NCBI RefSeq assembly: GCF_016758115.1
Contig: NZ_WIVG01000003.1
Span: 1 to 64,000 of the forward strand
Length of the DNA: 64,000 bases
Direction of reading: 5' to 3'
Origin: Lactococcus garvieae
GTDB taxonomy: Bacteria; Bacillota; Bacilli; Lactobacillales; Streptococcaceae
The notes beneath the pieces were generated by a model. The model searched no databases and was not told the origin of the DNA. It saw only the letters and a list, made by a program, of their open reading frames with translations. A program made the position numbers and the translations under genes. Below, piece by piece: positions 1-64,000 of the stretch (position 1 is its first letter; every line of letters begins with the position of its first letter).

Positions 1-249
1 GTATCTGAGTCTGTATCTGAATCAGTGAGCGAATCTGTATCCGAGTCAGTAAGTGATTCCTTGTCTGAATCCGTCTCAGAATTTGTAAGCGAAGCTGCTT
101 CCGAAGCGGCATCTGAGTTAAATTCCGAACTTTCACGCCGCTTGCCAAATACTGGTGAGGGTGCAAGTACAGGTGCGTTGTCAGCTGTTGGTCTATTCTT
201 GACAGGACTTTTGGCTGGAAGAAAACGGAAAAAATCAGATGAAAATTAA
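1..249 (+). CDS. Serine-rich repeat adhesin, C-terminal end (partial)
   Basis: Only the last 82 codons are present; the gene enters from the left edge in frame 1. The visible part is a two-residue Ser-Glu/Val/Asp/Leu repeat (SESV units), then a short Ala/Ser linker and a cell-wall sorting signal: LPNTG at bases 142-156, a hydrophobic segment and a basic tail (GRKRKKSDEN). This is the classic end of a sortase-anchored serine-rich repeat glycoprotein. The accessory Sec genes that follow are known to glycosylate and export exactly this class of protein (GspB, SraP, Fap1), so it is very likely their substrate. The ligand-binding N-terminal domain lies outside the window, so its binding target cannot be judged. 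Confidence 0.9.
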   Translation, partial: VSESVSESVSESVSESVSDSLSESVSEFVSEAASEAASELNSELSRRLPNTGEGASTGALSAVGLFLTGLLAGRKRKKSDEN

Positions 250-275
250 TAAGAAGTAATCTTAGTGTCAGCATA

Positions 276-313
276 AAGTAGTCATTCTATAAGGGATGGC
301 TACTTCTGTGTTA
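276..313 (+). terminator. Possible terminator or attenuator after the adhesin gene
   Basis: A 10-bp inverted repeat (276-285 with 296-305, one G-U pair) sits 26 bases after the adhesin stop. There is no good T-run after it, so it may be a partial terminator that lets some transcription continue into secY2. Confidence 0.4.
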
Positions 314-394
314 TAACAGGGCTTGATAAATGCTTATATGAAATAAGCGATAAAAAGATGATTCGCAAGAAATAAATAAGGAAATAAGAAAATT

Positions 395-1660
395 ATGTTT
401 CTCAAACTACAAAAAAAATGGCGTAGCGCCTTGATTTTTCCAAAACTTCTATGGAGCTTGGTTATCGTGTTGGTCTATATGTTTGGACAACAAATTCCAG
501 TGCCAACTGTAATCCTAAATACTGAAGCTTTGGCCAAGATAGTTGATATACAGCTGCTTAATAATGTGGCCTCAGTAACAGGAGCGCAACTCAGTAGTAT
601 CAACTTATTTTCACTTGGTTTAAGTCCTTGGATGACAGCCATGATTATTTGGCGTTTTATCACGATGATGGGGTATTTCAAAAATGCAACCAGTAAACAA
701 CTCAACCGTTATCGCCTATTTTTAACGCTTGGAATTGCTCTCATTCAGAGTTTTGGATTAACAGCTGCTTCCAGTTATAATAGATTAGCTCTAGATACTG
801 CTCAAGAATCTACCTTGCGACTTTTCACAATGCTTATCATGACAGCAGGAAGTTTTGTATTGATATGGTTGGGAAATTTTAATGCACAGAAAGGTCTAGG
901 TGGGATGATGCTTATCATTCTTGTCAATATGGCACTTGCTTTTAAGGACAACATAGGCGCGTATTTCTCTGAAAACCAGTTTTCATCTCTTGGTTTGATG
1001 CTTTCTTTACTCATTTTCTTAAGCACCTATTTTTTACTGGTTTTGCTAACAGTAGTGCTTTACCGTGCGGAGTACCGTATTCCTATACGACGCATTGGCA
1101 TAAATAATGCATATAATAAAGAAAGCTACCTGCCTATTCGTGTTACACCAGCAGGTGCGCTGCCTTTCATGTATGGAATGACGCTGATGATGTTACCCCC
1201 CTTTATTTTGAGCGGTTTGTTATCTATTTTTCCGAATAATCCCACGATTATAAGTCTGGTGACGCAAATCGGTATCTCCAAGCCCTTAGGTGTAGGAATC
1301 TATGCTGTTATTCTTTATATACTCGCTATTGGGTTTGCTTATTATAACTATGACGCTTACGATATTGCTAAAGGGATGCGCCAAAATGGTGATTACATTG
1401 ATTTTGTGCGACCTGGCGATGAAACGAGACGTTTTATACAGTCTAAGGTCAATCTACTGGCTCAATTTGGGGCGTGGATGGTACTGCTTTTGGGGGCTTG
1501 CCCTTTAGCTGTTGTGGTGCTGACACAACAGGGAAACAGTGACAATATCAGCATTGCCTTACTTGTGAGTAACGCCTATATCGTGTCAACCTTAATGCTA
1601 GGTATTATTGAACAGGTCAACATGTTACAGAATTGGAAAAATTATAAAAATATTATCTAG
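395..1660 (+). CDS. secY2: Accessory Sec translocon channel SecY2
   Basis: A 421-residue polytopic membrane protein of the SecY2 family, the dedicated channel for glycosylated serine-rich repeat adhesins. The N-terminus (KWRSALIFPKLLWSLVIVLVYMFGQQIPVP) resembles the first helix of SecY. About ten hydrophobic helices follow, with an Arg/Tyr-rich cytosolic loop near residues 225-250. It is shorter and more diverged than the housekeeping SecY, as usual for SecY2. The ATG is preceded by AAGGAAAT. It opens the block secY2-asp1-asp2-asp3-secA2-gtfA-gtfB, where the gaps are only a few bases or the genes overlap, so co-transcription is likely. Confidence 0.93.
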   Translation: MFLKLQKKWRSALIFPKLLWSLVIVLVYMFGQQIPVPTVILNTEALAKIVDIQLLNNVASVTGAQLSSINLFSLGLSPWMTAMIIWRFITMMGYFKNATSKQLNRYRLFLTLGIALIQSFGLTAASSYNRLALDTAQESTLRLFTMLIMTAGSFVLIWLGNFNAQKGLGGMMLIILVNMALAFKDNIGAYFSENQFSSLGLMLSLLIFLSTYFLLVLLTVVLYRAEYRIPIRRIGINNAYNKESYLPIRVTPAGALPFMYGMTLMMLPPFILSGLLSIFPNNPTIISLVTQIGISKPLGVGIYAVILYILAIGFAYYNYDAYDIAKGMRQNGDYIDFVRPGDETRRFIQSKVNLLAQFGAWMVLLLGACPLAVVVLTQQGNSDNISIALLVSNAYIVSTLMLGIIEQVNMLQNWKNYKNII

Positions 1661-1669
1661 GAGTTTTGC

Positions 1670-3232
1670 ATGTACTATTTTGTTCCAGCATGGTATGGTC
1701 AAGGACGCATCTGGTATGATACGACCTCCTTTTGGTTTCGAGTCTTTGAGAGGATGCAATTTGACGATACTGTCAATCATATCAAGATGTTCGAACAAGT
1801 CCAGGAACCAAGCCAGTTATTAATCTTAAACTACAGTCCTCAGCTGCGCTATTATTTGCATAAGCAAGGTTTATTAACAAGCTCATATTGGTCATTCTTT
1901 GATGATATCCAGAATATCAAAAGTATGCACACCAATCCTATCTCGTTTAAAGACCTTGATTGGCCACAAGGGACAGCTTTTCATCACAGTCCTTTTGCTC
2001 TTGTAGCAATGCTGGAAGATGCTCCGCTGGCCTATATTCATTTCGCTGAAAATGGTAATCTTATGCAAATTGATTATCAGAAGGAGGGGCATACAGATAA
2101 AACCTATGTCTTTGATGATAGAGGTTTCTTGTCCAGTTTGATTTATTATGATGCAAATGGCCAGGTTCAATACCAAGACTATCTTAATCCCAGAGGAGTT
2201 TGGCAAGTGCGAGAAGTTTTTGGCGAACAGTCAAAAATTATTATTAACCCTGTATCGGACCATATGTTTAGGCAACTGACTTATGACAGTTGGGAAGCAC
2301 TGATTATTGAACGTCTCTCTCTTTTACATCGTCAGTACTTTAATGATGATGATACTTTGGTGATTGCATCACATGAGCAACATAATCATCTCTTGCTTTC
2401 TCTTTTTGAAAAACAAACAAAGGTGCTGTCCTTCTTTGGAGAGCGTTATAATCTTGCATCTTCCACCTTTTTGGAAGTGGCATCAGCAGCGGATCTTATG
2501 GTAACAGATACCAAGACGACACTGTCACATCTGAATCGGCGTTTAGAGGAAGTCGGTTTAACTGATAAGAAAGTAACACAGATTTCTCCCTTTGATACCC
2601 GTTTGAGGTTGGGACATAGTCAACTTATGAAAGAACTCATTATTTACTTTTATATCGATACGATTAGTGATGACATTCTTAGGAAATATATACTGCCCAT
2701 TTTAGATAAAATGGCCGTTTGTGAGTCTGTCCAACTTAGGCTCATCACTTTTCGCTCAGATTATGATTTGAAAAATCTTCAAAGCTGGGTTGAACAGTTG
2801 ATAAATGAGCGATATGATCGTTGCCTTTTCTATGGAGAGGCTGAGGACTTTAGCGAGAATCATGTTGATGAGGAAGTAGAGGAACTTCAGCGTATTAGTT
2901 TTGAATATTTTAGCAATGAAAATCATATCATTACAGCTTTAGACAGTGCTCGTCTGGTGATTGATTTGGGAGAATTTCCTGACTTGTACACACAGATAGC
3001 AAGTATTAGTGCAGGCGTTCCTCAGATCAATAGAGTAGAAACAGATTATGTCGATCATCAAAAAAATGGCTGGGTTATTTCCTCGTCACAAGAGCTGCAC
3101 AAGGCGCTGGATTATTACTTTGATGGTTTGACAAACTGGAACAAAGCTCTTGTGTATGCAGTTTCTAAGATGTCTGACTATACAAGTGGTAAAATATTAG
3201 CACAGTGGCAATCATTGCTAGAAAAGGAGTGA
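1670..3232 (+). CDS. asp1: Accessory Sec system protein Asp1
   Basis: A 520-residue protein recognised as Asp1 from its start (MYYFVPAWYGQGRIWYDT, then F..R.QFDD) and its place between secY2 and asp2. In streptococci Asp1, Asp2 and Asp3 form a complex that binds the adhesin preprotein and SecA2. Asp1 has a glycosyltransferase-like fold without known catalytic activity; its role is thought to be binding glycan-bearing substrate. The RBS TAGGAG overlaps the secY2 stop, and asp2 begins four bases after the asp1 stop. No signal peptide or membrane helix is visible, as expected for a cytosolic factor. Confidence 0.9.
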   Translation: MYYFVPAWYGQGRIWYDTTSFWFRVFERMQFDDTVNHIKMFEQVQEPSQLLILNYSPQLRYYLHKQGLLTSSYWSFFDDIQNIKSMHTNPISFKDLDWPQGTAFHHSPFALVAMLEDAPLAYIHFAENGNLMQIDYQKEGHTDKTYVFDDRGFLSSLIYYDANGQVQYQDYLNPRGVWQVREVFGEQSKIIINPVSDHMFRQLTYDSWEALIIERLSLLHRQYFNDDDTLVIASHEQHNHLLLSLFEKQTKVLSFFGERYNLASSTFLEVASAADLMVTDTKTTLSHLNRRLEEVGLTDKKVTQISPFDTRLRLGHSQLMKELIIYFYIDTISDDILRKYILPILDKMAVCESVQLRLITFRSDYDLKNLQSWVEQLINERYDRCLFYGEAEDFSENHVDEEVEELQRISFEYFSNENHIITALDSARLVIDLGEFPDLYTQIASISAGVPQINRVETDYVDHQKNGWVISSSQELHKALDYYFDGLTNWNKALVYAVSKMSDYTSGKILAQWQSLLEKE

Positions 3233-3236
3233 AAAG

Positions 3237-4820
3237 ATGATTACAGTCTTACAGATTGGTAACAATAATTGGGCGGAGCAAGTTGATGCTTTACCTCAAG
3301 ACATGCAGTGGCATTTTTGTCGCCCAAATGAGATTGTTTCCTTTTTAGAAGCACTTAAACAAGCTGAACGTGCTAAAATAATGGTAGCATCGGAGGAGAG
3401 GGGTGAGCCAAAAATCCGTATTCGTTTTAACGCCATTCTCCTCACAGAAACTATTGATGAGTCGCTTCTTGAACCACTGGATTCTACGATTGAGGCTTAT
3501 GGTTTGTATCATGATAAAGGGCTTTTCATAAGAGACATGAGTCCAACGGGGATATTTCGCAGAAAATGCTTGCGTGAATTACCGATTGATGGCGACATTT
3601 CGCAAAAAATAAAGTATCTCTCACAGGTTCTGTTTGACAGCCAATATGGTGCCAAGTTAAAAATTCCTGATATAGATGTGAATCCAAATTTTCAAGGAAA
3701 TATCCACTTCGATGGACATGTAGGTATGACAGCCTCAGGTTACTTTGGTGAGAATTTTGAGCAGCTGTTTACCTTCCGCTACAATCTCAGTACCTTCCCC
3801 GTTGCCTTAGAAATTTGGCAAGAATATGTCAAAAAATCAGGTACTTGTGACCTACAACTTCGTATCTTTCCGATTCGTGCGGGGAGTTTATATGACTTGC
3901 AGGCACCGATAATATTGACAGAAGCCGACATGCAAGAACCCTACGTTATTCCTGTAGAGAACGAAAAAATAAGTTTTTATACAGTTTCGATCTATGCAAA
4001 GGGGGAAGGAGAGGTTACTTTTGGCCCTCTGCATTGGCGCTATTCACGTATTGGCCTGGGTCGCTTTGTTTTGGGTGGGGAACGTCACAGTGATGGTAAG
4101 CGTCAAGAGGTTATTACTTACTTCAATCCTGGGGATATGAAGCCACCACTGACTGTTTATTTTTCAGGATATAGATCGGCAGAAGGTTTCGAGGGTTATG
4201 GTATCATGAAATCTCTCAAGACACCGTTTATGTTGATAGGTGATCCACGTCTTGAAGGAGGCGGTTTCTACATTGGTACACCTGAGCTTGAGCAAACAAT
4301 TGTGGCTGCTATTCAAGAGGCTTTGGACTATCTAGGTTTTTCGCCCTCTGATTTGATTCTTTCAGGCTTATCAATGGGAACTTACGGTGCCCTGTACTAT
4401 GCTGCTCATTTTAATCCCTACGCAGTTGTTGTTGGCAAACCTTTTACTAATCTTGGTGATACGGTTAAAGGAATGAAACTGCTCCGTCCCGATGAGTTTG
4501 AAACCAGTGCTGATGTCCTTTTGAACGCAACGGGTGGCACTTCACCTGCAAATATTGACAATCTTAACAAGAAATTTTGGGAGAAGTTTACAACTTCTGA
4601 TTTTTCCGATACACATTTTGCAATTGCTTATATGGAGCAAGATGACTATGACCGTTCAGCGACTGAAAGGCTTATCAATCACCTTTCCCAAAGGAATGTC
4701 CATATTTATGCTAAAGGCTATGAGGGACGTCACAATGACAATAGTCACTCCATCAAGAAGTGGTTTATGAAACAATATGTTGATCTTCTTGGGGAGGGGT
4801 ATGAAAGGAGGGGGAGATGA
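3237..4820 (+). CDS. asp2: Accessory Sec protein Asp2, glycan O-acetyltransferase
   Basis: A 527-residue Asp2. In S. gordonii this protein both supports export and acetylates GlcNAc on the adhesin, using an alpha/beta-hydrolase fold. The sequence shows the nucleophile elbow GLSMGTYG with Ser379, an acidic D469-D470 pair in MEQDDYD, and His499 in GRHNDNSH. The Ser-to-acid (90) and Ser-to-His (120) spacings agree with the triad spacing I remember for S. gordonii Asp2, so the enzyme looks catalytically complete. The N-terminal ~350 residues include the beta-rich region typical of the family. The gene overlaps asp3 by four bases (ATGA), indicating translational coupling. Confidence 0.92.
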   Translation: MITVLQIGNNNWAEQVDALPQDMQWHFCRPNEIVSFLEALKQAERAKIMVASEERGEPKIRIRFNAILLTETIDESLLEPLDSTIEAYGLYHDKGLFIRDMSPTGIFRRKCLRELPIDGDISQKIKYLSQVLFDSQYGAKLKIPDIDVNPNFQGNIHFDGHVGMTASGYFGENFEQLFTFRYNLSTFPVALEIWQEYVKKSGTCDLQLRIFPIRAGSLYDLQAPIILTEADMQEPYVIPVENEKISFYTVSIYAKGEGEVTFGPLHWRYSRIGLGRFVLGGERHSDGKRQEVITYFNPGDMKPPLTVYFSGYRSAEGFEGYGIMKSLKTPFMLIGDPRLEGGGFYIGTPELEQTIVAAIQEALDYLGFSPSDLILSGLSMGTYGALYYAAHFNPYAVVVGKPFTNLGDTVKGMKLLRPDEFETSADVLLNATGGTSPANIDNLNKKFWEKFTTSDFSDTHFAIAYMEQDDYDRSATERLINHLSQRNVHIYAKGYEGRHNDNSHSIKKWFMKQYVDLLGEGYERRGR

Positions 4821-5365
4821 CGAAACAATTAGTAAAAACAATCACATGGACAGAAGTCCATAAGGGCCATGTTTACCTTTACGGAACTCAACTACAGATA
4901 GCAGGAAAAACACTTCATTACCACAATCCTCTTCTGGCTTCTGGAAAACCTTTGCTGAAATTTGACTCACGGACCAACTATCAAGGGGATCGTCGCTCGC
5001 CAGAGCTTCCTCTCCTGATCCCCAATCGTGCTTACGAACTGTCTGCTGCCTTTGAAACGGTCCCGGCTGATAGAGCCTATCTCCAAGTTGATTTTTACAA
5101 TCGACAAAATGAAGTCATCTGGTCTTATATCCAACGTGAGAAAGTGGGACAGTTCACTTGTCCAGAGGAAACATTTACTTATCATATTTCTTTGTTCAGT
5201 GCGGGATGCAGCGATTTGACTTTTGATCATCTTAGCTTGTTTTTGACAGAGCCGCAGCATAACGTTACAAGCTATGCGATGAAGACAAGAGGCTATTTAT
5301 CAGATAAATTACCAGAGGAGCTCGCCCTTGTAGCCCCTCTTATCAGAAATATAGAAGAGGAGTGA
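4817..5365 (+). CDS. asp3: Accessory Sec system protein Asp3
   Basis: A 182-residue cytosolic protein matching Asp3 in size and gene order. Visible family features are the WTEVHKGHVYLYGT start, a central beta-rich region (LYGTQLQIAGKTLHYHNPL) and the short acidic end (IRNIEEE). Asp3 bridges Asp1/Asp2 and SecA2 in the targeting complex for the glycosylated adhesin. The start overlaps the asp2 stop (ATGA) with GGAGGGGG just upstream, and its stop lies directly before secA2. It has no enzymatic motif. The assignment rests on length, order and partial recognition. Confidence 0.85.
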   Translation: MTKQLVKTITWTEVHKGHVYLYGTQLQIAGKTLHYHNPLLASGKPLLKFDSRTNYQGDRRSPELPLLIPNRAYELSAAFETVPADRAYLQVDFYNRQNEVIWSYIQREKVGQFTCPEETFTYHISLFSAGCSDLTFDHLSLFLTEPQHNVTSYAMKTRGYLSDKLPEELALVAPLIRNIEEE

Positions 5366-5367
5366 CT

Positions 5368-7755
5368 ATGTCGCCAAAAGAAAGAAGAGGGGTAATGAAT
5401 GCCCTAAAACTTCGCCGACTTCGCCGTATTTTGAAAAAAATTAATGCCCGAGCTGATGAGATGAGTGCCTTGACTGATGCTGAATTGTCAGCAAAAACAG
5501 CTGAATTTAAAGAGCGTTTACAATCTGGAGAAACGTTGGATCATATACTTGTGGAGGCTTTCGCAGCAATGCGCGAGGCAGACAAAAGAATTTTGGGTCT
5601 CTTTCCATATGATGTTCAAGTTCTAGGCGGCTTGGCCTTGCATTTTGGCTATATCATTGAGATGAAAACGGGTGAGGGTAAAACTCTAACGGCGACTTTA
5701 CCTCTTTATCTTAATGCTTTGGAAGAGAAGGGAGCCATACTCGTTACGACAAATGACTATCTCGCTAAACGAGATGCAATGGAGATGTCGCCAGTCTTTT
5801 CATTCATGGACTTGAAGGTAGGTGTAGGTGTTTATGAAGAAGACGAAGAGGTTGATGCCAAACGAAAAAGAGAAATTTATGCATCAGATATTACTTATAC
5901 AACCAGTACAGCACTGGGCTTCGACTATCTCGCTGATAATCTTGCAGGCGATAAAAAAGGTAAGTTTCTCAGACCCTTCCATTATGTTATTGTGGATGAG
6001 GCAGATGCGGTATTGCTCGACAGTGCTCAGACACCTTTGATTATCTCAGGAGTTCCGCGCGTTCAATCTAATCTCTATGATGTGTGCAACCAGTTTGTGC
6101 TGACATTGCATGAAGAGGAAGAATATCATTTTAACAGAGAAGATAAGGCTGTTTATTTGACAGTTAAGGGTGGACATTATGCAGAAAACTATTTTAATAT
6201 CCCAAATCTCTATGACAGTAGCTATTTTGAATTGAACAGGCACATTAATCTAGCGCTTCGCGCTCACCATTTATATAAAAAAGATGTGGATTATGTTGTG
6301 GTGGATAATGAGGTCAAACTTTTGGATAACCGTACAGGGCGCATCTTAGAAGGGACTCGTCTTCAGTCGGGGATTCATCAAGCAATTGAGACTAAAGAGG
6401 GGGTCAAGAAAACAAAAGACTCTCGTTCAGTAGCTTCAGTGACTTATCAAAGTTTATTTAATATGTTTCCCAAGTTATCTGGAATGACAGGAACAGGAAA
6501 AATTGCAGAAGATGAACTTATCAGCACTTATCGTGTATCTGTCATCGTTATCCCAACTCATAAGCCCGTGATTCGTCAAGACTTTCCAGATCAGATTTAT
6601 GTGACTTTACCTGAGAAACTGGCAGCGACTTTGACATATGTAAAAAAGCTGCATGCTAAAGGGCAGCCCGTTCTTTTGATTTCTGGTACAGTGGATATTG
6701 CTGAAATCTATTCCCGCATGCTATTGCAAGAAGGTATTGTTCATAGTGTCTTGACAGCGAAAAATGTTGCTAAAGAAGCCCTGATTATTAAAGAAGCGGG
6801 GCAAAAAGGAACAGTGACAATTGCCACATCCCTAGCCGGTCGTGGAACAGATATCAAGCTGGGTGAAGGCGTTGCGGAACTTGGGGGCTTGGCCGTTATT
6901 GGTACAGAACGGATGCCTAACAGTCGTATTGATTGGCAGTTGCGAGGGCGTGCAGGGCGCCAGGGTGATCCTGGCTTGAGTCAATTTTTCGTTTCGCTAG
7001 AGGATGAGCTAGTACAGCAATACGGTGGCAAATGGGCAACACGATATTTTGAAAAAAATAATCATCACCAACGCAGCGACTATGGGCAGCCTTTGCATCA
7101 GAGAAGACATCAACGTATCTTAAAGCAAGCGCAAGCAAAGAGTGAAGACCGTTCAGTTTTGGCACGTCAATCGACCATTAAATTTGATGAAAGTTTACGT
7201 GTTCAACGTCAAAAAATCTATGCATTACGTGATGAGTTGATTTATGACGAGAAAAACTTATCTCAAAAAGTTGACCATATTGTGGACGAAGTGATTTCAC
7301 AGTATTTGGCATCAAATTCTGGTCTAACAGAACGCTCCTTACGCCGCTATATTTTAGATAATTTTAGCTATCAATTTCAGGAAGCTTCACTGCCTGTTTC
7401 TATTGACAATCAGGTAGCTGTGAAGCGTTATCTAAAAAGTCTGTATTACTCAGAGATGAGTCGAAAAGCTGAAAGATTACAGACTGAGGAGAAAAAAGCT
7501 GAATTTTTACGCCTTTCGATTTTACATGCTATTGACACTTGCTGGTTGGAGCAGGTGGACAATTTGCAGCAGCTGAAAAATTTTGTATCGCTGCGACAAG
7601 CAGCCCAAAGGAGTACCATGACAGAGTATTATCAAGAATCTCTGCGATCATATGACCGCATGTGTCAAGCTGTGAAAGAAACAGTGCTACGAAATGTTAT
7701 GTTAAGTACCATCGAAAGTGATGGCAATACGGGCTATTCAATTTATTTTGTATAA
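5368..7755 (+). CDS. secA2: Accessory Sec ATPase SecA2
   Basis: A motor ATPase of about 795 residues for the SecY2 channel. The Walker A motif MKTGEGKT lies near residues 99-106 and the DEAD-like Walker B VDEADAV near 209-215; LAGRGTDI and QLRGRAGRQGDPG mark the second RecA-like domain. It ends at about residue 795 without the C-terminal zinc-binding tail of housekeeping SecA, which fits SecA2. I prefer the ATG at 5368, five bases after AGAGGAG, over the in-frame GTG at 5362. It follows the asp3 stop by two bases. Confidence 0.93.
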   Translation: MSPKERRGVMNALKLRRLRRILKKINARADEMSALTDAELSAKTAEFKERLQSGETLDHILVEAFAAMREADKRILGLFPYDVQVLGGLALHFGYIIEMKTGEGKTLTATLPLYLNALEEKGAILVTTNDYLAKRDAMEMSPVFSFMDLKVGVGVYEEDEEVDAKRKREIYASDITYTTSTALGFDYLADNLAGDKKGKFLRPFHYVIVDEADAVLLDSAQTPLIISGVPRVQSNLYDVCNQFVLTLHEEEEYHFNREDKAVYLTVKGGHYAENYFNIPNLYDSSYFELNRHINLALRAHHLYKKDVDYVVVDNEVKLLDNRTGRILEGTRLQSGIHQAIETKEGVKKTKDSRSVASVTYQSLFNMFPKLSGMTGTGKIAEDELISTYRVSVIVIPTHKPVIRQDFPDQIYVTLPEKLAATLTYVKKLHAKGQPVLLISGTVDIAEIYSRMLLQEGIVHSVLTAKNVAKEALIIKEAGQKGTVTIATSLAGRGTDIKLGEGVAELGGLAVIGTERMPNSRIDWQLRGRAGRQGDPGLSQFFVSLEDELVQQYGGKWATRYFEKNNHHQRSDYGQPLHQRRHQRILKQAQAKSEDRSVLARQSTIKFDESLRVQRQKIYALRDELIYDEKNLSQKVDHIVDEVISQYLASNSGLTERSLRRYILDNFSYQFQEASLPVSIDNQVAVKRYLKSLYYSEMSRKAERLQTEEKKAEFLRLSILHAIDTCWLEQVDNLQQLKNFVSLRQAAQRSTMTEYYQESLRSYDRMCQAVKETVLRNVMLSTIESDGNTGYSIYFV

Positions 7756-7766
7756 GGAAGTTTAAG

Positions 7767-9272
7767 ATGACAATTTATAACATTAATTTAGGAATAGGCT
7801 GGGCAAGTAGTGGAGTTGAGTATGCCCAAGCTTACCGCGCGAGTGTGTTTCGCGACTTGGGGATTCCTGCCAAATTCATCTTTACAGACATGTTTCAACA
7901 TGAAAATTTGGAACATTTGACTGCAAATATCGGCTTTAGTGATGACGAGATTATTTGGCTATACAGCTATTTTACAGATATTAAAATTGCTCCAACAAGT
8001 TATCCCCTATCAGAACTTGAGAACAGTTTCACTCTACCTGTTCAGTCTATTGATAAAGCTGGAAATTTATGGCGTTATCACTTTAACGAGGATTTCTACG
8101 CTAACGTTTCCCTATGCGGGCCTGAGGATAACTATGTTCAACGTGTAGAATACGTATCAAAAGGTAATTTAGTACGTAAGGATTACTATAGTTATGTAAA
8201 GATTTTTACGGAATATTACATGCCCAAAGATCAAAAACTGCAACTCATTCAGCGCTCCTTTTTCAATGAGGATGGGAATGTCGCCTATGAAGAATATTGT
8301 GAGCCTGAGATGAGCATCTTCAAGTTTAAAAACAAGTGGTGCTATGGCAAGGAAGAGTTAGTAGGATATTTGTTAGACTGTTTGGCGTTAACAAGACAAG
8401 ATATGATTTTACTTGATCGTGCAACAGGTATTGGACAGGCTGTATTTGACCATAAGGGGCAGGCTGCTCTAGCTGTGGTTATCCATGCAGAGCATTACAA
8501 TGCAAAAGCAGATGAAGAGGATAATATTCTGTGGAATAATTATTACGAATATCAGTTTACAAATGCTGATAAAGTCGATGCCTTCATCGCCTCAACCCAA
8601 GTCCAAAAGGAACTCTTGGATGAGCAGTTCCAACATTATACAACTCACCGACCAAAAATTTATGCTATCCCTGTAGGGAGCTTGGATAAGTTACGCTACC
8701 CAGAAAGTCAGCGTGTGCCTTATCGCATGATGACAAGTTCACGTTTGGCTTCAGAAAAGCATATTGATTGGCTTTTACAAGCCGTTATTTTGGCGAAAAA
8801 ATCTTTGCCACAGTTGACATTTGACATCTATGGTGAAGGAGGAGAACGCAATAAACTCACAAAGCTTATTTCTGATGCTCATGCTCAGGACTATGTTCAG
8901 CTGAAAGGTCATCAGAACTTGACAGAAATCTATAAAGATTATGCTTTATACTTGACGGCCTCCACCAGTGAAGGATTTGGTTTAACTCTTCTTGAAGCAG
9001 TAGGTTCGGGTCTGCCTTTGATTGGTTTAGATGTACCTTATGGCAACCAGACCTTTATCCGTCATGGGGAGAATGGTCTGCTCTTAGAACGCCAAGAACC
9101 TGATAATAGCCAGCATATGGCACAAGTTTTTGCTGATGCTATTGTTCAATACTTTCAAACAATGGATGCAGATAAGGCACATGCCCATTCTTACCAAAAA
9201 GCACAGGCTTTTTTGGCACACGAAGTAGCTAAACAGTGGCAAGACTTTATCAAGGAGGTTTTATATGATTAG
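7767..9272 (+). CDS. gtfA: Adhesin O-GlcNAc transferase subunit GtfA
   Basis: A 501-residue GT4-type glycosyltransferase that adds the first GlcNAc to Ser/Thr of the serine-rich adhesin, working with GtfB. The sequence shows the family N-terminus (MTIYNINLGIGWASSGVEYA), an EX7E motif in EGFGLTLLEA with Glu402 and Glu410, and the add-on beta domain typical of Gtf1/GtfA around residues 75-190. It starts 11 bases after the secA2 stop with AAGGAAG as RBS. The last three codons overlap gtfB, which suggests balanced synthesis of the two subunits. Confidence 0.92.
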   Translation: MTIYNINLGIGWASSGVEYAQAYRASVFRDLGIPAKFIFTDMFQHENLEHLTANIGFSDDEIIWLYSYFTDIKIAPTSYPLSELENSFTLPVQSIDKAGNLWRYHFNEDFYANVSLCGPEDNYVQRVEYVSKGNLVRKDYYSYVKIFTEYYMPKDQKLQLIQRSFFNEDGNVAYEEYCEPEMSIFKFKNKWCYGKEELVGYLLDCLALTRQDMILLDRATGIGQAVFDHKGQAALAVVIHAEHYNAKADEEDNILWNNYYEYQFTNADKVDAFIASTQVQKELLDEQFQHYTTHRPKIYAIPVGSLDKLRYPESQRVPYRMMTSSRLASEKHIDWLLQAVILAKKSLPQLTFDIYGEGGERNKLTKLISDAHAQDYVQLKGHQNLTEIYKDYALYLTASTSEGFGLTLLEAVGSGLPLIGLDVPYGNQTFIRHGENGLLLERQEPDNSQHMAQVFADAIVQYFQTMDADKAHAHSYQKAQAFLAHEVAKQWQDFIKEVLYD

Positions 9273-10581
9273 AATATATGACTGGTTGAACCAAGAAGCC
9301 TTGGATTTACATTATTCTCTGCAAGCAGCGGGAATCATGGGTGAGACAATCGTTCTTAATGACGAAGGCAATCTGCCTGAGGACATCACTTCCCCTTATC
9401 GCTATTTTTGTAATGCTACTTCTGATACTGGTAAAGCTCTTTACTTTAACCAACTCACTGTTCCTGAAGGCTGGCAAATTACAGGAAATAATACAGAAGG
9501 TGAGGTATGGAGTTACGGCGTTAAGAAAGCGACCATTCATTATCATATGCCACTCTACTTACGTCTGATAAAGCAGGTAGATTGGTTGACTTTGGATGGA
9601 AAGGTGTATGTAACCGACCACTACAACCAATACGGCTGGTGCTTTGCAAAGACTTACTTTGATGGAAATCAGCAAGTTGTTCTCAAAAAATATTTTACGA
9701 AACAAGGGCATGAGGTGATCAGTCATAATCTTGTAACAGGGGATGTTCTACTGAGTTGGCAAGGCAAAGACTATCATTTTACAAGACTGGTGGATTTTAT
9801 CCTGTTTTATCTGGCAGAGGCAGGGTATAACCTCTCAAATATTTGGTATAATTCACTCGGATTACCGTTTTTAGCTTCCTATTATTATCAAGGTGAAGGA
9901 GTGGATACCTTATTTTGGCAGGAGGATGTAGGTGAGGCTATTCCAGGAAATATGAAACTCATCCTTGAAGGAAATGCTGGGCGGACTAAACGTGTAGTTG
10001 TCCAACAAAAAACAGTTTATGAGAAATTACTTCGTTTGGCAAGTGCAGAGGAAGCGGAGAAAATTGCATATCTTGGATATATTTATCCCAACATACGTAC
10101 AAATCACAATCGTAAGCAAGCTCTGATTTTAACAAATTCGGACCAGATTGAGGGATTGGATAATTTGCTCCGAAACTTGCAGGATTATCATATTCATATT
10201 GCAGCATTGACAGAAATGTCTCAACACCTCATTGATTATGAGAGTTTTCAGCAAGTGACCCTCTACCCAAACGTTTCTCAGAAAATGGTTGACCAGCTCT
10301 TTGAAGCATGTGATGTCTACCTTGACATCAATCATGGGGGAGAGATTTTATCAGCCAGTCGTCGTGCCTATGAGTCAGATCTTCTCATTTTAGGATTTGA
10401 TAATACCGTTCATCAACGGCAGTTTATGTCAGCAGATCATATTTTTAAAGCGCAAGAGCCTGAACAAATGGTTGACTTTTTACGGCAGTGTCAAGATTTG
10501 CCACGCGCAGTTACAAAACAACGTTCCGATGCTGGACAGTCAACGCCAGAGGATTATCATCAGATATTAGGAGGTTACTAA
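9265..10581 (+). CDS. gtfB: Adhesin glycosyltransferase-stabilising subunit GtfB
   Basis: A 438-residue partner of GtfA. GtfB shares the GT fold but serves mainly in acceptor recognition; the C-terminal half here lacks a clear EX7E motif, in agreement. Recognised by its start (MIRIYDWLNQEALDLHYSLQ) and coupling to gtfA: a strong AAGGAGG lies inside the gtfA 3' end and the genes overlap by eight bases. No further sugar-modifying glycosyltransferase is seen before the terminator, so glycosylation may be limited to GlcNAc plus Asp2 acetylation unless other gtf genes lie upstream of the window. Confidence 0.9.
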   Translation: MIRIYDWLNQEALDLHYSLQAAGIMGETIVLNDEGNLPEDITSPYRYFCNATSDTGKALYFNQLTVPEGWQITGNNTEGEVWSYGVKKATIHYHMPLYLRLIKQVDWLTLDGKVYVTDHYNQYGWCFAKTYFDGNQQVVLKKYFTKQGHEVISHNLVTGDVLLSWQGKDYHFTRLVDFILFYLAEAGYNLSNIWYNSLGLPFLASYYYQGEGVDTLFWQEDVGEAIPGNMKLILEGNAGRTKRVVVQQKTVYEKLLRLASAEEAEKIAYLGYIYPNIRTNHNRKQALILTNSDQIEGLDNLLRNLQDYHIHIAALTEMSQHLIDYESFQQVTLYPNVSQKMVDQLFEACDVYLDINHGGEILSASRRAYESDLLILGFDNTVHQRQFMSADHIFKAQEPEQMVDFLRQCQDLPRAVTKQRSDAGQSTPEDYHQILGGY

Positions 10582-10749
10582 ATGACTCGTAAAAATGAAT
10601 TGCTTGATAAAGATATCGAAGAACGAATTGATAAGGCAAGACTTGAGCAGCACGAGCCTGAAGTTAATCGTAGACCAATTTTTTATACCGTTATTGTTGT
10701 GCTAGTGACTCTAGCAGTCGTCTTGTCTTTGCTCCGCTACCTTAGATAA
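10582..10749 (+). CDS. Small membrane protein at the end of the Sec2 operon (Asp4-like candidate)
   Basis: A 55-codon gene that starts one base after the gtfB stop with AGGAGG nine bases before its ATG. The protein has a charged N-terminal half (MTRKNELLDKDIEERIDKAR) and one transmembrane helix near residues 33-52, ending in RYLR. Streptococcal loci carry small SecE/SecG-like proteins, Asp4 and Asp5, needed for SecY2 function. Position, size and topology (one C-terminal helix after a charged segment, as in SecE) point to such a role, but I cannot confirm homology by eye. It is the last gene before a strong terminator. Confidence 0.75.
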   Translation: MTRKNELLDKDIEERIDKARLEQHEPEVNRRPIFYTVIVVLVTLAVVLSLLRYLR

Positions 10750-10779
10750 ATGCTCAAACCTATCTGAAATCTAGAAAGA

Positions 10780-10829
10780 AAAAATGCTCCAGACGGCATA
10801 GAGAGATGCCGAATAGAGCATTTTTTTTT
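10780..10829 (+). terminator. Strong terminator ending the Sec2 operon
   Basis: A two-tier hairpin: AAATGCTC pairs with GAGCATTT, and inside it CGGCAT pairs with ATGCCG. A run of nine T follows at once (10821-10829). Confidence 0.92.
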
Positions 10830-11377
10830 CGGTTTTTGCCTCAGTTTCTTATTTTTTGCGAGGGATAAATTATCGGAGAAGTGGCAAACAATTTGTAAGT
10901 CTGAGTAGAAGAAACACCTAAGATTACTCTAAAAGAGAAAGTGAGAGTTTTGCATGAAATGAGGAATATCTTTAAAGTCATGAAAACCACAGTAAAATCG
11001 TTCTAAATCGAATGGTACCAAGCTCACATAGGGTTTGTATACGGGCTTTATCTTTTATTTGGCAGATGGCTATACAAGGCTTAGCCCTTTTTATAAAAAT
11101 AAAGTGCTAATGGATTTATAATATATACATTTATATAAGATAATAAATGTTATGCAACAGAAATCTGAGGCATTATATATACTTTTAGCGTTCTAAAATA
11201 GAGAGTCTACAGTTTTTAAAGTCGAAATAACTGTGGAAGTTGGGAAATAAAACCATGATAATAAATTTCAAATTATGGTATTTTTCCATCTTAAAAAATG
11301 TTGTAATACATGGATGAAAGTGCTATTCTAACATTGGGAAAGCGTCGTCAAGCATTCATGGAAAATACTGTCGAAAT
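10830..11377. other. AT-rich gap without a recognisable gene
   Basis: About 550 bases between the Sec2 terminator and the next gene. I see no supported ORF. The stretch has several short inverted repeats (for example TTGTATA with TATACAA near 11034-11077). It may be decayed DNA or the regulatory region of the gene at 11378. Confidence 0.5.
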
Positions 11378-11992
11378 ATGATAGTTAACTATAATAAAAG
11401 GAATTTTAAGATTTATTATGAAAAAATTAAAGAAAAAATCATTCTCTCAAGTGCAATGTTATCAATGTTGTCTGGAGCTATTGCACCTTCAACAGTAGCT
11501 TTTGCTGATGACAATGATCAATATAATGTATCTGCTATCCAGAAACCTTCTAGTGTTTCCGCAGAATTTGATTTGTCAAACTTATCACTCAATGGAGATA
11601 CAAAAACTATCGTAGATGACCAAGGAAATGTAACAAATTTCAAGGTTGAAACTGCATCAAATCCTTTATTACGTATATCAAACGGTTCACATAAAGTTAG
11701 CGCTTGGGGTTTAAATTGGCACGTAACATTTTATATAAACGTGAAAAACAATAAAATAACATCAGCCAACAATTTAAATTACACGATTATTGGTATCGCT
11801 ATCAAGTCATCTAGTCTAAGAGTTGAGAATAGCAAACGAGCAACGGCTCATTTTGAAGCAACAACTCCAATTTGGGATGTTCTATCTTGGACAGGATGGG
11901 TACGTGCCACTATCAATAGTTCTAACAAACTTGTAATTACAAATAATAAATCACAATTACAAATTGTTAATATGAAAGGAGGTACAATATGA
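11378..11992 (+). CDS. Secreted protein of unknown function
   Basis: A 204-residue protein not recognised by family. It has a Sec-type signal (basic stretch to about residue 19, hydrophobic IILSSAMLSMLSGAIAPSTV, cleavage likely after AFA). The mature part of about 160 residues is rich in Ser, Asn, Thr and alternating hydrophobic residues, suggesting beta structure; it has no Cys and no anchor motif. The RBS is weak. An ATG at 11418 starts a lysine-rich start in another frame that soon stops, so the true N-terminus is uncertain. It overlaps a tiny membrane gene by four bases (ATGA), an arrangement also typical of toxin or bacteriocin genes with an immunity partner. Confidence 0.6.
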   Translation: MIVNYNKRNFKIYYEKIKEKIILSSAMLSMLSGAIAPSTVAFADDNDQYNVSAIQKPSSVSAEFDLSNLSLNGDTKTIVDDQGNVTNFKVETASNPLLRISNGSHKVSAWGLNWHVTFYINVKNNKITSANNLNYTIIGIAIKSSSLRVENSKRATAHFEATTPIWDVLSWTGWVRATINSSNKLVITNNKSQLQIVNMKGGTI

Positions 11993-12081
11993 CTATGATG
12001 AGTATAGTTTTTATTACATTTATAGCCCTTATTGTTTTTGTTGTCTATTTTATAAAAAAACTAATCAATAAAAATAAGTAA
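11989..12081 (+). CDS. Tiny membrane protein, candidate partner of the 11.4 kb secreted protein
   Basis: A 30-residue peptide: one transmembrane helix (MMSIVFITFIALIVFVVYF) and a lysine-rich tail (IKKLINKNK). It is supported by a consensus AAAGGAGG six bases before the ATG, inside the previous gene, and by ATGA overlap with that gene's stop. It is too short to place in a family. By analogy with bacteriocin-immunity pairs it could protect the producer. Similar small membrane genes follow the secreted proteins at 16.6 and 62.2 kb. Confidence 0.6.
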   Translation: MTMMSIVFITFIALIVFVVYFIKKLINKNK

Positions 12082-12193
12082 AAAATCTCCATGAAATCAA
12101 GCATGAAATACTCTCAATGAAATTGCTAGCGGAGCTTTTTTGAGCTTGGGACACTTGCGAAAAAACAAGAACAAAAGAGACAGGAAACTGTCT

Positions 12194-13722
12194 CAGACTG
12201 TAGACAAAGTCAAGAGACCTTGTCTTTTTTGTTTCTTCAATGCTATAATGGACTAAAAGAAAACGGATACAGGAGCTGCTTATGTTCAAAAAACAAAACA
12301 AAGACTTCCCCCGCAATCAATACGGCTTCTACACTTTAGACGAGCTGGTCCCGCAAGACCATTATCTACGCGACATTGATTTTGATTTCATTTATGATTT
12401 GGTTGCGCCGCTTTATAGCGATGACAGTGGTCGACCATCTCTAGACCCCGTCCTACTTATTAAATTGCCTCTTTTACAATATCTTGAAGGCATACGTTCC
12501 ATGCGCCAGACCATCAAGCAGATTCAGGTTAATAATGCTTACCGTTGGTTTTTAGGCTTGAGCTTAGAAGATGATGTCCCCCATTTTTCAACCTTTGGCA
12601 ATCTTATTCCCGCAGGTTCAAAGATACGGATCTTTTTGAACAAATTTTCTATGGTATTTTAGAACAGGCGAGACAGGCAGAATTAGTGGATGAATCTGTA
12701 GTTTTCATAGACGGTACCCACATCAATGCCCATGCCAATAGCCATAAGTATGAAAACCAAGAAGTCGCAAATGAAGCCCTCTTTTACGCAGACACCCTCA
12801 AATCCGAAATCAAAATGGAGCGTGAACGTCACGAAAAAGAGCCCTTAGAAAGAAGCGACACTGAGCTTAAAAATATTAAAGTCTCTAAAACAGACCCGGA
12901 AGCTGGCTGGTTTAGAAAAGGAGAGCACAAACACGTTTTTGCCTACAATGCACAGGTTGCTTGTGATAAAAATAGCTGAGTTTTGGGTTTTACTGTGTAC
13001 CCAGGTAATGAACATGATTCAAGAGCTTTCAAGTCACTTTTTGATGTTTTAGAAGCAAAATATCAGATAGAAATGATGGTGATGGATGCTGGTTATAAAA
13101 CGCCAGCCCTTGCATATCTCTTGATTACACAGGGGATTACACCTGTTTTTCCTTATACTCGTCCCAAAGGCAAGAAAGCAGGGCTGAGGAAGAAAGATTT
13201 TAAATATGACCGTGAGTTTGATGGCTATACTTGCCCCCAAGGTCAGTGGCTAAACTATTCTACAACTAATAAATTAGGCTATCATGAGTATAAGAGTAAT
13301 GCGAAAATTTGTCAGTCTTGTCCGCTCTTGTCAGATTGTACCCAATCTGCCAATAAAACCAAGCTTATCACACGGCATATTTGGCAGGATGATTTGGATG
13401 GGGTTGAGCAGATTAGGCGTTTAGGCTTCTTTAAGAGCATCTATCTCTTGCGCAGAGAGACCATCGAGCGGATCTTTGGCACAGGGAAGGAATATCATGG
13501 TTTGAGATATACCAATGAAATTGGGCTGGGGCAGATGGAGAAAAAGCTAGCCCTGACTTTTGCGAGCATGAATATGAAGAAACTGGCGAAAGTGCTAAAA
13601 AATAGGGAGCAAGAAAGCTTGCTTTTTGGTCTAAAAAAGAGAGAATTACAGTTGAAATTACTTTTCATTATGAATACAAGAAAACAGCCTCAGATTTTGA
13701 GGCTGTTTGCCTACGGTCTGAA
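12194..13722 (+). mobile_element. IS1182-type insertion sequence, inactive
   Basis: The transposase remnant is bracketed by imperfect inverted ends: CAGACTGTAGACAAA at 12194-12208, and its counterpart at 13708-13722 which reads CAGACCGTAGGCAAA on the minus strand (13 of 15 match). The right end also contains the palindrome GCCTCAGATTTTGAGGC (13687-13703), which reappears at 15.55 and 17.6 kb. The exact outer boundaries and any target duplication are unclear. The transposase is broken in at least two places, so it cannot move by itself. Confidence 0.7.
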
Positions 13723-13735
13723 GCTTGAACAATAG
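12282..13735 (+). pseudogene. IS1182-family transposase, frameshifted and interrupted by a stop
   Basis: Three pieces together make a full DDE transposase. The first frame (12282 to about 12610) carries the N-terminal domain (DYFPRNQYGF-like start, RPSLDPVLLIKLPLLQYLEGIRS). A shift near 12600-12620 moves to the second frame (RRFKDTDLFEQIFYGILEQA, then DESVVFIDGTHINAHAN with the first catalytic Asp). An in-frame TGA at 12977 interrupts it, and reading resumes from about 12983 (GNEHDS, VMDAGYKTPALAYLL with the second Asp, a CxxC..C zinc-like cluster, RRETIERIFGTGKEYHGLRYT with the catalytic Glu). The last codons run through the right IS end. A TATAAT lies 36 bases before the ATG. Confidence 0.88.
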
Positions 13736-13820
13736 TTTAAGCTATTTTTGTTGTTCTTTGTTAAAATGTATGTATCATAAAGTAAAGAAATTAGACACAA
13801 ATTCGGCACAAAGTTAAAAT

Positions 13821-13850
13821 AAAAAGCTCAACCATAAGGATTGAACTAGT
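13821..13850 (-). terminator. Terminator for tRNA-Thr (minus strand)
   Basis: On the minus strand an AGTTCAATCC/GGTTGAGCT hairpin with a four-base loop is followed by TTTTTATTTT, just downstream of the tRNA 3' end. Confidence 0.65.
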
Positions 13851-13858
13851 ATATATAA

Positions 13859-13931
13859 TGCCACTGAATGGAATCGAACCATCGACCTCCACCTTACCAT
13901 GGTGTTGCTCTACCGACTGAGCTACAGCGGC
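13859..13931 (-). tRNA. tRNA-Thr (anticodon GGT)
   Basis: The minus strand folds as a 73-base cloverleaf: acceptor GCCGCTG/CAGTGGC with one G-U pair, D-arm GCTC/GAGC, anticodon loop ATGGTAA (anticodon GGT), and T-loop TTCGATT closed by GATGG/CCATT. The discriminator is A and CCA is not encoded. The first anticodon-stem pair (27-43) is an A-G mismatch, which is slightly unusual but leaves the fold intact. Confidence 0.9.
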
Positions 13932-14058
13932 TAACTTGTTGCTTTTGCCCACTCGGAGAGCAACAGGGGAGGATTTGCTAAGCAAATCTTTATCTGCCGA
14001 TTAGAAGCTGTGCTTCTAACTCTACCGACTGAGCTACAGCGGCTGACTTGTTGCTTTA
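13908..14058. repeat. Duplicated tRNA 5' half flanking hairpin DNA (tRNA scar)
   Basis: A 39-base segment covering the first 24 bases of tRNA-Thr plus its 5' flank occurs at 13908-13946 and again at 14020-14058 with two differences. Between them lie short perfect palindromes (TTAGAAGC/GCTTCTAA, GATTTGCT/AGCAAATC, GTTGCT/AGCAAC) and not a second complete tRNA. The outer copy is therefore a tRNA fragment, a pattern seen at attachment sites or after recombination at a tRNA. It lies directly upstream of radA. Confidence 0.7.
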
Positions 14059-14141
14059 CGAATGGGCTGCATCATCAAGCACTAATAATTTTACCAAAAA
14101 TACGAATAAAAGTCTATAAAAATAGAAGTGAGGACATTAAA

Positions 14142-15503
14142 ATAGCAAAGAAAAAATCAACATTTCTCTGTCAAGAATGTGGCTATAAATCTGTAAAAAA
14201 ACTTGGTCGCTGCCCAAACTGTGGGGCGTGGGGGTCTTTTGTTGAAGAAGTTGAGGTGCAGGAAGTTAAAAATCAGCGCATTAGCCTTACAGGTGAACGC
14301 TCAAAACCCATGAAGTTAGATCAAGTTGAACTTTTTGACACACCACGCGTTGAGACAGACCTAGAGGAGTTTAATAGAGTGCTCGGTGGTGGCGTTGTTC
14401 CCGGCAGTCTTGTACTTATTGGGGGTGATCCCGGGATTGGTAAGTCCACACTTCTACTCCAAGTATCAACGCAACTTGCTTCTCGGGGAAGAGTGCTCTA
14501 TGTTAGTGGTGAAGAGTCTGCCCAGCAGATTAAGCTGCGTGCAGAGCGCTTAGGTGATATTGACACTGATTTTTACCTGTATGCAGAAACCAACATGCAA
14601 AGTATCCGAAACGAGGTTGAGCGCTTGCAGCCAAACTTTTTGATTGTTGACTCGATTCAAACCATCATGACACCAGAAATTCAAAGTACACAAGGTTCCG
14701 TAAGTCAGGTCCGTGAAGTGACCGGAGAACTTATGCAGTTGGCAAAAACTAATGACATTGCGACCTTTATCGTAGGACATGTGACAAAGGAAGGACAGCT
14801 TGCAGGACCACGTATGCTGGAGCATATGGTAGATACCGTGCTCTATTTTGAAGGGGAACGTCAAAATACGTTTCGCATATTGCGAGCAGTCAAAAATCGC
14901 TTTGGTTCTACCAATGAAATAGGTATCTTTGAGATGCAGGGCAGTGGCTTAGTTGAAGTGATAAATCCGAGTGAGGTTTTCCTAGAAGAACGTTTAGAAG
15001 GCTCTACAGGCTCTGCTATCGTCTGTGCTTTGGAGGGAACACGTCCAATCCTAGTTGAAATTCAAGCGCTAACTACACCAACCATGTTTGGTAATGCCAA
15101 ACGGACAACTTCTGGTTTAGACTTTAACCGCGTGAGCTTGATTATGGCCGTACTTGAAAAACGTGCAGGCTTTCTTTTGCAGCAGCAAGATGCTTATTTG
15201 AAATCAGCAGGTGGTGTAAAACTGGATGAACCAGCAATTGACTTGGCAGTTGCAGTAGCTATCGCTTCAAGCTATAAAGAAGCGCCGACAGATGCGCGTG
15301 AATGTTTCATCGGAGAAATAGGTTTGACTGGTGAGATACGGCGTGTGACACGCATGGAGCAGCGACTTAATGAGGCAAGTAAATTGGGATTTCAAAAGGT
15401 CTATGCACCTAAGAATAGCCTAGCAGGTGTGGATATTCCAGAAAATTTAAAAGTCGTTGGTGTGACAACTCTGTCTGAATGTTTGAAAAAAGTATTTGGT
15501 TAA
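14142..15503 (+). CDS. radA: DNA repair protein RadA, apparent ATA start
   Basis: A 453-residue RadA (Sms), a RecA-like branch-migration ATPase in recombination. It shows a zinc finger (C10, C13, C24, C27), Walker [11 protein letters not shown] near residues 94-103, the RadA-specific KNRFG at 251-255, and the C-terminal Lon-like domain ([20 protein letters not shown]). The family usually begins MAKKK; here AKKKSTF is preceded by ATA at 14142, eight bases after GTGAGG. No ATG, GTG or TTG occurs in frame between the tRNA scar and this site except a GTG at 14010 inside the scar, so ATA (or ATT at 14136) seems to serve as start, or the start codon has mutated. Confidence 0.9.
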
Positions 15504-15535
15504 AAGAACTATCTCAATGAGAAGAATAAAATATT

Positions 15536-15573
15536 AGACTGCAGACAAACAGCCTCAAATTTTGAGGCTGTTT
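15536..15573 (+). repeat. IS-end-like repeat, left boundary of a 2.1 kb cargo segment; also radA terminator
   Basis: AGACTGCAGACAAACAGCC followed by TCAAATTTTGAGGCTG matches the right end of the IS at 13.7 kb read on the minus strand, and the inverted copy at 17588-17625. The inner part forms AAACAGCCTC/GAGGCTGTTT and ends in TTT, so it can also terminate radA. Confidence 0.8.
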
Positions 15574-15698
15574 CTTGTGTAGTGAAAATAAACTGATTTT
15601 AATCGGAATTTTTCTTTTCTCAATCTTAAAAACAAGACTCCAGTCTATCTCTTTTCCTATATTCAAGCAGTCAAATTTCTGGGATTAAGCCAGGTTAA

Positions 15699-15884
15699 AA
15701 GGTTCGTTTTACGATTCAACAGATCCTTCCAAAAATAGAAATTCTAACCGGAACAATCCACCAAATTGACAGTGCCCCAACTCCATTGAAGAGCGGGAAT
15801 ACTTATAAAGTTTCGGCCTTAGTCACCATTCAAAAGACTTATTTTAACTACTACTTAGATAAAATAAAAGGAGAGTCTTCATAA
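15699..15884 (+). pseudogene. C-terminal remnant of a bacteriocin secretion accessory (HlyD/LcnD-like) protein
   Basis: One open frame without a start (61 codons from 15702, opened by a stop at 15693) reads ...LTGTIHQIDSAPTPLKSGNTYKV..., then ends in QKTYFNYYLDKIKGESS. Both halves resemble the end of the membrane-fusion proteins that accompany bacteriocin ABC exporters (LcnD, BlpB, MesE), whose tails read roughly G-K-TYFNYYKDK. The segment that normally lies between these two motifs is missing, so this is an internally deleted fragment. It shows that the segment derives from a bacteriocin locus. The family call is from memory of the motif. Confidence 0.65.
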
Positions 15885-15999
15885 AGTTGCTTATGTTAAG
15901 CAGAATGACACAAATATCCAGAAAATAGTAAAACATAATTTTTTTAATAACTGCAGATAAAAAATTCTAATTTGTCATGTTTTGTCATTCACCACACTC

Positions 16000-16028
16000 T
16001 TGAAAAAGCGCTTACAAATCGATACAAT
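16000..16028 (+). promoter_or_regulatory. Sigma-70 promoter of the immunity-like gene
   Basis: TTGAAA (16000-16005), a 17-base spacer and TACAAT (16023-16028), 36 bases before the ATG at 16064. Just upstream TTGTCAT occurs twice (15972-15988) ten bases apart, which could be an activator site. Confidence 0.75.
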
Positions 16029-16063
16029 GTAAGCAGTTCAAAACTATGGATAAGGGGGGATTA

Positions 16064-16350
16064 ATGTTAAAAAAACAATAGAAATTTTGGAAGATGAAAT
16101 TTTAAAGGATTTAAAAAGAATTCTTGGAAATACTAATAGCACTAATTTCGAAAAAGAAAAAGTTTCTATTGCAATAAACTTAATGGAAAAGGGCACTCCT
16201 ATATCTAATGTATTGAGACGTCTTCAAATCACATTTGTTGGCAAAACACAAAGTCCAGAAGTCAAGTCATTTAATAAAAACATTACTCCGTATCTTAGAG
16301 ACAGCCAAATACTAGGAACGGCTTTCATGGGTTCTGCCCTACCTCTGTAG
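16064..16350 (+). pseudogene. Bacteriocin immunity-like protein, frameshifted at an A7 tract
   Basis: From the ATG at 16064 (RBS AAGGGGGGA) the frame reads MLKKQ and stops. One more A in the seven-A run would give MLKKTIEILEDEILKDLKR and join the long frame that ends at 16350, about 95 residues in all. The long frame can otherwise only start at a TTG (16087) without an RBS. The product (LKDLKRILGN, KVSIAINLMEKGTPISNVLRRLQ, SPEVKSFNKNI) has the size and helical heptad pattern of the enterocin A/pediocin immunity family, a cytosolic four-helix bundle that protects against pediocin-like bacteriocins. The family assignment is moderate. No pediocin-like bacteriocin gene is seen beside it. Confidence 0.6.
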
Positions 16351-16442
16351 TTTTTATTTTAAGTAAACTTATAGCCTAATGTAAGAGTGGTTGAGAAAGT
16401 CTTATTATAATTAAGTCAAAGTTTTATCATTTTTTGGTCTGG

Positions 16443-16475
16443 CTATAAACAAAGCCAAATCAACTTTGTCTATAG
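16443..16475. repeat. Inverted repeat between immunity-like and secreted-protein genes
   Basis: CTATAAACAAAG (16443-16454) pairs with CTTTGTCTATAG (16464-16475), 11 of 12 bases, with a nine-base loop and no T-run. It could be an operator or a weak transcription barrier. Confidence 0.5.
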
Positions 16476-16509
16476 TCGAATTGTGCATTTGGTTATTTTA
16501 ATTAATTTG

Positions 16510-16524
16510 AATTTTCTGGAATTA
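16510..16524 (+). promoter_or_regulatory. Weak CodY-box-like site
   Basis: AATTTTCTGGAATTA matches 12 of 15 positions of the CodY consensus AATTTTCWGAAAATT, 50 bases before the next gene. By itself this is suggestive only. Confidence 0.3.
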
Positions 16525-16575
16525 GCAATGCTGTCATTGTCAGATTAATTACAAAGACTTCTAGTAGAAAGTTTT

Positions 16576-17320
16576 ATGGAAAAGAAAAAATTTAAAATTA
16601 CACTATCATGTGTAATGTTGTTACTTCTTAGCAGTGGTGCTTATGTACATACAACTGCTCAAAATTATCAAGAAAGCATTTATAACCCCCAAGTTAAGGA
16701 ATACTCCACACAGCCAAAAATTAGTAGCTTTGGATACTGTCAGTGATGAAAAAAGTGAACCTGTGAAATCAGTGGAAGCTGGGAAAGTGAACGATGAGTT
16801 TATTAATCGTTTTGATAATGCTGTAAGCTTGAATGAGAAAACTGGAAAATTTGAAATTGATAAATCAAAAATCCCGAACAACGCTTCAGAAGAAGAAATT
16901 TCTGCTTTAAATAAAAGGGTTGACACAAGTAATGTATCGTTGAAAAAAATCATTGCTTCTACTCCTAAAGAAAACACAGTTCAAAATGAGGACTCTGTAG
17001 TTGTTGCAAATGATGAAAAAACAGCTAAAGAGATTCAAGTATCGACCATGGGGAAATATCATGATGGTTCTACTTATTTACATGTTTATTGGTGGGGACT
17101 TCGTATTGGTATAAATAAAGCACAGACTCAATATGCAGCCAGTGCTGGATTAGTTATAGCCGGTGTTTATGTTCCTGCTAAAGCTGTTCAAGCCGCGCTA
17201 GGTATTTTAGGATTATCAGTAGGAAAATTTATTCCTGGAGGAATTGTATTTAATTCTTCCCCTCAATTTATCCCTGTAGTAGGAAGCGATGCTATTGTAT
17301 GGGGAGTGGGATGGCAATGA
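16576..17320 (+). pseudogene. Secreted hydrophobic bacteriocin-like protein, frameshifted at a C5 tract
   Basis: The ATG at 16576 opens a good signal peptide (MEKKKFKITLSCVMLLLLSSGAYVHTTA) but that frame stops at 16746. One C fewer in the CCCCC run at 16685-16690 would join it to the long frame ending at 17320, about 247 residues. The mature part has a charged pro-like region (DEKSEPVKSVEAGKVNDEF) and a C-terminal ~90 residues with VYWWGLRIGINKAQTQY followed by long Ala/Gly/Val-rich hydrophobic stretches, as in membrane-active peptides. I do not know the family name. The 62.2 kb gene is a diverged homologue. A small membrane gene follows at once. Confidence 0.65.
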
Positions 17321-17490
17321 AAGAAACCAAATATCAAATAGCAATGACAACTTTAGCTATAGTTGGACTAGTTTTTATATTTTTTACTGGGGTTGAAAGC
17401 TTTGGTAAATTACTCATAAATATTTTATTGGTTGTTATTCTGATTGTATCAGTTTCAGGACTAATTAAAGATTTTCTAAATAAGAAATAA
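17317..17490 (+). CDS. Small two-helix membrane protein, putative immunity partner
   Basis: About 57 residues (MKETKYQIAMTTLAIVGLVFIF...) with two hydrophobic helices separated by GVESFGK and a basic end (LIKDFLNKK). GGGGAG at 17301-17306 suits the ATG at 17317 or the in-frame ATG at 17311; the gene overlaps the stop of the secreted-protein frame. Size, topology and coupling fit an immunity protein for the upstream product. No family motif is recognisable. Confidence 0.6.
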   Translation: MKETKYQIAMTTLAIVGLVFIFFTGVESFGKLLINILLVVILIVSVSGLIKDFLNKK

Positions 17491-17551
17491 GTACAAAAAG
17501 GACCTAAGGATGATACAATGTCATTAAGTCAAGAAATAGATTCGACAGTCT

Positions 17552-17586
17552 AAAACGATAAGATTTTATTATCTTGTCGTTTTTCA
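17552..17586 (+). terminator. Terminator ending the cargo operon
   Basis: AAAACGATAAGAT pairs with ATCTTGTCGTTTT (13 bp, one G-T) around a six-base loop, followed by T. Confidence 0.85.
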
Positions 17587-17587
17587 G

Positions 17588-17625
17588 TAGCCTCAAATTT
17601 TGAGGTTATTTGTCTACAGTCTGAA
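17588..17625 (-). repeat. IS-end-like repeat, right boundary of the cargo segment
   Basis: On the minus strand it reads TTCAGACTGTAGACAAATAACC then TCAAAATTTGAGGCTA, the inverted counterpart of 15536-15573 and close to the IS end at 13.7 kb. Confidence 0.8.
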
Positions 17626-17754
17626 ATGTTAATTGTAAAAATTAGCATTTTTTGTTTTCTTAAATACTCTTGGGGTTTTCGGACTGTACTTGATCTTTTT
17701 TATAAAGTTTTAACTACATAAAGAGATAAACAAGTATCTTATCATGATGTGTGA

Positions 17755-17760
17755 TATAAT
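17755..17760 (+). promoter_or_regulatory. Extended -10 promoter of the PIN/TRAM gene
   Basis: TGATATAAT: a TG one base before TATAAT, 57 bases upstream of the start codon. No clear -35. Confidence 0.5.
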
Positions 17761-17817
17761 TGACACAGAACTTTATATTTATCAAAAATTAAGGCTAGAG
17801 AATAGAAAGGAAGTCTT

Positions 17818-18897
17818 ATGCGTCGTTGGATAATTCATATTCTGATGGGTATTGTGGGCGCCTCCATAGGCATCACGATCCTTCCATGGGTTTGGCATCT
17901 CTTTGGTCAAGATGCCAATGCTTTTAATCAAGAAATTGTAAATGGGTTAATTGGAGCAATTATTTTTGTTATTTTTTCATTTTTTATGTCCAATTTCTTG
18001 ATGAGGGCTTTGAAAAGGTTAGATCAAAAAATAACCAGAGTTAATCTCTCAAAAATGGTATTTAATTTTATTGGTGCCATCTTAGGTTTGATGGTTGGTG
18101 TTCTACTGACAATCCCCTTGTCTTTATTAGGGGTACCTGTACTGAGCAACATTATTTCATTTGTTTTGATTGTTGGCTTACTTTATCTGGGCTACACCGT
18201 CTTTGATAAGCGGGGAGACGAAATCTTTAAAATTGTATTTCGTAGAAGAAAAGAAACAGCCCCAGCAGATAAGTCCGCTGAGGCTGATAAAGAGCAAACC
18301 TCTCGTTCTTCGATGCTTCTGGATACAAGTTCAGTCATTGATGGGCGAATTTTAGATGTGCTTAAAACGGGATTTATTAGCGATAAGGTCATCGTTCCTA
18401 ACTTTGTTTTGTTAGAATTACAATTGATTTCAGATAGCGCTGATCCACTTAAACGTGCTAAAGGGCGCCGCGGGTTGGATCTGGTTAATTCATTAAAAGA
18501 ATTTGACAATGTTGAAATTTCTACTAAAGACTACGAGGATGTTCGTGAGGTTGATACAAAGTTATTGCGTTATGCAAGCGAGATTGGTGCAAAGCTAGTC
18601 ACAAATGATTTTAACCTCAATAAAGTTGCAGAAATTCAAGGTGTAGTTGTCCTTAATATTAATGATCTAGCAAATGCAGTAAAAACACAGCTTATTGTAG
18701 GAGAACAAGTTGAAGTGACTATCATTCGTGAAGGATCAGAACGCCAACAAGGCGTGGCTTATCTTCCTGATGGGACAATGATTGTCATTGAAGATACTGC
18801 TAAGATGATTGATAAGAAAGTATTAGTTGAGGTAGCGAAAGTTTTACAAACGAGTGCAGGACGTATGATTTTTGCCGATCTGGTTGACTCTAAATAA
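17818..18897 (+). CDS. PIN/TRAM-domain membrane protein (YacL family)
   Basis: A 359-residue protein with four N-terminal transmembrane helices (to about residue 130), a basic linker, a PIN-like nuclease domain (LLDTSSVIDGRILDVL with the first acidic residues; LVTNDFNLNKVAE) and a C-terminal TRAM domain (VEVTIIREGSERQQGVAYLPDGTMIVIED). This is the YacL architecture, membrane-anchored and probably acting on RNA; its substrate is unknown. In lactococci and bacilli it sits near radA and gltX, as here. RBS AGAAAGGAAG before the ATG. Confidence 0.88.
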   Translation: MRRWIIHILMGIVGASIGITILPWVWHLFGQDANAFNQEIVNGLIGAIIFVIFSFFMSNFLMRALKRLDQKITRVNLSKMVFNFIGAILGLMVGVLLTIPLSLLGVPVLSNIISFVLIVGLLYLGYTVFDKRGDEIFKIVFRRRKETAPADKSAEADKEQTSRSSMLLDTSSVIDGRILDVLKTGFISDKVIVPNFVLLELQLISDSADPLKRAKGRRGLDLVNSLKEFDNVEISTKDYEDVREVDTKLLRYASEIGAKLVTNDFNLNKVAEIQGVVVLNINDLANAVKTQLIVGEQVEVTIIREGSERQQGVAYLPDGTMIVIEDTAKMIDKKVLVEVAKVLQTSAGRMIFADLVDSK

Positions 18898-18936
18898 GCA
18901 AGTGATAATTTGAAGGAAGAAAAATAAGGAAGATAT

Positions 18937-19566
18937 ATGTATTTTAAACGCTTTGCACAACTTTTTTTCATTTATCTATTCGCGGCACTTGTTCTGATAG
19001 CCATTGTGAGCTCGGACTTCTTAGAAAATAAAAGTTTAATTTTTGCTTTTGCCCTGCTTGTTTCTTATGGTGTGTTGACCTTGCCTTTGGTTCTATTGAC
19101 TGTTTTAAAAAGTAACAAAAAGGCAACTACCGTTGGCTCCCAGGGTGAAGGCGGAGAAGTACGCCGTATTCTGGGGGCCTTACCAGGTTACCTTGCTTTA
19201 AGCTGTCAGACATCAGAAGGGCGACAAGCAACGACGATTATGAGCTTTGTTCAATCTGTTCATGAAGAAAATGTCTGGTATATGGTGGCTGATAAGAAAG
19301 CCCACAAGGTTCAGGATATAAAAGAAAATCCTCAGGTTTCCTTTACAACTTGGTTTGATAGCTTGGAAAAAGGTGAGCGTCTGTCTTCCAACCAAGTTCA
19401 TGCAGAAATCGTACAGGGAATAGCTGCAAAAGAACTTGTCAAACATGAAAGTAATATACTTAATCTTCATGAAAATGCGCCAAATATGGCGATTATTAAA
19501 CTCAGCATCCGTTCTTTACTGCACGAAAATTTTAAAGAAGGTGCCCGAATCATTGATTTTAACTGA
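18937..19566 (+). CDS. Membrane-anchored flavin/PNPOx-like split-barrel protein
   Basis: A 209-residue protein with two N-terminal hydrophobic helices (residues ~9-27 and ~33-55) and then a pyridoxamine-phosphate-oxidase-like domain (ATTIMSFVQSV, NVWYMVADKKAHKVQDIKENPQVSFTTW). That fold binds FMN or F420-type cofactors or haem; the specific substrate cannot be read. The gene lies 39 bases after the PIN/TRAM gene with AAGGAAG as RBS and is closed by a terminator, so the two probably form one transcript. Confidence 0.7.
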   Translation: MYFKRFAQLFFIYLFAALVLIAIVSSDFLENKSLIFAFALLVSYGVLTLPLVLLTVLKSNKKATTVGSQGEGGEVRRILGALPGYLALSCQTSEGRQATTIMSFVQSVHEENVWYMVADKKAHKVQDIKENPQVSFTTWFDSLEKGERLSSNQVHAEIVQGIAAKELVKHESNILNLHENAPNMAIIKLSIRSLLHENFKEGARIIDFN

Positions 19567-19587
19567 AGTTTACGGACTTCTTTTTTT
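19565..19587 (+). terminator. Terminator
   Basis: GAAGTT/GACTTC hairpin with a small loop and seven T, directly at the stop of the preceding gene. Confidence 0.85.
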
Positions 19588-19655
19588 GTTTGGAACTCTA
19601 AAAATGTTCATAAGTTTATAGTTGCAATAAAACTTTATAAATGTTATTCTAATTA

Positions 19656-19669
19656 TGAAAGTGGTTACA
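19656..19669 (+). promoter_or_regulatory. cre-like site upstream of ald
   Basis: TGAAAGTGGTTACA matches 12 of 14 positions of the cre consensus TGWAARCGYTWWCW. This would fit CcpA control of alanine catabolism but the central CG is TG. Confidence 0.35.
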
Positions 19670-19705
19670 CAATTACTTTTATTAAACTAAGGTTTCAAAT
19701 AAAAA

Positions 19706-19721
19706 GGGGGCTATATCCCCC
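19706..19721 (+). promoter_or_regulatory. GGGGG/CCCCC hairpin in the ald leader
   Basis: Five G, a six-base loop CTATAT and five C, 18 bases before the GGAGG of ald. It is not followed by T, so it is more likely an mRNA-stability or protein-binding element than a terminator. Confidence 0.45.
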
Positions 19722-19751
19722 AGAGCATATATCTATATGGAGGATAAATTT

Positions 19752-20873
19752 ATGAAAATAGGTGTTCCAACAGAGATTAAGAAGCATGAATATCGTGTGG
19801 GACTTGCACCAGAGTTTGCAGCTGCTTATGTGGCTGCTGGACATGATGTTTACATCCAAAAAGGAGCGGGTGAGGGATCTTCATATCCGGATGAACTCTA
19901 CACAGCTGTTGGTTGTAAAATCTTGCCGACTGCAGAGGAGATTTATGCAACTGCGGACATGATTATTAAGGTGAAAGAGCCGCTTGAGCCAGAATACGCA
20001 TTGATGCGTGAGGGACAAATATTTTATACCTATTTCCATCTTGCAGCAGATAAAGCTTTGACTAAGGCAGTCTTGGATAAGAAAATTGTTGCAATTGCCT
20101 ATGAAACAATTCGTGATCGCAACGGCGCACTTCCAGCTCTTAAGCCAATGTCTGAAATTGCTGGACGTTTGTCCGTTCAAGAAGGTGCGAAGTATCTGGA
20201 ACGTCCTTTTGGCGGCCGTGGTATTTTGCTTGGGGGTGTAACAGGAGTTCTTCCTGCCAATGTCCTTGTTCTAGGTGGTGCAGGAGTTGTAGGACGTAAT
20301 GCTGTTGCTATGGCTGTCGGAATGCATGCTAATGTTACAGCAGTTGATGTGAACTTAGATGCTTTGACAGAGCTGGATAAACTATATGAAGGACGTGTAA
20401 ACACAGTTTACAGTACGGATCATGCAGTAAAAGAGTTGATTTCTAAGGCTGATTTAGTGATTGGGGCTGCGCTTATCCCAGGGGCTGCAACGCCACAGCT
20501 TATTCGTCGTGAACATTTGCCGCTGATGAAAAAAGGAGCTGTCATTGTTGACGTAGCGATTGACCAAGGTGGAACTTGTCAAAGTTCTCACGTGACTTAT
20601 CATGACAACCCTGTTTTTGAAGAAGAAGGTGTTATCCACTATTGTGTAGGAAACATGCCTGGTGCTGTGCCTGTTACTTCAACAGCAGCCTTAAACAATG
20701 CGACACTGGCAAATGGTTTGGCTATAGCAAACAAGGGCTATAAAGAAGCACTAAAAGCTAATCCGGGGCTCAAAGAAGGGCTTAATGCAGCTTATGGTAA
20801 ACTGACATGTAAACCTGTAGCTGATTTATACGATATGGTTTATACGGACAGTGATGAAGTAATTAATGGATAA
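19752..20873 (+). CDS. ald: Alanine dehydrogenase
   Basis: A 373-residue NAD-dependent L-alanine dehydrogenase (alanine + NAD to pyruvate + ammonia). Family signatures are MKIGVPTEIKKHEYRVGL at the start, VKVKEP with the substrate Lys region, YFHLAADKALT, and the Rossmann GGAGVVGRNA near residues 176-185. I choose the ATG at 19752, eight bases after GGAGG, over an in-frame ATG at 19737 that would precede the RBS. It is monocistronic with a terminator at 20881. A role in pyruvate/alanine balance, as in L. lactis, is likely. Confidence 0.93.
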   Translation: MKIGVPTEIKKHEYRVGLAPEFAAAYVAAGHDVYIQKGAGEGSSYPDELYTAVGCKILPTAEEIYATADMIIKVKEPLEPEYALMREGQIFYTYFHLAADKALTKAVLDKKIVAIAYETIRDRNGALPALKPMSEIAGRLSVQEGAKYLERPFGGRGILLGGVTGVLPANVLVLGGAGVVGRNAVAMAVGMHANVTAVDVNLDALTELDKLYEGRVNTVYSTDHAVKELISKADLVIGAALIPGAATPQLIRREHLPLMKKGAVIVDVAIDQGGTCQSSHVTYHDNPVFEEEGVIHYCVGNMPGAVPVTSTAALNNATLANGLAIANKGYKEALKANPGLKEGLNAAYGKLTCKPVADLYDMVYTDSDEVING

Positions 20874-20878
20874 GAAAA

Positions 20879-20912
20879 GCGCTGCTTAACAACAAGCAGC
20901 ACTTTTTATTTT
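20879..20912 (+). terminator. Terminator of ald
   Basis: GCTGCTT/AAGCAGC (20881-20887 with 20894-20900) followed by ACTTTTTATTTT; convergent with the GNAT gene. Confidence 0.88.
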
Positions 20913-21405
20913 ATAGTGGAAGAACCATGTTATACCAGGTTTCTCCCGCAAGCTGTGAGTCAGAAATCCCCTTGGAAACAAATCCATAATGTTCGTAGTA
21001 AGGAATGAGATTTTCGACACAAGTAAGGCTGATGCCTTGACGACTTTCTTCGGCTGCAGCTTCCTTCATCAAATCCAGTAATGAAGTAGCGATACCTAAA
21101 TCACGGTATTCGCTATCTACAGCGAGACTGACGATGATTTGAAAGCGGTCTGTTGGACGACTGGCTTCTGTTTTCTCAAACATATCGTCTGTCAGATAGC
21201 ACTTGTCAGAAGTTGGTCCTACAAGAATACCGACAACCTTGCCTTCTTCATTTCGAGCAACGAAGAATCGCTCAGGAATGACTTGGATGCGTTCTAACAT
21301 TGAAGCGCGTGAGAGGACCTCATTTTCTGGGAAAGAGGTCTCCTCGATATGCATCACATCATCAATGTCCGTGATTTTTGCTTTGCCATATGTAATTTTA
21401 GTCAT
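20911..21405 (-). CDS. GNAT family N-acetyltransferase
   Basis: A 164-residue acetyltransferase. Motif A is visible as IIVSLAVDSEYRDLGIATSLLDLMKEAA (acetyl-CoA pyrophosphate loop, degenerate R/Q-x-x-G-x-G/A), followed by ISLTCVENLIPYYEHYGF (motif B, typical EHYGF). The acceptor could be a small amine or a protein N-terminus; sequence alone does not say. It is transcribed toward ald, with both ending in the same small gap. Confidence 0.82.
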   Translation of the reverse strand: MTKITYGKAKITDIDDVMHIEETSFPENEVLSRASMLERIQVIPERFFVARNEEGKVVGILVGPTSDKCYLTDDMFEKTEASRPTDRFQIIVSLAVDSEYRDLGIATSLLDLMKEAAAEESRQGISLTCVENLIPYYEHYGFVSKGISDSQLAGETWYNMVLPL

Positions 21406-21550
21406 ATCTTTATTTTAACATGTGCATTAGCACGGAGTCAATGAAGCTAATGTTTCTTTGATTACAGTATGATTTTATAATGACTCACTGTTAGAAACAT
21501 TGCTCAGAATATGATAAAATAAAAGGGATTGAAACGAACAGGAGAAAACT

Positions 21551-22990
21551 ATGTCTAATAATATTCGTGTGCGTTATGCACCCTCACCAACAGGTCTCTT
21601 ACACATCGGTAATGCACGTACTGCACTTTTTAACTATCTTTTTGCACGTCACTATGGTGGTGACTTCCTTATCCGCATTGAAGATACTGACCGTGAGCGT
21701 CATGTAGAAGATGGTGAACGTTCTCAACTTGAAAACTTGCGTTGGTTGGGGATTGACTGGGATGAAAGCCCAGAAACACATGAAAACTATCGTCAGTCAG
21801 AACGTTTGGAACTGTATCAAAAATATATTGATCAACTTTTAAGTGAAGGCAAAGCTTACTATTCTTATAAAACACCTGAAGAGCTTGAAGCGGATCATGA
21901 AGCGCAAGAAGCAGCAGGTATTGCGCCGCATTATGTTAATGAGTATGCGGGAATGTCAGAAGCTGAGAAAGAAGCGTATATTGCAGAACGCAAAGCAGCA
22001 GGAATTACACCAGTTGTCCGCCTCTCTGTAAATGAAACCGCTGTTTACAAGTGGTCAGATATGGTTAAAGGCGATATCGAGTTTGAAGGTGGGAACATCG
22101 GTGGTGACTGGGTTATTCAAAAACGCGATGGCTACCCAACTTACAACTTTGCTGTCGTAGTAGACGATCATGACATGCAAATTTCACACGTTATTCGTGG
22201 AGATGACCATATTGCGAATACACCGAAACAGTTGATGGTTTATGAAGCTTTAGGATGGGAAGCACCTGTCTTTGGTCACATGACATTGATTATTAACTCT
22301 GAAACAGGCAAAAAGTTGTCCAAACGTGATACCAACACGCTTCAATTTATCGAAGATTACCGTAACAAAGGTTTCATGGCAGAGGCTATTTTCAACTTTA
22401 TCGCTCTCTTAGGCTGGAACCCAGGGGGCGAGCAAGAAAAATTCAGCCCACAGGAGTTGGTGAAACTCTTTGATGAAAAACGTTTGAGTAAATCTCCAGC
22501 AGCCTTTGACCAAAAGAAACTGGAGTGGATGGACAATGAATACATCAAGCATGCAGAGTTTGAACCTGTATACGAATTGACAAAACCTTTCCTTGAAGCA
22601 GCTGGGCGCTTTGATGCACGTGCGGAAGAACTGGTTAAACTTTACAAACCACAAATGAAATACGCCGAAGAAATTCTGGAGTTAACAGACCTCTTCTTTG
22701 GAGAATTCCCAGAACTCACAGACGAAGCCCGCCAAATGATGGACTTAGAAACTTCACCAGTCGTAGTGGCTACTTTCCGTGAAAAACTCGCAGCATTGGA
22801 AGATTTTACTGCCGAAAACATCTTCCCACTTTTCAAAGAAACACAAAAAGAAACAGGTGTTAAAGGAAAAAATCTTTGGATGCCGATTCGTATCGCTGCT
22901 TCTGGTAGCATGCATGGTCCAGAATTACCTGAAACCATTGCCCTTTTAGGAAAAGAAAAAGTTCTTGAACATATGGCACAATTCTTGTAA
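21551..22990 (+). CDS. gltX: Glutamyl-tRNA synthetase
   Basis: A 479-residue class I synthetase charging tRNA-Glu (and probably tRNA-Gln, followed by amidotransfer). The HIGH signature is [14 protein letters not shown] near residues 11-24 and the KMSKS loop is KKLSKRD near 254-260. The length and C-terminal anticodon-binding domain are typical. AGGAG precedes the ATG, and a strong terminator ends it as a single gene. Confidence 0.96.
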
Positions 22991-23000
22991 AAGAGTGAAA

Positions 23001-23035
23001 ATAAACGCACAAGTCCTTTGTGCGTTTATTATATT
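23001..23035 (+). terminator. Terminator of gltX
   Basis: A perfect 12-bp stem ATAAACGCACAA/TTGTGCGTTTAT (23001-23012 with 23018-23029), then TATATTTCT. Confidence 0.9.
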
Positions 23036-23229
23036 TCTGTGGCAGTAATTGTTAAAAAATAAATCATAATAAAGTTTATAAAGGCTGTCCCAAGGCGGCT
23101 TTTTTGAGTTGAAATTTAGCGAATGTTTCTAGGAATTGAAGGTTATTTACACAACAATTCTTTTGAGAGTGTGTTAGGATGACTTTTTGAGGAAGATGAT
23201 GACAACTTTTCTTAATTCCTTGGGCGTTT

Positions 23230-24165
23230 TTATGTAAATTTAATAAGGAGTTTCTTTTTATGTGTTTGCTCGAGGGTTTTGATAAGCTGTTCAAATGCTA
23301 CAAACTCAAGGTCTTGATTGATGAGTAGGCGACCATCCATGACGAGCTTTGCTAAGAGCCTCATCCTGTCTTGCCATTCTTCTGGACTAAGCTGAGCATT
23401 CCAATGGCGCAGATGAAAAATACCAGCCTCTATAGGAAGTTTTGCTAATTTGCCCCAATCAACCTGTCTTCCTGAAAGAAGACCAACTGCTTGAAACTTT
23501 CCACCCTGTCGGACACAAGCAGCCAAATCTGTCCCCGCTTGCCCACCAACGCAATCAATGGCCGCATCGACTTGTAAACCTATCAAGTCTGTACGTAGTT
23601 CGTAGGCACCACGTTCTTTTAAAATTTTGTGTTTCTCAGGATGTCGTGTAATGGCGATAAGGTCGAATCCCAGTATCTGTGAAAGTTGAGCAAAAAGTTG
23701 ACCTAGGGAAGAACCAGCAGCATTTACAGCAAGTTTTTGTCCAGGTCTTAATGCGAGTACTTCTGTACACAGAATCCAAGCCGTCAGCGGATTGATATAA
23801 AGTTGGCTGGCAGAAAGAGAGTCAAGGCGATCAGGGACAAAAAACGCATGAGTCATGGGGCATTTGACAAATGTCTGCCAGGTTCCTTCCCCCTCCAAAG
23901 GTAAAACACGCTTACCTATGAGTTCCTCAGACAGCCCTGTACCGACTCCTACAACAACACCAACCCCCTCATAACCAGCAAACGCAGGTAAATTTATCCG
24001 ATGCGCATAGGCACCAGTAATAGGGATGAGATCAGAAGGATTGACAGGTGCATAGAGCATCTTTACAAGGAGTTCTTGATCTTGTAAGCTGGGCTGCTGT
24101 CTTTCTTGGAATTTTAAAACTTGATGGGGCTGACCAAAGGACTCGTAAATTAATGATTTATACAT
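23230..24165 (-). CDS. Zinc-independent MDR oxidoreductase (2-enoyl thioester/quinone reductase-like)
   Basis: A 311-residue medium-chain reductase. The start (MYKSLIYESFGQPHQVLKFQ), PVNPSDLIPITGAYA and FAGYEGVGVVVGVG match the MECR/enoyl-thioester-reductase branch. The Rossmann part is AVNAAGSSLGQLFAQLSQILGFDLIAI around residues 140-170 (A..SSLGQ in place of GAGGVG). The Cys/His zinc ligands of true alcohol dehydrogenases are absent. It is a monocistronic minus-strand gene; substrate unknown. Confidence 0.82.
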   Translation of the reverse strand: MYKSLIYESFGQPHQVLKFQERQQPSLQDQELLVKMLYAPVNPSDLIPITGAYAHRINLPAFAGYEGVGVVVGVGTGLSEELIGKRVLPLEGEGTWQTFVKCPMTHAFFVPDRLDSLSASQLYINPLTAWILCTEVLALRPGQKLAVNAAGSSLGQLFAQLSQILGFDLIAITRHPEKHKILKERGAYELRTDLIGLQVDAAIDCVGGQAGTDLAACVRQGGKFQAVGLLSGRQVDWGKLAKLPIEAGIFHLRHWNAQLSPEEWQDRMRLLAKLVMDGRLLINQDLEFVAFEQLIKTLEQTHKKKLLIKFT

Positions 24166-24344
24166 GGCTTTAATTATAACAAATCCTGTGAAACGTAAAT
24201 CACTATTTTCAGTTTTTCACAATTAAAAAAGACAGAAAAATTTCACAATTACTTTCATTTATCGAATGTATAAATAAAGAAAAGAATTTTACAAAAATAA
24301 AACTTATGTTAAACTTAAGTTATGCAAAACGTAAAATAGGATAG

Positions 24345-24364
24345 GAATGTGTAAAAAACATTCT
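24345..24364 (+). promoter_or_regulatory. Hairpin in the adhesin leader
   Basis: GAATGT/ACATTC around a seven-base A-rich loop, about 35 bases before the start codon. No T-run; possible regulatory element. Confidence 0.35.
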
Positions 24365-24396
24365 TGGAACATTGAAACTATAAAGGAGTCCGTTTT

Positions 24397-27300
24397 ATGA
24401 AGAGTAAATTACTTTTGAAAGTAATGAATATAGCTGCGTTGGCTTTACTAGTGATGCAAGTTTTACCTGCCTCCTCTCTTCGAGCTATAGCTGATACCTT
24501 AGACCTTGACGAACATTTACCAAGAGTCCACTTAACTGCGGCTGAGTTAGATGATGCGGATAAACCAGAATTTATCCTTCTGAAGGGTGAAGTAAGACAA
24601 GGAAAAGAAGCTGAAACAGCAGAAATCACCTTGTCTGGTGTTGATACTGTGCCTACAGAGGAAGAGAACACTCTTTCTGATTTGCCCGAAAGCTCCTATA
24701 AGGTTGCTGATAATAAAGTCACTCTGAGTTTGACGAAGGCAAGTACAGGTAATTTCTCATTAAAATTACAAATCGTTAAAGAGAGTATCAAAGATGGTGA
24801 GATTCAGGTCACTTTGGGTGAGCAGGTTCTCACAGTACCTTTAAAATCAGCGGAAAAAGAAGCTGAAGACAAGGCTGAAACAGCAAAGGCAGCATCATCC
24901 ACAGGAGGAAATACTGCACCTAGAACACGTGGCTTAGGCTTGAACTCTATATTGCCTACAGCCACTTATCCATGGTCTGTTGTACCAGGCAGTAAGGCAG
25001 CTGACCCTGCAACAGATAATGTAGCCAATGTCTTTTCATCCCTTCCAACGGTAGATGATGGGCGTGTATGGACAGACAAAACGGTATACCGGCTTGGTGG
25101 TCCAACAGATTTTGAAGTTACACTTTCATCCCTGTCACAAAGTGTGCCAACACGGGAAGGTTATCAGATTCCCGCAGACACCGTCTTTACTATTGATGTT
25201 TCTGGTTCGATGACCAAAATAGATCCAGGAGCAGGACGTTCACGTATTGCACTGTTAGTGGATGCTTTGAACGAAGCAATCGGTATTTTACAAGATGCGA
25301 ACCCGCTTAACCGTGTAGCTGTAGTTGCTTACGGAGGACGTTCGGGCGGTTATGCCCGTGTCGAAAAGGTTTTGGAACTGGGACGTTATGTTCCCAATGC
25401 CAGTGGGAACTTCTTTACCTTAGGCTCTAGTGGAGATGCGGTTAATGTTAATGCTTCAGCAGGACAAGGTGGCACTAATCCTGTTGCTAACTCTATACAA
25501 GTAGTAGGTTCAACGCCAACACAATGGGGGATTCGTGAATCTGCGCGTATCTTAGAAACTGCTACAGATAAACAGGTCAATGTTCCTGTAACTGATGCTG
25601 CTGGGCAAGTATTGCCAGAAGAAGCTGAAGTTACACGCCGGCCCAACATGATATTACTCACCGACGGTGAGCCGACCATGGGGCGCCCAGACTATGCTTT
25701 TGATTCTTCTACCCCTGTCGTTCTGGGTCCAAATGGTAATCGTATAGATAATGTTGCAACGCCAGGTCAAGGTCCATTTTATGGTGATGGTTCTTATGGT
25801 GAGCAAGGTCTTGCCGTGATGACAGCTCTGACAGCAGCTTATAGAAAAACGACAGTTTCTGATTCATATTTCCCAAGCGGGAATGTTGCCGGCGATGAAG
25901 GACAGCCGGAAGCTGGTGTTGGATTCTTCACAATCTCTACAGGCGTTCAACCAACAGAATCACAAAGGGAGCTTATCACTGCGACTCTAAATCCGACTCC
26001 AACCAATACAGACAAAATCCTTCCCAACATTCGTCACAGCTTCTTAGGGAATAATTCTTCATATCTTCCAGGACCAACTGCAACAGCGCCATCAATGACA
26101 ACCCTGCTGAACAACTTTACTAATGGTGCTACAGGTAACTTCTTAGCCCAGTATCGTGCTGGCTTTGGAAATTACCAGTGGAATGTTCCTGCAAGTACGG
26201 TAAATATTGCAAATACAACTGCAAGTTTAGCAGCACCAGCTGATCTAGCCTATGCGGATAACTTTTTTGAGGCGAGCAATATTGAGGAGCTGCGAGCAGC
26301 CTTTCAACAAATCACGAGCAGCATTCAAGAATCAAGTAATAAACCTATCGTTGATATAGGGAGCGAGGGCGACCTAGGTTCTGGCTCTCTTGACTTCTCC
26401 GATGTTCTCGGAGATTACATGAGCTTTACTGCTTTGAAGAGTATCAGATTTGCAGATAAAGGAAGCTTTACGCCTTCACAAAGTAGACCAAGCGATTTCA
26501 ACCGAACTTTGGCTGACTATGTCCGAGGTCAAGGCGGCTCTACTGGAGTAGCTCTGCTTCCTGAAGGACCTGAAGTTACTGCTATCCTTAATAGCTTTGG
26601 CAATGGCCGTTTCACTTACTACGCTGACAACTATGGGCACTATGTGGGGATAACAAATCCTGGAAACGCTGCTTTAAAGGTGGAAGTATATCCTTTCCAA
26701 GAGGCAATGATAAATAGTGAAGTAACTGGTAGTCAAGAGAGTATCAGCCGTCTCTTCTTTAGCGTAAGCACAGCTCTGGCAGATGTAAACGTGGAGACAG
26801 ACTATGGTATCGGAGAAACGGGAACACGAAAACTTCTGGAAGCTGACCAGTTTGTACATTGGGGGATTCCAAGCGAACTCTTACCGATGCGTACAGTTAA
26901 CGAAAACAATGGGAATGTTATCATATCGGGGGACGAAGCGCCGATACAAGTCAAATTTGATGTAGCTTTAGATGAGCCCCGTCTTTTAGAAGCCTTCACT
27001 CAGTCTCCAGAAAGTGTCCCAACACAGTTTTGGTCTAATGATTGGTCAACGCCAACAGTTGAAAATGATTCATTTGCGACTTTTGAACCAAGCACTGCGA
27101 ATCCTTTCTATCAGAACATTGACGGTAACCGTGTCGTGAACAAAACGAAAAATGAGACAGGTTCCGATGCCTGGGTGAGCACACAGACTATTACTCCAGA
27201 TCCGACCAGAGCTGCAGGCGATAATATCGTTGTAAATAAGCTAGGAAATAACGGAACATTTGAACTTCAATATAACGGTCAGATCCAGATTCAGAAGGAA

Positions 27301-29535
27301 TTTGTCTTCCAAGATGTGGATGGAACGAACCTCAGTCTTAATGAGCTCCAAGAAGTTCTTGAATCGGGTGAACTAGATATCGCACCGCTTCAGTTTGTCG
27401 TTCGAAGCACCGGTCTATTGCAACAAGAGGTTGGAAGGGCTACGGTTGATTTGAATGATCCAGGTATGGTTATGCAAGCCATAGCTGATAACGGCAGAAT
27501 TACTCTTAATGTTAAAGATGAAAATGGTCAGCCTTTGAACTTGCAACCCGGCACCTACACAGTTACGGAGTCAGGTGGCGATGTGATAAGTAACCCTTCA
27601 GATTTTGATTATATTCATGTTCCTGGAGCAACGATGCAGCGCGTTACGGTTCCACCTGGTGGTACAGGGGTTGTGAGTTTTGTCAATATCTATGCACGTG
27701 CAGCTGAAACTGAATTGCTCCGTGTTCAGAAAGTCTTCCACGACTTGGACGCGGCAGCTTTGGCTCTCGTTGCAAATACTTTTAAAGTTATAATAACAGC
27801 AGAACAACCTTTTACTGGCAATGATGCAGCGACACTTACTGACCTTGAATTTACTGAAAATGCTGCTGGTCTTTTTGAAAGAACTCTTGATTATAATGCT
27901 GCTGTAGCTGGTGTAAACCTCTCCGGAATCCCAGAGGGGAACTATAAGATTACAGAGATAGGAACAGATGTTGCAGGCTATCATCATCGACTTGCCCACT
28001 GGCGTTATGTCGATCTCTTTAACCCGACTAATGCTGACGATTCTGGCGAAACAAGCAGTACTTCACAAACAGTAACCGTAGGTCAAAACAGTCAGATTGT
28101 CTTCCGTTTTGACAACTACTATGAACCTTTAGGTTCCATTGACTTGACGAAGAACTTTGAAGGGGTGACTCTGAATCAGGTTCCAGCAAACTTCTATATC
28201 GAGATTACCAAAGCTGATGACCCTAACTTTGAAGCAATCAAGATTAACCGTGAAGACTTGACAGGTTTGAGCACGAATCAGAAAATTTCAAATCTTCTTC
28301 CCGGTGAATACACGATCACAGAGTACAACTATGAGATTGACAACCGAAACTTTGAAGGAAATGCTCAGGTAGAAAGAGATTTACAAACAACGGCACAAGG
28401 TCAACAGCCGATTTACAAGGTAACTATTCCGGGTCTTATCGGGAATAATGATGTGACGGTCAATATTTACAATCGTTATCTTCAAGGTGCAGAAATCTTG
28501 CCACCAACTCCAGTTTATCCCGTTCAACTGAAAAAAGTTGACCAACATAATCAAGGTGTTGCCGGTGCAGTCTTTAGACTTGAAAAACGCAACCCTCAGA
28601 CCAATCAATGGCAAACCTATGTTAACAATTTAACTTCTAACAATGAAGGCCTAGTTAATACAGCTGTGGGAGAACCAGGAGACTATCGTTTCGTCGAAAC
28701 TCAGGCACCTCCAGGTTTTGAAATGGCTGAAAATCCTATAAGCGAAGTCAAAACGATTGTTGACGGAGGTGTAGGAACAAATGACAATCCCGTTTATTTT
28801 GGTGAGATCGAAAACCATATGAGAACAATCATTCAGCTGAAAAAAGTGGATGAGAGTGGAAATCTGCTAGCAGGTGCAGTATTCAAGGTAGAATTCCTCA
28901 ACAATGGGACTTGGGAAACGCTTGCTACAGGTTTGACTTCTACTGCAGATGGTTTCGTAAGGCTTGATGTAGAAAAGGATGGACGTTACCGCTTTATTGA
29001 AACGCAAGCTCCCGCTAACTACGTCCTTGATACAACACCAAAAGAAGTGACAGTAACTGCGGGTGAGCGCCCAATCTTCGAAGCCGGCACTTTGGAGAAT
29101 AAGCGTGTAGAGGGCCCACAGGTGCAGAACAATGCACTCCAACTTCTGAAAGTTGATGAGCAGGATAATCCACTAGCAGGTGCGAAATTTAAGGTAGAAA
29201 CCTACAATACAGAAACCCAAGCTTGGGATATATTGGCTGAAAATCTACAGTCTAATGCTGATGGCCGAGTAACCATAAGTGTGCCTGGACCAGGGCGCTA
29301 TCGTTTTATTGAAACTCAGGCCCCAGACGGTTATATCCTAGATGAAACACCAAGGGAGATAATCGTAGGAGAGGACGCATCCGGAGTGATTGATGCAGGA
29401 AAACTGGTCAATAAACCAAGACCTCATCTTCCGATTGTCGGAGAAAACCTAGGACTGTGGCTTCTTGGTTTGGGACTGGTCTTTCTTCTAGGTACGAGTC
29501 TCCTCCTCCTCAGGAAGAAAAAGAGTAACCACTAA
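24397..29535 (+). CDS. Large von Willebrand/Cna-B surface adhesin (pilus-tip type)
   Basis: A 1712-residue surface protein. Order: signal peptide (1-35), a spacer, a von Willebrand A domain with the metal-site motif DVSGS at 267-271 and TDGEP at 422-426, Cna-B/SpaA-like beta domains in the middle (two near 1170-1360), and three repeats at about 1377-1478, 1480-1578 and 1582-1675. Each repeat starts QL-K-KVD and ends in the E-box RF[IV]ETQAP that supports isopeptide bonds. The C-terminus is a hydrophobic anchor plus RKKKSNH, but the sorting motif is LPIVG (1678-1682), not LPxTG. This resembles pilus-tip adhesins (RrgA, GBS104), yet no shaft pilin or class C sortase lies beside it. It is intact and flanked by terminators. 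Confidence 0.88.
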   Translation: MKSKLLLKVMNIAALALLVMQVLPASSLRAIADTLDLDEHLPRVHLTAAELDDADKPEFILLKGEVRQGKEAETAEITLSGVDTVPTEEENTLSDLPESSYKVADNKVTLSLTKASTGNFSLKLQIVKESIKDGEIQVTLGEQVLTVPLKSAEKEAEDKAETAKAASSTGGNTAPRTRGLGLNSILPTATYPWSVVPGSKAADPATDNVANVFSSLPTVDDGRVWTDKTVYRLGGPTDFEVTLSSLSQSVPTREGYQIPADTVFTIDVSGSMTKIDPGAGRSRIALLVDALNEAIGILQDANPLNRVAVVAYGGRSGGYARVEKVLELGRYVPNASGNFFTLGSSGDAVNVNASAGQGGTNPVANSIQVVGSTPTQWGIRESARILETATDKQVNVPVTDAAGQVLPEEAEVTRRPNMILLTDGEPTMGRPDYAFDSSTPVVLGPNGNRIDNVATPGQGPFYGDGSYGEQGLAVMTALTAAYRKTTVSDSYFPSGNVAGDEGQPEAGVGFFTISTGVQPTESQRELITATLNPTPTNTDKILPNIRHSFLGNNSSYLPGPTATAPSMTTLLNNFTNGATGNFLAQYRAGFGNYQWNVPASTVNIANTTASLAAPADLAYADNFFEASNIEELRAAFQQITSSIQESSNKPIVDIGSEGDLGSGSLDFSDVLGDYMSFTALKSIRFADKGSFTPSQSRPSDFNRTLADYVRGQGGSTGVALLPEGPEVTAILNSFGNGRFTYYADNYGHYVGITNPGNAALKVEVYPFQEAMINSEVTGSQESISRLFFSVSTALADVNVETDYGIGETGTRKLLEADQFVHWGIPSELLPMRTVNENNGNVIISGDEAPIQVKFDVALDEPRLLEAFTQSPESVPTQFWSNDWSTPTVENDSFATFEPSTANPFYQNIDGNRVVNKTKNETGSDAWVSTQTITPDPTRAAGDNIVVNKLGNNGTFELQYNGQIQIQKEFVFQDVDGTNLSLNELQEVLESGELDIAPLQFVVRSTGLLQQEVGRATVDLNDPGMVMQAIADNGRITLNVKDENGQPLNLQPGTYTVTESGGDVISNPSDFDYIHVPGATMQRVTVPPGGTGVVSFVNIYARAAETELLRVQKVFHDLDAAALALVANTFKVIITAEQPFTGNDAATLTDLEFTENAAGLFERTLDYNAAVAGVNLSGIPEGNYKITEIGTDVAGYHHRLAHWRYVDLFNPTNADDSGETSSTSQTVTVGQNSQIVFRFDNYYEPLGSIDLTKNFEGVTLNQVPANFYIEITKADDPNFEAIKINREDLTGLSTNQKISNLLPGEYTITEYNYEIDNRNFEGNAQVERDLQTTAQGQQPIYKVTIPGLIGNNDVTVNIYNRYLQGAEILPPTPVYPVQLKKVDQHNQGVAGAVFRLEKRNPQTNQWQTYVNNLTSNNEGLVNTAVGEPGDYRFVETQAPPGFEMAENPISEVKTIVDGGVGTNDNPVYFGEIENHMRTIIQLKKVDESGNLLAGAVFKVEFLNNGTWETLATGLTSTADGFVRLDVEKDGRYRFIETQAPANYVLDTTPKEVTVTAGERPIFEAGTLENKRVEGPQVQNNALQLLKVDEQDNPLAGAKFKVETYNTETQAWDILAENLQSNADGRVTISVPGPGRYRFIETQAPDGYILDETPREIIVGEDASGVIDAGKLVNKPRPHLPIVGENLGLWLLGLGLVFLLGTSLLLLRKKKSNH

Positions 29536-29594
29536 AAATGTCAATCTTTATAGAAGACAATAACACAGTACACTTTAGAGAAAAACTCTAGAGA

Positions 29595-29625
29595 AACAGC
29601 TCCGAAGGTCGGAGCTGTTTTCTTT
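29595..29625 (+). terminator. Terminator of the adhesin gene
   Basis: AACAGCTCCGA/TCGGAGCTGTT, 11 bp perfect, three-base loop, then TTTCTTTAT. Confidence 0.93.
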
Positions 29626-29736
29626 ATCAGATAAGGAAGGTGGACTTGGAGAGGGAACTTTCTTTGCCTTCTCTTAGATGATATAACATTATTTCCAAGA
29701 TGAGAGTTCATATCAGTAAAACTATCTATTTTCTAT

Positions 29737-29779
29737 GAAAAAAACTCCGATGTTTCATTTAAGAATCGGAGTTTTAATG
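29737..29779. terminator. Bidirectional terminator upstream of the M28 peptidase 3' end
   Basis: AAAACTCCGAT/ATCGGAGTTTT (29741-29751 with 29765-29775) with A-run on the left and T-run on the right, so it can stop transcripts from both sides. Confidence 0.82.
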
Positions 29780-29810
29780 ATGGGCTTCTCTTACCTAAAG
29801 CTATACAGGT

Positions 29811-31391
29811 TCATGAGGGTGTACTTTTAGGATAATTTTTAGCCAACACGTAAAATAGGATGATAAACAAGACATAGTACAAAGCTGGTATTGGTAGAGC
29901 CATACCTAAGACGAAAGTCATGATAAACAGTAGCGGAAGATACAGTAGCCCGAGTAAGACGCCAGAAACATAGTACAATATCTTATTTTGTGGAAGTAAG
30001 AGTCTTGCAGCTATTAATAGTACAGGTAGGAGTGAGAGGTACTCTGTACCTGGCATTAATACTGCTTGGGCAAGCCCCAAAGCGAGAAAAACTCCAGCTA
30101 TGCTAACGGCAAATGTTTCATACTGTATAAAACGAGCCAGTCCTTTGAGATAAAAATAGGAGGCAAGAGGGAGAAGAACTGCCAGCAAAAGACCACTAAT
30201 GATTAAATAGGGGTGATGATCCACTGTCCTAAAGAAGAGCATAAAAGCACCCACGGAAATTCCAGCATAGAGTATCAACAGCAGCACGACCCCAGCAATG
30301 GAAGTGAAAATTCCTTTTAGACTGATTTGCAGTTCTTGACGTTTGAGCAGGATTAAGCCGATAAGAGAAACTATCGCGAGGAGAGAAATTAGACTTCTTA
30401 CAACTCCGCCATATTGGATGAAAACATGGTAAGCCAGCATAAAGTGAGTGGTAGGTGCTTCAGCTTCAAAATCCTCTGCCCACTCTGTTTGCGAAACTTG
30501 TTCCATGAGTCTAGACATGACATCTATAGAGTGTGTAACAGTTCCAGGAGAGAGGTTTTCGATAACATCGCTGGGAACGTGGTAGTGCCATGGTCTAGTA
30601 AAGTTGACAAGCGACATGGCAGGTATGTCAGCTTTTGCAAAAAATCTTTCATCCAGAGGGTGCGCATCAGCTAGGATAGAAAAACCTGTAGGGTTAGAGA
30701 CTGCCTTGAAAAATTGATTGGAAAACTCATTGGCACCGCCTATAGGAAGGATTGGCCCATTACCTACGACATCAAAATTTAAAGCAAAAATAGTATTTTC
30801 TAACAAATCAGGATGTTCTTTGACAAACTGTCCTGCACCAAAGCCGAACTCATGACCATCAGAGAAAAGGACTTGTATCCCGACTTCAGGTTTTTCTCCC
30901 CGCTGATGAAAATCAATAAATGATTCCAACAGAGCTGCCACAGAGGTAGCGTTGTCAGCTGCTCCGGGACTATCTGGGAAACTGTCATAATGGGCGTTAA
31001 AAATCACAAATTTGTCGGAAGTTCCCGGAATGTAAGAATAGATATTCCGCGTAGAGGTTGATTCGATCACGTCAGGGGAAAAACCTAGATTCTCCACCCA
31101 AAGTTTTAACCTGTCTGCACCTAAGATGCTATCTTCTGGAACCAAGTCATGTTCGGTCACCATTACAGGCAACCCTGCATCTTCCAAGCGCTGAACAATA
31201 TGATTTTCTGTACGTCTTAGATGTTCTGGCGAAAAAATCATCCGTGGTTCAGTTGACATAAACTCCACAGTGTCCCATGCAGCTGAGGTCAGAGGCGAAT
31301 CTGGCGCTCTTGGTGTAATAAAAGCTGTGAGAGAAAGCGCTGCAAGAAGCAGCATGAGGGCAGGGCGCAGCATATGTTTTAGTTTTTTCAT
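29811..31391 (-). CDS. Membrane-bound M28-family aminopeptidase-like protein
   Basis: A 526-residue protein with an N-terminal signal-anchor (LMLLLAALSLTAFI), an extracellular M28 zinc-peptidase domain and a C-terminal block of about seven to eight transmembrane helices (from residue ~330). Metal-site motifs are NAHYDSFPDSPGAADNATS (His134, Asp nearby), SDGHEFGF (catalytic and ligand acidic pair EF, with the first Glu changed to Gly-His-Glu), NFDVVG and RPWHYHVPSDV. This layout resembles YfbL/Fxna-type peptidases. It probably trims peptides outside the cell. Single gene on the minus strand. Confidence 0.82.
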   Translation of the reverse strand: MKKLKHMLRPALMLLLAALSLTAFITPRAPDSPLTSAAWDTVEFMSTEPRMIFSPEHLRRTENHIVQRLEDAGLPVMVTEHDLVPEDSILGADRLKLWVENLGFSPDVIESTSTRNIYSYIPGTSDKFVIFNAHYDSFPDSPGAADNATSVAALLESFIDFHQRGEKPEVGIQVLFSDGHEFGFGAGQFVKEHPDLLENTIFALNFDVVGNGPILPIGGANEFSNQFFKAVSNPTGFSILADAHPLDERFFAKADIPAMSLVNFTRPWHYHVPSDVIENLSPGTVTHSIDVMSRLMEQVSQTEWAEDFEAEAPTTHFMLAYHVFIQYGGVVRSLISLLAIVSLIGLILLKRQELQISLKGIFTSIAGVVLLLILYAGISVGAFMLFFRTVDHHPYLIISGLLLAVLLPLASYFYLKGLARFIQYETFAVSIAGVFLALGLAQAVLMPGTEYLSLLPVLLIAARLLLPQNKILYYVSGVLLGLLYLPLLFIMTFVLGMALPIPALYYVLFIILFYVLAKNYPKSTPS

Positions 31392-31493
31392 TTTTACAGT
31401 CCTACTTTCGATTATTTTTTTTCTATAAATGGTGTTTTATGTGTGTACAGTAAAGAGAGGAATAGCTGGTCAAGTTTTAACTGGATAAAAAGT

Positions 31494-32054
31494 TCAGGTT
31501 TCATTTTCGATTTTTTGACATTTCTCCTCAAATTCTTCCTGACTTAAGATTCCCTTATCTAACAAAGCATGTAACATGGCTATACTGTTTTCGGGACGAT
31601 TAACAGTATCTCGGTCTGCTTTTTCTTTTTTAGACTTGAAGTAGTCCTTGACATTCAAAGCAATCATAATAACAATGTAGCCCAGAGTTCCATCAACAAG
31701 TGTTCCCATCCAAAGGCTTCTATCATAGCCTTGCCAAGCAAAAAGCATTAAAAATAGTAAAACAGCAATCATAGAGAGATAGCCCGATACATAGTACATA
31801 ATGTGTTGTTTCAACGTTTCTTTTTGACTTTTTTTGTTAAAAATAATTTTTTCAAAATAATAAAATAGAATAACACCGATGATAAGTAACAGATCTCGAC
31901 TTATAAAGCGCTCCAAAAATTTTTGGGCAGTGCTACTCAAGTTAAGTCCATTCATAGTCGTGACAGTTTCATACCAGTACATGATTTTAGAAATAGCCAG
32001 GTAAGTGAATAAGATTTTAGTGATTGGGAGTTGCTTCTTTTTTATCTTTTTCAT
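31494..32054 (-). CDS. Membrane protein with C-terminal SHOCT-like domain
   Basis: A 186-residue protein with four predicted transmembrane helices and a cytosolic tail that ends SIAMLHALLDKGILSQEEFEEKCQKIENE, the short helical SHOCT pattern (LL.KGILT.EEFE..K). I choose the ATG at 32054 because GGAGGAG lies seven bases upstream; an earlier in-frame ATG at 32087 precedes that site. Function unknown. SHOCT tails often aid oligomerisation. Confidence 0.72.
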   Translation of the reverse strand: MKKIKKKQLPITKILFTYLAISKIMYWYETVTTMNGLNLSSTAQKFLERFISRDLLLIIGVILFYYFEKIIFNKKSQKETLKQHIMYYVSGYLSMIAVLLFLMLFAWQGYDRSLWMGTLVDGTLGYIVIMIALNVKDYFKSKKEKADRDTVNRPENSIAMLHALLDKGILSQEEFEEKCQKIENET

Positions 32055-32355
32055 AAGTGTCTCCTCCGTAATGCAGGTTGCTTTCACTTTTGTTGTTTTT
32101 AGTCTCCTCTAATGCAAGAGCTTCAATATAAAAATTTTGAAAAAGTCTGTAGGAGACTGTCTGACATGTGTTTTTCTTCCTACATTCTAGCCATTTTGAC
32201 TGTCTGAATATTTTCTTGATTGGAGTAAGTGTTTGATTGCAATATAATGATATATTTATAACTATTTTATAACATTTCTGTGACGTTTCAAACCGATATA
32301 GACAAGTGACTGTGACATTTATCTTCTTGTCTGGGGTTAAAAATTTTATTCAGAC
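32055..32355. other. Gap upstream of the SHOCT gene
   Basis: About 300 AT-rich bases between the SHOCT gene start and the pepX terminator. It should hold the SHOCT promoter; I found no gene and no clear repeat. Confidence 0.5.
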
Positions 32356-32392
32356 AAAAAAACCTTGCTTATTTCAGCAAAGGCTTTGTTTT
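32356..32392 (-). terminator. Terminator of pepX
   Basis: On the minus strand CCTTTGCT/AGCAAGG (one bulged base) is followed by seven T. Confidence 0.75.
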
Positions 32393-32398
32393 ATAAAT

Positions 32399-34696
32399 TT
32401 ATTTAGAAGAGATAGGGAAAATAATCTTAGAAGAACCAAGGTCAACTTCATAGGTCAACTCGCGATTGTCGCGGACAGTGTGCTCAAAGTCAGTACTATA
32501 AAGCAAGAGACGAAGTTTATCCCCTTTTTCGAGTTGATAGATTGTTGGTTGTAGCGTAAGACTGAAAGTCATCCATTCATTTTCGGGTATGGAGCTAACA
32601 GTGAGGAGTTCTTCGCGGTTTTGCAGGTTGAGGAAACCTTTTGTTACAAGTTGATAAGGACTATCGGTCAAAGGAATTTCCATCAGATTTTCTAGCATAA
32701 AATTCCTGCCGCGGTCTAAGGCTTTCAAGTCCAAGTTTTGGGCTTGGTCAGACAGGCGTTTTTTTAATCCGAAGTCAAGAAGCTGTGCCGAAAGAATTGC
32801 CTTACTGTCGTTAACTTTTACTTTGAGGTCTAGCTGGATCTGTCCGTTCAGCAGCATATCTTTAGAAATCTCTAAATCTACGAGAGCAGCTTGGGCCTTG
32901 CCTTCAAACAAGTCTTTCTTGAAGACTTGGAAGTTTTTGCTGTAAGCATCGAAAGTCTTTTCATCATAATGATTTTCAAACTTTAGGATGGAAGCAGCTG
33001 TTTTCCCCAGTGGCAATGTTACCGTTTCTTTTTCGCTCCAGTCCTGGAGACCAGTCCAGCTCTGTGCTTTGCCATTTTCTTGCAAGATAACTGGTGGTAA
33101 ATCTAGAGTCAGTACTCTGTTCAGGAGTTTTGCGGTGAAATAGCTGTTTATAGCTTCACTAAAGTCAATAGATTGCCAGTTATTCATATAAATATGGGCT
33201 CCGCGATGTAAGAAAGCATGTTTAGTTACATCTTTAGGAAGCACCTGCCAAAAATGGTAGGCGTGATCAGGCGTTACATTCCAGTCCTGCAAACCATGAA
33301 CAATCAGCACATCTGCCTTGGTATTTTCAGCATGTGGCAAGTAGTTGCGGTCGTGCCAATATTGGTTATAGTCTCCTGTCGTACGGTCAAGTGCTTCAAG
33401 CATCTGTGAAAGCTGCTTTTCATATTGCGCATTGGCAACAAGAAAGTCAGCGCCCTGTAGATTACGTGAATAAGTAAGAGCTGCTAAAACATCTAGGTCT
33501 TCGCCAGGATATCCACCGGGTGAGCGAACTAAACCATTTTCACGATAATAGTTGTACCAAGAGGTGATGCCGGCTTCTGCCACGATGACTTCTAAACCAT
33601 CAATACCTGTGGTCGCGGCACCGTATGCCATTGTTCCCAGATAAGATTTTCCAGTCATGGCCACCTTGCCATTGGCCCAGTCAGCGGCAACTTCCTGTGC
33701 TCTATCACGTGAGATGAAGGCACGAGTGCGGCCGTTTAGCCAGTCGATGACCGCTGTCATGCTATAAATCTGCTGGTAGTCACCAGAAGTTTGAAAGCCA
33801 TCAGAGTCCATTGTACCAACACCTGCTACATAAATAGAGGCGAAACCACGTGCTAAGAAATAGTCATTAAGTGAGTAAGTCCAACCATGTGTAAATTTTT
33901 GTGTCAAGGTTTCTGTTTGAGCTTTCGGAGTTACTTCTTCTTCATAGTCAGGAAGGGTGGGGAGTTGAGTTTCAACACTAATGTTGCCAGAAGGCTTCTC
34001 ATCCAAGGGGACATTCATGTCATGCAACTGCTTGTCATTAGCAATTTCATTTATTCCTAAGTGATAAGGGCTGGCGGTCATAACAGCGGGAAGCTTGCCT
34101 TCAAATGTCGGGCGGATAATTTGAACCTTAATCAAGTCAAATTTTCCCGTATTATAAGTATCAACCTTTGACTCTACCCAAACTGTTTCACGAATCAATT
34201 GTGCAGTATCAAAGGTTGCGAGAGACTTGTCATTGAAAAAATGATAAGTGTTACTTAGGGGAAGAAGACCTTCGGACACCCAGTGTTCAACAAGTGTCAT
34301 ACCGTTTTTACATCGGCTGCACAGAAGAAGATAAAGTGCTCGGATAAGGGTTTCACTGTCGAGATTCTCCTCGTCCAGCATAGGGATATTTATTGATTTT
34401 GCAAATTTTTCTGCTTGGTCTACCTGAAATTCAAAATGAGGAACAAAGCCAAGCAGCTGTAAGCTGATGGTCCAAAAGATATCCCATGTCAGTTCTTGCT
34501 CAGAAGCAAGAAAATCTTGGAAAGAGCTTGTAGATGTCGCTTGGAGTCCCTCGCTTTCCACAGGAGAAACAGTCAAAAAGTCTTTGAGTATTTTCTTTTC
34601 TTCCCAGAAAACAGACCAGGTAAAGCCAAGGTGGTCCAGTTCGAGCAACTGTTCATCAAATGTTTTTTCAACGATAGAAAAGTGATTAAATTTCAT
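32399..34696 (-). CDS. pepX: X-prolyl dipeptidyl aminopeptidase PepX
   Basis: A 765-residue cytosolic serine peptidase that removes X-Pro dipeptides from casein-type peptides; the lactococcal enzyme has 763 residues. The nucleophile lies in [11 protein letters not shown] (Ser ~351), and the Asp/His region is visible as [21 protein letters not shown] and [10 protein letters not shown]. The lactococcal N-terminal dimerisation domain ([20 protein letters not shown]) is complete. It stands alone on the minus strand and works downstream of peptide importers such as the opp system at 55-61 kb. Confidence 0.96.
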
Positions 34697-34734
34697 GCAG
34701 TATCTTCCTTTCGGTACATCATCTACAGCCTATT

Positions 34735-34763
34735 ATAACAGAAAAGCAGCTCGCCTGCTTTTC
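34735..34763 (-). promoter_or_regulatory. pepX promoter with inverted repeat
   Basis: TATAAT on the minus strand (34735-34740) is 38 bases before the pepX start. Directly upstream GAAAAGCAG and CTGCTTTTC form a perfect 9-bp inverted repeat (34741-34749 with 34755-34763) where the -35 and spacer should lie, so it may be an operator. Confidence 0.5.
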
Positions 34764-35020
34764 ACCAATCGAATATTGTCTAATAAGAAGCTTGGTCAAT
34801 CCTTATAGAGGCTGACGTTTATCGTAAGCAGCTTTAGGTGCGATGATGACAATAGCTTTTAACATGCCGTTAATAATGCGTATAGAGAATGGGCAAAGTA
34901 GGAAAAGGCTGCTTTTTATAACCGATTTCTCCAAGAATAGCAATGTAACAAAACATTATGATAACATTTCATAAATATTAAGCAACATGTTAAAATATGA
35001 TGAGAGATATCATTGTATTT
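34764..35020. other. Gap with a possible minus-strand gene remnant
   Basis: On the minus strand a frame of about 50 codons without ATG or RBS ends at 34802 (NGMLKAIVIIAPKAAYDKRQPL). It looks like the C-terminus of a decayed membrane protein. No convincing promoter for the leader ORF at 35037 is seen in the remaining AT-rich bases; TATGAT at 34996-35001 is the best -10 candidate. Confidence 0.35.
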
Positions 35021-35036
35021 GGAGAAAGCCCCCCCA

Positions 35037-35144
35037 ATGACTTATAATCAGGCAACACAACACAACACAACACAACACAACACAACACAACAACAGGCGG
35101 TAGATTCCCCTTCTTTTTCGTATGCACCAAAACGTTCCGGATAA
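35037..35144 (+). CDS. Leader ORF with seven AACAC repeats, possible phase-variable switch
   Basis: A 35-codon ORF (MTYNQATQHNTTQHN...) with GGAG 12 bases upstream; a C7 run lies between that site and the ATG. The body is seven perfect AACAC units (35054-35088), so a gain or loss of one unit shifts the frame. In the present frame it stops at TAA 35142-35144, exactly in the loop of an intrinsic terminator. The other frames would stop at TAG 35101-35103 (before the hairpin) or TAA 35168-35170 (after it). This is the layout of a leader peptide whose translation could control termination ahead of the surface-protein gene at 35252. No homologue is known to me. Confidence 0.55.
   Translation: MTYNQATQHNTTQHNTTQQQAVDSPSFSYAPKRSG
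35054..35088 (+). repeat. Pentanucleotide repeat (AACAC)7
   Basis: Seven uninterrupted AACAC units followed by AACAACAGG. Pentamer tracts inside coding sequence are typical contingency repeats that mutate by slipped-strand mispairing. Confidence 0.95.
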
Positions 35145-35158
35145 CTGGGACGTTTTTT
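35129..35158 (+). terminator. Intrinsic terminator overlapping the leader ORF stop
   Basis: AAAACGTTCC (35129-35138) pairs with GGGACGTTTT (35147-35156), ten bp with one G-T, eight-base loop GGATAACT containing the leader stop TAA, then T to 35158. It lies between the leader and the surface-protein gene, so it can act as an attenuator. Confidence 0.8.
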
Positions 35159-35251
35159 GCCCTGCACTAAAGCTAAAAAATAATCGTTTTTGACCCCAAA
35201 GTCATAAAACTTCTCATATCCATAAAATTTGAAATACAAGGAAGAAATAAA

Positions 35252-37025
35252 ATGCACGCAACAAACAGAAACAGGAAAAAACTAGGAATCCTTTTAGTCA
35301 TATTGTCGGTCCTACTGCTCATCTCAGGGACCTTCGCATGGTTCTCCTTCACACAGCGGGCCATCAATGACCGCAGTGTCAGTGTCAACTTTGAAGAAGT
35401 TGGCCGCCTGCACGACTACTTTGACCGCGCCTCAGGCAACAAGGACGTCTTCGCCGAGAACTTTGGCGATGCTCCTATCTTGGTGCGCGTAAAACTCCTC
35501 GAATACATGGAAATCAATGGTGAGTCCTTAGTTCAAGCCGACCCACAAGAGGTGGCAGAAGGCAATGCGGTTCAACCCATCAAGGAAGATACGGGCACAT
35601 GGACCCCTTGGACCCCAGAAGCCTCAGGAAATACAGTTGGTCAACGTGTCGGACCGGGCGCCGGCTTCAATGCCCGTGCTCGCTGGACCGTCGGTTGGAC
35701 TCCCCGAGCAGCCACAGCCGGCTCTGGGCAGCTGAATGCCCCCCTACTTCATGCCGACCTTTAACCGTGCCCGCGACAACCACAAGACAGCTGCCGCAGG
35801 CGACGGACGTGACTGGACCCAGTCGGGAGAAGAGGCCGATACCTCTGTCAGCGCCAACGGAACCAATGCCGGAGCAGATGCCACAGGGGTCACTCATCCC
35901 GGGAATGGGACAGATGGCTACTGGACCAACGGCAGTACAGCCACCTCGCTCTTAGGGACACCGCCCGATACAGAAGACGGGACACACACGGCTCGCCAGA
36001 CCGTCATCCAAGACCAGCCGGTCATGTTGCTCAGCCAGTGGAATGCCCTGCCAGTCCAAGACCGTGTGGGGAACTTCTGGGTGGTGGATCCACAGACAGG
36101 CTGGGCTTACTGGGCCAATCTGCTCTTCCCAGAGGAAGCGACCTCTTTCCTTCTTGACCAAGCCACTCTTGCCATAGGGGGACTCAGAGGGGACTTGTAT
36201 TACGGGATTAAGGCCGTTGCCAACATGGTTGCCAACACAGATGGCGATGTGGCAGCCCTGTGGGAAGGCAGCAACGAGGAGCATAGCGCCCTCGCCAAAC
36301 AGCTGGTGGATGAAGTCCGCAGCGGTATGCCAATCCTAGGTGAAATGACACCGGGCCAAACATTCAATATGCGTGGTATTGAATACCGCTACCTTGAGAA
36401 CAAGGGCGGTGGGAATCACTTGGTACAAACTGCTGATTTTCAGATTAATAGTGGATGGAATACCAATGCTGGTGTAGACAGCTATAATGGTTCAACTTTA
36501 GATAATAACATGAAGAACTGGCATGATAATCTGCCAGGTGTTGTTCGCCGTCAGGTCCAGCCCGTGCAAAAAGAATTTACTGGAGTGGGTCCGGATGCAC
36601 ATATTAGTGAGTGGTGGTCTGGTAGTTGGGGTGCTCATCCGGGCATGGGGATACCGATTGTAGGCGAACCTCGAGCCTTTATTTTAGACTTTGAAAACCC
36701 AGCTTTTACGGCTGCTTTGAAAAATGACTTTGCGACAGTTGACCCTAACGGCGAGAAGAAGGCCTTTTCTCTTTCTGTAGCTGAACTCAATAATATTTCG
36801 GGACCAGGAAAAGCTTTTCCAACGATGGCTTCACGAGTAACTGCTGGAGGTGGGACACGTACCCCGTATAACGATAGCTTTCCTTGGGTAGTGAATGGAG
36901 GCGTAGATTCACCTGGTTCATTTAACTTCTTTCATCATGCGAACGGACTCAAAACGGTAGTCATGCCTCAATCCCCAGCTATGCTCCTCCGCGACCAAGA
37001 CGGCGCATGGACATCAAATCTTTAA
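35252..37025 (+). pseudogene. SipW-cognate-type surface protein, out of frame at a C6 tract
   Basis: From the ATG at 35252 (RBS AAGGAAG) the product starts with KKLGILLVILSVLLLISGTFAWFSFTQRAIND, the N-terminal pattern of TasA/CalY-like proteins processed by SipW-type signal peptidases. The frame stops at 35762. One C fewer in CCCCCC (about 35739-35744) would read QLNAPYFMPTFNRARDN and continue to 37025, about 590 residues in all. The first 1.15 kb is clearly GC-rich and rich in Gly, Thr, Asp and Trp; after about 36420 base use returns to local AT-rich values. No SipW peptidase lies nearby. It could be a foreign or mosaic gene that is off by phase variation, or a plain pseudogene. Confidence 0.7.
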
Positions 37026-37261
37026 AAACTCTGGGCAAACGAGACATTTTATTTGAGTCGTCGTGCGGAGCTGTGCAAGAAAACGTAGCTTATTTTTCCT
37101 TTATTTTTAGTTTTAAGTCAATAAGAACATAAGATTCAAGCAAGTTTCTTCCTTTCCTCATTCCTCTCCAGCCTTAAACTTTAGGCCTTTTACCTCGACT
37201 GCTCACTATTAGTATTCTTAGTCATAAGAAGGGAACGTGTGATTTAGAAAAATAACTTTGC
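37026..37261. other. Gap after the surface-protein gene
   Basis: No gene seen. It contains a weak GCCT/AGGC hairpin followed by TTTT near 37171-37190, and otherwise unstructured AT-rich sequence. Confidence 0.4.
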
Positions 37262-37291
37262 TTGAACATCAAACAAAAAGAGTGCTATAAT
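37262..37291 (+). promoter_or_regulatory. Promoter of the 67-residue gene
   Basis: TTGAAC, an 18-base spacer and TATAAT (37286-37291), 40 bases before the start codon. Confidence 0.75.
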
Positions 37292-37330
37292 AGAGGGGTT
37301 AAGAAGAACAAAGCATAGAGGAGAATGATT

Positions 37331-37534
37331 ATGAAATTCAAATTCAGTGGCCTTTCTTCATATGAGGAAAAAGAAATGCCAAACTTTATGGGAGAAGCAG
37401 AGTCACACACTGTCATCAAAGAGTTTGACAGCATGGAACAGGCCGTTCAGCATGTTGCTGCTCACAGCGGTTTTATGGTAACAGACAGTGGCAAGTTTGC
37501 TTTCCATGTCCGTACTATCACTCAAGTTGACTAA
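37331..37534 (+). CDS. Small conserved-looking protein of unknown function
   Basis: A 67-residue soluble protein (MKFKFSGLSSYEEKEMPNFMGE...). It has its own promoter, a GAGGAG placed seven bases before the ATG at 37331 (better than the ATG at 37325) and a strong terminator, so it is a real monocistronic gene. There is no signal peptide, helix or known motif; the composition is mixed alpha/beta. I do not recognise the family. Confidence 0.75.
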   Translation: MKFKFSGLSSYEEKEMPNFMGEAESHTVIKEFDSMEQAVQHVAAHSGFMVTDSGKFAFHVRTITQVD

Positions 37535-37543
37535 TTAAACTTT

Positions 37544-37578
37544 ACAAAACGTGCCTTGAGCACGTTTTGTATTTTTTT
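37544..37578 (+). terminator. Terminator of the 67-residue gene
   Basis: ACAAAACGTGC/GCACGTTTTGT, 11 bp perfect, five-base loop, then ATTTTTTT. Confidence 0.93.
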
Positions 37579-37874
37579 GAAAAGAGAACAGAGAGAGTTG
37601 TAACGTCATCTAAATTTTTGAGGCAGTCCTAAAGCATCTGCTTTCCTTTTTTTGTAAGACTTATAAGAAATTTGACTGCCAGAAAAATATAAAACGCTTA
37701 CGCCGAGCTGGTTTTCAAGAAGTTTCTCTCAAAGCAATTTTTCTTTTCAAGTATTTGCATCTTTTTAGCGAAAATGAAAAAAACATGTTATAATGTCTAG
37801 GTATAACAAAAGAGCTTAACATGAGTTAATCTCGTTTTTATTTTGTCATTAATTTTTATTATTTGGAGGAATTC
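37579..37874. other. Upstream region of the glycerol facilitator
   Basis: No gene. An AAAACGCTTACG motif near 37690 resembles half of a cre site, and TATAAT lies at about 37790, 80 bases before the start. The region probably holds the promoter and CcpA control, but no element is certain. Confidence 0.4.
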
Positions 37875-38744
37875 ATGGACTATTCATGGACAGTGAAATA
37901 TCTCACTGAATTTATTGGCACTGCGCTTTTGCTTATTTTAGGTAATGGTGCTGTAGCTAATGTCGAACTCAAAGGTACAAAAGCCTTTGGCCAATCTTGG
38001 TTGATTATTGCTTGGGGTTACGGTCTTGGTGTAATGTTGCCAGCTGTAGCTTTAGGAAATATTACAGCTCAGATCAACCCAGCCTTTACGCTTGGGCTTG
38101 CGGCATCAAACCTTTTCCCTTGGGAACAAGTACCTTTTTACATCCTCGCTCAACTTCTTGGAGCGATGTTTGGACAATTGATTGTCGTAATGGTTTACCG
38201 TCCTTACTATCTTAAAACAGAAAATTCAAATGCTATTTTAGGAACATTCTCAACAATCGATAACGTTGATGATGGGACAATCACTACGCATACAGGTGCC
38301 CTAATTAATGGCTTTTTGAATGAGTTCGTTGGGTCATTTGTGCTCTTCTTTGGTGCTATGGGCTTAACAAACCTTTATCGTGGGAGCGAATCGATCAAAT
38401 GGATGACTGATTATGCAGCTAAACAAGGTGCGGACACAACAAGTGCTGATGTTACAGGACAAATCGCAGCATCAGTCTCAGGAGCAGCTTCATCCTCAGC
38501 AATCAGCCACGTTGTTCTTGGCTTCCTTGTTCTTGTATTGGTTGCTTCACTTGGTGGTCCTACAGGTCCTGGTTTGAACCCAGCACGTGACCTTGGTCCA
38601 CGTATCTTGCACTCACTCTTGCCAAAATCAATTTTGGGTGAACATAAAGGGGATAGCAAATGGTGGTATTCATGGGTACCTGTTACAGCACCTATCCTTG
38701 CAGCACTTGCAGCTGTCGCTTTATTCAAAATCATCTACCTCTAA
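37875..38744 (+). CDS. glpF: Glycerol facilitator / aquaglyceroporin
   Basis: A 289-residue MIP-family channel for glycerol and similar small solutes. It has six membrane helices and both NPA boxes: NPA at 68-70 and NPARD at 235-239; the Asp after the second box is typical of glycerol-conducting members. An extended loop of about 30 residues (MTDYAAKQGADTTSADVTGQ) precedes helix 5. I choose the ATG at 37875, five bases after GGAGG. No glycerol kinase is nearby, so it acts as a stand-alone channel. Confidence 0.9.
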   Translation: MDYSWTVKYLTEFIGTALLLILGNGAVANVELKGTKAFGQSWLIIAWGYGLGVMLPAVALGNITAQINPAFTLGLAASNLFPWEQVPFYILAQLLGAMFGQLIVVMVYRPYYLKTENSNAILGTFSTIDNVDDGTITTHTGALINGFLNEFVGSFVLFFGAMGLTNLYRGSESIKWMTDYAAKQGADTTSADVTGQIAASVSGAASSSAISHVVLGFLVLVLVASLGGPTGPGLNPARDLGPRILHSLLPKSILGEHKGDSKWWYSWVPVTAPILAALAAVALFKIIYL

Positions 38745-38756
38745 TGTTGGCTTTTA

Positions 38757-38788
38757 ACCTTCATCTCCGGATGGAGGTTTTATTATTT
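38757..38788 (+). terminator. Terminator of glpF
   Basis: AACCTTCATC pairs with GGATGGAGGTT (one bulge/G-T) and is followed by TTATTATTT. Confidence 0.75.
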
Positions 38789-38868
38789 CAAATGCGGTGA
38801 TTAAAAATTTGTAATTCTAAATTGAAAATAATTTGCTAAAATAAAACCATAGTCAAAAACAAAGAAAT

Positions 38869-39160
38869 AAAAGCGACTAGGAGAGTAGGAGTGAAAGTTA
38901 GCACAGGGAGCTTGCGGATAGTGAGAGCAAGACTAACGGAAACTTTGAAAATGGCCTAGAAATCGCGTGGCAGTGAGTTCAGTTTTTGAATAAACTGTCA
39001 ACGGAGTGGTTCTCGTTATTGAACACATTATTTTTGGAACAACTTTACTTGTCCCAAAGATAGTTAGCAAGGTGTAGAAGGTTTTTTGTCATCTTTTACA
39101 TGAATTAGAATGGTACCACGGCAGTTCGTTTCTATTATTTAGAGGCGGATTATTTTTTTG
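38869..39160 (+). promoter_or_regulatory. T-box leader, probably Met-specific
   Basis: A tRNA-sensing leader. Stem I base is GCGACTAGG pairing with CCTAGAAATCGC; inner helices are GTTAG/CTAAC and GCTTGC/GCAAG; the 3' side of the specifier loop reads GAAAATGGCC, giving ATG as specifier followed by a purine. The conserved T-box is GAATGGTACCACGGCAG (39108-39124). The terminator is TTCGTTTCTA/TAGAGGCGGA (39125-39134 with 39140-39149) with seven T. Uncharged tRNA-Met would favour antitermination and switch on the methionine transporter genes that follow. Confidence 0.85.
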
Positions 39161-39202
39161 TTTTTGATTATTTATTGCACTTTATAAAAGGGAGAGGTCA
39201 TT

Positions 39203-40054
39203 ATGAAAAAGAAAACAAGAAACAGAGTTATTGCAGTTGTAGCAGTGTTAGTTGTAGCCCTTATCGGTTATTTCTCATTTTTCAAAAAAGAGGCTGTGGC
39301 AGATAAAACGGTCAAAGTCGGGATCATGTCAGGATCGAAAGAAAGTACAGAAATTTGGGATTCTGTTGCCAAGAAAGCGAAAGATCAGTATGGCATCAAC
39401 TTAGAGTTTGTCCGTTTTACCGATTACAATCAACCTAATACTGCCTTAGTAAACGGTGATGTAGACATCAACGCATTCCAGCACTATGCTTTCCTTAATG
39501 AGTGGAATCAAGCTAACAAGGCTGACTTACAACCTATTGGTGATATCCTGATTTCACCTATCCGTCTTTACTCTAAAAAATATACAAATGTTCAAGATAT
39601 CCCTAATAAGGGAACAATCGCTGTACCCAACGATACTTCTAATGAAAGCCGTGCCCTTCATGTTTTGGAAGGTGCAGGTCTGATTAAGTTAAATACAAAG
39701 GCAGGTGCTCTAGCGACGATCAAAGACATTACAGAAAATCCGAAGGACTTGACCATTAAAGAGTTGGATGGTTCACAAACTGCTTCAGCACTGTCTTCAG
39801 TTGATGCTGCCGTTGTAAACAATGACTTTTCTGTTCCAGCAGGATTGACAAGCAAGGAAGTTATTGCTACAGAGCCACTAAATAAGGATTCCAAGCAGTG
39901 GATTAATATCATTGTAGCCAAGAAAGAAGACAAGGATAATAAACTTTATCAAGATGTAGTCAAAGCTTATCAAACAAAAGAAACAGAAGATTTGTTTACG
40001 AAACTCTATCCTGAAAAAGGCACAATTCCTGCTTGGAACTTGAACTTGAAATAA
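39203..40054 (+). CDS. metQ: Methionine ABC transporter substrate-binding protein (NlpA/MetQ family)
   Basis: A 283-residue binding protein of the NlpA/MetQ family (VKVGIMSGSKESTEIWDSVAKKAK, NGDVDINAFQHYAFLNEW, VNNDFSVPAG). Unlike most of the family it has no lipobox cysteine: the N-terminus is MKKKTRNRVIAVVAVLVVALIGYFSFFKKE, so it should be held by an uncleaved transmembrane helix. RBS GGGAGAGG. It is first in the metQNI operon behind the Met T-box. Confidence 0.9.
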   Translation: MKKKTRNRVIAVVAVLVVALIGYFSFFKKEAVADKTVKVGIMSGSKESTEIWDSVAKKAKDQYGINLEFVRFTDYNQPNTALVNGDVDINAFQHYAFLNEWNQANKADLQPIGDILISPIRLYSKKYTNVQDIPNKGTIAVPNDTSNESRALHVLEGAGLIKLNTKAGALATIKDITENPKDLTIKELDGSQTASALSSVDAAVVNNDFSVPAGLTSKEVIATEPLNKDSKQWINIIVAKKEDKDNKLYQDVVKAYQTKETEDLFTKLYPEKGTIPAWNLNLK

Positions 40055-40074
40055 TCACAGTAATGGAGAATGAG

Positions 40075-41151
40075 ATGGCAATTATTGAACTGAATAATAT
40101 CAGTGTTTCCTACGAAACCAAGAAAAATAAGGTGAATGCTGTAAAAAATACGACAATCCATATCGAAAGAGGCGATATTTTTGGCATTATCGGCTATTCA
40201 GGTGCTGGAAAGTCGACGATTGTCCGTACGATTAATCTCTTGCAAAAGCCAAGCTCTGGTGAAGTTAAAGTGAATGGCAAAGTTCTTTTCAAAGCTGGGG
40301 CAGACGGTAAAGAACAAGCAAACATCAAAGCAGCTGATTTAAGAAAAGAACGCCAAAAAATTGGTATGATTTTTCAGCACTTCAACTTGCTCAATGAGAA
40401 AACAGTTTTTGAAAACATTGAGTTTGCTCTCTTGCACAGTCCCTTGAAAGATAAAGAAAAAGAGGAAAAGATTCGTGAACTGCTTAAGTTAGTGAGCTTG
40501 GAAGAATTTGAAGATAAATACCCAGCGCAACTTTCAGGAGGACAGAAACAGCGTGTTGCTATTGCGCGTGCTTTGGCCAATGACCCGGAAATCTTGATTT
40601 CCGATGAGGGAACCTCAGCTCTGGACCCCAAAACGACCAATCAGATTTTAGATTTGTTGAAAGACCTGCAGAAGCGTCTGGGACTTACTATTGTCCTCAT
40701 CACCCACGAAATGAATGTTGTGAAAGAAATCGCCAACAAGGTAGCAGTGATGCAAAATGGTGAAGTTATAGAGCAAAATAATCTCTTGGAAATCTTTGCT
40801 CATCCAAAAGAAAGCTTAACACAGCAATTTATTGATACAACCTCCAATGTGTCGCGTTTCATCCATTCTCTGACTGAAAATGATACATTTAGCGCCCTCG
40901 CAGAAGATGAAGAGCTAATCTATCTGAGCTACTATGGCAATCAATCCGGTGAACCAGCCATGTCTGAAATCACTCGTCAATTTGGTGTTGCGACTAATAT
41001 TTTCTACGGTAATGTTGAGGTCTTACAAAATACACGTTTTGGTTCCTTGGTTGTAGCTCTGAAAGGAAAAGAAGAAGATCGCGTGGCTGCCAAGGCGTAC
41101 TTGGCACAGCAAAACATTGAGTTTACAGTATTGAAAGAGCAGGTGAAATAG
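40075..41151 (+). CDS. metN: Methionine ABC transporter ATP-binding protein
   Basis: A 358-residue ATPase with Walker A GYSGAGKST, signature LSGGQKQR and Walker B LISDEGTSALDP (the usual DEATSALDP has Gly here). The C-terminal ~100 residues form the NIL domain that senses intracellular methionine in MetN. I choose the ATG at 40075, six bases after GGAG, over upstream in-frame starts that would overlap metQ. It couples directly to metI (stop and start adjoin). Confidence 0.93.
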   Translation: MAIIELNNISVSYETKKNKVNAVKNTTIHIERGDIFGIIGYSGAGKSTIVRTINLLQKPSSGEVKVNGKVLFKAGADGKEQANIKAADLRKERQKIGMIFQHFNLLNEKTVFENIEFALLHSPLKDKEKEEKIRELLKLVSLEEFEDKYPAQLSGGQKQRVAIARALANDPEILISDEGTSALDPKTTNQILDLLKDLQKRLGLTIVLITHEMNVVKEIANKVAVMQNGEVIEQNNLLEIFAHPKESLTQQFIDTTSNVSRFIHSLTENDTFSALAEDEELIYLSYYGNQSGEPAMSEITRQFGVATNIFYGNVEVLQNTRFGSLVVALKGKEEDRVAAKAYLAQQNIEFTVLKEQVK

Positions 41152-41847
41152 ATGACAGAATGGTTTACAGAACATTTTCCTAATGTCGTAGCACTCGGTT
41201 TACATGGTGATACAGGTTGGCTAACCTCAATCACTGAGACACTTTTTATGGTCTTTTGGTCAGGTCTTTTTGGTGGCATATTAGGATTAATCTTTGGTGT
41301 AGCACTTGTTGTGACAAATGAGGAAGGAATAACACCCAACCGAGCACTTTATTCCTTTTTAGATAAATTTACTTCCATTTTCCGTGCCGTGCCCTTTATT
41401 GTTTTACTTGCAATTATTGCTCCCGTTACTCAAAAAATTGTGGGTACACAGATTGGGACCACAGCAGCGCTAGTTCCACTAACTTTAGGTGTCTTTCCCT
41501 TTTATGCCCGTCAAGTTCAAGTCGCTCTTGAAGGTGTGAACAAAGGTACAGTGGAAGCGGCACAGACTGTAGGTGCAAATTTTTGGGACATTGTATTTAC
41601 TGTCTATCTACGTGAAGAACTTGGAAGCCTGATTCGTGTATCCACAGTGACAATCATCTCTCTGATTGGTTTGACTGCTATGGCTGGAGCCATTGGTGCA
41701 GGAGGTTTAGGGAATACAGCTATTGCCTATGGTTACAACCGTTTCTCTAATGACGTGACCTTTCTCGCAACCTTGCTTATCCTCCTCTTGGTTCTCCTGG
41801 TACAAGTCATCGGAGACGCTTGGGCGAAAAGTGTGACACACAAATAA
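41152..41847 (+). CDS. metI: Methionine ABC transporter permease
   Basis: A 231-residue MetI permease with five or six helices and the EAA loop (AQTVGANFWDIVFTVYLREE...). The ATG follows the metN stop directly. An AAATTT-type terminator starts ten bases after the stop. Confidence 0.93.
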   Translation: MTEWFTEHFPNVVALGLHGDTGWLTSITETLFMVFWSGLFGGILGLIFGVALVVTNEEGITPNRALYSFLDKFTSIFRAVPFIVLLAIIAPVTQKIVGTQIGTTAALVPLTLGVFPFYARQVQVALEGVNKGTVEAAQTVGANFWDIVFTVYLREELGSLIRVSTVTIISLIGLTAMAGAIGAGGLGNTAIAYGYNRFSNDVTFLATLLILLLVLLVQVIGDAWAKSVTHK

Positions 41848-41856
41848 TATGAGCAG

Positions 41857-41888
41857 AGGAAATTTCGCCAAGTAAAAATTTCCTTTGA
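41857..41888 (+). terminator. Terminator-like hairpin after metI
   Basis: AGGAAATTT pairs with AAATTTCCT (41857-41865 with 41876-41884); only a short T stretch follows. Confidence 0.65.
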
Positions 41889-41920
41889 TGGTGGCACTCC
41901 CGCAATTGTTTGGATTGTTG

Positions 41921-42000
41921 ACGAGGCTCTAGAGAGTACTACTGGAGTTGCCGCTACTCTATAGAGGCCTCTCGTCCAGCTCTGAACGTCAATCAGTAGA
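41921..42000. repeat. Long imperfect inverted repeat between metI and the antiporter
   Basis: GAGGCTCTAGAGAGTA pairs, with one bulge and one mismatch, with TACTCTATAGAGGCCTC around a ~16-base loop, and outer arms GATTGTTGACG/CGTCAATC extend it. The fold is large and has no T-run, so it could be a structured RNA or a decayed palindromic repeat. Confidence 0.55.
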
Positions 42001-42037
42001 AACTGTTCAATTTTGGTCTACACCTGTACAGCGAAAC

Positions 42038-42074
42038 AAATACTCAAGCAACGTTATTGCTTGAGTATTTTGCT
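42038..42074. terminator. Bidirectional terminator
   Basis: A perfect 14-bp stem AAATACTCAAGCAA/TTGCTTGAGTATTT (42038-42051 with 42057-42070) just beyond the end of the antiporter gene. Confidence 0.9.
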
Positions 42075-42079
42075 GTGGT

Positions 42080-43462
42080 TTACTTCATACTATGGCTTTC
42101 TTTTTTATCAATTTTTTTATAATTTCGATTTTGATGGATTAAAATATAGATTGAAGCAAGGATAGCGACAGTAGCAAAGAAATAAACAACCATATTTCCA
42201 GCATACCAACCATAAGCTTCAACAAGCCAACCAATAACTAATGTTGCGATAACTTCTCCAATGATGTACTGACAAAATCCCATTGTACCCGTGGACATTC
42301 CGTTAGCAAACTTTGGTACAGCTTCGTTGACCATTAAGCCGACGATTGTCGCAGGAGCATAAATAAATGTTCCCATGATGAGTAAAATAACAATAATGAG
42401 TGTGTGATCAGTTGCTGCAAAATAAGTAACCAGACACACTAACATCGCGATTAATGAAATTAATACCATGATGGCTCGACGTCCCTTAAGCAAATCTGTG
42501 ATGAAACCGATGATTATGACTCCGGGAACAGCTGCTAATTCAAAGACTCCCGTCAGCCATTTTGCCGTAGAATTTTCAAACCCTTTGACGTGGACTAAAT
42601 AATTTGGTATCCAGCTCATAATCCCGTAGCGTACAACATAAATAGAAAGTGAGGCCAAAATAACAGCCCAAATCAGCTTGTTTTTTACAATATACTCAAA
42701 GAAAATTTTGAAAATACTCTCTGTTGAAACGTCACCTTCAACGACTTCTCCGTCTTTGACTACAACCTTATCATCAGTATAATCCTCAATAGTGGGTAGC
42801 CCCCTAGTACTTGGGCGATCACTACCTAGGATAAGAACAAGAACTGCGATAGCAATGGAGACAATGGAAGCAGTCCAAAAGCTCCATTGAAGTGAGCCGC
42901 CAAAAAGCAAGGCGGATAAGTTGATGACAGCAACACACATAAATGCTCCTGCATTATGGGCAGACGACCAGATTGAAAACGCTGTTCCCCGAGCCATGAT
43001 AGATCCAGTGCCCTTACGGCCAAACCAGAGACTGATTAAACGTTGACAAGCCGCCGCGCCCATCCCCTGCATGATAGAATTTAGGAACATCAAAAAGAGA
43101 ATCATCCTAAAACTTTCTGTTGCGCCATACAATGCGTTTAGGATTGAGGAGACAATTAATCCCGTTGCGACATAGCGGTTAGGATTCGCGCGGTCTGCAA
43201 GTGTTCCCATGATAAGTTTAGAAATACCATAACCAATCCCAAACATGGAGAGGATTGTCCCGATTTGTCCCATCGAAAAACCATAGACTTTTGAAATATC
43301 ATTTTGTTGAACTGTAAAAATGAGTCGAATAATGTAATAGCCGATATAAACAATAGATGTTGATATAAGCACACGCACTTGCCATATTTTATACAAGCGC
43401 TTTACGTTCTCTGCGGGGATTTTTTCTTCTGCATCTGGTGCCGGTTTTAAAAAATCTATCAA
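42080..43462 (-). CDS. MFS sugar-phosphate/phosphate antiporter (UhpT/GlpT family)
   Basis: A ~460-residue, 12-helix major-facilitator protein of the organophosphate:phosphate antiporter group (FTVQQNDISKVYGFSMGQIGTI, GYGISKLIMGTLADRANPNRYV, GRKGTGSIMARG). Likely substrates are hexose-6-phosphate or glycerol-3-phosphate. I prefer the TTG at 43462 (IDFLKPAPD), because AGAGG precedes it by seven bases, while the ATG at 43489 is only two bases after a TATAAT -10 and would be at the transcription start itself. Confidence 0.85.
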   Translation of the reverse strand: MIDFLKPAPDAEEKIPAENVKRLYKIWQVRVLISTSIVYIGYYIIRLIFTVQQNDISKVYGFSMGQIGTILSMFGIGYGISKLIMGTLADRANPNRYVATGLIVSSILNALYGATESFRMILFLMFLNSIMQGMGAAACQRLISLWFGRKGTGSIMARGTAFSIWSSAHNAGAFMCVAVINLSALLFGGSLQWSFWTASIVSIAIAVLVLILGSDRPSTRGLPTIEDYTDDKVVVKDGEVVEGDVSTESIFKIFFEYIVKNKLIWAVILASLSIYVVRYGIMSWIPNYLVHVKGFENSTAKWLTGVFELAAVPGVIIIGFITDLLKGRRAIMVLISLIAMLVCLVTYFAATDHTLIIVILLIMGTFIYAPATIVGLMVNEAVPKFANGMSTGTMGFCQYIIGEVIATLVIGWLVEAYGWYAGNMVVYFFATVAILASIYILIHQNRNYKKIDKKESHSMK

Positions 43463-43958
43463 TATGAAACCTCTTTCATTGTTTTGCATTCATTATACTT
43501 CACATTTGAGCAGAACAAAAGAGGTAATATTTTTTGTTTCTTTAATAATAAGAAACTTTATTTTGGAAAAATCTTGTTACTTAAAGCACCCGTTTAGCGT
43601 ATGATGATGATGAATGTAAATAGAAATCAATGCTGAAAATAAAAAGAAGGTATACTTTAAGAAAAAAGAAATCCAACATAGTTTCAGAAATGATAAGAAA
43701 AAGCGGCTCTTTTTTGATAGGTTAAAGGGCAAGTCATTGAAGCAGCCACTCCGCAGAAAAGCAGAGAGCGATTAACTCTGAAGCGGAGGAAAGAAAGATT
43801 TTTCAAGGATTTATTTAGCTTATCACCAAGTCTGGATTGAAAAGCAGAATGCAGGTCTTCGGTTAAAAGTTTTCTCGGGAAAATGTATTGCAAAAAGTTG
43901 CAAAAGATGATTAAATAGTAAAAGTAAAACAGATTTGACAAAATCATCAGGAGGAAGC
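43463..43958. other. Gap with a structured inverted repeat
   Basis: The left end holds the antiporter promoter (minus-strand TATAAT near 43491). Around 43748-43790 CTCCGC/GCGGAG encloses CAGAG/CTCTG, a compound hairpin that could belong to a small RNA or leader. The one long minus-strand frame here has no RBS and I reject it as a gene. Confidence 0.45.
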
Positions 43959-44246
43959 ATGCAAAATAAGATTCGTGAATTTAGACAGGCGCAAAAACTT
44001 TCTCAGGAAGATTTAGCACGCATCGCTCATGTTAGTCGACAAACCATCAATGCAATTGAAAATGATAAATATGATCCCGAACTTCTGTTAGCTTTTAAGT
44101 TAGCCGAGATTTTAGGGACTAAAGTTGACGAGCTTTTTATTTTTCAGCTTGGAAACGTGAAGAAAAAAGAAGAAGATGTTTTCTGGTGTGAAAAATATCA
44201 ATGCGTACTGTGGAAACGTGCAGGTGTTGAAAAAAGAGCAAACTGA
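43959..44246 (+). CDS. Small XRE-family transcriptional regulator
   Basis: A 95-residue protein. Residues 1-63 form a Cro/CI helix-turn-helix (IREFRQAQKLSQEDLARIAHVSRQTINAIENDKYDPELLLAFKLAEILG) of the YgzD/SinR type, normally 65-70 residues long. Here a tail KKKEEDVFWCEKYQCVLWKRAG with two Cys is added. The ATG at 43959 has AGGAGGA eight bases upstream. No partner membrane gene follows, so its target is unknown. A terminator closes it. Confidence 0.85.
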   Translation: MQNKIREFRQAQKLSQEDLARIAHVSRQTINAIENDKYDPELLLAFKLAEILGTKVDELFIFQLGNVKKKEEDVFWCEKYQCVLWKRAGVEKRAN

Positions 44247-44262
44247 ACAGCAAAATAAAATG

Positions 44263-44306
44263 AAAAGCCTATGTAATAGTGTATAATTTATTTATAGGCT
44301 TTTTTA
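44263..44306 (+). terminator. Terminator of the XRE gene
   Basis: AAAAGCCTAT/ATAGGCTTTT with a 20-base loop and TTTTTT. Confidence 0.75.
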
Positions 44307-44507
44307 ATACACAGCCAGCATTGATGCCTTTTGGTACACTTCTGGTTGTCAAGTCCTGCAGCCTCTCATGAGAGGTAAGCCCTAAACTATCAGGTTTACC
44401 TTTCAGCGCTGTGCGTTAGCGTCATTGTGACTAGAAGCGTTGAGGGGAGAGGGGCTAGTCTCTGTGAAATTACCCTATACTGCCGAAAGAAGGAACAAGG
44501 AATTATC

Positions 44508-45413
44508 ATGAATATAAAACAGCTTCGCTATGTTGTGGCCATCGCTAATACTGGAACTTTTCGAGAGGCGAGTGAACAACTCTTTGTGAGTCAGCCGTCG
44601 ATGTCTATCGCTGTTAAAGACTTAGAACAAGAGCTTAATTTCCAAATTTTTGAGCGTACAAATACAGGAGCAAGCTTGACGATTGAGGGTGAACGCTTCT
44701 ATGAGCAGGCACAGGAAATTTTACGCAATTTTGAAGCTTTTGAGGCGAAGTATGCAAAGCCAAAAGAAACAGAGCGCCATTTTTCTGTCGCGAGTCAGCA
44801 TTATGACTTTCTTGCGCCTGTTGGTGTAGAATTTTCCAAGAAAAATCCAGAAATCAAAAATTTCAGGGTTTTTGAGTCAACAACCTATAACATTTTACAA
44901 GAAGTTGCTCAGGGTCACAGCGAGCTTGGTGTTGTTTACCTAAACAAGCACAACCGTTCAGGCATCTTACGTATGCTGGACAAGCTTGAGTTAGATTACG
45001 AAGAACTTTTCATTTCGCAGACCCATATTTATTTAAGAAAAAATCATCCGTTGACACGTAAAAAGGCTATCAAAACAAGTGATTTGAAAACTTTGGATCG
45101 TGTACGTTTTACTCAAGAAAACGAGCAGTTTCTTTACTATTCTGAGGATTTAGTAGAAACTTTTGAAAACACTTTTATTTATGATGTGACTGACCGTGCG
45201 ACCTTAAATGGTATACTGGAACGCACAGATGCTTATGCCACTGGTCTAGGTTTTATTGATAAGGCAAGTGTCCATAATGTTACAGTTGTTCCTATGGATG
45301 GGGATAATGTCAACAGTTTAATTTTGGTGAAGAAAAAAAGTCAACTTTTGACAGATGCAGCCAAATCCTATAAGAGAAGTTTAGAAGTTTATTTTGAGAA
45401 GTATAAGTTTTAA
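44508..45413 (+). CDS. LysR-family transcriptional regulator
   Basis: A 301-residue LysR regulator. The N-terminal winged helix is MNIKQLRYVVAIANTGTFREASEQLFVSQPSMSIAVKDLEQELNFQIFERTNTGASLT; the effector domain follows. I start at ATG 44508, as the residues encoded upstream show no LysR similarity and AAGGAA lies just before. It resembles lactococcal LysR proteins linked to sulfur amino acid uptake, which would fit the nearby met operon, but this link is only inferred. Confidence 0.88.
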   Translation: MNIKQLRYVVAIANTGTFREASEQLFVSQPSMSIAVKDLEQELNFQIFERTNTGASLTIEGERFYEQAQEILRNFEAFEAKYAKPKETERHFSVASQHYDFLAPVGVEFSKKNPEIKNFRVFESTTYNILQEVAQGHSELGVVYLNKHNRSGILRMLDKLELDYEELFISQTHIYLRKNHPLTRKKAIKTSDLKTLDRVRFTQENEQFLYYSEDLVETFENTFIYDVTDRATLNGILERTDAYATGLGFIDKASVHNVTVVPMDGDNVNSLILVKKKSQLLTDAAKSYKRSLEVYFEKYKF

Positions 45414-45509
45414 CCGGCTTGAGTCTAGGCTAGAAAAAATATGAAAATTAGTGTAAAATAGAGCAGTATACAAATTTTGTAAAACATTTAACATAGGAGA
45501 ATGCACATA

Positions 45510-46211
45510 ATGGTAAAATTAGTTTTTGCACGTCATGGTGAATCAGAATGGAACTTGGCTAACCTTTTCACAGGTTGGGCTGATGTAGACCTTTCAGAAA
45601 ACGGAACACAGCAAGCAATTGATGCAGGGAAGCTCATCAAAGAAGCAGGTATCGAATTTGATATTGCTTATACATCTGTGCTGAAACGTGCAATCAAAAC
45701 TACGAACTATGCACTTGAATACTCTGACCAACTTTGGGTACCAGTGGTTAAAACTTGGCGCTTGAACGAACGTCACTATGGTGGCTTGACTGGCTTGAAT
45801 AAGGCTGACGCTGCTGCTAAGCATGGTGATGAACAAGTTCATATCTGGCGTCGTTCATATGATGTTTTGCCACCAGCAATGCCGCATGATGACGAATACT
45901 CAGCACATGCTGACCGCCGTTATGCTAACCTTGAAGACAGTCTCATCCCTGATGCTGAAAACCTCAAAGTTACACTCGAACGTGCACTGCCATTCTGGGA
46001 AGATCAAATTGCTCCAGCCCTGAAAGATGGCAAGAACGTATTTGTTGGTGCACATGGTAACTCTATTCGGGCCTTAGTCAAACATATCAAACAACTTTCA
46101 GATGAGGAAATTATGGATGTCGAAATCCCTAACTTCCCACCACTTGTTTTTGAATTTGACGATGAGTTGAACCTTGTTAAAGAGTACTATCTTGCACCAA
46201 AACAAGCATAA
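45510..46211 (+). CDS. gpmA: 2,3-bisphosphoglycerate-dependent phosphoglycerate mutase
   Basis: A 233-residue glycolytic enzyme interconverting 3- and 2-phosphoglycerate. The phosphohistidine motif is ARHGESEWN (His9), with [15 protein letters not shown] and [14 protein letters not shown] (second His) also present. The ATG at 45510 is nine bases after AGGAGA and gives the usual [10 protein letters not shown] start; an ATG at 45501 is too close to the RBS. Confidence 0.95.
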
Positions 46212-46226
46212 GTAACACGATAAAAT

Positions 46227-46247
46227 CTGCCTTTGGCGGTTTTTTTC
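46227..46247 (+). terminator. Terminator of gpmA
   Basis: CTGCC/GGCGG with a three-base loop and eight T. Confidence 0.8.
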
Positions 46248-46336
46248 TTTTCTTCAAAAAATGTAAGGTAAAATACAGTTTAATATGATAAAATGTGTAG
46301 GTATAAAAATGACAAGTGAAAATTAGGATAGGTCCC

Positions 46337-48493
46337 ATGTCTGAGAAAAGAAAAACACGAAACGAATTAAGCGGAAAAAAAGATAAAACACGGAAAGTAT
46401 TGAAAAACCCAACCATGTTGGCATCAGGACGAGTAAAACTCCTCTTCTTTGTCATCACGGTTCTCTTTTTAGTTCTCATTGGCAAGCTTTACCATATGCA
46501 AGTTATGAACCAAAGCTTTTATGAGAGTAAGCAGTCTGGTGGAGCGGGCTCTTTACAGATAGTTCAGGGATCGCCACGAGGAAATATCTATGATGCGAAG
46601 GGAGTTCCCTTAGCAACAACGGAGCCGGTGGAAGCTATCGAGTATACACGCGGTCAGAACACTACAGCAGATGATATGCGTAAGATTGCTGACCGTTTAG
46701 TAGGCATCTTATCCTTGGACAATGATTTTGAACAGATAACTGAACGTGATAAAAAAGACTATTTCCTAGCTGATGCTGGTAACTTGAATAAAATCAATGC
46801 GCAGCTAACAAAGGAAGAAAAAACGGATAAAAGAGGAAATTTACTTACTGGTTCAGAGCTTTACAATGTTCAACTTAGCAAAGTGACCGCTGAGGATATA
46901 AATTTTAATGAACAGCAGATGTTTGCAGCCAAGCTCTTTAAAGAGATGAATGGTACTGCAGTTTTTAACACGACAGTTATTACCACAGGTAATCTTACTG
47001 CGGAACAACAGGCCTACATTGGTGAGCATGAAGGAGAACTTCAAGGGGTTTCTGTGGGGAACAGCTGGAACCGAAAATATGCAGATACAGTTCTTAAGCC
47101 ACTTTTAGGTACAGTGACCACTCAGAAACAAGGAATTCCATCAAACTTGCTGGATGAGTATCTTAAAGAAGGCTTCCAACGCAACGACCGAGTAGGAACA
47201 GCTTTTTTAGAGAAAGGCTACGAGAAGTATTTACAAGGTACTCCTAAGATAAGCAAGGTACTTACGGATAAGCAAGGGAATGTTACAGGAACAGAGGTAG
47301 AACAAAAAGGAAGTAAAGGGGACAACCTCAAGCTTACCATTGATTTGCAATTTCAAAATGCTGTGGATAAGATTTTAGAAGAACAGGTCAATGCTATGAT
47401 TGCCGACGGCTTCGGAACTTATTCGCAAGGGGCTTACGCTGTTGTGCTGGACTCTAAGACAGGTGCTGTTTTAGCTTTGTCAGGACTTAAGCGTGATGAA
47501 ACGACAGGGGCTCTTCAAAAAGATACAAATGGCACTTTCCAGTCTGCATTTGTACCAGGGTCAGTAGTGAAGCCAGCCACTCTAACAGCGGGATGGAATG
47601 CAAACGTGATAGCCAATAACCAGATGCTTTATGATATGCCTATCCAGTTGGCAGGTTCAAGTGCGATTACATCCTGGTTTACCAATGGCAGTCTCCCTAT
47701 CAATGCTGTTCAAGCTCTAGAATATTCATCAAACACATACATGGTTCAAATTGCCCTCAAGATGCTGGGACAGCCTTATGTTCCTAATATGTCTGTGGAT
47801 GATTCTAAAAGTGTTGAAGCCTTTAAGAAATTGCGCGAAACTTTTGCCTCTTATGGCTTAGGGACGTCAACTGGTTTTGATATTCCAGGTGAAGAAATAG
47901 GGTATTTGCCAGATGCAAATAAGACAAATGTCTCTAATCTGCTCATGGAATCTTTTGGACAGTTTGATACCTATACCCCTCTCCAGCTTGCAACATATGG
48001 TATGACTTTGGCGAACAATGGGGAGCGTCTGTCCCCTCATATTGTAGATGGAATCTATGAAACTGATTCTCAAGGGGGAATGGGTAATCTTGTTAAAAAT
48101 ATAACTCCAAAAATTATGGATAAAGTCAATATCACGCCAGAAAACATGGATGTCCTGCATTACGGAATGTATAAAGTAGTGCATGGGAACGAATTTGTTA
48201 ACGGTCAGATTGGTGCAACGGGTTACTACATGCGTCCGTCACAAGGTGCTGAAGTTTCGATTTCTGCGAAAACAGGGACTGCCGAAGTACCTTATAAAGC
48301 ACCAGATGGGACAACGATTCCAGTAACGGTTAATAATGTTGTTGCTTTTGCACCGACTGAAAACCCACAAATTTCCATCGGTGTTATGGTGCCACAAACA
48401 ACTGTTAAAGAAGGAGGCGTAACCTCTAAGATAGGGCAAAATATCACACGTGAGATTACAAATCTCTATAATTCAATGTACCACTTCAAATAG
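46337..48493 (+). CDS. Penicillin-binding protein 2b-type transpeptidase
   Basis: A 718-residue class B PBP that crosslinks peptidoglycan during elongation or division. Order: basic cytosolic N-terminus, one transmembrane helix near residues 36-56, dimerisation domain (SPRGNIYDAKGVPLATT), and the transpeptidase with S409-V-V-K412, S464-S-N and K645-T-G. The size fits the PBP2b/PbpA group of lactococci and streptococci. The ATG at 46337 follows AGGATAGG. Monocistronic with a terminator. Confidence 0.93.
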   Translation: MSEKRKTRNELSGKKDKTRKVLKNPTMLASGRVKLLFFVITVLFLVLIGKLYHMQVMNQSFYESKQSGGAGSLQIVQGSPRGNIYDAKGVPLATTEPVEAIEYTRGQNTTADDMRKIADRLVGILSLDNDFEQITERDKKDYFLADAGNLNKINAQLTKEEKTDKRGNLLTGSELYNVQLSKVTAEDINFNEQQMFAAKLFKEMNGTAVFNTTVITTGNLTAEQQAYIGEHEGELQGVSVGNSWNRKYADTVLKPLLGTVTTQKQGIPSNLLDEYLKEGFQRNDRVGTAFLEKGYEKYLQGTPKISKVLTDKQGNVTGTEVEQKGSKGDNLKLTIDLQFQNAVDKILEEQVNAMIADGFGTYSQGAYAVVLDSKTGAVLALSGLKRDETTGALQKDTNGTFQSAFVPGSVVKPATLTAGWNANVIANNQMLYDMPIQLAGSSAITSWFTNGSLPINAVQALEYSSNTYMVQIALKMLGQPYVPNMSVDDSKSVEAFKKLRETFASYGLGTSTGFDIPGEEIGYLPDANKTNVSNLLMESFGQFDTYTPLQLATYGMTLANNGERLSPHIVDGIYETDSQGGMGNLVKNITPKIMDKVNITPENMDVLHYGMYKVVHGNEFVNGQIGATGYYMRPSQGAEVSISAKTGTAEVPYKAPDGTTIPVTVNNVVAFAPTENPQISIGVMVPQTTVKEGGVTSKIGQNITREITNLYNSMYHFK

Positions 48494-48500
48494 AAAAATA

Positions 48501-48537
48501 AAAACTCTCAGTTTGTCATCAAGCTGAGAGTTTTATT
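48501..48537. terminator. Bidirectional terminator between PBP2b and TDT genes
   Basis: AAAACTCTCAG/CTGAGAGTTTT (48501-48511 with 48524-48534) with A-run before and T-run after. Confidence 0.88.
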
Positions 48538-48540
48538 GAT

Positions 48541-49473
48541 TTAAGCCTTTTTACATAGGAAATAAGTATAGCGAATTAAAACATAGCTGACTGCTAAAAA
48601 GGCTATGAAAAGCTCAATTGTAGCTAAAGGCGTTAAGAGAAAGTTTAAGTCAGGATAGTTTTTGCTTAACAAACTAACCGCAGTCGCCGAGATAACCAGA
48701 GGAAATGTGAAAGCTGCATAACTAGGATAAAAAGGCAACCGTAATAAAGGAATGATGAGCACAACGGTAATGAGGTAGATGAATTGCGACAGCACAAACA
48801 AGCTAAAAACAAAGAGAGTAGACTTGTGATCCATCACAGTCAAGTAAGCTGCTAGACAAAGAGAACCAGGAGCTGTAAGTATGGTAATGAGCGGAAGGGT
48901 GGATTCGTGCATTTTCTTGAAAATGAATATGCGGTGCCCAATGATTGGAAGCAATATAAAATAGAAGAGGAGTGCAGGCCATAGTACAATACGACCAATT
49001 TCTAAGTTAAAAGCTGTTGCGGTATTTGGGATAACACCAAGACCAACAAAGGTAATGAACCAGCTGGGATAAACATGGTGCATTCCGACTTTTTGAGGAA
49101 TAATATGAAGAGCGATAAAGTATGCCATTAACACGAAATGAAGGAGAACCGCAATCAACCAGATAAGATAAACAAGAGGGGAGTGTGGAAAAACTCTGTT
49201 GAGAAAGACACAAATGACCATCCAAGCCATTGTAAAAGTCGGAGAAACTGAACCGATGATAGGGTCTTTGAGTGACTCTATAAGATGACGCATGGTGAAT
49301 ATAAGTTTCATAAGTATCAAGGTCATAAAAAAGAGACCAGCCAGATCAAAAAAGTTACCTAAGACAGGGTATCCCTTGGAGTAGAGAAGATTACCCAAAG
49401 ATACCATACCTAAGATTAAACCACAAATGGGAATAGGAATTTTTTTCAAAAAATCTAAAAATACTTGTTTCAT
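48541..49473 (-). CDS. TDT (TehA/SLAC1-like) family transporter
   Basis: A 310-residue membrane protein with ten helices, of the tellurite-resistance/dicarboxylate transporter family (IPIPICGLILGMVSLGNLLYSKG, SPTFTMAWMVICVFL, HHVYPSWFITFVGLGVIPNTA). Members are anion channels or exporters; the substrate here is unknown. TTAGGAG precedes the start. A LysR regulator is divergently placed 160 bases away, which suggests it controls this transporter. Confidence 0.82.
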   Translation of the reverse strand: MKQVFLDFLKKIPIPICGLILGMVSLGNLLYSKGYPVLGNFFDLAGLFFMTLILMKLIFTMRHLIESLKDPIIGSVSPTFTMAWMVICVFLNRVFPHSPLVYLIWLIAVLLHFVLMAYFIALHIIPQKVGMHHVYPSWFITFVGLGVIPNTATAFNLEIGRIVLWPALLFYFILLPIIGHRIFIFKKMHESTLPLITILTAPGSLCLAAYLTVMDHKSTLFVFSLFVLSQFIYLITVVLIIPLLRLPFYPSYAAFTFPLVISATAVSLLSKNYPDLNFLLTPLATIELFIAFLAVSYVLIRYTYFLCKKA

Positions 49474-49633
49474 AAAGAACTCCTAAAAGATTGATTTGAG
49501 TATGAACTGTGGAGATAACTTCCTGCAGTTCATTTACTATCTTAAGTATAAAACACTTGATTTAATTTGTAAAATGAATTATTGTAATTATAAGGATAGA
49601 AAAAAATAATAAAAATTCTGAAGGAGGACAGCT

Positions 49634-50452
49634 ATGTTTTCACTACTTGAAACATTCATTGCCATATATGAGACAAGAAGTTTTACCAAAGCAGGGCAAT
49701 ATTTGTTTATTTCACAGCCCACAGTGACTGTACGGATAAAGAAATTAGAAGAAGAACTAGGGAATTCCCTCTTCATTCGAGGGAAAAATCGCGAAGTGAT
49801 TCCGACAGAGGCGGCTAAACTTCTGTATAGCAAGGCTGTCAAGTATGTGCAGGATTGGGAGCAGCTGCAGTCGGAGCTCAACCAGAAAAGTCTAACAAAA
49901 AAACCTTTCAAAATAGGGCTCTCGCAAAGTGCAGCGATCGGTATTATGCCCAAGTTATATCCAAAACTGATGCCATATTTGGATCAGATAGACTTGAAAA
50001 TATCTATGTATGATTCGGAAGAAGTTTTCAACCTAGTAGAGGACCATGAGCTGCATTTTGGTATTATTGAAAAAACTTTAGCCAGTGAGCAAGTAGAGAC
50101 TTTTCCTCTGTTTAAAGACGAGCTTGTGTTGGCAGGAGATTTGAGTAGTGAAACGTTTTTTACAAGAGAAGTTGGTTCAGGTGTGGGGCATTATATTAAA
50201 AAATATCTTCAAGAAGAAAATTTCGAGCCGCGCCATCTGGTGAGAATGAACAATAATGACATGATTATTGCCCATGTCCAAGCGGGATTGGGTGTTTCTC
50301 TGATTTCAAAACGCTTTGTTTCAGAAGGGCTACCTTATCAGAGTTTGGGCAGCAACTATCATCGGACATTTTTAGGACTTACTTATGCAGAAGAAAAAGA
50401 CCCTCTGATGCTTGAAATCATCCAGAACATAAGAGCGTCTATTGATTATTGA
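49634..50452 (+). CDS. LysR-family regulator divergent from the TDT transporter
   Basis: A 272-residue LysR protein with a typical helix-turn-helix (TFIAIYETRSFTKAGQYLFISQPTVTVRIKKLEEELGNSLFIRG). The effector-binding part is short but complete. RBS AAGGAGGA. The stop overlaps the 3' end of the hydrolase gene on the other strand by 14 bases. Its placement suggests control of the divergent TDT transporter gene. Confidence 0.87.
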   Translation: MFSLLETFIAIYETRSFTKAGQYLFISQPTVTVRIKKLEEELGNSLFIRGKNREVIPTEAAKLLYSKAVKYVQDWEQLQSELNQKSLTKKPFKIGLSQSAAIGIMPKLYPKLMPYLDQIDLKISMYDSEEVFNLVEDHELHFGIIEKTLASEQVETFPLFKDELVLAGDLSSETFFTREVGSGVGHYIKKYLQEENFEPRHLVRMNNNDMIIAHVQAGLGVSLISKRFVSEGLPYQSLGSNYHRTFLGLTYAEEKDPLMLEIIQNIRASIDY

Positions 50453-51359
50453 GGCACGTCGTAAGCCATTGGCCGATACTATGATAGACCTCCTCGTATT
50501 CATCTTCAAAGAGGATTTCATGTCTTAGTCTAGGAAAAAGTTGAAGGTCTAGGTGGCGGAATTCTGCTTTTTTCAGTTCTTGATATACTTTTTGAGGGCC
50601 TTTTCCAAAGTTCCCCACAGGATCATCTGTGCCGCTTAAGATTAAGATTGGCAAGTCAGTAGGCATATTTCTCATCCAGTTTTTTTGGTTGGCTCTTTTG
50701 ACGAGAGAAAAAAGTGTGACAAAACCGTTGTGTGTGAAAGTAAAGCCTAATAAAGGATTGCTTTCATAGCTGGCTACATTTTCTTGATTTTTAGAAAGCC
50801 AATTAAAATTTCCCTTTTCGGGGAATTTTTTACTGTAGTTACCAAAAGCAAGTTTATCGATGATATTGGCGACAGTTTTAGCTCTTTTTTGACTGATTTT
50901 TTCTATAAATGGTAAAAGAAAATTCAAGTGTTTAGGGCTGGTTCCAGTACCCATAAAAATCGCCCCCTGAATGTCAACGGGATAGTCCTGAAGAAAGTTA
51001 CGTAAGGCAAAAGAGCCCATACTGTGTCCCATCATAAAATAAGGTAACTCTGGGTATTTTTGCTGTGCCCAGTTTTTTACCAAATGAATATCGGTAATAA
51101 CATTTTTTAAGCCCTCTTCACCAAAATAACCATAAACTGGCTCTTGTTTATTTATAGAATACCCGTGGCCTAAATGGTCATGTCCGACAACAGCAAAACC
51201 GATGCTATTGAGATAAAGTGCAAAATCATTGTAGCGCTCGATATGTTCTGCCATGCCGTGGATGAGTTGGATAACCGCTTTGGGTTTTTCGAGTGACCAA
51301 TGGAGCAGATTAAGTTCAGTTTGCTTATCACTTGATGTTAATGTACATTGTTCAATCAT
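50439..51359 (-). CDS. Alpha/beta hydrolase (monoacylglycerol lipase/lysophospholipase-like)
   Basis: A 306-residue serine hydrolase of the Hydrolase_4 type. It shows the oxyanion stretch IQLIHGMAEHIERY, the nucleophile elbow GHSMGS (Ser113), an acid in LSGTDDPVG and His in LRHEILFE. This pattern fits monoglyceride lipases or lysophospholipases. No signal peptide, so cytosolic. Single gene. Confidence 0.88.
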   Translation of the reverse strand: MIEQCTLTSSDKQTELNLLHWSLEKPKAVIQLIHGMAEHIERYNDFALYLNSIGFAVVGHDHLGHGYSINKQEPVYGYFGEEGLKNVITDIHLVKNWAQQKYPELPYFMMGHSMGSFALRNFLQDYPVDIQGAIFMGTGTSPKHLNFLLPFIEKISQKRAKTVANIIDKLAFGNYSKKFPEKGNFNWLSKNQENVASYESNPLLGFTFTHNGFVTLFSLVKRANQKNWMRNMPTDLPILILSGTDDPVGNFGKGPQKVYQELKKAEFRHLDLQLFPRLRHEILFEDEYEEVYHSIGQWLTTCLNNQ

Positions 51360-51641
51360 AGATGTGGCTCTCTTTCCAGTAGATATGTATCAGATTTCAA
51401 GTTTATTATAACAAAAAGTGAAGACTGCTTTGAGAGTATTTCTTTATATTTTGAAATGTACAGAAAACTAAGTTGTGTTATAATACTCAATGCCCCTATC
51501 TCGCTAAATAAGAGTGATCCATCGCTTTCCTCATAAAGTGTTGCCATTTTTGTCCTGTTGCAGAGTGATTGATAATTTTCATAGAGAGAGGTGTGGTATA
51601 ATAGTTATAACTTTATCTTACTAGAAGAAAGAAAGGAAAAC

Positions 51642-52244
51642 ATGGTTTATTATCCAGAACCAATCGCTAAACTTATAGAAAGCTTTAGCAAGCTGCCCGG
51701 TATTGGGCAAAAAACAGCGACACGTCTGGCCTTTCATACGATTGGAATGGATGATCAAGACGTCAATGAATTTGCCCGAAACCTTATATCAGCAAAGCGT
51801 GATTTACGCTTTTGCTCAATCTGTGGTAACTTAACAGAAAGTGATCCCTGTGCTATTTGTGAAGACGCTCTTCGTGATCGGACAACGATACTGGTTGTAG
51901 AAGAGAGCAAGGATGTTTTGGCCATGGAAAAAATCCGTGAGTACAGAGGACTTTATCATGTCTTGCATGGGACGATTAGCCCGATGAACGGCATCGGACC
52001 TGATGAAATTAATGTCAAGAGTCTCTTGACAAGGCTCATGGGAGACAGCCAGATAGAAGAAGTTATCCTTGCTACCAATGCAACATCTGATGGCGAAGCT
52101 ACAGCTATGTACCTCTCCCGTATGATTAAACCTGCGGGAATCAAGGTGACACGTTTAGCACGTGGTCTTGCCGTGGGATCAGATATTGAGTATGCTGATG
52201 AGGTTACATTATCAAAAGCAGTTGAAAATCGTATGGAAATTTAA
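51642..52244 (+). CDS. recR: Recombination protein RecR
   Basis: A 200-residue recombination mediator that acts with RecO/RecF. It has the helix-hairpin-helix ([16 protein letters not shown]), a zinc finger (C58, C61, C70, C73), and the Toprim domain ([41 protein letters not shown]). The ATG at 51642 gives the standard [12 protein letters not shown] start after AAAGGAAA. It is followed within 13 bases by ddl, as in other lactococci and streptococci. Confidence 0.96.
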
Positions 52245-52256
52245 GTGGAGAAAATT

Positions 52257-53306
52257 ATGTCAAAAGAAACATTGATTTTATTATATGGCGGTCGCAGTGC
52301 AGAACGAGAAGTATCGGTTCTTTCAGCTGAAAGTGTGATGCGTGCAGTTAATTATGATAAGTTTGTAGTCAAGACTTACTTTATCAGTCAAGCTGGTGAT
52401 TTTATCAAAACACAGGAATTCACTGAAACACCTGCCGAAAATGAAAAATTAATGACTAATGGAACAATCAAGATAGAGCAAAAAGTTGCTCCATCTGATA
52501 TTTATGAAGAAGATGCAGTTGTTTTTCCTGTCCTACATGGACCTATGGGTGAAGATGGCTCAATTCAAGGCTTCTTGGAAATTCTGCGCCTTGCTTATGT
52601 GGGGCCAAATATCCTGTCAGCCAGTGCGACCATGGATAAGCTATTGGCCAAGCATGTTTTTTCTGCAGTGGACATACCACAAGTGCCTTATGTTGCAGCC
52701 TATGCGGATGAAAACCAAGCCAAAATTCATGCAGAAGTTCAAGAAAAACTGACTTTCCCAGTTTTTGTTAAGCCAGCTAACATGGGCTCAAGTGTCGGTA
52801 TTTCTAAAGTAAGTAGCCTAGAGGATTTGGAAGCAGGTCTAGCAGAAGCCTACAAATATGACAGTCGTGTCCTTGTTGAACAGGGAGTTGTGGCGCGTGA
52901 AATAGAGTGTGCAGTACTGGGCAATGGTGGGAAGGTCCGCTCGACTCTTCCAGGTGAGGTTGTTAAAGATGTGGATTTTTACGACTACCGTTCAAAATAT
53001 ATTGACAATAAGATTGAAATGGCGATTCCCGCCGATATTCCAAATGAGATAGCGGAAAAAATACGCGATTATGCTGAAAAGGCTTATCAAGCAATGAATG
53101 GTGCTGGTTTATCACGCTGTGATTTCTTCTATGATGAAAAAGGCAACATTTATCTCAATGAAGTTAATGCAATACCAGGGTTCACACAATGGTCAATGTA
53201 TCCTTTGCTCTGGGAAAATATGGGCTTGTCATACAGTGAGCTGATTGAAGAATTAGTTTCCCTTGCCCAAGAAGCTTTTAAAAATCGCGAAAGCCATCTT
53301 CTATAA
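52257..53306 (+). CDS. ddl: D-alanine--D-alanine ligase
   Basis: A 349-residue ATP-grasp ligase for cell-wall D-Ala-D-Ala. Signatures: [20 protein letters not shown] at the start, [36 protein letters not shown] and [16 protein letters not shown]. The ATG at 52257 follows GGAG by seven bases. Together with murF, 0.7 kb downstream, it supplies the UDP-MurNAc-pentapeptide pathway. Confidence 0.96.
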
Positions 53307-53336
53307 GTAGAAAAGTTTATAGCAGAGCCTATCAGA

Positions 53337-53365
53337 AACTTAAAGAAACTTCTTTAGGTTTTTTT
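53337..53365 (+). terminator. Terminator of ddl
   Basis: AACTTAAAGAA/TTCTTTAGGTT (11 bp with one G-T), two-base loop, TTTTT. Confidence 0.85.
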
Positions 53366-53431
53366 GGATAAGATTTTTATTTTTAATGAACTATAGAGGG
53401 GAGCATATTAAAGGGAGGGGGAGATATTCTG

Positions 53432-53698
53432 ATGGAAACAACTTATGACAGTAAGATCAAAAACAGACTAAAGAGAGCAGACGGTCAGCTACAGGGGGTT
53501 CTACGCATGGTAGAAGAAGGAAAAGACTGTGAGGCAGTAGTAACACAGCTCAAAGCAGTTCGCTCTAGTCTCGATAGCTTGATAGGACTTATCGTTGCTG
53601 AAAATTTACAAACCTGTCTTCTATCACTAGAAGAAACTGATGAAAAAGAGCGTGAGAGAAAAATAAATCAAGCGATTAAAATGGTTATTAAAAAGTAA
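53432..53698 (+). CDS. CsoR/RcnR-family repressor, CstR-like
   Basis: An 88-residue all-helical DUF156 repressor. The family triad for copper is Cys-His-Cys with spacing 25 and 29; here it is C33-N58-C62, so both cysteines are kept but the His is Asn. Loss of the His with a conserved Cys pair is what defines the persulfide sensor CstR, as opposed to the copper sensor CsoR. No rhodanese, sulfur-transferase or copper-ATPase gene lies next to it, so its operon is elsewhere or it acts on itself. GGAGGGGG lies upstream. Confidence 0.85.
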   Translation: METTYDSKIKNRLKRADGQLQGVLRMVEEGKDCEAVVTQLKAVRSSLDSLIGLIVAENLQTCLLSLEETDEKERERKINQAIKMVIKK

Positions 53699-53725
53699 GT
53701 GCTGGAGAGAGGCGCTTTTTCTGGC
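53697..53725 (+). terminator. Terminator of the CstR-like gene
   Basis: AAGTGC/GCGCTT with an eight-base loop and TTTTT. Confidence 0.65.
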
Positions 53726-53897
53726 ACAATGGGCACTTTTCAGCCCTCATAAAGCACTGGTTTGAAATGCAATCCTGTAGCATTTGTTTCAGCTTTCTAT
53801 TCGACAAAAAAACTCTTTGCTAAGTCCTATCGCCAGCATCAATCAATGAAATAGGAACAAAAGTCTAAATTTATCCAAAGTTAGTCAGGACATGAAA

Positions 53898-53911
53898 TGA
53901 AAACGCTTACT
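53898..53911 (+). promoter_or_regulatory. Perfect cre consensus site upstream of murF
   Basis: TGAAAACGCTTACT agrees with every position of TGWAARCGYTWWCW. It lies about 80 bases before the murF promoter, a place suited to CcpA activation; CcpA control of murF would be unusual. Confidence 0.55.
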
Positions 53912-53975
53912 AGCGGCAAACTCTTATGCTGAGAACGCGCGTTTTTTCTGTTTTTAAGACATTTATCTTAGCCTC

Positions 53976-53984
53976 TGGTATAAT
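53976..53984 (+). promoter_or_regulatory. Extended -10 promoter of murF
   Basis: TGGTATAAT: TG one base before TATAAT (53979-53984). The ATG follows only six bases after the -10, so the transcript should start at or next to the start codon. Confidence 0.65.
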
Positions 53985-53990
53985 GGAACT

Positions 53991-55322
53991 ATGAAGCTTA
54001 CATTACACGAAATTGCCCGCGTTGTCGGTGCGACAAACAACTGGTCAGAACTGGCAGATACAGAAGTTCACAATATTGAATTTGATAGCCGTGAAGTCAA
54101 AGAAGGTGATCTTTTCTTGCCCCTTAAAGGGACAAGAGATGGTCACGCATTCATTGAAACAGCTTTTGCACAAGGTGCGATTGCGACATTTTCAGAAAAA
54201 GATATTCAAGCCCCACATTTACGTGTCAAGGACTGCTTGACTGCTTTTCAAAGATTAGCCCAGTATTATCTAGAAAAAATGGCGGTTGAAGTAATTGCTG
54301 TCACAGGGTCAAATGGTAAAACAACTACAAAGGACATGATTCAGGCGGTACTTTCTGAAAAATATAAGACCTATAAGACACAGGGGAATTATAACAACGA
54401 GATAGGCATGCCTTACACCATCTTACACATGCCGGATGATACTGAAAAAATTGTTCTGGAAATGGGGATGGATCGCCTTGGCGATATTGATTTTCTCTCA
54501 AAAATAGCCAAGCCTAAGATAGCAATCGTAACTCTCATCGGCGAATCTCATCTAGAATTTTTCGGAACACGTGACAAAATTGCGGAGGGGAAATTGGGCA
54601 TCAAGTCAGGCTTACGACCAGAGGGTGAACTTATTGTCCCAGCAGATAAAATTATCAATAAATATTTGCCAGCAGATACAAAAATTACGTGTTTTGGTCC
54701 AGATGAAGATATTTTTGTGACGCAACTCATCGAACATAAGAACATGCTCAGTTTCACTACAAATTTCTTGAACAGGGAGATTACTATTCCTGTTCCGGGG
54801 AAATTTAATGCGACCAATGCGATGCTTGCTGCCTATGTGGGAACCTTATTTGACATTGAAGAAGATAAGATTGCACATGCGCTTTCCAGCGTGACATTGA
54901 CTCGAAACCGCACAGAGTGGAAGAAAGCAAGCAATGGTGCCGATATCCTTAGTGATGTTTATAATGCTAATCCTACAGCCATGAAACTTATCTTAGAAAC
55001 CTTTCAGGCAATACCTAAAAACGAGGGCGGACGTAAATTTGCGGTTCTTGCGGATATGCTTGAGCTAGGAGAGCAAGCACCAGAACTTCATGGGAACATT
55101 GCTCAATCCCTTGATTTTTCTGTCATGGATCATGTCTATCTATATGGTGAGTTAATGAAAAATCTTCTGGTGGAACTTCCACAAGATAGAGTTTCTTACT
55201 TTACAGATTTAACAAATCTTGCAGAAAATATTAAAGAAATTTTGGGTCCGCAAGATCAACTTCTCCTTAAAGGGTCCAACAGCATGAAATTAGGAACAAT
55301 TGTTGAAGAATTACAAAAATAA
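53991..55322 (+). CDS. murF: UDP-N-acetylmuramoyl-tripeptide--D-alanyl-D-alanine ligase
   Basis: A 443-residue Mur ligase that adds D-Ala-D-Ala to the UDP-MurNAc-tripeptide. The ATP loop is TGSNGKTTT (residues 105-113); EMGMDRLGDIDFL, GESHLEFFGTRDKIAEGK and NRTEW..ADILSDVYNANPTAMK are typical. It has no proper RBS (only TGGAACT) and lies directly behind an extended -10, so it is probably read from a leaderless mRNA. It ends in its own terminator. Confidence 0.94.
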   Translation: MKLTLHEIARVVGATNNWSELADTEVHNIEFDSREVKEGDLFLPLKGTRDGHAFIETAFAQGAIATFSEKDIQAPHLRVKDCLTAFQRLAQYYLEKMAVEVIAVTGSNGKTTTKDMIQAVLSEKYKTYKTQGNYNNEIGMPYTILHMPDDTEKIVLEMGMDRLGDIDFLSKIAKPKIAIVTLIGESHLEFFGTRDKIAEGKLGIKSGLRPEGELIVPADKIINKYLPADTKITCFGPDEDIFVTQLIEHKNMLSFTTNFLNREITIPVPGKFNATNAMLAAYVGTLFDIEEDKIAHALSSVTLTRNRTEWKKASNGADILSDVYNANPTAMKLILETFQAIPKNEGGRKFAVLADMLELGEQAPELHGNIAQSLDFSVMDHVYLYGELMKNLLVELPQDRVSYFTDLTNLAENIKEILGPQDQLLLKGSNSMKLGTIVEELQK

Positions 55323-55343
55323 GCATGTAAAATGCTTTTTTAA
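55321..55343 (+). terminator. Terminator of murF
   Basis: AAGCAT/ATGCTT with a five-base loop and TTTTTT, overlapping the murF stop. Confidence 0.75.
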
Positions 55344-55426
55344 TACTTGAAATAGGAAACAATGTTCGGAAATAGTCCATAAAAATTTTTAATGTCAAAA
55401 ATTTAAAAAAAATATGTAGAAAAGTC

Positions 55427-55455
55427 TTTACAATTTAGGTTGAATTAAGTATAAT
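55427..55455 (+). promoter_or_regulatory. Promoter of the opp operon
   Basis: TTTACA (55427-55432), 17-base spacer, TATAAT (55450-55455). Confidence 0.8.
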
Positions 55456-55468
55456 AGAGAACATAATA

Positions 55469-55483
55469 AATTTTCAGACAATA
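55469..55483 (+). promoter_or_regulatory. CodY-box-like site in the opp leader
   Basis: AATTTTCAGACAATA matches 13 of 15 positions of AATTTTCWGAAAATT, just downstream of the expected transcription start. The opp genes are known CodY targets in L. lactis. Confidence 0.6.
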
Positions 55484-55533
55484 CTAAACAAATAAGGTGT
55501 TGTCGAATAAATCAAATAGAAAGAGGATGTTAC

Positions 55534-57207
55534 ATGGATAATTGGAAAAAAGTATCATTAGGAACAGTTGCCCTAGCTTCGGTAGGGCTCCTAGCAGCTT
55601 GTGGAAATGGCGGGGGGGACTCAAAAGCAGCCAATCCCCAACTCTCAGTTCCTACAAACATTGCGACATTGGATTCAGGTTTGGCGACAGATGCGTATTC
55701 AAATCTCTTTATCGGAAATGTACAAGAAGGTTTGACACGTGTTGACGACAAAGGTGTTGCTCAAAACGCTTTGGCATCAGATATTAAAGTATCAGATGAC
55801 GGTTTGACATACACGATTACTTTGCGTGACGGTCTTAAGTGGTCAAACGGTGATTCATTGACAGCAAAGGATTTCCTTTATTCATGGCAGCGTGCTGTAA
55901 ACCCTGAAACAGGTTCACAATATGCTTACTTGTTGGGGAACATTAAAAATGCGAATGAAATCAACACAGGTAAGGTTAAAGACCTCAACGAGTTGGGCGT
56001 AAAAGTAAATGGTGACCATGAGCTTGTAGTTACATTGACACAACCAACGCCTTACTTTAAATTCCTTCTTGCTAATGGCGTTTACAAACCTGTAAACAAA
56101 TCGGCAGTTGAAGAATTTGGTAAACAGTACGGGACTTCATCTGATAAAGTTGTTTATTCTGGACCATTCATGTTCAAGAAAGATGCAGGATGGACAGGAA
56201 CAAACAACAGCTATTCACTTGTAAAAAACCCTGATTACTATGACAAAGATAATGTAAAATCAGAAGAAATCGACTACACTGTTCAATCAAATCCAAATAC
56301 AGCTGTTCAGCTCTTTAAACAAGGTAAGCTAGACCAAGCAAGCTTGGGTACTATGGATTTGTATAATGCCAACAAAGGCTACAACGACGGTAAGGATCTT
56401 GTTGTTCTAAAAGAAGCAACAACTGCTTATCTTCAATATAATCAATCTGGTGGTGGTACAACAAGTCCAGAAGTAGCAAAAGCACTTCAAAATAAAAATA
56501 TCCGCGAGGCACTTAACTTAGCAACTGACCGTAAAGCTATCGTTGATCAATTCATCCCAGCAGGTACAGTAGCACAAACCTTTACACCAGCAGGCATGTC
56601 AGTAACAGCAGATGGTAAAGACTTCGCTGAATTTGCCAAACAAGATTACAACTACGATGCTGCGAAAGCAAAAGAACTTTGGGAAAAAGGTTTGAAAGAA
56701 GTCGGTGTAACATCACTGAATCTCCAGTATACAACTGATGCTGATGCGCCAGTTTCAAAATCTATCGCTGATTTCTTGCAAGCGTCACTTTCTAAAACAT
56801 TGCCAGGCTTGACACTTACTCAAAAAATCGTACCTTTCCAACAACGTTTGAAAGATTCGAAAAACCAAAACTTTGATGTGGTTCTCTCACTTTGGGGTGG
56901 TGACTATGCTGAACCATCAACATTCTTGCAACTCTTTGCAGATGGCTCAGGTTATAACGATGGTAAATTTGTAAATCCTGCTTACCAAGCGGCTTGGACA
57001 AAAGCATCAACAGTGCCAGTAGTATTGGACGATAAAGCTCGTGATCAAGCTTACAAAGATGCAGAAGCAGCGCTCTTTGATGAGTCAAGCATCAACCCAA
57101 TGTACTTCCGTTCAACACCAGTTCTTCGTAACCCACACCTTAAAGGTTTGCAATTTAACTCAACAGGTTTGACTTACGATCTCAAAGGTGTTTACATCGA
57201 AAAATAG
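55534..57207 (+). CDS. oppA: Oligopeptide-binding lipoprotein OppA
   Basis: A 557-residue extracytoplasmic peptide-binding protein. The signal ends in a lipobox (SVGLLAAC, then GNGGG), so it is lipid-anchored. The SBP_bac_5 fold is visible in TLRDGLKWSNGDSLTAKDFLYSWQRAVNP and FDVVLSLWGGDY. It is the first gene of oppABCDF. A partial terminator after it probably keeps its expression above that of the transporter subunits. Confidence 0.93.
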   Translation: MDNWKKVSLGTVALASVGLLAACGNGGGDSKAANPQLSVPTNIATLDSGLATDAYSNLFIGNVQEGLTRVDDKGVAQNALASDIKVSDDGLTYTITLRDGLKWSNGDSLTAKDFLYSWQRAVNPETGSQYAYLLGNIKNANEINTGKVKDLNELGVKVNGDHELVVTLTQPTPYFKFLLANGVYKPVNKSAVEEFGKQYGTSSDKVVYSGPFMFKKDAGWTGTNNSYSLVKNPDYYDKDNVKSEEIDYTVQSNPNTAVQLFKQGKLDQASLGTMDLYNANKGYNDGKDLVVLKEATTAYLQYNQSGGGTTSPEVAKALQNKNIREALNLATDRKAIVDQFIPAGTVAQTFTPAGMSVTADGKDFAEFAKQDYNYDAAKAKELWEKGLKEVGVTSLNLQYTTDADAPVSKSIADFLQASLSKTLPGLTLTQKIVPFQQRLKDSKNQNFDVVLSLWGGDYAEPSTFLQLFADGSGYNDGKFVNPAYQAAWTKASTVPVVLDDKARDQAYKDAEAALFDESSINPMYFRSTPVLRNPHLKGLQFNSTGLTYDLKGVYIEK

Positions 57208-57229
57208 TAGGCACTAACATCAAACGAAC

Positions 57230-57255
57230 AAGTAGGGCTTATTAGGCCTACTTTT
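57230..57255 (+). terminator. Partial terminator between oppA and oppB
   Basis: AAGTAGG/CCTACTT with TTTT, loop about ten bases. Likely an attenuator allowing read-through. Confidence 0.65.
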
Positions 57256-57280
57256 CGTGTTTTTATTAAGGAATTATTAT

Positions 57281-58198
57281 ATGTTAGCTAAATATCTCGT
57301 AAAACGTATCTTATTGATGCTCTTGACATTATTTGTGGTTATTACGGCAACTTTCTTCCTGATGCAAGTTATGCCAGGAACACCTTTCAATAACCCCAAA
57401 TTAACACCAGAACAAATTCAACAGTTGAATGCTGCATATGGTTTAGATAAACCGTTGATTGTCCAGTATTTTATCTACCTGCAAAATGCCTTCACAGGTA
57501 ACTTTGGAACTTCATTTACCTTTGCGAATCAACCCGTGAGTACCATGATTGCCCAACGTTTACCTGTTTCGGCGCAGCTTGGTTTTGAAGCACTCCTTAT
57601 CGGTGTTGTTGCTGGAGTATTCTTTGGTGTTGTTGCAGCACGTTTTAAAAACACTTGGATCGATGGTCTTTTGAGTATTATCTCAACAGTGTTCTTCTCT
57701 GTTCCTTCTTTCATCGTAGGTACTTTGCTCCTTCTTTACTTTGGTTACACTTGGCAGCTCTTACCTGTATCAGGTTGGGGGACATTTGCCCAAACGATAT
57801 TGCCAGCGTTAGCCCTATCCTTTGCTCCAATGTCTCAGGTGATGAGCTTTGTCCGTGCCCAAATGATTGAATCACTTTCATCAGATTATATCTTGCTGGC
57901 TCGAGCTAAAGGTTTATCTGATCGTGAAGTGCTTTGGAAACATGCCATCCGTAACTCTTTGATTCCGATGCTGACACTCATAGGACCGATGAGTGCAGGA
58001 CTTTTGACCGGATCAGTTTTGATTGAGACTATCTTCTCAATTCCAGGTATCGGTCAACAGTTTGTTCAGTCTATTCCTTCAAAGGATTTTCCTGTTATCA
58101 TGGGGACAACAATCGTCTATGCTGTGATGTTGATGGCGATGATTTTAATCACAGATATTATTACAGCCTTTGTTGATCCACGTGTGCGTTTAGACTAG
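57281..58198 (+). CDS. oppB: Oligopeptide ABC transporter permease OppB
   Basis: A 305-residue permease with six helices and the EAA loop (ARAKGLSDREVLWKHAIRNSLIP). The ATG at 57281 follows AAGGAA and begins MLAKYLVKRILLML, the family start. It pairs with OppC to form the channel. Confidence 0.93.
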   Translation: MLAKYLVKRILLMLLTLFVVITATFFLMQVMPGTPFNNPKLTPEQIQQLNAAYGLDKPLIVQYFIYLQNAFTGNFGTSFTFANQPVSTMIAQRLPVSAQLGFEALLIGVVAGVFFGVVAARFKNTWIDGLLSIISTVFFSVPSFIVGTLLLLYFGYTWQLLPVSGWGTFAQTILPALALSFAPMSQVMSFVRAQMIESLSSDYILLARAKGLSDREVLWKHAIRNSLIPMLTLIGPMSAGLLTGSVLIETIFSIPGIGQQFVQSIPSKDFPVIMGTTIVYAVMLMAMILITDIITAFVDPRVRLD

Positions 58199-58213
58199 AA
58201 AGGAGGGGAGAAA

Positions 58214-59248
58214 ATGGAAAATATTAACAGTAAATTTAAACTTGTAACACAGCGTGATTTTGAAGCGAGTGAAATGATTGCGAAACCTGCCCTCACTTTC
58301 TGGCAAGATGCTTGGCGCCGTTTCAAGAAAAATAAGGTGGCGATGGTAGCGATGATTCTCGTTGTTTGCACGCTCCTGTTCTCCGCAGTTTCGACAGTTT
58401 TGGTCCCTCAATCAGAGGCCAATCATTTTGATCCTAATGAGGTACAAATATATAAGAACTTGCCACCTAAACTCGGAAATCTAAATATTCCTGGGTGGAA
58501 TGGTAATTTTGCAGCGCCAGGAAGTACGATTGCGGAAGACATGTATAAGGTGCAGAATGTCCCAGAAGGCAAATCATTTATCTTTGGTACAGATGCTCTG
58601 GGACGCTCAATCGCCAAACGTACAATCGTTGGTTTACGTATTTCTTTGATTATCGCCTTTGCCTCCATCGTCTTTGATGTGCTTATAGGGATTACTTATG
58701 GATTAATTTCAGGATGGGTTGGTGGAAAAGTTGATACAGTGATGCAACGTATCATCGAAATCATTAGCTCTATTCCAAGTTTAGTTATTGTAACCATGTT
58801 CGGACTTTTGCTGGGTCAAGGGATAATTTCAATTGTCTTAGCTATCGGTCTCTTTATCTGGACAGGAATCGCCCGGCAGGTAAGAAACATGACCTTGTCG
58901 CTGAAAGAACGGGAGTTTGTACTTGCAGCGAAAACTCTGGGTGCAAGCCCATTCAAGATTATGGTAAAACACCTTATTCCAAATATGCTGGGTGTTATTA
59001 TCGTACAAATTATGTTCGATATTCCGTCAGTCATCTTCTTTGAAGCTGTTCTTTCTGCGATTAACTTAGGTGTTAAACCGCCAACAGCATCATTGGGTTC
59101 ATTGATTTCTGATGGTATTCAAAGTTTGCAATTCTATCCATTCCAAGTTGCAGTACCTGCAGTAGTCTTGTCACTCTTGTCACTTGCCTTCTTCCTCTTT
59201 GGTTATGGCTTACGTGACGCTTTTGATCCAAAATCAGGCCAAGACTAA
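58214..59248 (+). CDS. oppC: Oligopeptide ABC transporter permease OppC
   Basis: A 344-residue permease. A cytosolic N-terminus is followed by TM1, a long extracellular loop (to residue ~125: FGTDALGRSIAKRTIVG is the usual OppC mark) and five more helices with the EAA loop (AKTLGASPFKIMVKHLIPNMLG). GAAAGGAGGGG is the RBS, 15 bases after oppB. Confidence 0.94.
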   Translation: MENINSKFKLVTQRDFEASEMIAKPALTFWQDAWRRFKKNKVAMVAMILVVCTLLFSAVSTVLVPQSEANHFDPNEVQIYKNLPPKLGNLNIPGWNGNFAAPGSTIAEDMYKVQNVPEGKSFIFGTDALGRSIAKRTIVGLRISLIIAFASIVFDVLIGITYGLISGWVGGKVDTVMQRIIEIISSIPSLVIVTMFGLLLGQGIISIVLAIGLFIWTGIARQVRNMTLSLKEREFVLAAKTLGASPFKIMVKHLIPNMLGVIIVQIMFDIPSVIFFEAVLSAINLGVKPPTASLGSLISDGIQSLQFYPFQVAVPAVVLSLLSLAFFLFGYGLRDAFDPKSGQD

Positions 59249-59264
59249 GAAATGAGGAAGTAAA

Positions 59265-60326
59265 ATGACTGAAAAAGAAGAAAAAGTACTTGAAGTAAAA
59301 AATCTGCATGTCAATTTCAAAACATATGCTGGAAAGGTGAAAGCCATCCGGGATGTTTCCTTTGACTTAAAAAAAGGTGAAACCTTAGCTATCGTTGGGG
59401 AATCAGGTTCTGGTAAATCTGTAACAACCAAAACCTTGATGGGACTAAATGCAGCCAATGCCGAAATTCCTAAAGGCGAAATCCTTTTTAAGGGTCGTAA
59501 TCTGCTTGACATCAAAGAAGAAGATTGGCAAAAAATCCGAGGCAATGAGATTTCAATGATTTTCCAAGATCCGATGACTTCATTGGACCCAACCATGCGT
59601 ATCGGAAATCAAATTGCGGAACCTTTAATTAAGCATAAAGGGATGAAGAAAAAAGATGCTTTGGCAAAAGCTTTGGAGCTGATGAAAGCCGTAGGGATTC
59701 CCCAAAGTGAGCAGCACATCAACGACTACCCGCACCAATGGTCGGGTGGGATGCGTCAACGTGCGGTAATCGCTATTGCTCTTGCTGCTGATCCAGAAAT
59801 TCTTATTGCAGATGAGCCAACAACCGCCTTGGATGTAACGATTCAGGCACAGATTATGCACATGATGGCCGATCTGCAACAGCGTATCGACTCATCAATC
59901 ATCTTTATCACTCATGATTTGGGTGTCGTTGCAGGTTTTGCTGACCGTGTTGCCGTTATGTATGCCGGGGAGATTGTGGAATACGGGACTGTGGAAGAAA
60001 TTTTCTACAACCCACAACATCCTTATACATGGGGTCTCTTAGACTCAATGCCAACTGTTGACACAGATGTTGAGCGACTTGTATCAATTCCAGGAACGCC
60101 TCCAGATCTGCTCCATCCGCCAAAAGGCGATGCCTTTGCTGTCCGTAACCAGTATGCTTTGGAAATTGACTTTGAAGAAGCACCGCCATATTTTGAAATT
60201 TCACCTACACATCAAGTGAAATCATGGCTTTTAGATGAGCGTTCACCAAAGGTAACACCATCTGAAAATATCCAACAGCGTTGGGCGCGTTGGGAAGAAA
60301 TGAAAATGAAGGGAAATGCTGAATAA
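59265..60326 (+). CDS. oppD: Oligopeptide ABC transporter ATPase OppD
   Basis: A 353-residue ATPase: Walker A GESGSGKS, signature WSGGMRQR, Walker B ILIADEPTTALDVT, and the oligopeptide-specific C-terminal extension with a CxxxC-like substitute region (LLHPPKGDAFAVRNQYAL) in which the usual cysteines for the Fe-S-type oligo_HPY motif are lacking. Its stop overlaps the oppF ATG. Confidence 0.94.
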   Translation: MTEKEEKVLEVKNLHVNFKTYAGKVKAIRDVSFDLKKGETLAIVGESGSGKSVTTKTLMGLNAANAEIPKGEILFKGRNLLDIKEEDWQKIRGNEISMIFQDPMTSLDPTMRIGNQIAEPLIKHKGMKKKDALAKALELMKAVGIPQSEQHINDYPHQWSGGMRQRAVIAIALAADPEILIADEPTTALDVTIQAQIMHMMADLQQRIDSSIIFITHDLGVVAGFADRVAVMYAGEIVEYGTVEEIFYNPQHPYTWGLLDSMPTVDTDVERLVSIPGTPPDLLHPPKGDAFAVRNQYALEIDFEEAPPYFEISPTHQVKSWLLDERSPKVTPSENIQQRWARWEEMKMKGNAE

Positions 60327-61261
60327 TGACTGAAGAAAGAAAAAAACTTGTCGAATTCAAGGGTGTTGACCTGGTTTTCAACAAGGGTAAAAAGAATGTC
60401 AATAAAGCCATCAACGACGTTTCTTTTCACATCTATGAGGGGGAAACATTCGGTCTTGTAGGTGAATCAGGTTCTGGTAAAACAACAATTGGTCGTGCAA
60501 TTCTAAAGCTTTATGACATTCATAAAGGTGAAATTCATTTCAATGGTAAGGATGTTAGCAAGATCAAGGGAACTGAGCTGAAAAAATTCCGCGAAAAGGT
60601 ACAGATGATTTTCCAAGATCCGCAAGCCTCATTGAATGGCAGAATGCGTGTTAAGGATATCATTGCTGAAGGGATTGACGTTAATGGGTTAGCTAAAACC
60701 CCAGAAGAACGCACAGAAAAAGTTAAAGAATTGCTCCAATTGGTAGGGCTTAATCAAGATCATATGACACGTTATCCTCATGAGTTTTCTGGTGGACAAC
60801 GTCAACGTATCGGTATTGCCCGCGCTTTGGCAGTGAATCCTAAATTTATTGTAGCTGATGAGCCAATTTCGGCATTGGACGTCTCTATTCAAGCTCAGGT
60901 CGTCAACTTGATGCGTGATATCCAAGAAAAAGAGGGCTTAACCTATCTTTTTATCGCCCATGACCTATCAATGGTTAAATATATTTCGGATCGTATCGGT
61001 GTCATGCACTGGGGGAAAATTCTTGAAGTGGGGACCTCAGACCAAGTGTATAACCATGCTCTACACCCTTACACAAAATCATTATTGAGTGCGATTCCTG
61101 CACCAGATCCAATCTCAGAGCGTAGTCGTGTGCCACAGTCTTACGATCCAACAGCTGAGCTGGATGGACAGCCACGTGAGCTTCGTGAAATCACTCCAGG
61201 GCACTTTGTTTTATCAACTGAAGAAGAAGCTGCTGAATACAGAAAAATTGCAACAGCTTAA
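60326..61261 (+). CDS. oppF: Oligopeptide ABC transporter ATPase OppF
   Basis: A 311-residue ATPase with Walker A GESGSGKTT, signature FSGGQRQR, Walker B FIVADEPISALDVS. It overlaps the oppD stop by one base (TAATG), the usual coupling. OppD and OppF drive peptide uptake through OppB/OppC; imported peptides are cut by PepX and others. A terminator follows. Confidence 0.94.
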   Translation: MTEERKKLVEFKGVDLVFNKGKKNVNKAINDVSFHIYEGETFGLVGESGSGKTTIGRAILKLYDIHKGEIHFNGKDVSKIKGTELKKFREKVQMIFQDPQASLNGRMRVKDIIAEGIDVNGLAKTPEERTEKVKELLQLVGLNQDHMTRYPHEFSGGQRQRIGIARALAVNPKFIVADEPISALDVSIQAQVVNLMRDIQEKEGLTYLFIAHDLSMVKYISDRIGVMHWGKILEVGTSDQVYNHALHPYTKSLLSAIPAPDPISERSRVPQSYDPTAELDGQPRELREITPGHFVLSTEEEAAEYRKIATA

Positions 61262-61269
61262 GAAATAAA

Positions 61270-61293
61270 CTGCACCAAATGGTGTGGTTTTTT
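61270..61293 (+). terminator. Terminator of the opp operon
   Basis: GCACCA/TGGTGT around AA, followed by GGTTTTTT. Confidence 0.75.
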
Positions 61294-61419
61294 AGATAGA
61301 AGCAGAGAAATAGTGAAGCTATACTGTTTTACTTTTGAAATTTCTATAAATGATATAAAATGAAGTTAAGGATTTATAGTTTATTTTGAAAATTTTTTAT
61401 GGCAAGAGGAGGGGAAGCA

Positions 61420-61863
61420 ATGGATTTTTTTAAAGAAATTATAAGTAACCAAATACTGCTAACGGCTCTAGTGGGATGGTTTGCTGCACAAATAATTAAA
61501 ATTATCGTTGATGTATTTCGTTATAAAAAGCTGGATTGGAGTTTACTTTTTGCGACAGGAGGTATGCCGAGTTCCCACAGTGCACTAGTTGTTTCAATGA
61601 CGACAGCAACGGGATTATCGCAAGGGTTTGACTCGCCTGTTTTTGCTGTGGCAACAGTTTTTGCCTTTGTGGTGATGTATGATGCGCAAGGGATTCGACG
61701 TCAAGCAGGAACGCATGCTTATATCTTGAATATCATTATCAAAACGATTGAGAGCCCCAAGATCAATGCAGAAAAAGCGCTGAAGGAATTACTGGGGCAT
61801 ACACCAGTACAGGTGCTTGGCGGTGCTATTTTAGGAATCCTTGTTGCACTTTTGATGAATTGA
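61420..61863 (+). CDS. Divergent PAP2 (DUF212, YuiD-like) membrane protein
   Basis: A 147-residue membrane protein of the divergent acid-phosphatase/vanadium haloperoxidase type. The family marks are GGMPSSHSALVVS (phosphatase-like SH motif), VVMYDAQGIRRQAGTHA and the C-terminal GHTPVQVLGGAILGI. It probably acts on a lipid-linked or soluble phosphate, but the activity of DUF212 is not established. The ATG at 61420 has AGAGGAGGGG upstream. Confidence 0.87.
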   Translation: MDFFKEIISNQILLTALVGWFAAQIIKIIVDVFRYKKLDWSLLFATGGMPSSHSALVVSMTTATGLSQGFDSPVFAVATVFAFVVMYDAQGIRRQAGTHAYILNIIIKTIESPKINAEKALKELLGHTPVQVLGGAILGILVALLMN

Positions 61864-61970
61864 AGCAGGCTGTACTGTTATTGTATATAGGATAACACGC
61901 TATCAGAGTCGTATAAGCTAGTTCTCAGCAAGCTTTCTCTTGAATATTTATAACACAAGCATACTTCCAA

Positions 61971-62010
61971 AATAAAGAGCTGCATGATTTTGATGCAGCT
62001 CTTTATTAAT
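61971..62010. terminator. Bidirectional terminator
   Basis: A perfect 15-bp stem AATAAAGAGCTGCAT/ATGCAGCTCTTTATT (61971-61985 with 61993-62007) more than 100 bases after the PAP2 gene. Confidence 0.88.
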
Positions 62011-62211
62011 ACACTTTTTATGCCAGCCACTTGTTATACGCTTTTGAATTTTACAAAAGATGATACAGGCGCAATATATATTCAAACGAATCAGCATCAA
62101 TCTATAATACTAGATTAAATCTTTGCTGAACAGGGATTTTTAACTCTTGTAACTGCCAGCTAAAAGTATGATAATAGCGGTGGAAATACCTTTTTTAGAG
62201 AAGGAAATTTT
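62008..62211. other. Gap before the bacteriocin-like set
   Basis: A 32-codon frame from ATG 62021 (ends ...QTNQHQSIILD, stop near 62117) has no RBS and looks like decayed coding DNA. The rest should contain the promoter of the next gene; no clear boxes were found. Confidence 0.35.
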
Positions 62212-62770
62212 ATGGAAAAGAAAAAAGGAATTATACTTGCTGTTGCTACAGTTACATTTTCAACCATAGGATTTGCAAATTTAACAGTCACAAAAACATC
62301 TGCAGACGAAGTGAAAAGTAGTCAAACTTCTTCTGTTCAAGATTTAGGTCAATTTGATAAATTTATTGAAGTATATAACAATAAATTTATTGTTAAAGAT
62401 AGTGACGGAAAAATACCAAATACTACTTTATCCGAATTAATAAGGTAGTATCTGATACAAATAAATATATTCAAGATAATAATTTAACGATTAATCCTTC
62501 AACTAAAATGGCCCTACAATATGTGTTTTTTGGTAATACAAACTCCTTAGCTCGTTCTTATGGGAAAATGGTCTACTTGCAATTCGGTGGAACAGTGTAC
62601 GAGTTGGTCTAGATAAAGGACTAACAAATGATATTCTCCACGGTGGGGGTGCAGGAGCAGCTGTTGTTATTGTTACCGTGATAGTTGATAGACATTTGGA
62701 TACCAAATCAGGTTGGTGGTTTGACTATAATGTATATCTGAGACGTGTCACTAACTTTGGAAGACAATAA
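62212..62770 (+). pseudogene. Secreted bacteriocin-like protein with two single-base deletions
   Basis: The ATG at 62212 (RBS AGAAGGAAA) opens a signal peptide (MEKKKGIILAVATVTFSTIGFANLTVTKTSA). The frame stops at 62448. Restoring one base near AATAAGG (62440-62445) continues it (VVSDTNKYIQDNN...), and a second missing base in GGGAAAATGG (62562-62570) would allow it to end at 62770, about 186 residues. The restored product has DKFIEVYNNK..DGKIPN and LLAIRWNSVRVGLDKGLT followed by an Ala/Gly/Val-rich hydrophobic stretch, the same order as the 16.6 kb protein. It is thus a diverged, decayed copy of that family. Confidence 0.65.
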
Positions 62771-62784
62771 TTAAAAGGATAGTT

Positions 62785-62961
62785 ATGAATAAATCATCGA
62801 CCATCAAAGCATTACTCATGATAACGTTTATTATAATTACAGTTATCGTATTTCGACATATAACATTTTTATCTGAAATTTGGAATACAGTGTTTCTAAC
62901 CCTTTTTATCCTTGTAGAGTACTTCTTTGTAAATAAAATCGTTGATAAAATTGCTCCATAA
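62785..62961 (+). CDS. Small two-helix membrane protein, putative immunity partner
   Basis: A 58-residue protein (MNKSSTIKALLMITFIIITVIVF...) with two hydrophobic helices and a short charged tail (VNKIVDKIAP). AAAAGGAT precedes the ATG by about five bases and the gene starts 14 bases after the end of the decayed secreted-protein gene. It has the same topology and place as the gene at 17317 and probably plays the same role. It appears intact although its partner is broken. Confidence 0.6.
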   Translation: MNKSSTIKALLMITFIIITVIVFRHITFLSEIWNTVFLTLFILVEYFFVNKIVDKIAP

Positions 62962-63305
62962 ACCATTAAAATATTTTCATCATATCTGACTCTCTCATCT
63001 ATAGGTATTAATACATTGTCAAATTCTCTCCTAATTACCTTAAAACCGTCTGTTGAAAACGGAAATATTTTTTTATTCTTTATCTTTCCAGTTGTACGCG
63101 TTTTGTACTCTGATGGATACGTTGATAAAAAAAGTAGATACAAAAGAACAAAAAAACTCAAGATATTTTAAACTATGAGCTAATTGTTTATTAATTCTGT
63201 TGCAAAGACTATCTTTTTTCCTCTATTTTTACAATAAAATAGACTTGGCGGAAAACTTAGTAATAAATCTGGAACTAGTAAGATAAAAATTATAGGAGAA
63301 AAAAC
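62962..63305. other. Gap with decayed coding sequence
   Basis: A minus-strand frame covers this stretch (FKVIRREFDNVLIPIDERVRYDE is protein-like), but it has no ATG or RBS and runs antisense into the membrane gene, so I take it as a remnant at most. TATAGGAG at 63291 serves the next small gene. Confidence 0.35.
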
Positions 63306-63401
63306 ATGGAAGATGCAAAATTTTTAAATGCTGCTGGTCCAATATGTACTCCTATCTGGCTTCAGTGTACACTACAAGACCAAATACGTAATCCTACCTA
63401 G
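63306..63401 (+). CDS. 31-residue cysteine-containing peptide
   Basis: A small ORF with TAGGAG seven bases before its ATG. The peptide starts MEDAKFLNAAG and continues PICTPIWLQCTLQDQIRNPT; it has two Cys (14 and 21), an aromatic core and no signal peptide. The charged start and short Cys/Thr/Trp core would fit a ribosomal peptide precursor or signalling peptide, but no processing genes are visible within the window. The ORF cut at 63981 has a similar upstream sequence and start (MENVKI), suggesting a paralogue. Function is not known. Confidence 0.45.
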   Translation: MEDAKFLNAAGPICTPIWLQCTLQDQIRNPT

Positions 63402-63507
63402 CAATAGTATACGCTTTTATCTACAAATTAGATATCTTTTAATTACCTGCATTTGTAGAGGAGAAAAATGGACTCAGAAATAAATAATTAAGATTGGAGT
63501 AAGGTTT

Positions 63508-63915
63508 ATGAAAAGAATAAATTTGAAGAAAATTGTTTCAATTATTGCTGGAGCGTTGTTAATGGTTTCCGTAGTGATACCCGCAGTTGGAAAAGCTGGA
63601 ACAAGAACAACAAGTTGTTATAAAGGCTCAGCACTGATGTGGAGTAATGATCACGTAACATTTTCTTATAATGGTAAATCAGTTACTAGCTCTTATGCAT
63701 ATCAAGATGGAGGGGCTATCTTCCCGCTTACCATGTCACTCAAAGGAATTAAGATGGTATCAAAAACCACAACTCAAAGATCTTATCAAGGGCGCTACTT
63801 AGGTGGTGGTGGCATCCCGACTCCGTGGGGGAATGCTAACTTAATTAGTCAAACGAAAACAATGCAAACTTGGGTTCGTTCCAATGGTTCATGGGCTGCA
63901 AATTGGGTAGGTTAA
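63508..63915 (+). CDS. Secreted protein of unknown function
   Basis: A 135-residue preprotein. The signal (MKRINLKKIVSIIAGALLMVSVVIPAVGKA) should be cut after AVGKA or so, leaving about 105 residues rich in Gly, Ser, Thr and Trp (ALMWSNDHVTFSYNGK, GGGGIPTPWGNAN, WVRSNGSWAANWVG) with one Cys. The size and exported nature recall small secreted bacteriocins such as lactococcin 972, but I see no specific match. The HVTF segment and length of the mature part loosely resemble the 11.4 kb secreted protein. RBS GGAG/AAGG before the ATG. Confidence 0.6.
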   Translation: MKRINLKKIVSIIAGALLMVSVVIPAVGKAGTRTTSCYKGSALMWSNDHVTFSYNGKSVTSSYAYQDGGAIFPLTMSLKGIKMVSKTTTQRSYQGRYLGGGGIPTPWGNANLISQTKTMQTWVRSNGSWAANWVG

Positions 63916-63980
63916 TTGAAAAAATGTGGAGCCAGAGGGAGACTATTTGTTTTCTTTTGGCTTTTCTTTAAGGAAAAAAC

Positions 63981-64000
63981 ATGGAAAATGTAAAGATAGA
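63981..64000 (+). CDS. Start of a further small gene (cut by the window end)
   Basis: AAGGAAAAAAC precedes ATGGAAAATGTAAAGATAGA, so a protein beginning MENVKI runs off the window. The site resembles the region around 63295-63315 (AGGAGAAAAAACATGGAAGATGC), hinting at duplicated small-peptide genes. Confidence 0.4.

Follow-up and report, generated by a model that had tools for sequence, protein, structure and literature searches.

In this work, the right edge of a 64,000-nucleotide stretch of Lactococcus garvieae DNA (the window, positions 1 to 64,000 of contig C53) was analysed together with the adjoining sequence and with other contigs (C35, C37 and C69) of the same genome, G000, an assembly of 2.30 Mb in 129 contigs. 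Contig C53 extends 23 kb past the window, and the next 19 kb were read, to C53:83000. The locus carries the following features, in window coordinates unless the contig is named:

62146 to 62175, plus strand: promoter-like element CTTGTAACTGCCAGCTAAAAGTATGATAAT, common to the peptide-gene loci (pattern matches in the own genome; upstream DNA resembling that of the C35 array)
62212 to 62770, plus strand: decayed secreted-protein gene (three-frame reading; intact 216-aa relative at C37)
62785 to 62961, plus strand: 58-aa membrane protein, probably the immunity counterpart to the product of the decayed gene (hydropathy; position)
62981 to 63112, minus strand: relic of a plasmid gene with a DNA/RNA-helicase domain (83% identity over 133 columns to Lactococcus plasmid pVF21)
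63306 to 63401, plus strand: 31-aa peptide MEDAKFLNAAGPICTPIWLQCTLQDQIRNPT of the MxxAK...C14 RiPP-precursor family (18-member alignment; enzyme at C69)
63508 to 63915, plus strand: 135-aa secreted protein, predicted beta-sandwich, probable bacteriocin (cassette recurrence; model)
63981 to 64000 in the window, plus strand: 220-aa ABC ATPase, in full C53:63981-64643 (sequence past the window edge)
C53:64615-65562, plus strand, outside the window: 315-aa ABC-2-type permease (PF12679 at E 1e-3, below cutoff)

The first-pass annotation had listed here a decayed secreted protein, its membrane partner, a 31-residue Cys peptide, a new secreted protein and the start of another small ORF, and each of these items was found. 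The gene at 62212 is called decayed because it is open for 78 codons (62212-62448), then shifts frame twice and continues in the second and third frames to about 62770. The 58-aa ORF is strongly hydrophobic by hydropathy, and the intact 135-aa ORF begins with a signal-peptide-like hydrophobic N-terminus. A start does lie at 63981, but it opens the ABC ATPase gene, which runs past the window edge, and not a small ORF. The ABC transporter forecast beyond the edge is present as this ATPase and the permease, whose genes overlap by 29 bases. Past the pair, a release-factor-3-like gene begins at C53:65894 and is followed by a DEAD-box helicase and other housekeeping genes, all named from reading ORFs of at least 60 aa with no family search. 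Among these ORFs, no LanM/LanB, radical SAM or two-component gene was recognised up to C53:83000, so that the ABC pair alone was found of the partners suggested beyond 64 kb. The proposed bacteriocin island fits this arrangement, with the ATPase and permease coming one gene after the secreted protein, and its antibacterial role is putative.

The first two genes (module A) look like a toxin-immunity pair. The first 78 residues of the broken gene weakly match the intact 216-aa ORF at C37 (E 1e-3, 45% over residues 3-75), and the third piece resembles the same protein as judged by eye. Small hydrophobic ORFs come behind the C37 ORF. Relatives of the C37 protein were found in 20 plasmid records, and the annotation of four was read: two Lactococcus plasmids carry a 234-aa relative immediately followed by an ORF of 55 or 60 aa, and no small ORF is annotated beside the 222-aa relative on an Apilactobacillus plasmid or the 202-aa relative on the 2297 bp Mammaliicoccus sciuri plasmid NZ_CP120087.1 (L172). 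The latter plasmid has just two annotated genes, one of which is this relative. The small membrane proteins of C37 and of the plasmid loci share 17-27% identity with the 58-aa protein, for which hydropathy and position suggest a probable immunity function towards the broken secreted protein. The secreted family to which the broken gene probably belongs (the C37 protein and relatives) matches no known bacteriocin model, and direct searches of the plasmid collection with the 78-aa piece and with the 58-aa protein gave no match. The helicase relic separates module A from the Cys peptide.

Module B consists of the genes for the 135-aa protein, the ATPase and the permease, and this three-gene cassette recurs elsewhere. 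Relatives of the 135-aa protein occur in five of the 18 genomes of the genus, the own one included, and on two Lactococcus plasmids. The order secreted protein, ATPase, permease is kept at all seven other loci with a relative (L011, L012 and L018-L022; five from four genomes of the genus, and two plasmids with the same ATPase), where identity to the window is 39-59% for the ATPase, 25-45% for the permease and 20-64% for the secreted protein. An eighth cassette locus lies in G473. Of the two Lactococcus plasmids, one is 6 kb long and is otherwise annotated with replication genes, mobilisation genes and one hypothetical gene; on the other, pLLF72C, the secreted gene is without its start and signal peptide. 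Conservation of this kind (4 of the 17 other genomes of the genus and two plasmids), together with the peptide paralogues and the intact relative of the first piece of the broken gene, indicates that the small ORFs at the right edge are more than chance. Furthermore, the ATPase was used to scan 84,980 species, each represented by one genome; this yielded 161 loci, and the best 80 of them were retained. With an iterated profile, a secreted-family member was found upstream of the ATPase match, at a gap of 6-443 bases, in 24 of these best 80 loci and in 23 of the best 36, leaving 13 of the best 36 with none; the 36 ORFs include four pairs that are the same DNA under two locus ids. The family at these loci spans Lactococcus, Bacillus, Gottfriedia, Ornithinibacillus, Listeria, clostridia-type genomes and one Agrococcus. 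Its distribution is patchy: at E 0.01, relatives were found in 11 of 335 family-rank genomes, where six of the matches are weak and fall in one other genus, judged to be Streptococcus (E 3e-5 to 3e-3), and in 2 of 398 genomes sampled from the phylum, own one included. In the one Streptococcus genome that was read, the relative adjoins a different ABC set. The 135-aa protein and about 14 scanned relatives gave no significant match in Pfam or NCBIfam, and the Pfam scan of the 135-aa protein found no family at E up to 1. Phage searches and a pattern scan of viral contigs gave no match; a PHROG match of a Bacillus relative (E 9e-4) was set aside.

The best NCBIfam model of the ATPase is the lantibiotic-protection model TIGR03740 (85.5 bits against a cutoff of 309.75); TIGR03608 gave 57.4 bits against a cutoff of 254.85. 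The ABC pair is likened to lantibiotic protection because TIGR03740 is the nearest model of its ATPase, and it may give immunity, although the ABC models score far below cutoff. LanFEG-type transporters have two permeases, whereas the window cassette has one. In a Lachnospiraceae genome, RiPP-like precursor ORFs lie upstream of a related ATPase (L078:3376-4170), and therefore this ABC subfamily may serve several bacteriocin kinds.

The 135-aa protein is a probable bacteriocin. In common with the lactococcin 972 type (PF09683; streptococcin B, scbABC), the cassette has a signal peptide, an all-beta protein (here as predicted) and three genes with an ABC ATPase, and both occur in lactic acid bacteria and on plasmids. 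In lactococcin 972 loci the partner is a larger membrane protein, whereas the partner here is an ABC-2-type permease of about 315 aa, and the mature domain of the 135-aa protein is longer. Membership of the type was rejected: there is no PF09683 match, TIGR03608 stays below cutoff, and hhalign gave a probability of 0.2% between profile A5 and A10, the latter built from 9 of the 12 lactococcin 972 loci. Alignments A5 and A9 hold 20 of the 24 family loci plus the window, with L069, L070, L079 and L083 left out. The model of the 135-aa protein is all-beta, and no lactococcin 972 row stands among the structure matches listed, which is not evidence either way. A lactococcin 972 gene (PF09683, above cutoff) lies elsewhere in the own genome, at G000:C39:37510-37698 on the minus strand. 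In G001, a cassette of the 135-aa family is preceded at about 190 bases by a decayed gene of the same type (L020, about 7820-8240), with a partial PF09683 match and a frame change, and at about 2 kb by an LXG-domain gene. Streptococcin B is described as a beta-sandwich bacteriocin thought to be secreted by Sec, with two partners predicted to give immunity and transport (PMC11796350), a plan similar to that of module B.

AlphaFold, run with 21 sequences, gave an all-beta model of the window protein with seven strands in residues 31-134 (pLDDT 80.4, pTM 0.66). The best PDB match by Foldseek was 4k15 (Lmo2686/Zea; E 2e-3, probability 1.00, TM 0.40), and VIA also ranked 4k15 first (Z 8.3, 3.2 A, 92 residues), the next entry having Z 4.7. 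A model of the Gottfriedia relative also had 4k15 first (Z 6.7, 3.3 A, 90 residues; Foldseek E 0.05), with 3c5p next at Z 5.6; the two models are not independent because they were built from the same 21 sequences. The resemblance is thus a lead of moderate score, as Z 8.3 is barely above and Z 6.7 within the best values that VIA typically returns where there is no clear match. Zea, like the 135-aa protein, is secreted, and, as in Zea, a further stretch separates the signal peptide from the beta domain in several members of the secreted family. We consider it improbable that the 135-aa protein is no bacteriocin but a Zea-fold protein that is secreted and binds RNA or belongs to the envelope, with an ABC pair that exports something or relieves envelope stress. 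Besides the first rank of 4k15 for both models, what is described of Zea would suit this reading: it is secreted, hexameric and RNA-binding, and lmo2686 belongs to the operon lmo2689-lmo2686 with ftsW2 and rodA3, which is induced by beta-lactams and moenomycin (PMC6686043) and not by vancomycin, lmo2686 also having its own start site. However, 3c5p follows closely in the second model, the 135-aa family has no detectable sequence similarity to Zea, and the PDB searches do not point to it: profile A5 matched no PDB chain at E up to 10, and the queries A2, L094 and L091 found unrelated chains or none, 4k15 not among them. Moreover, the Listeria operon, as described, has ftsW2 and rodA3 and no such ABC pair, and cassettes on small plasmids suit competition better.

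The 31-aa Cys ORF at 63306 stands behind AGGAGAAAAAACATG, and a DNA search found a gene like it in C35, which has a tandem array of three. In total, nine intact peptide genes lie at five places in the own genome, and nine are present in the sister genome G007. The MxxAK gene at L003:6959-7039 on the minus strand (C53:69959-70039) lies 6.6 kb past the window peptide behind its own upstream element of the shared type. The precursors are 25-32 aa long, and in the alignment of the 18 peptides from both genomes M1, A4, K5 and C14 (alignment column 14) are invariant, while the core sequences differ widely among paralogues. In the window peptide, Q stands in place of the W of most relatives; its gene is 1.1 kb away from the shared upstream element, and no maturase is encoded nearby. 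Third positions hold 22 of the 40 differences in six ortholog pairs (p 0.004; one pair of unequal length was skipped and pair C35-2 left out), and the peptide ORFs at C69 are 88% identical against 74% for the DNA between them. Thus, as judged from substitution patterns, the peptide ORFs behave as genes. A peptide search at E 0.05 gave matches in 49 of 328 genomes and, within the genus (n=18), in G000 and G007 only. Among the 23 matched loci outside these two genomes that were read (L178-L200), only L188, in G053, holds an ORF with M1, A4, K5 and C14, and it is taken as chance because it is embedded in a TetR-like gene in another frame, is not preceded by a ribosome site and comes from a genome with no maturase match. 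The A1 search at E 1 gave weak matches in 11 of the 18 genomes of the genus and strong ones in G000 and G007 only. A model of the 18 peptides, which matches its own members by construction, gave 13 matches in G000, 11 in G007 and one weak match each in G005 and G022 at E 0.05; the matches beyond the known peptides (four in G000 and two in G007) are partial, one of them being an out-of-frame copy at C69. Plasmid matches of one peptide (four records from other genera, E 1 or worse) were set aside, and the Rfam search gave no match. Lanthionine chemistry was rejected for the peptides, as the member at G007 C8:1839 has no Ser or Thr. Near two of the peptide genes lie gene sets (L003:8286-10159 and L004:7767-14105) that look like a SipW-type signal peptidase with TasA/CalY-like secreted proteins.

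The shared element was written as a pattern from six upstream sequences. It has four exact matches in the own genome (C35, C37 and two in C53), all of which precede either peptide genes or this operon; because the pattern was made from these sites, they show only the absence of other exact matches. The reversed pattern had 0 matches. At the peptide loci checked, the element lies 45 to 142 bases upstream of the peptide gene, and the DNA upstream of 62212 resembles that upstream of the C35 array. Allowing one mismatch added a fifth, new site, through which the maturase locus at C69 was found. Sites with two mismatches (four in G000, one of them in C69, three in G003 and two in G009) are regarded as background, since G003 and G009 are without the peptides and the reversed control gave one such site in G003. 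A simple promoter scan gives no support, with 8 sites against 10.1 expected, and no terminator-like site was found in 61850-64000. In G007 the promoter-like region directly abuts the last third of the permease. Most simply, therefore, the ancestor had the operon, and G007 lost it together with the window peptide by internal deletion. This deletion, the broken secreted gene, the helicase relic and the out-of-frame copy at C69 are what would be expected if the cluster were a graveyard of unrelated plasmid-gene debris without present function, but the open frames of the 135-aa protein, ATPase and permease and the third-position excess in the paralogous peptides argue against it, and we regard this explanation as quite unlikely.

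The modification enzyme expected nearby was not recognised next to the window, but C69 encodes a radical SAM enzyme suited to the Cys peptide. There, three intact and one out-of-frame peptide gene stand upstream of a 441-aa protein with radical SAM (PF04055, 1.4e-21) and PqqD (PF05402, 4.4e-9) domains, both above cutoff; in G007, four intact peptide genes stand upstream of the enzyme. Its best NCBIfam model is AlbA (NF012164) at 125.5 bits, below the cutoff of 850. The Pfam scan found no SPASM family, several SPASM-type NCBIfam models align nearly as far as the C-terminus with none above cutoff, and a C-terminal Cys cluster is visible in the translation. At E 1e-20 the enzyme occurs in 9 of 328 family genomes and, within the genus, in G000 and G007 only; enzyme and peptides are thus found in the same two of 18 genomes, which is weak evidence for a pairing because these are sister species. 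No maturase was found on plasmids at E 1e-25. Relatives in another genus (L225-L228) have 31-40% identity, one with an internal stop, and each has a larger Cys-bearing precursor-like ORF upstream. As in AlbA/SkfB (subtilosin/sactipeptide) systems, a PqqD and radical SAM enzyme with C-terminal cysteines stands beside Cys precursors; C69 differs in scoring far below the AlbA cutoff, in precursors of 25-32 aa spread over five places, and in that no alb-type export or immunity genes were recognised beside the enzyme. A single promiscuous enzyme serving many precursors, as proposed for C69, is also the plan described for the prochlorosins, although those are lanthipeptides of cyanobacteria and C69 is a radical SAM system in a Lactococcus-type host (PMC10783134). 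The pairing of enzyme and peptides, and a Cys thioether as its product, are put forward as candidates. Many dispersed short genes with a common upstream element, with no exporter or immunity gene recognised beside the copies at C35, C37 and C69, could also mean that the MxxAK peptides are signalling peptides (modified pheromones) controlling a regulon and not antibacterials. This is doubtful, as so wide a core divergence between paralogues is unusual for a pheromone with one receptor, and no receptor-regulator was recognised beside the peptides; the C69 array does, however, have a TetR-type gene nearby.

We hypothesize, with a probability of about 0.6, that the right edge is a composite bacteriocin-type operon, of putative activity, carrying a RiPP precursor that is modified in trans. 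One transcript would run from the promoter-like site at 62146 to C53:65562. Module A (62212-62961) would have encoded a Sec-secreted toxin-like protein and a small membrane immunity protein and would now be broken. From module B (63508-65562), the beta-sandwich protein would leave by Sec and probably act at the cell envelope of neighbouring Gram-positive cells, and the dedicated ABC ATPase and permease would protect the producer, as in lantibiotic protection systems. The 63306 peptide would be a short RiPP precursor, whose residues 1-13 (MxxAK...) would be recognised as a leader by the PqqD domain of the C69 enzyme; acting in trans, the enzyme would form a sactipeptide-like crosslink between Cys14 and a residue further downstream. 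A wider proposal, which we hold tentatively and at less than even odds, is that of a RiPP regulon spread over five places in the chromosome, where at least nine short precursor genes would stand behind the same promoter and have their products processed by a single radical SAM maturase. One of these genes would be built into an operon for beta-sandwich toxins, which would be secreted, have a dedicated ABC transporter for protection and form an unnamed, widespread family that may be the source of the Zea fold.

Among the matches listed from the literature on sactipeptides, dispersed precursors, Zea, lactococcin 972 and small secreted bacteriocins, with many subscription papers outside, neither these peptides nor the cassette is described. 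The locus points to a protein family, small and secreted, that is repeatedly accompanied by an ABC partner in several bacterial groups and has no Pfam or NCBIfam match among the members tested. It also points to RiPP precursor genes, many in number and unlinked, that seem to share a promoter and to be served by a single radical SAM enzyme. Should the resemblance to Zea be borne out, it would suggest that this protein, which has been studied in infection, originated in competition between bacteria.
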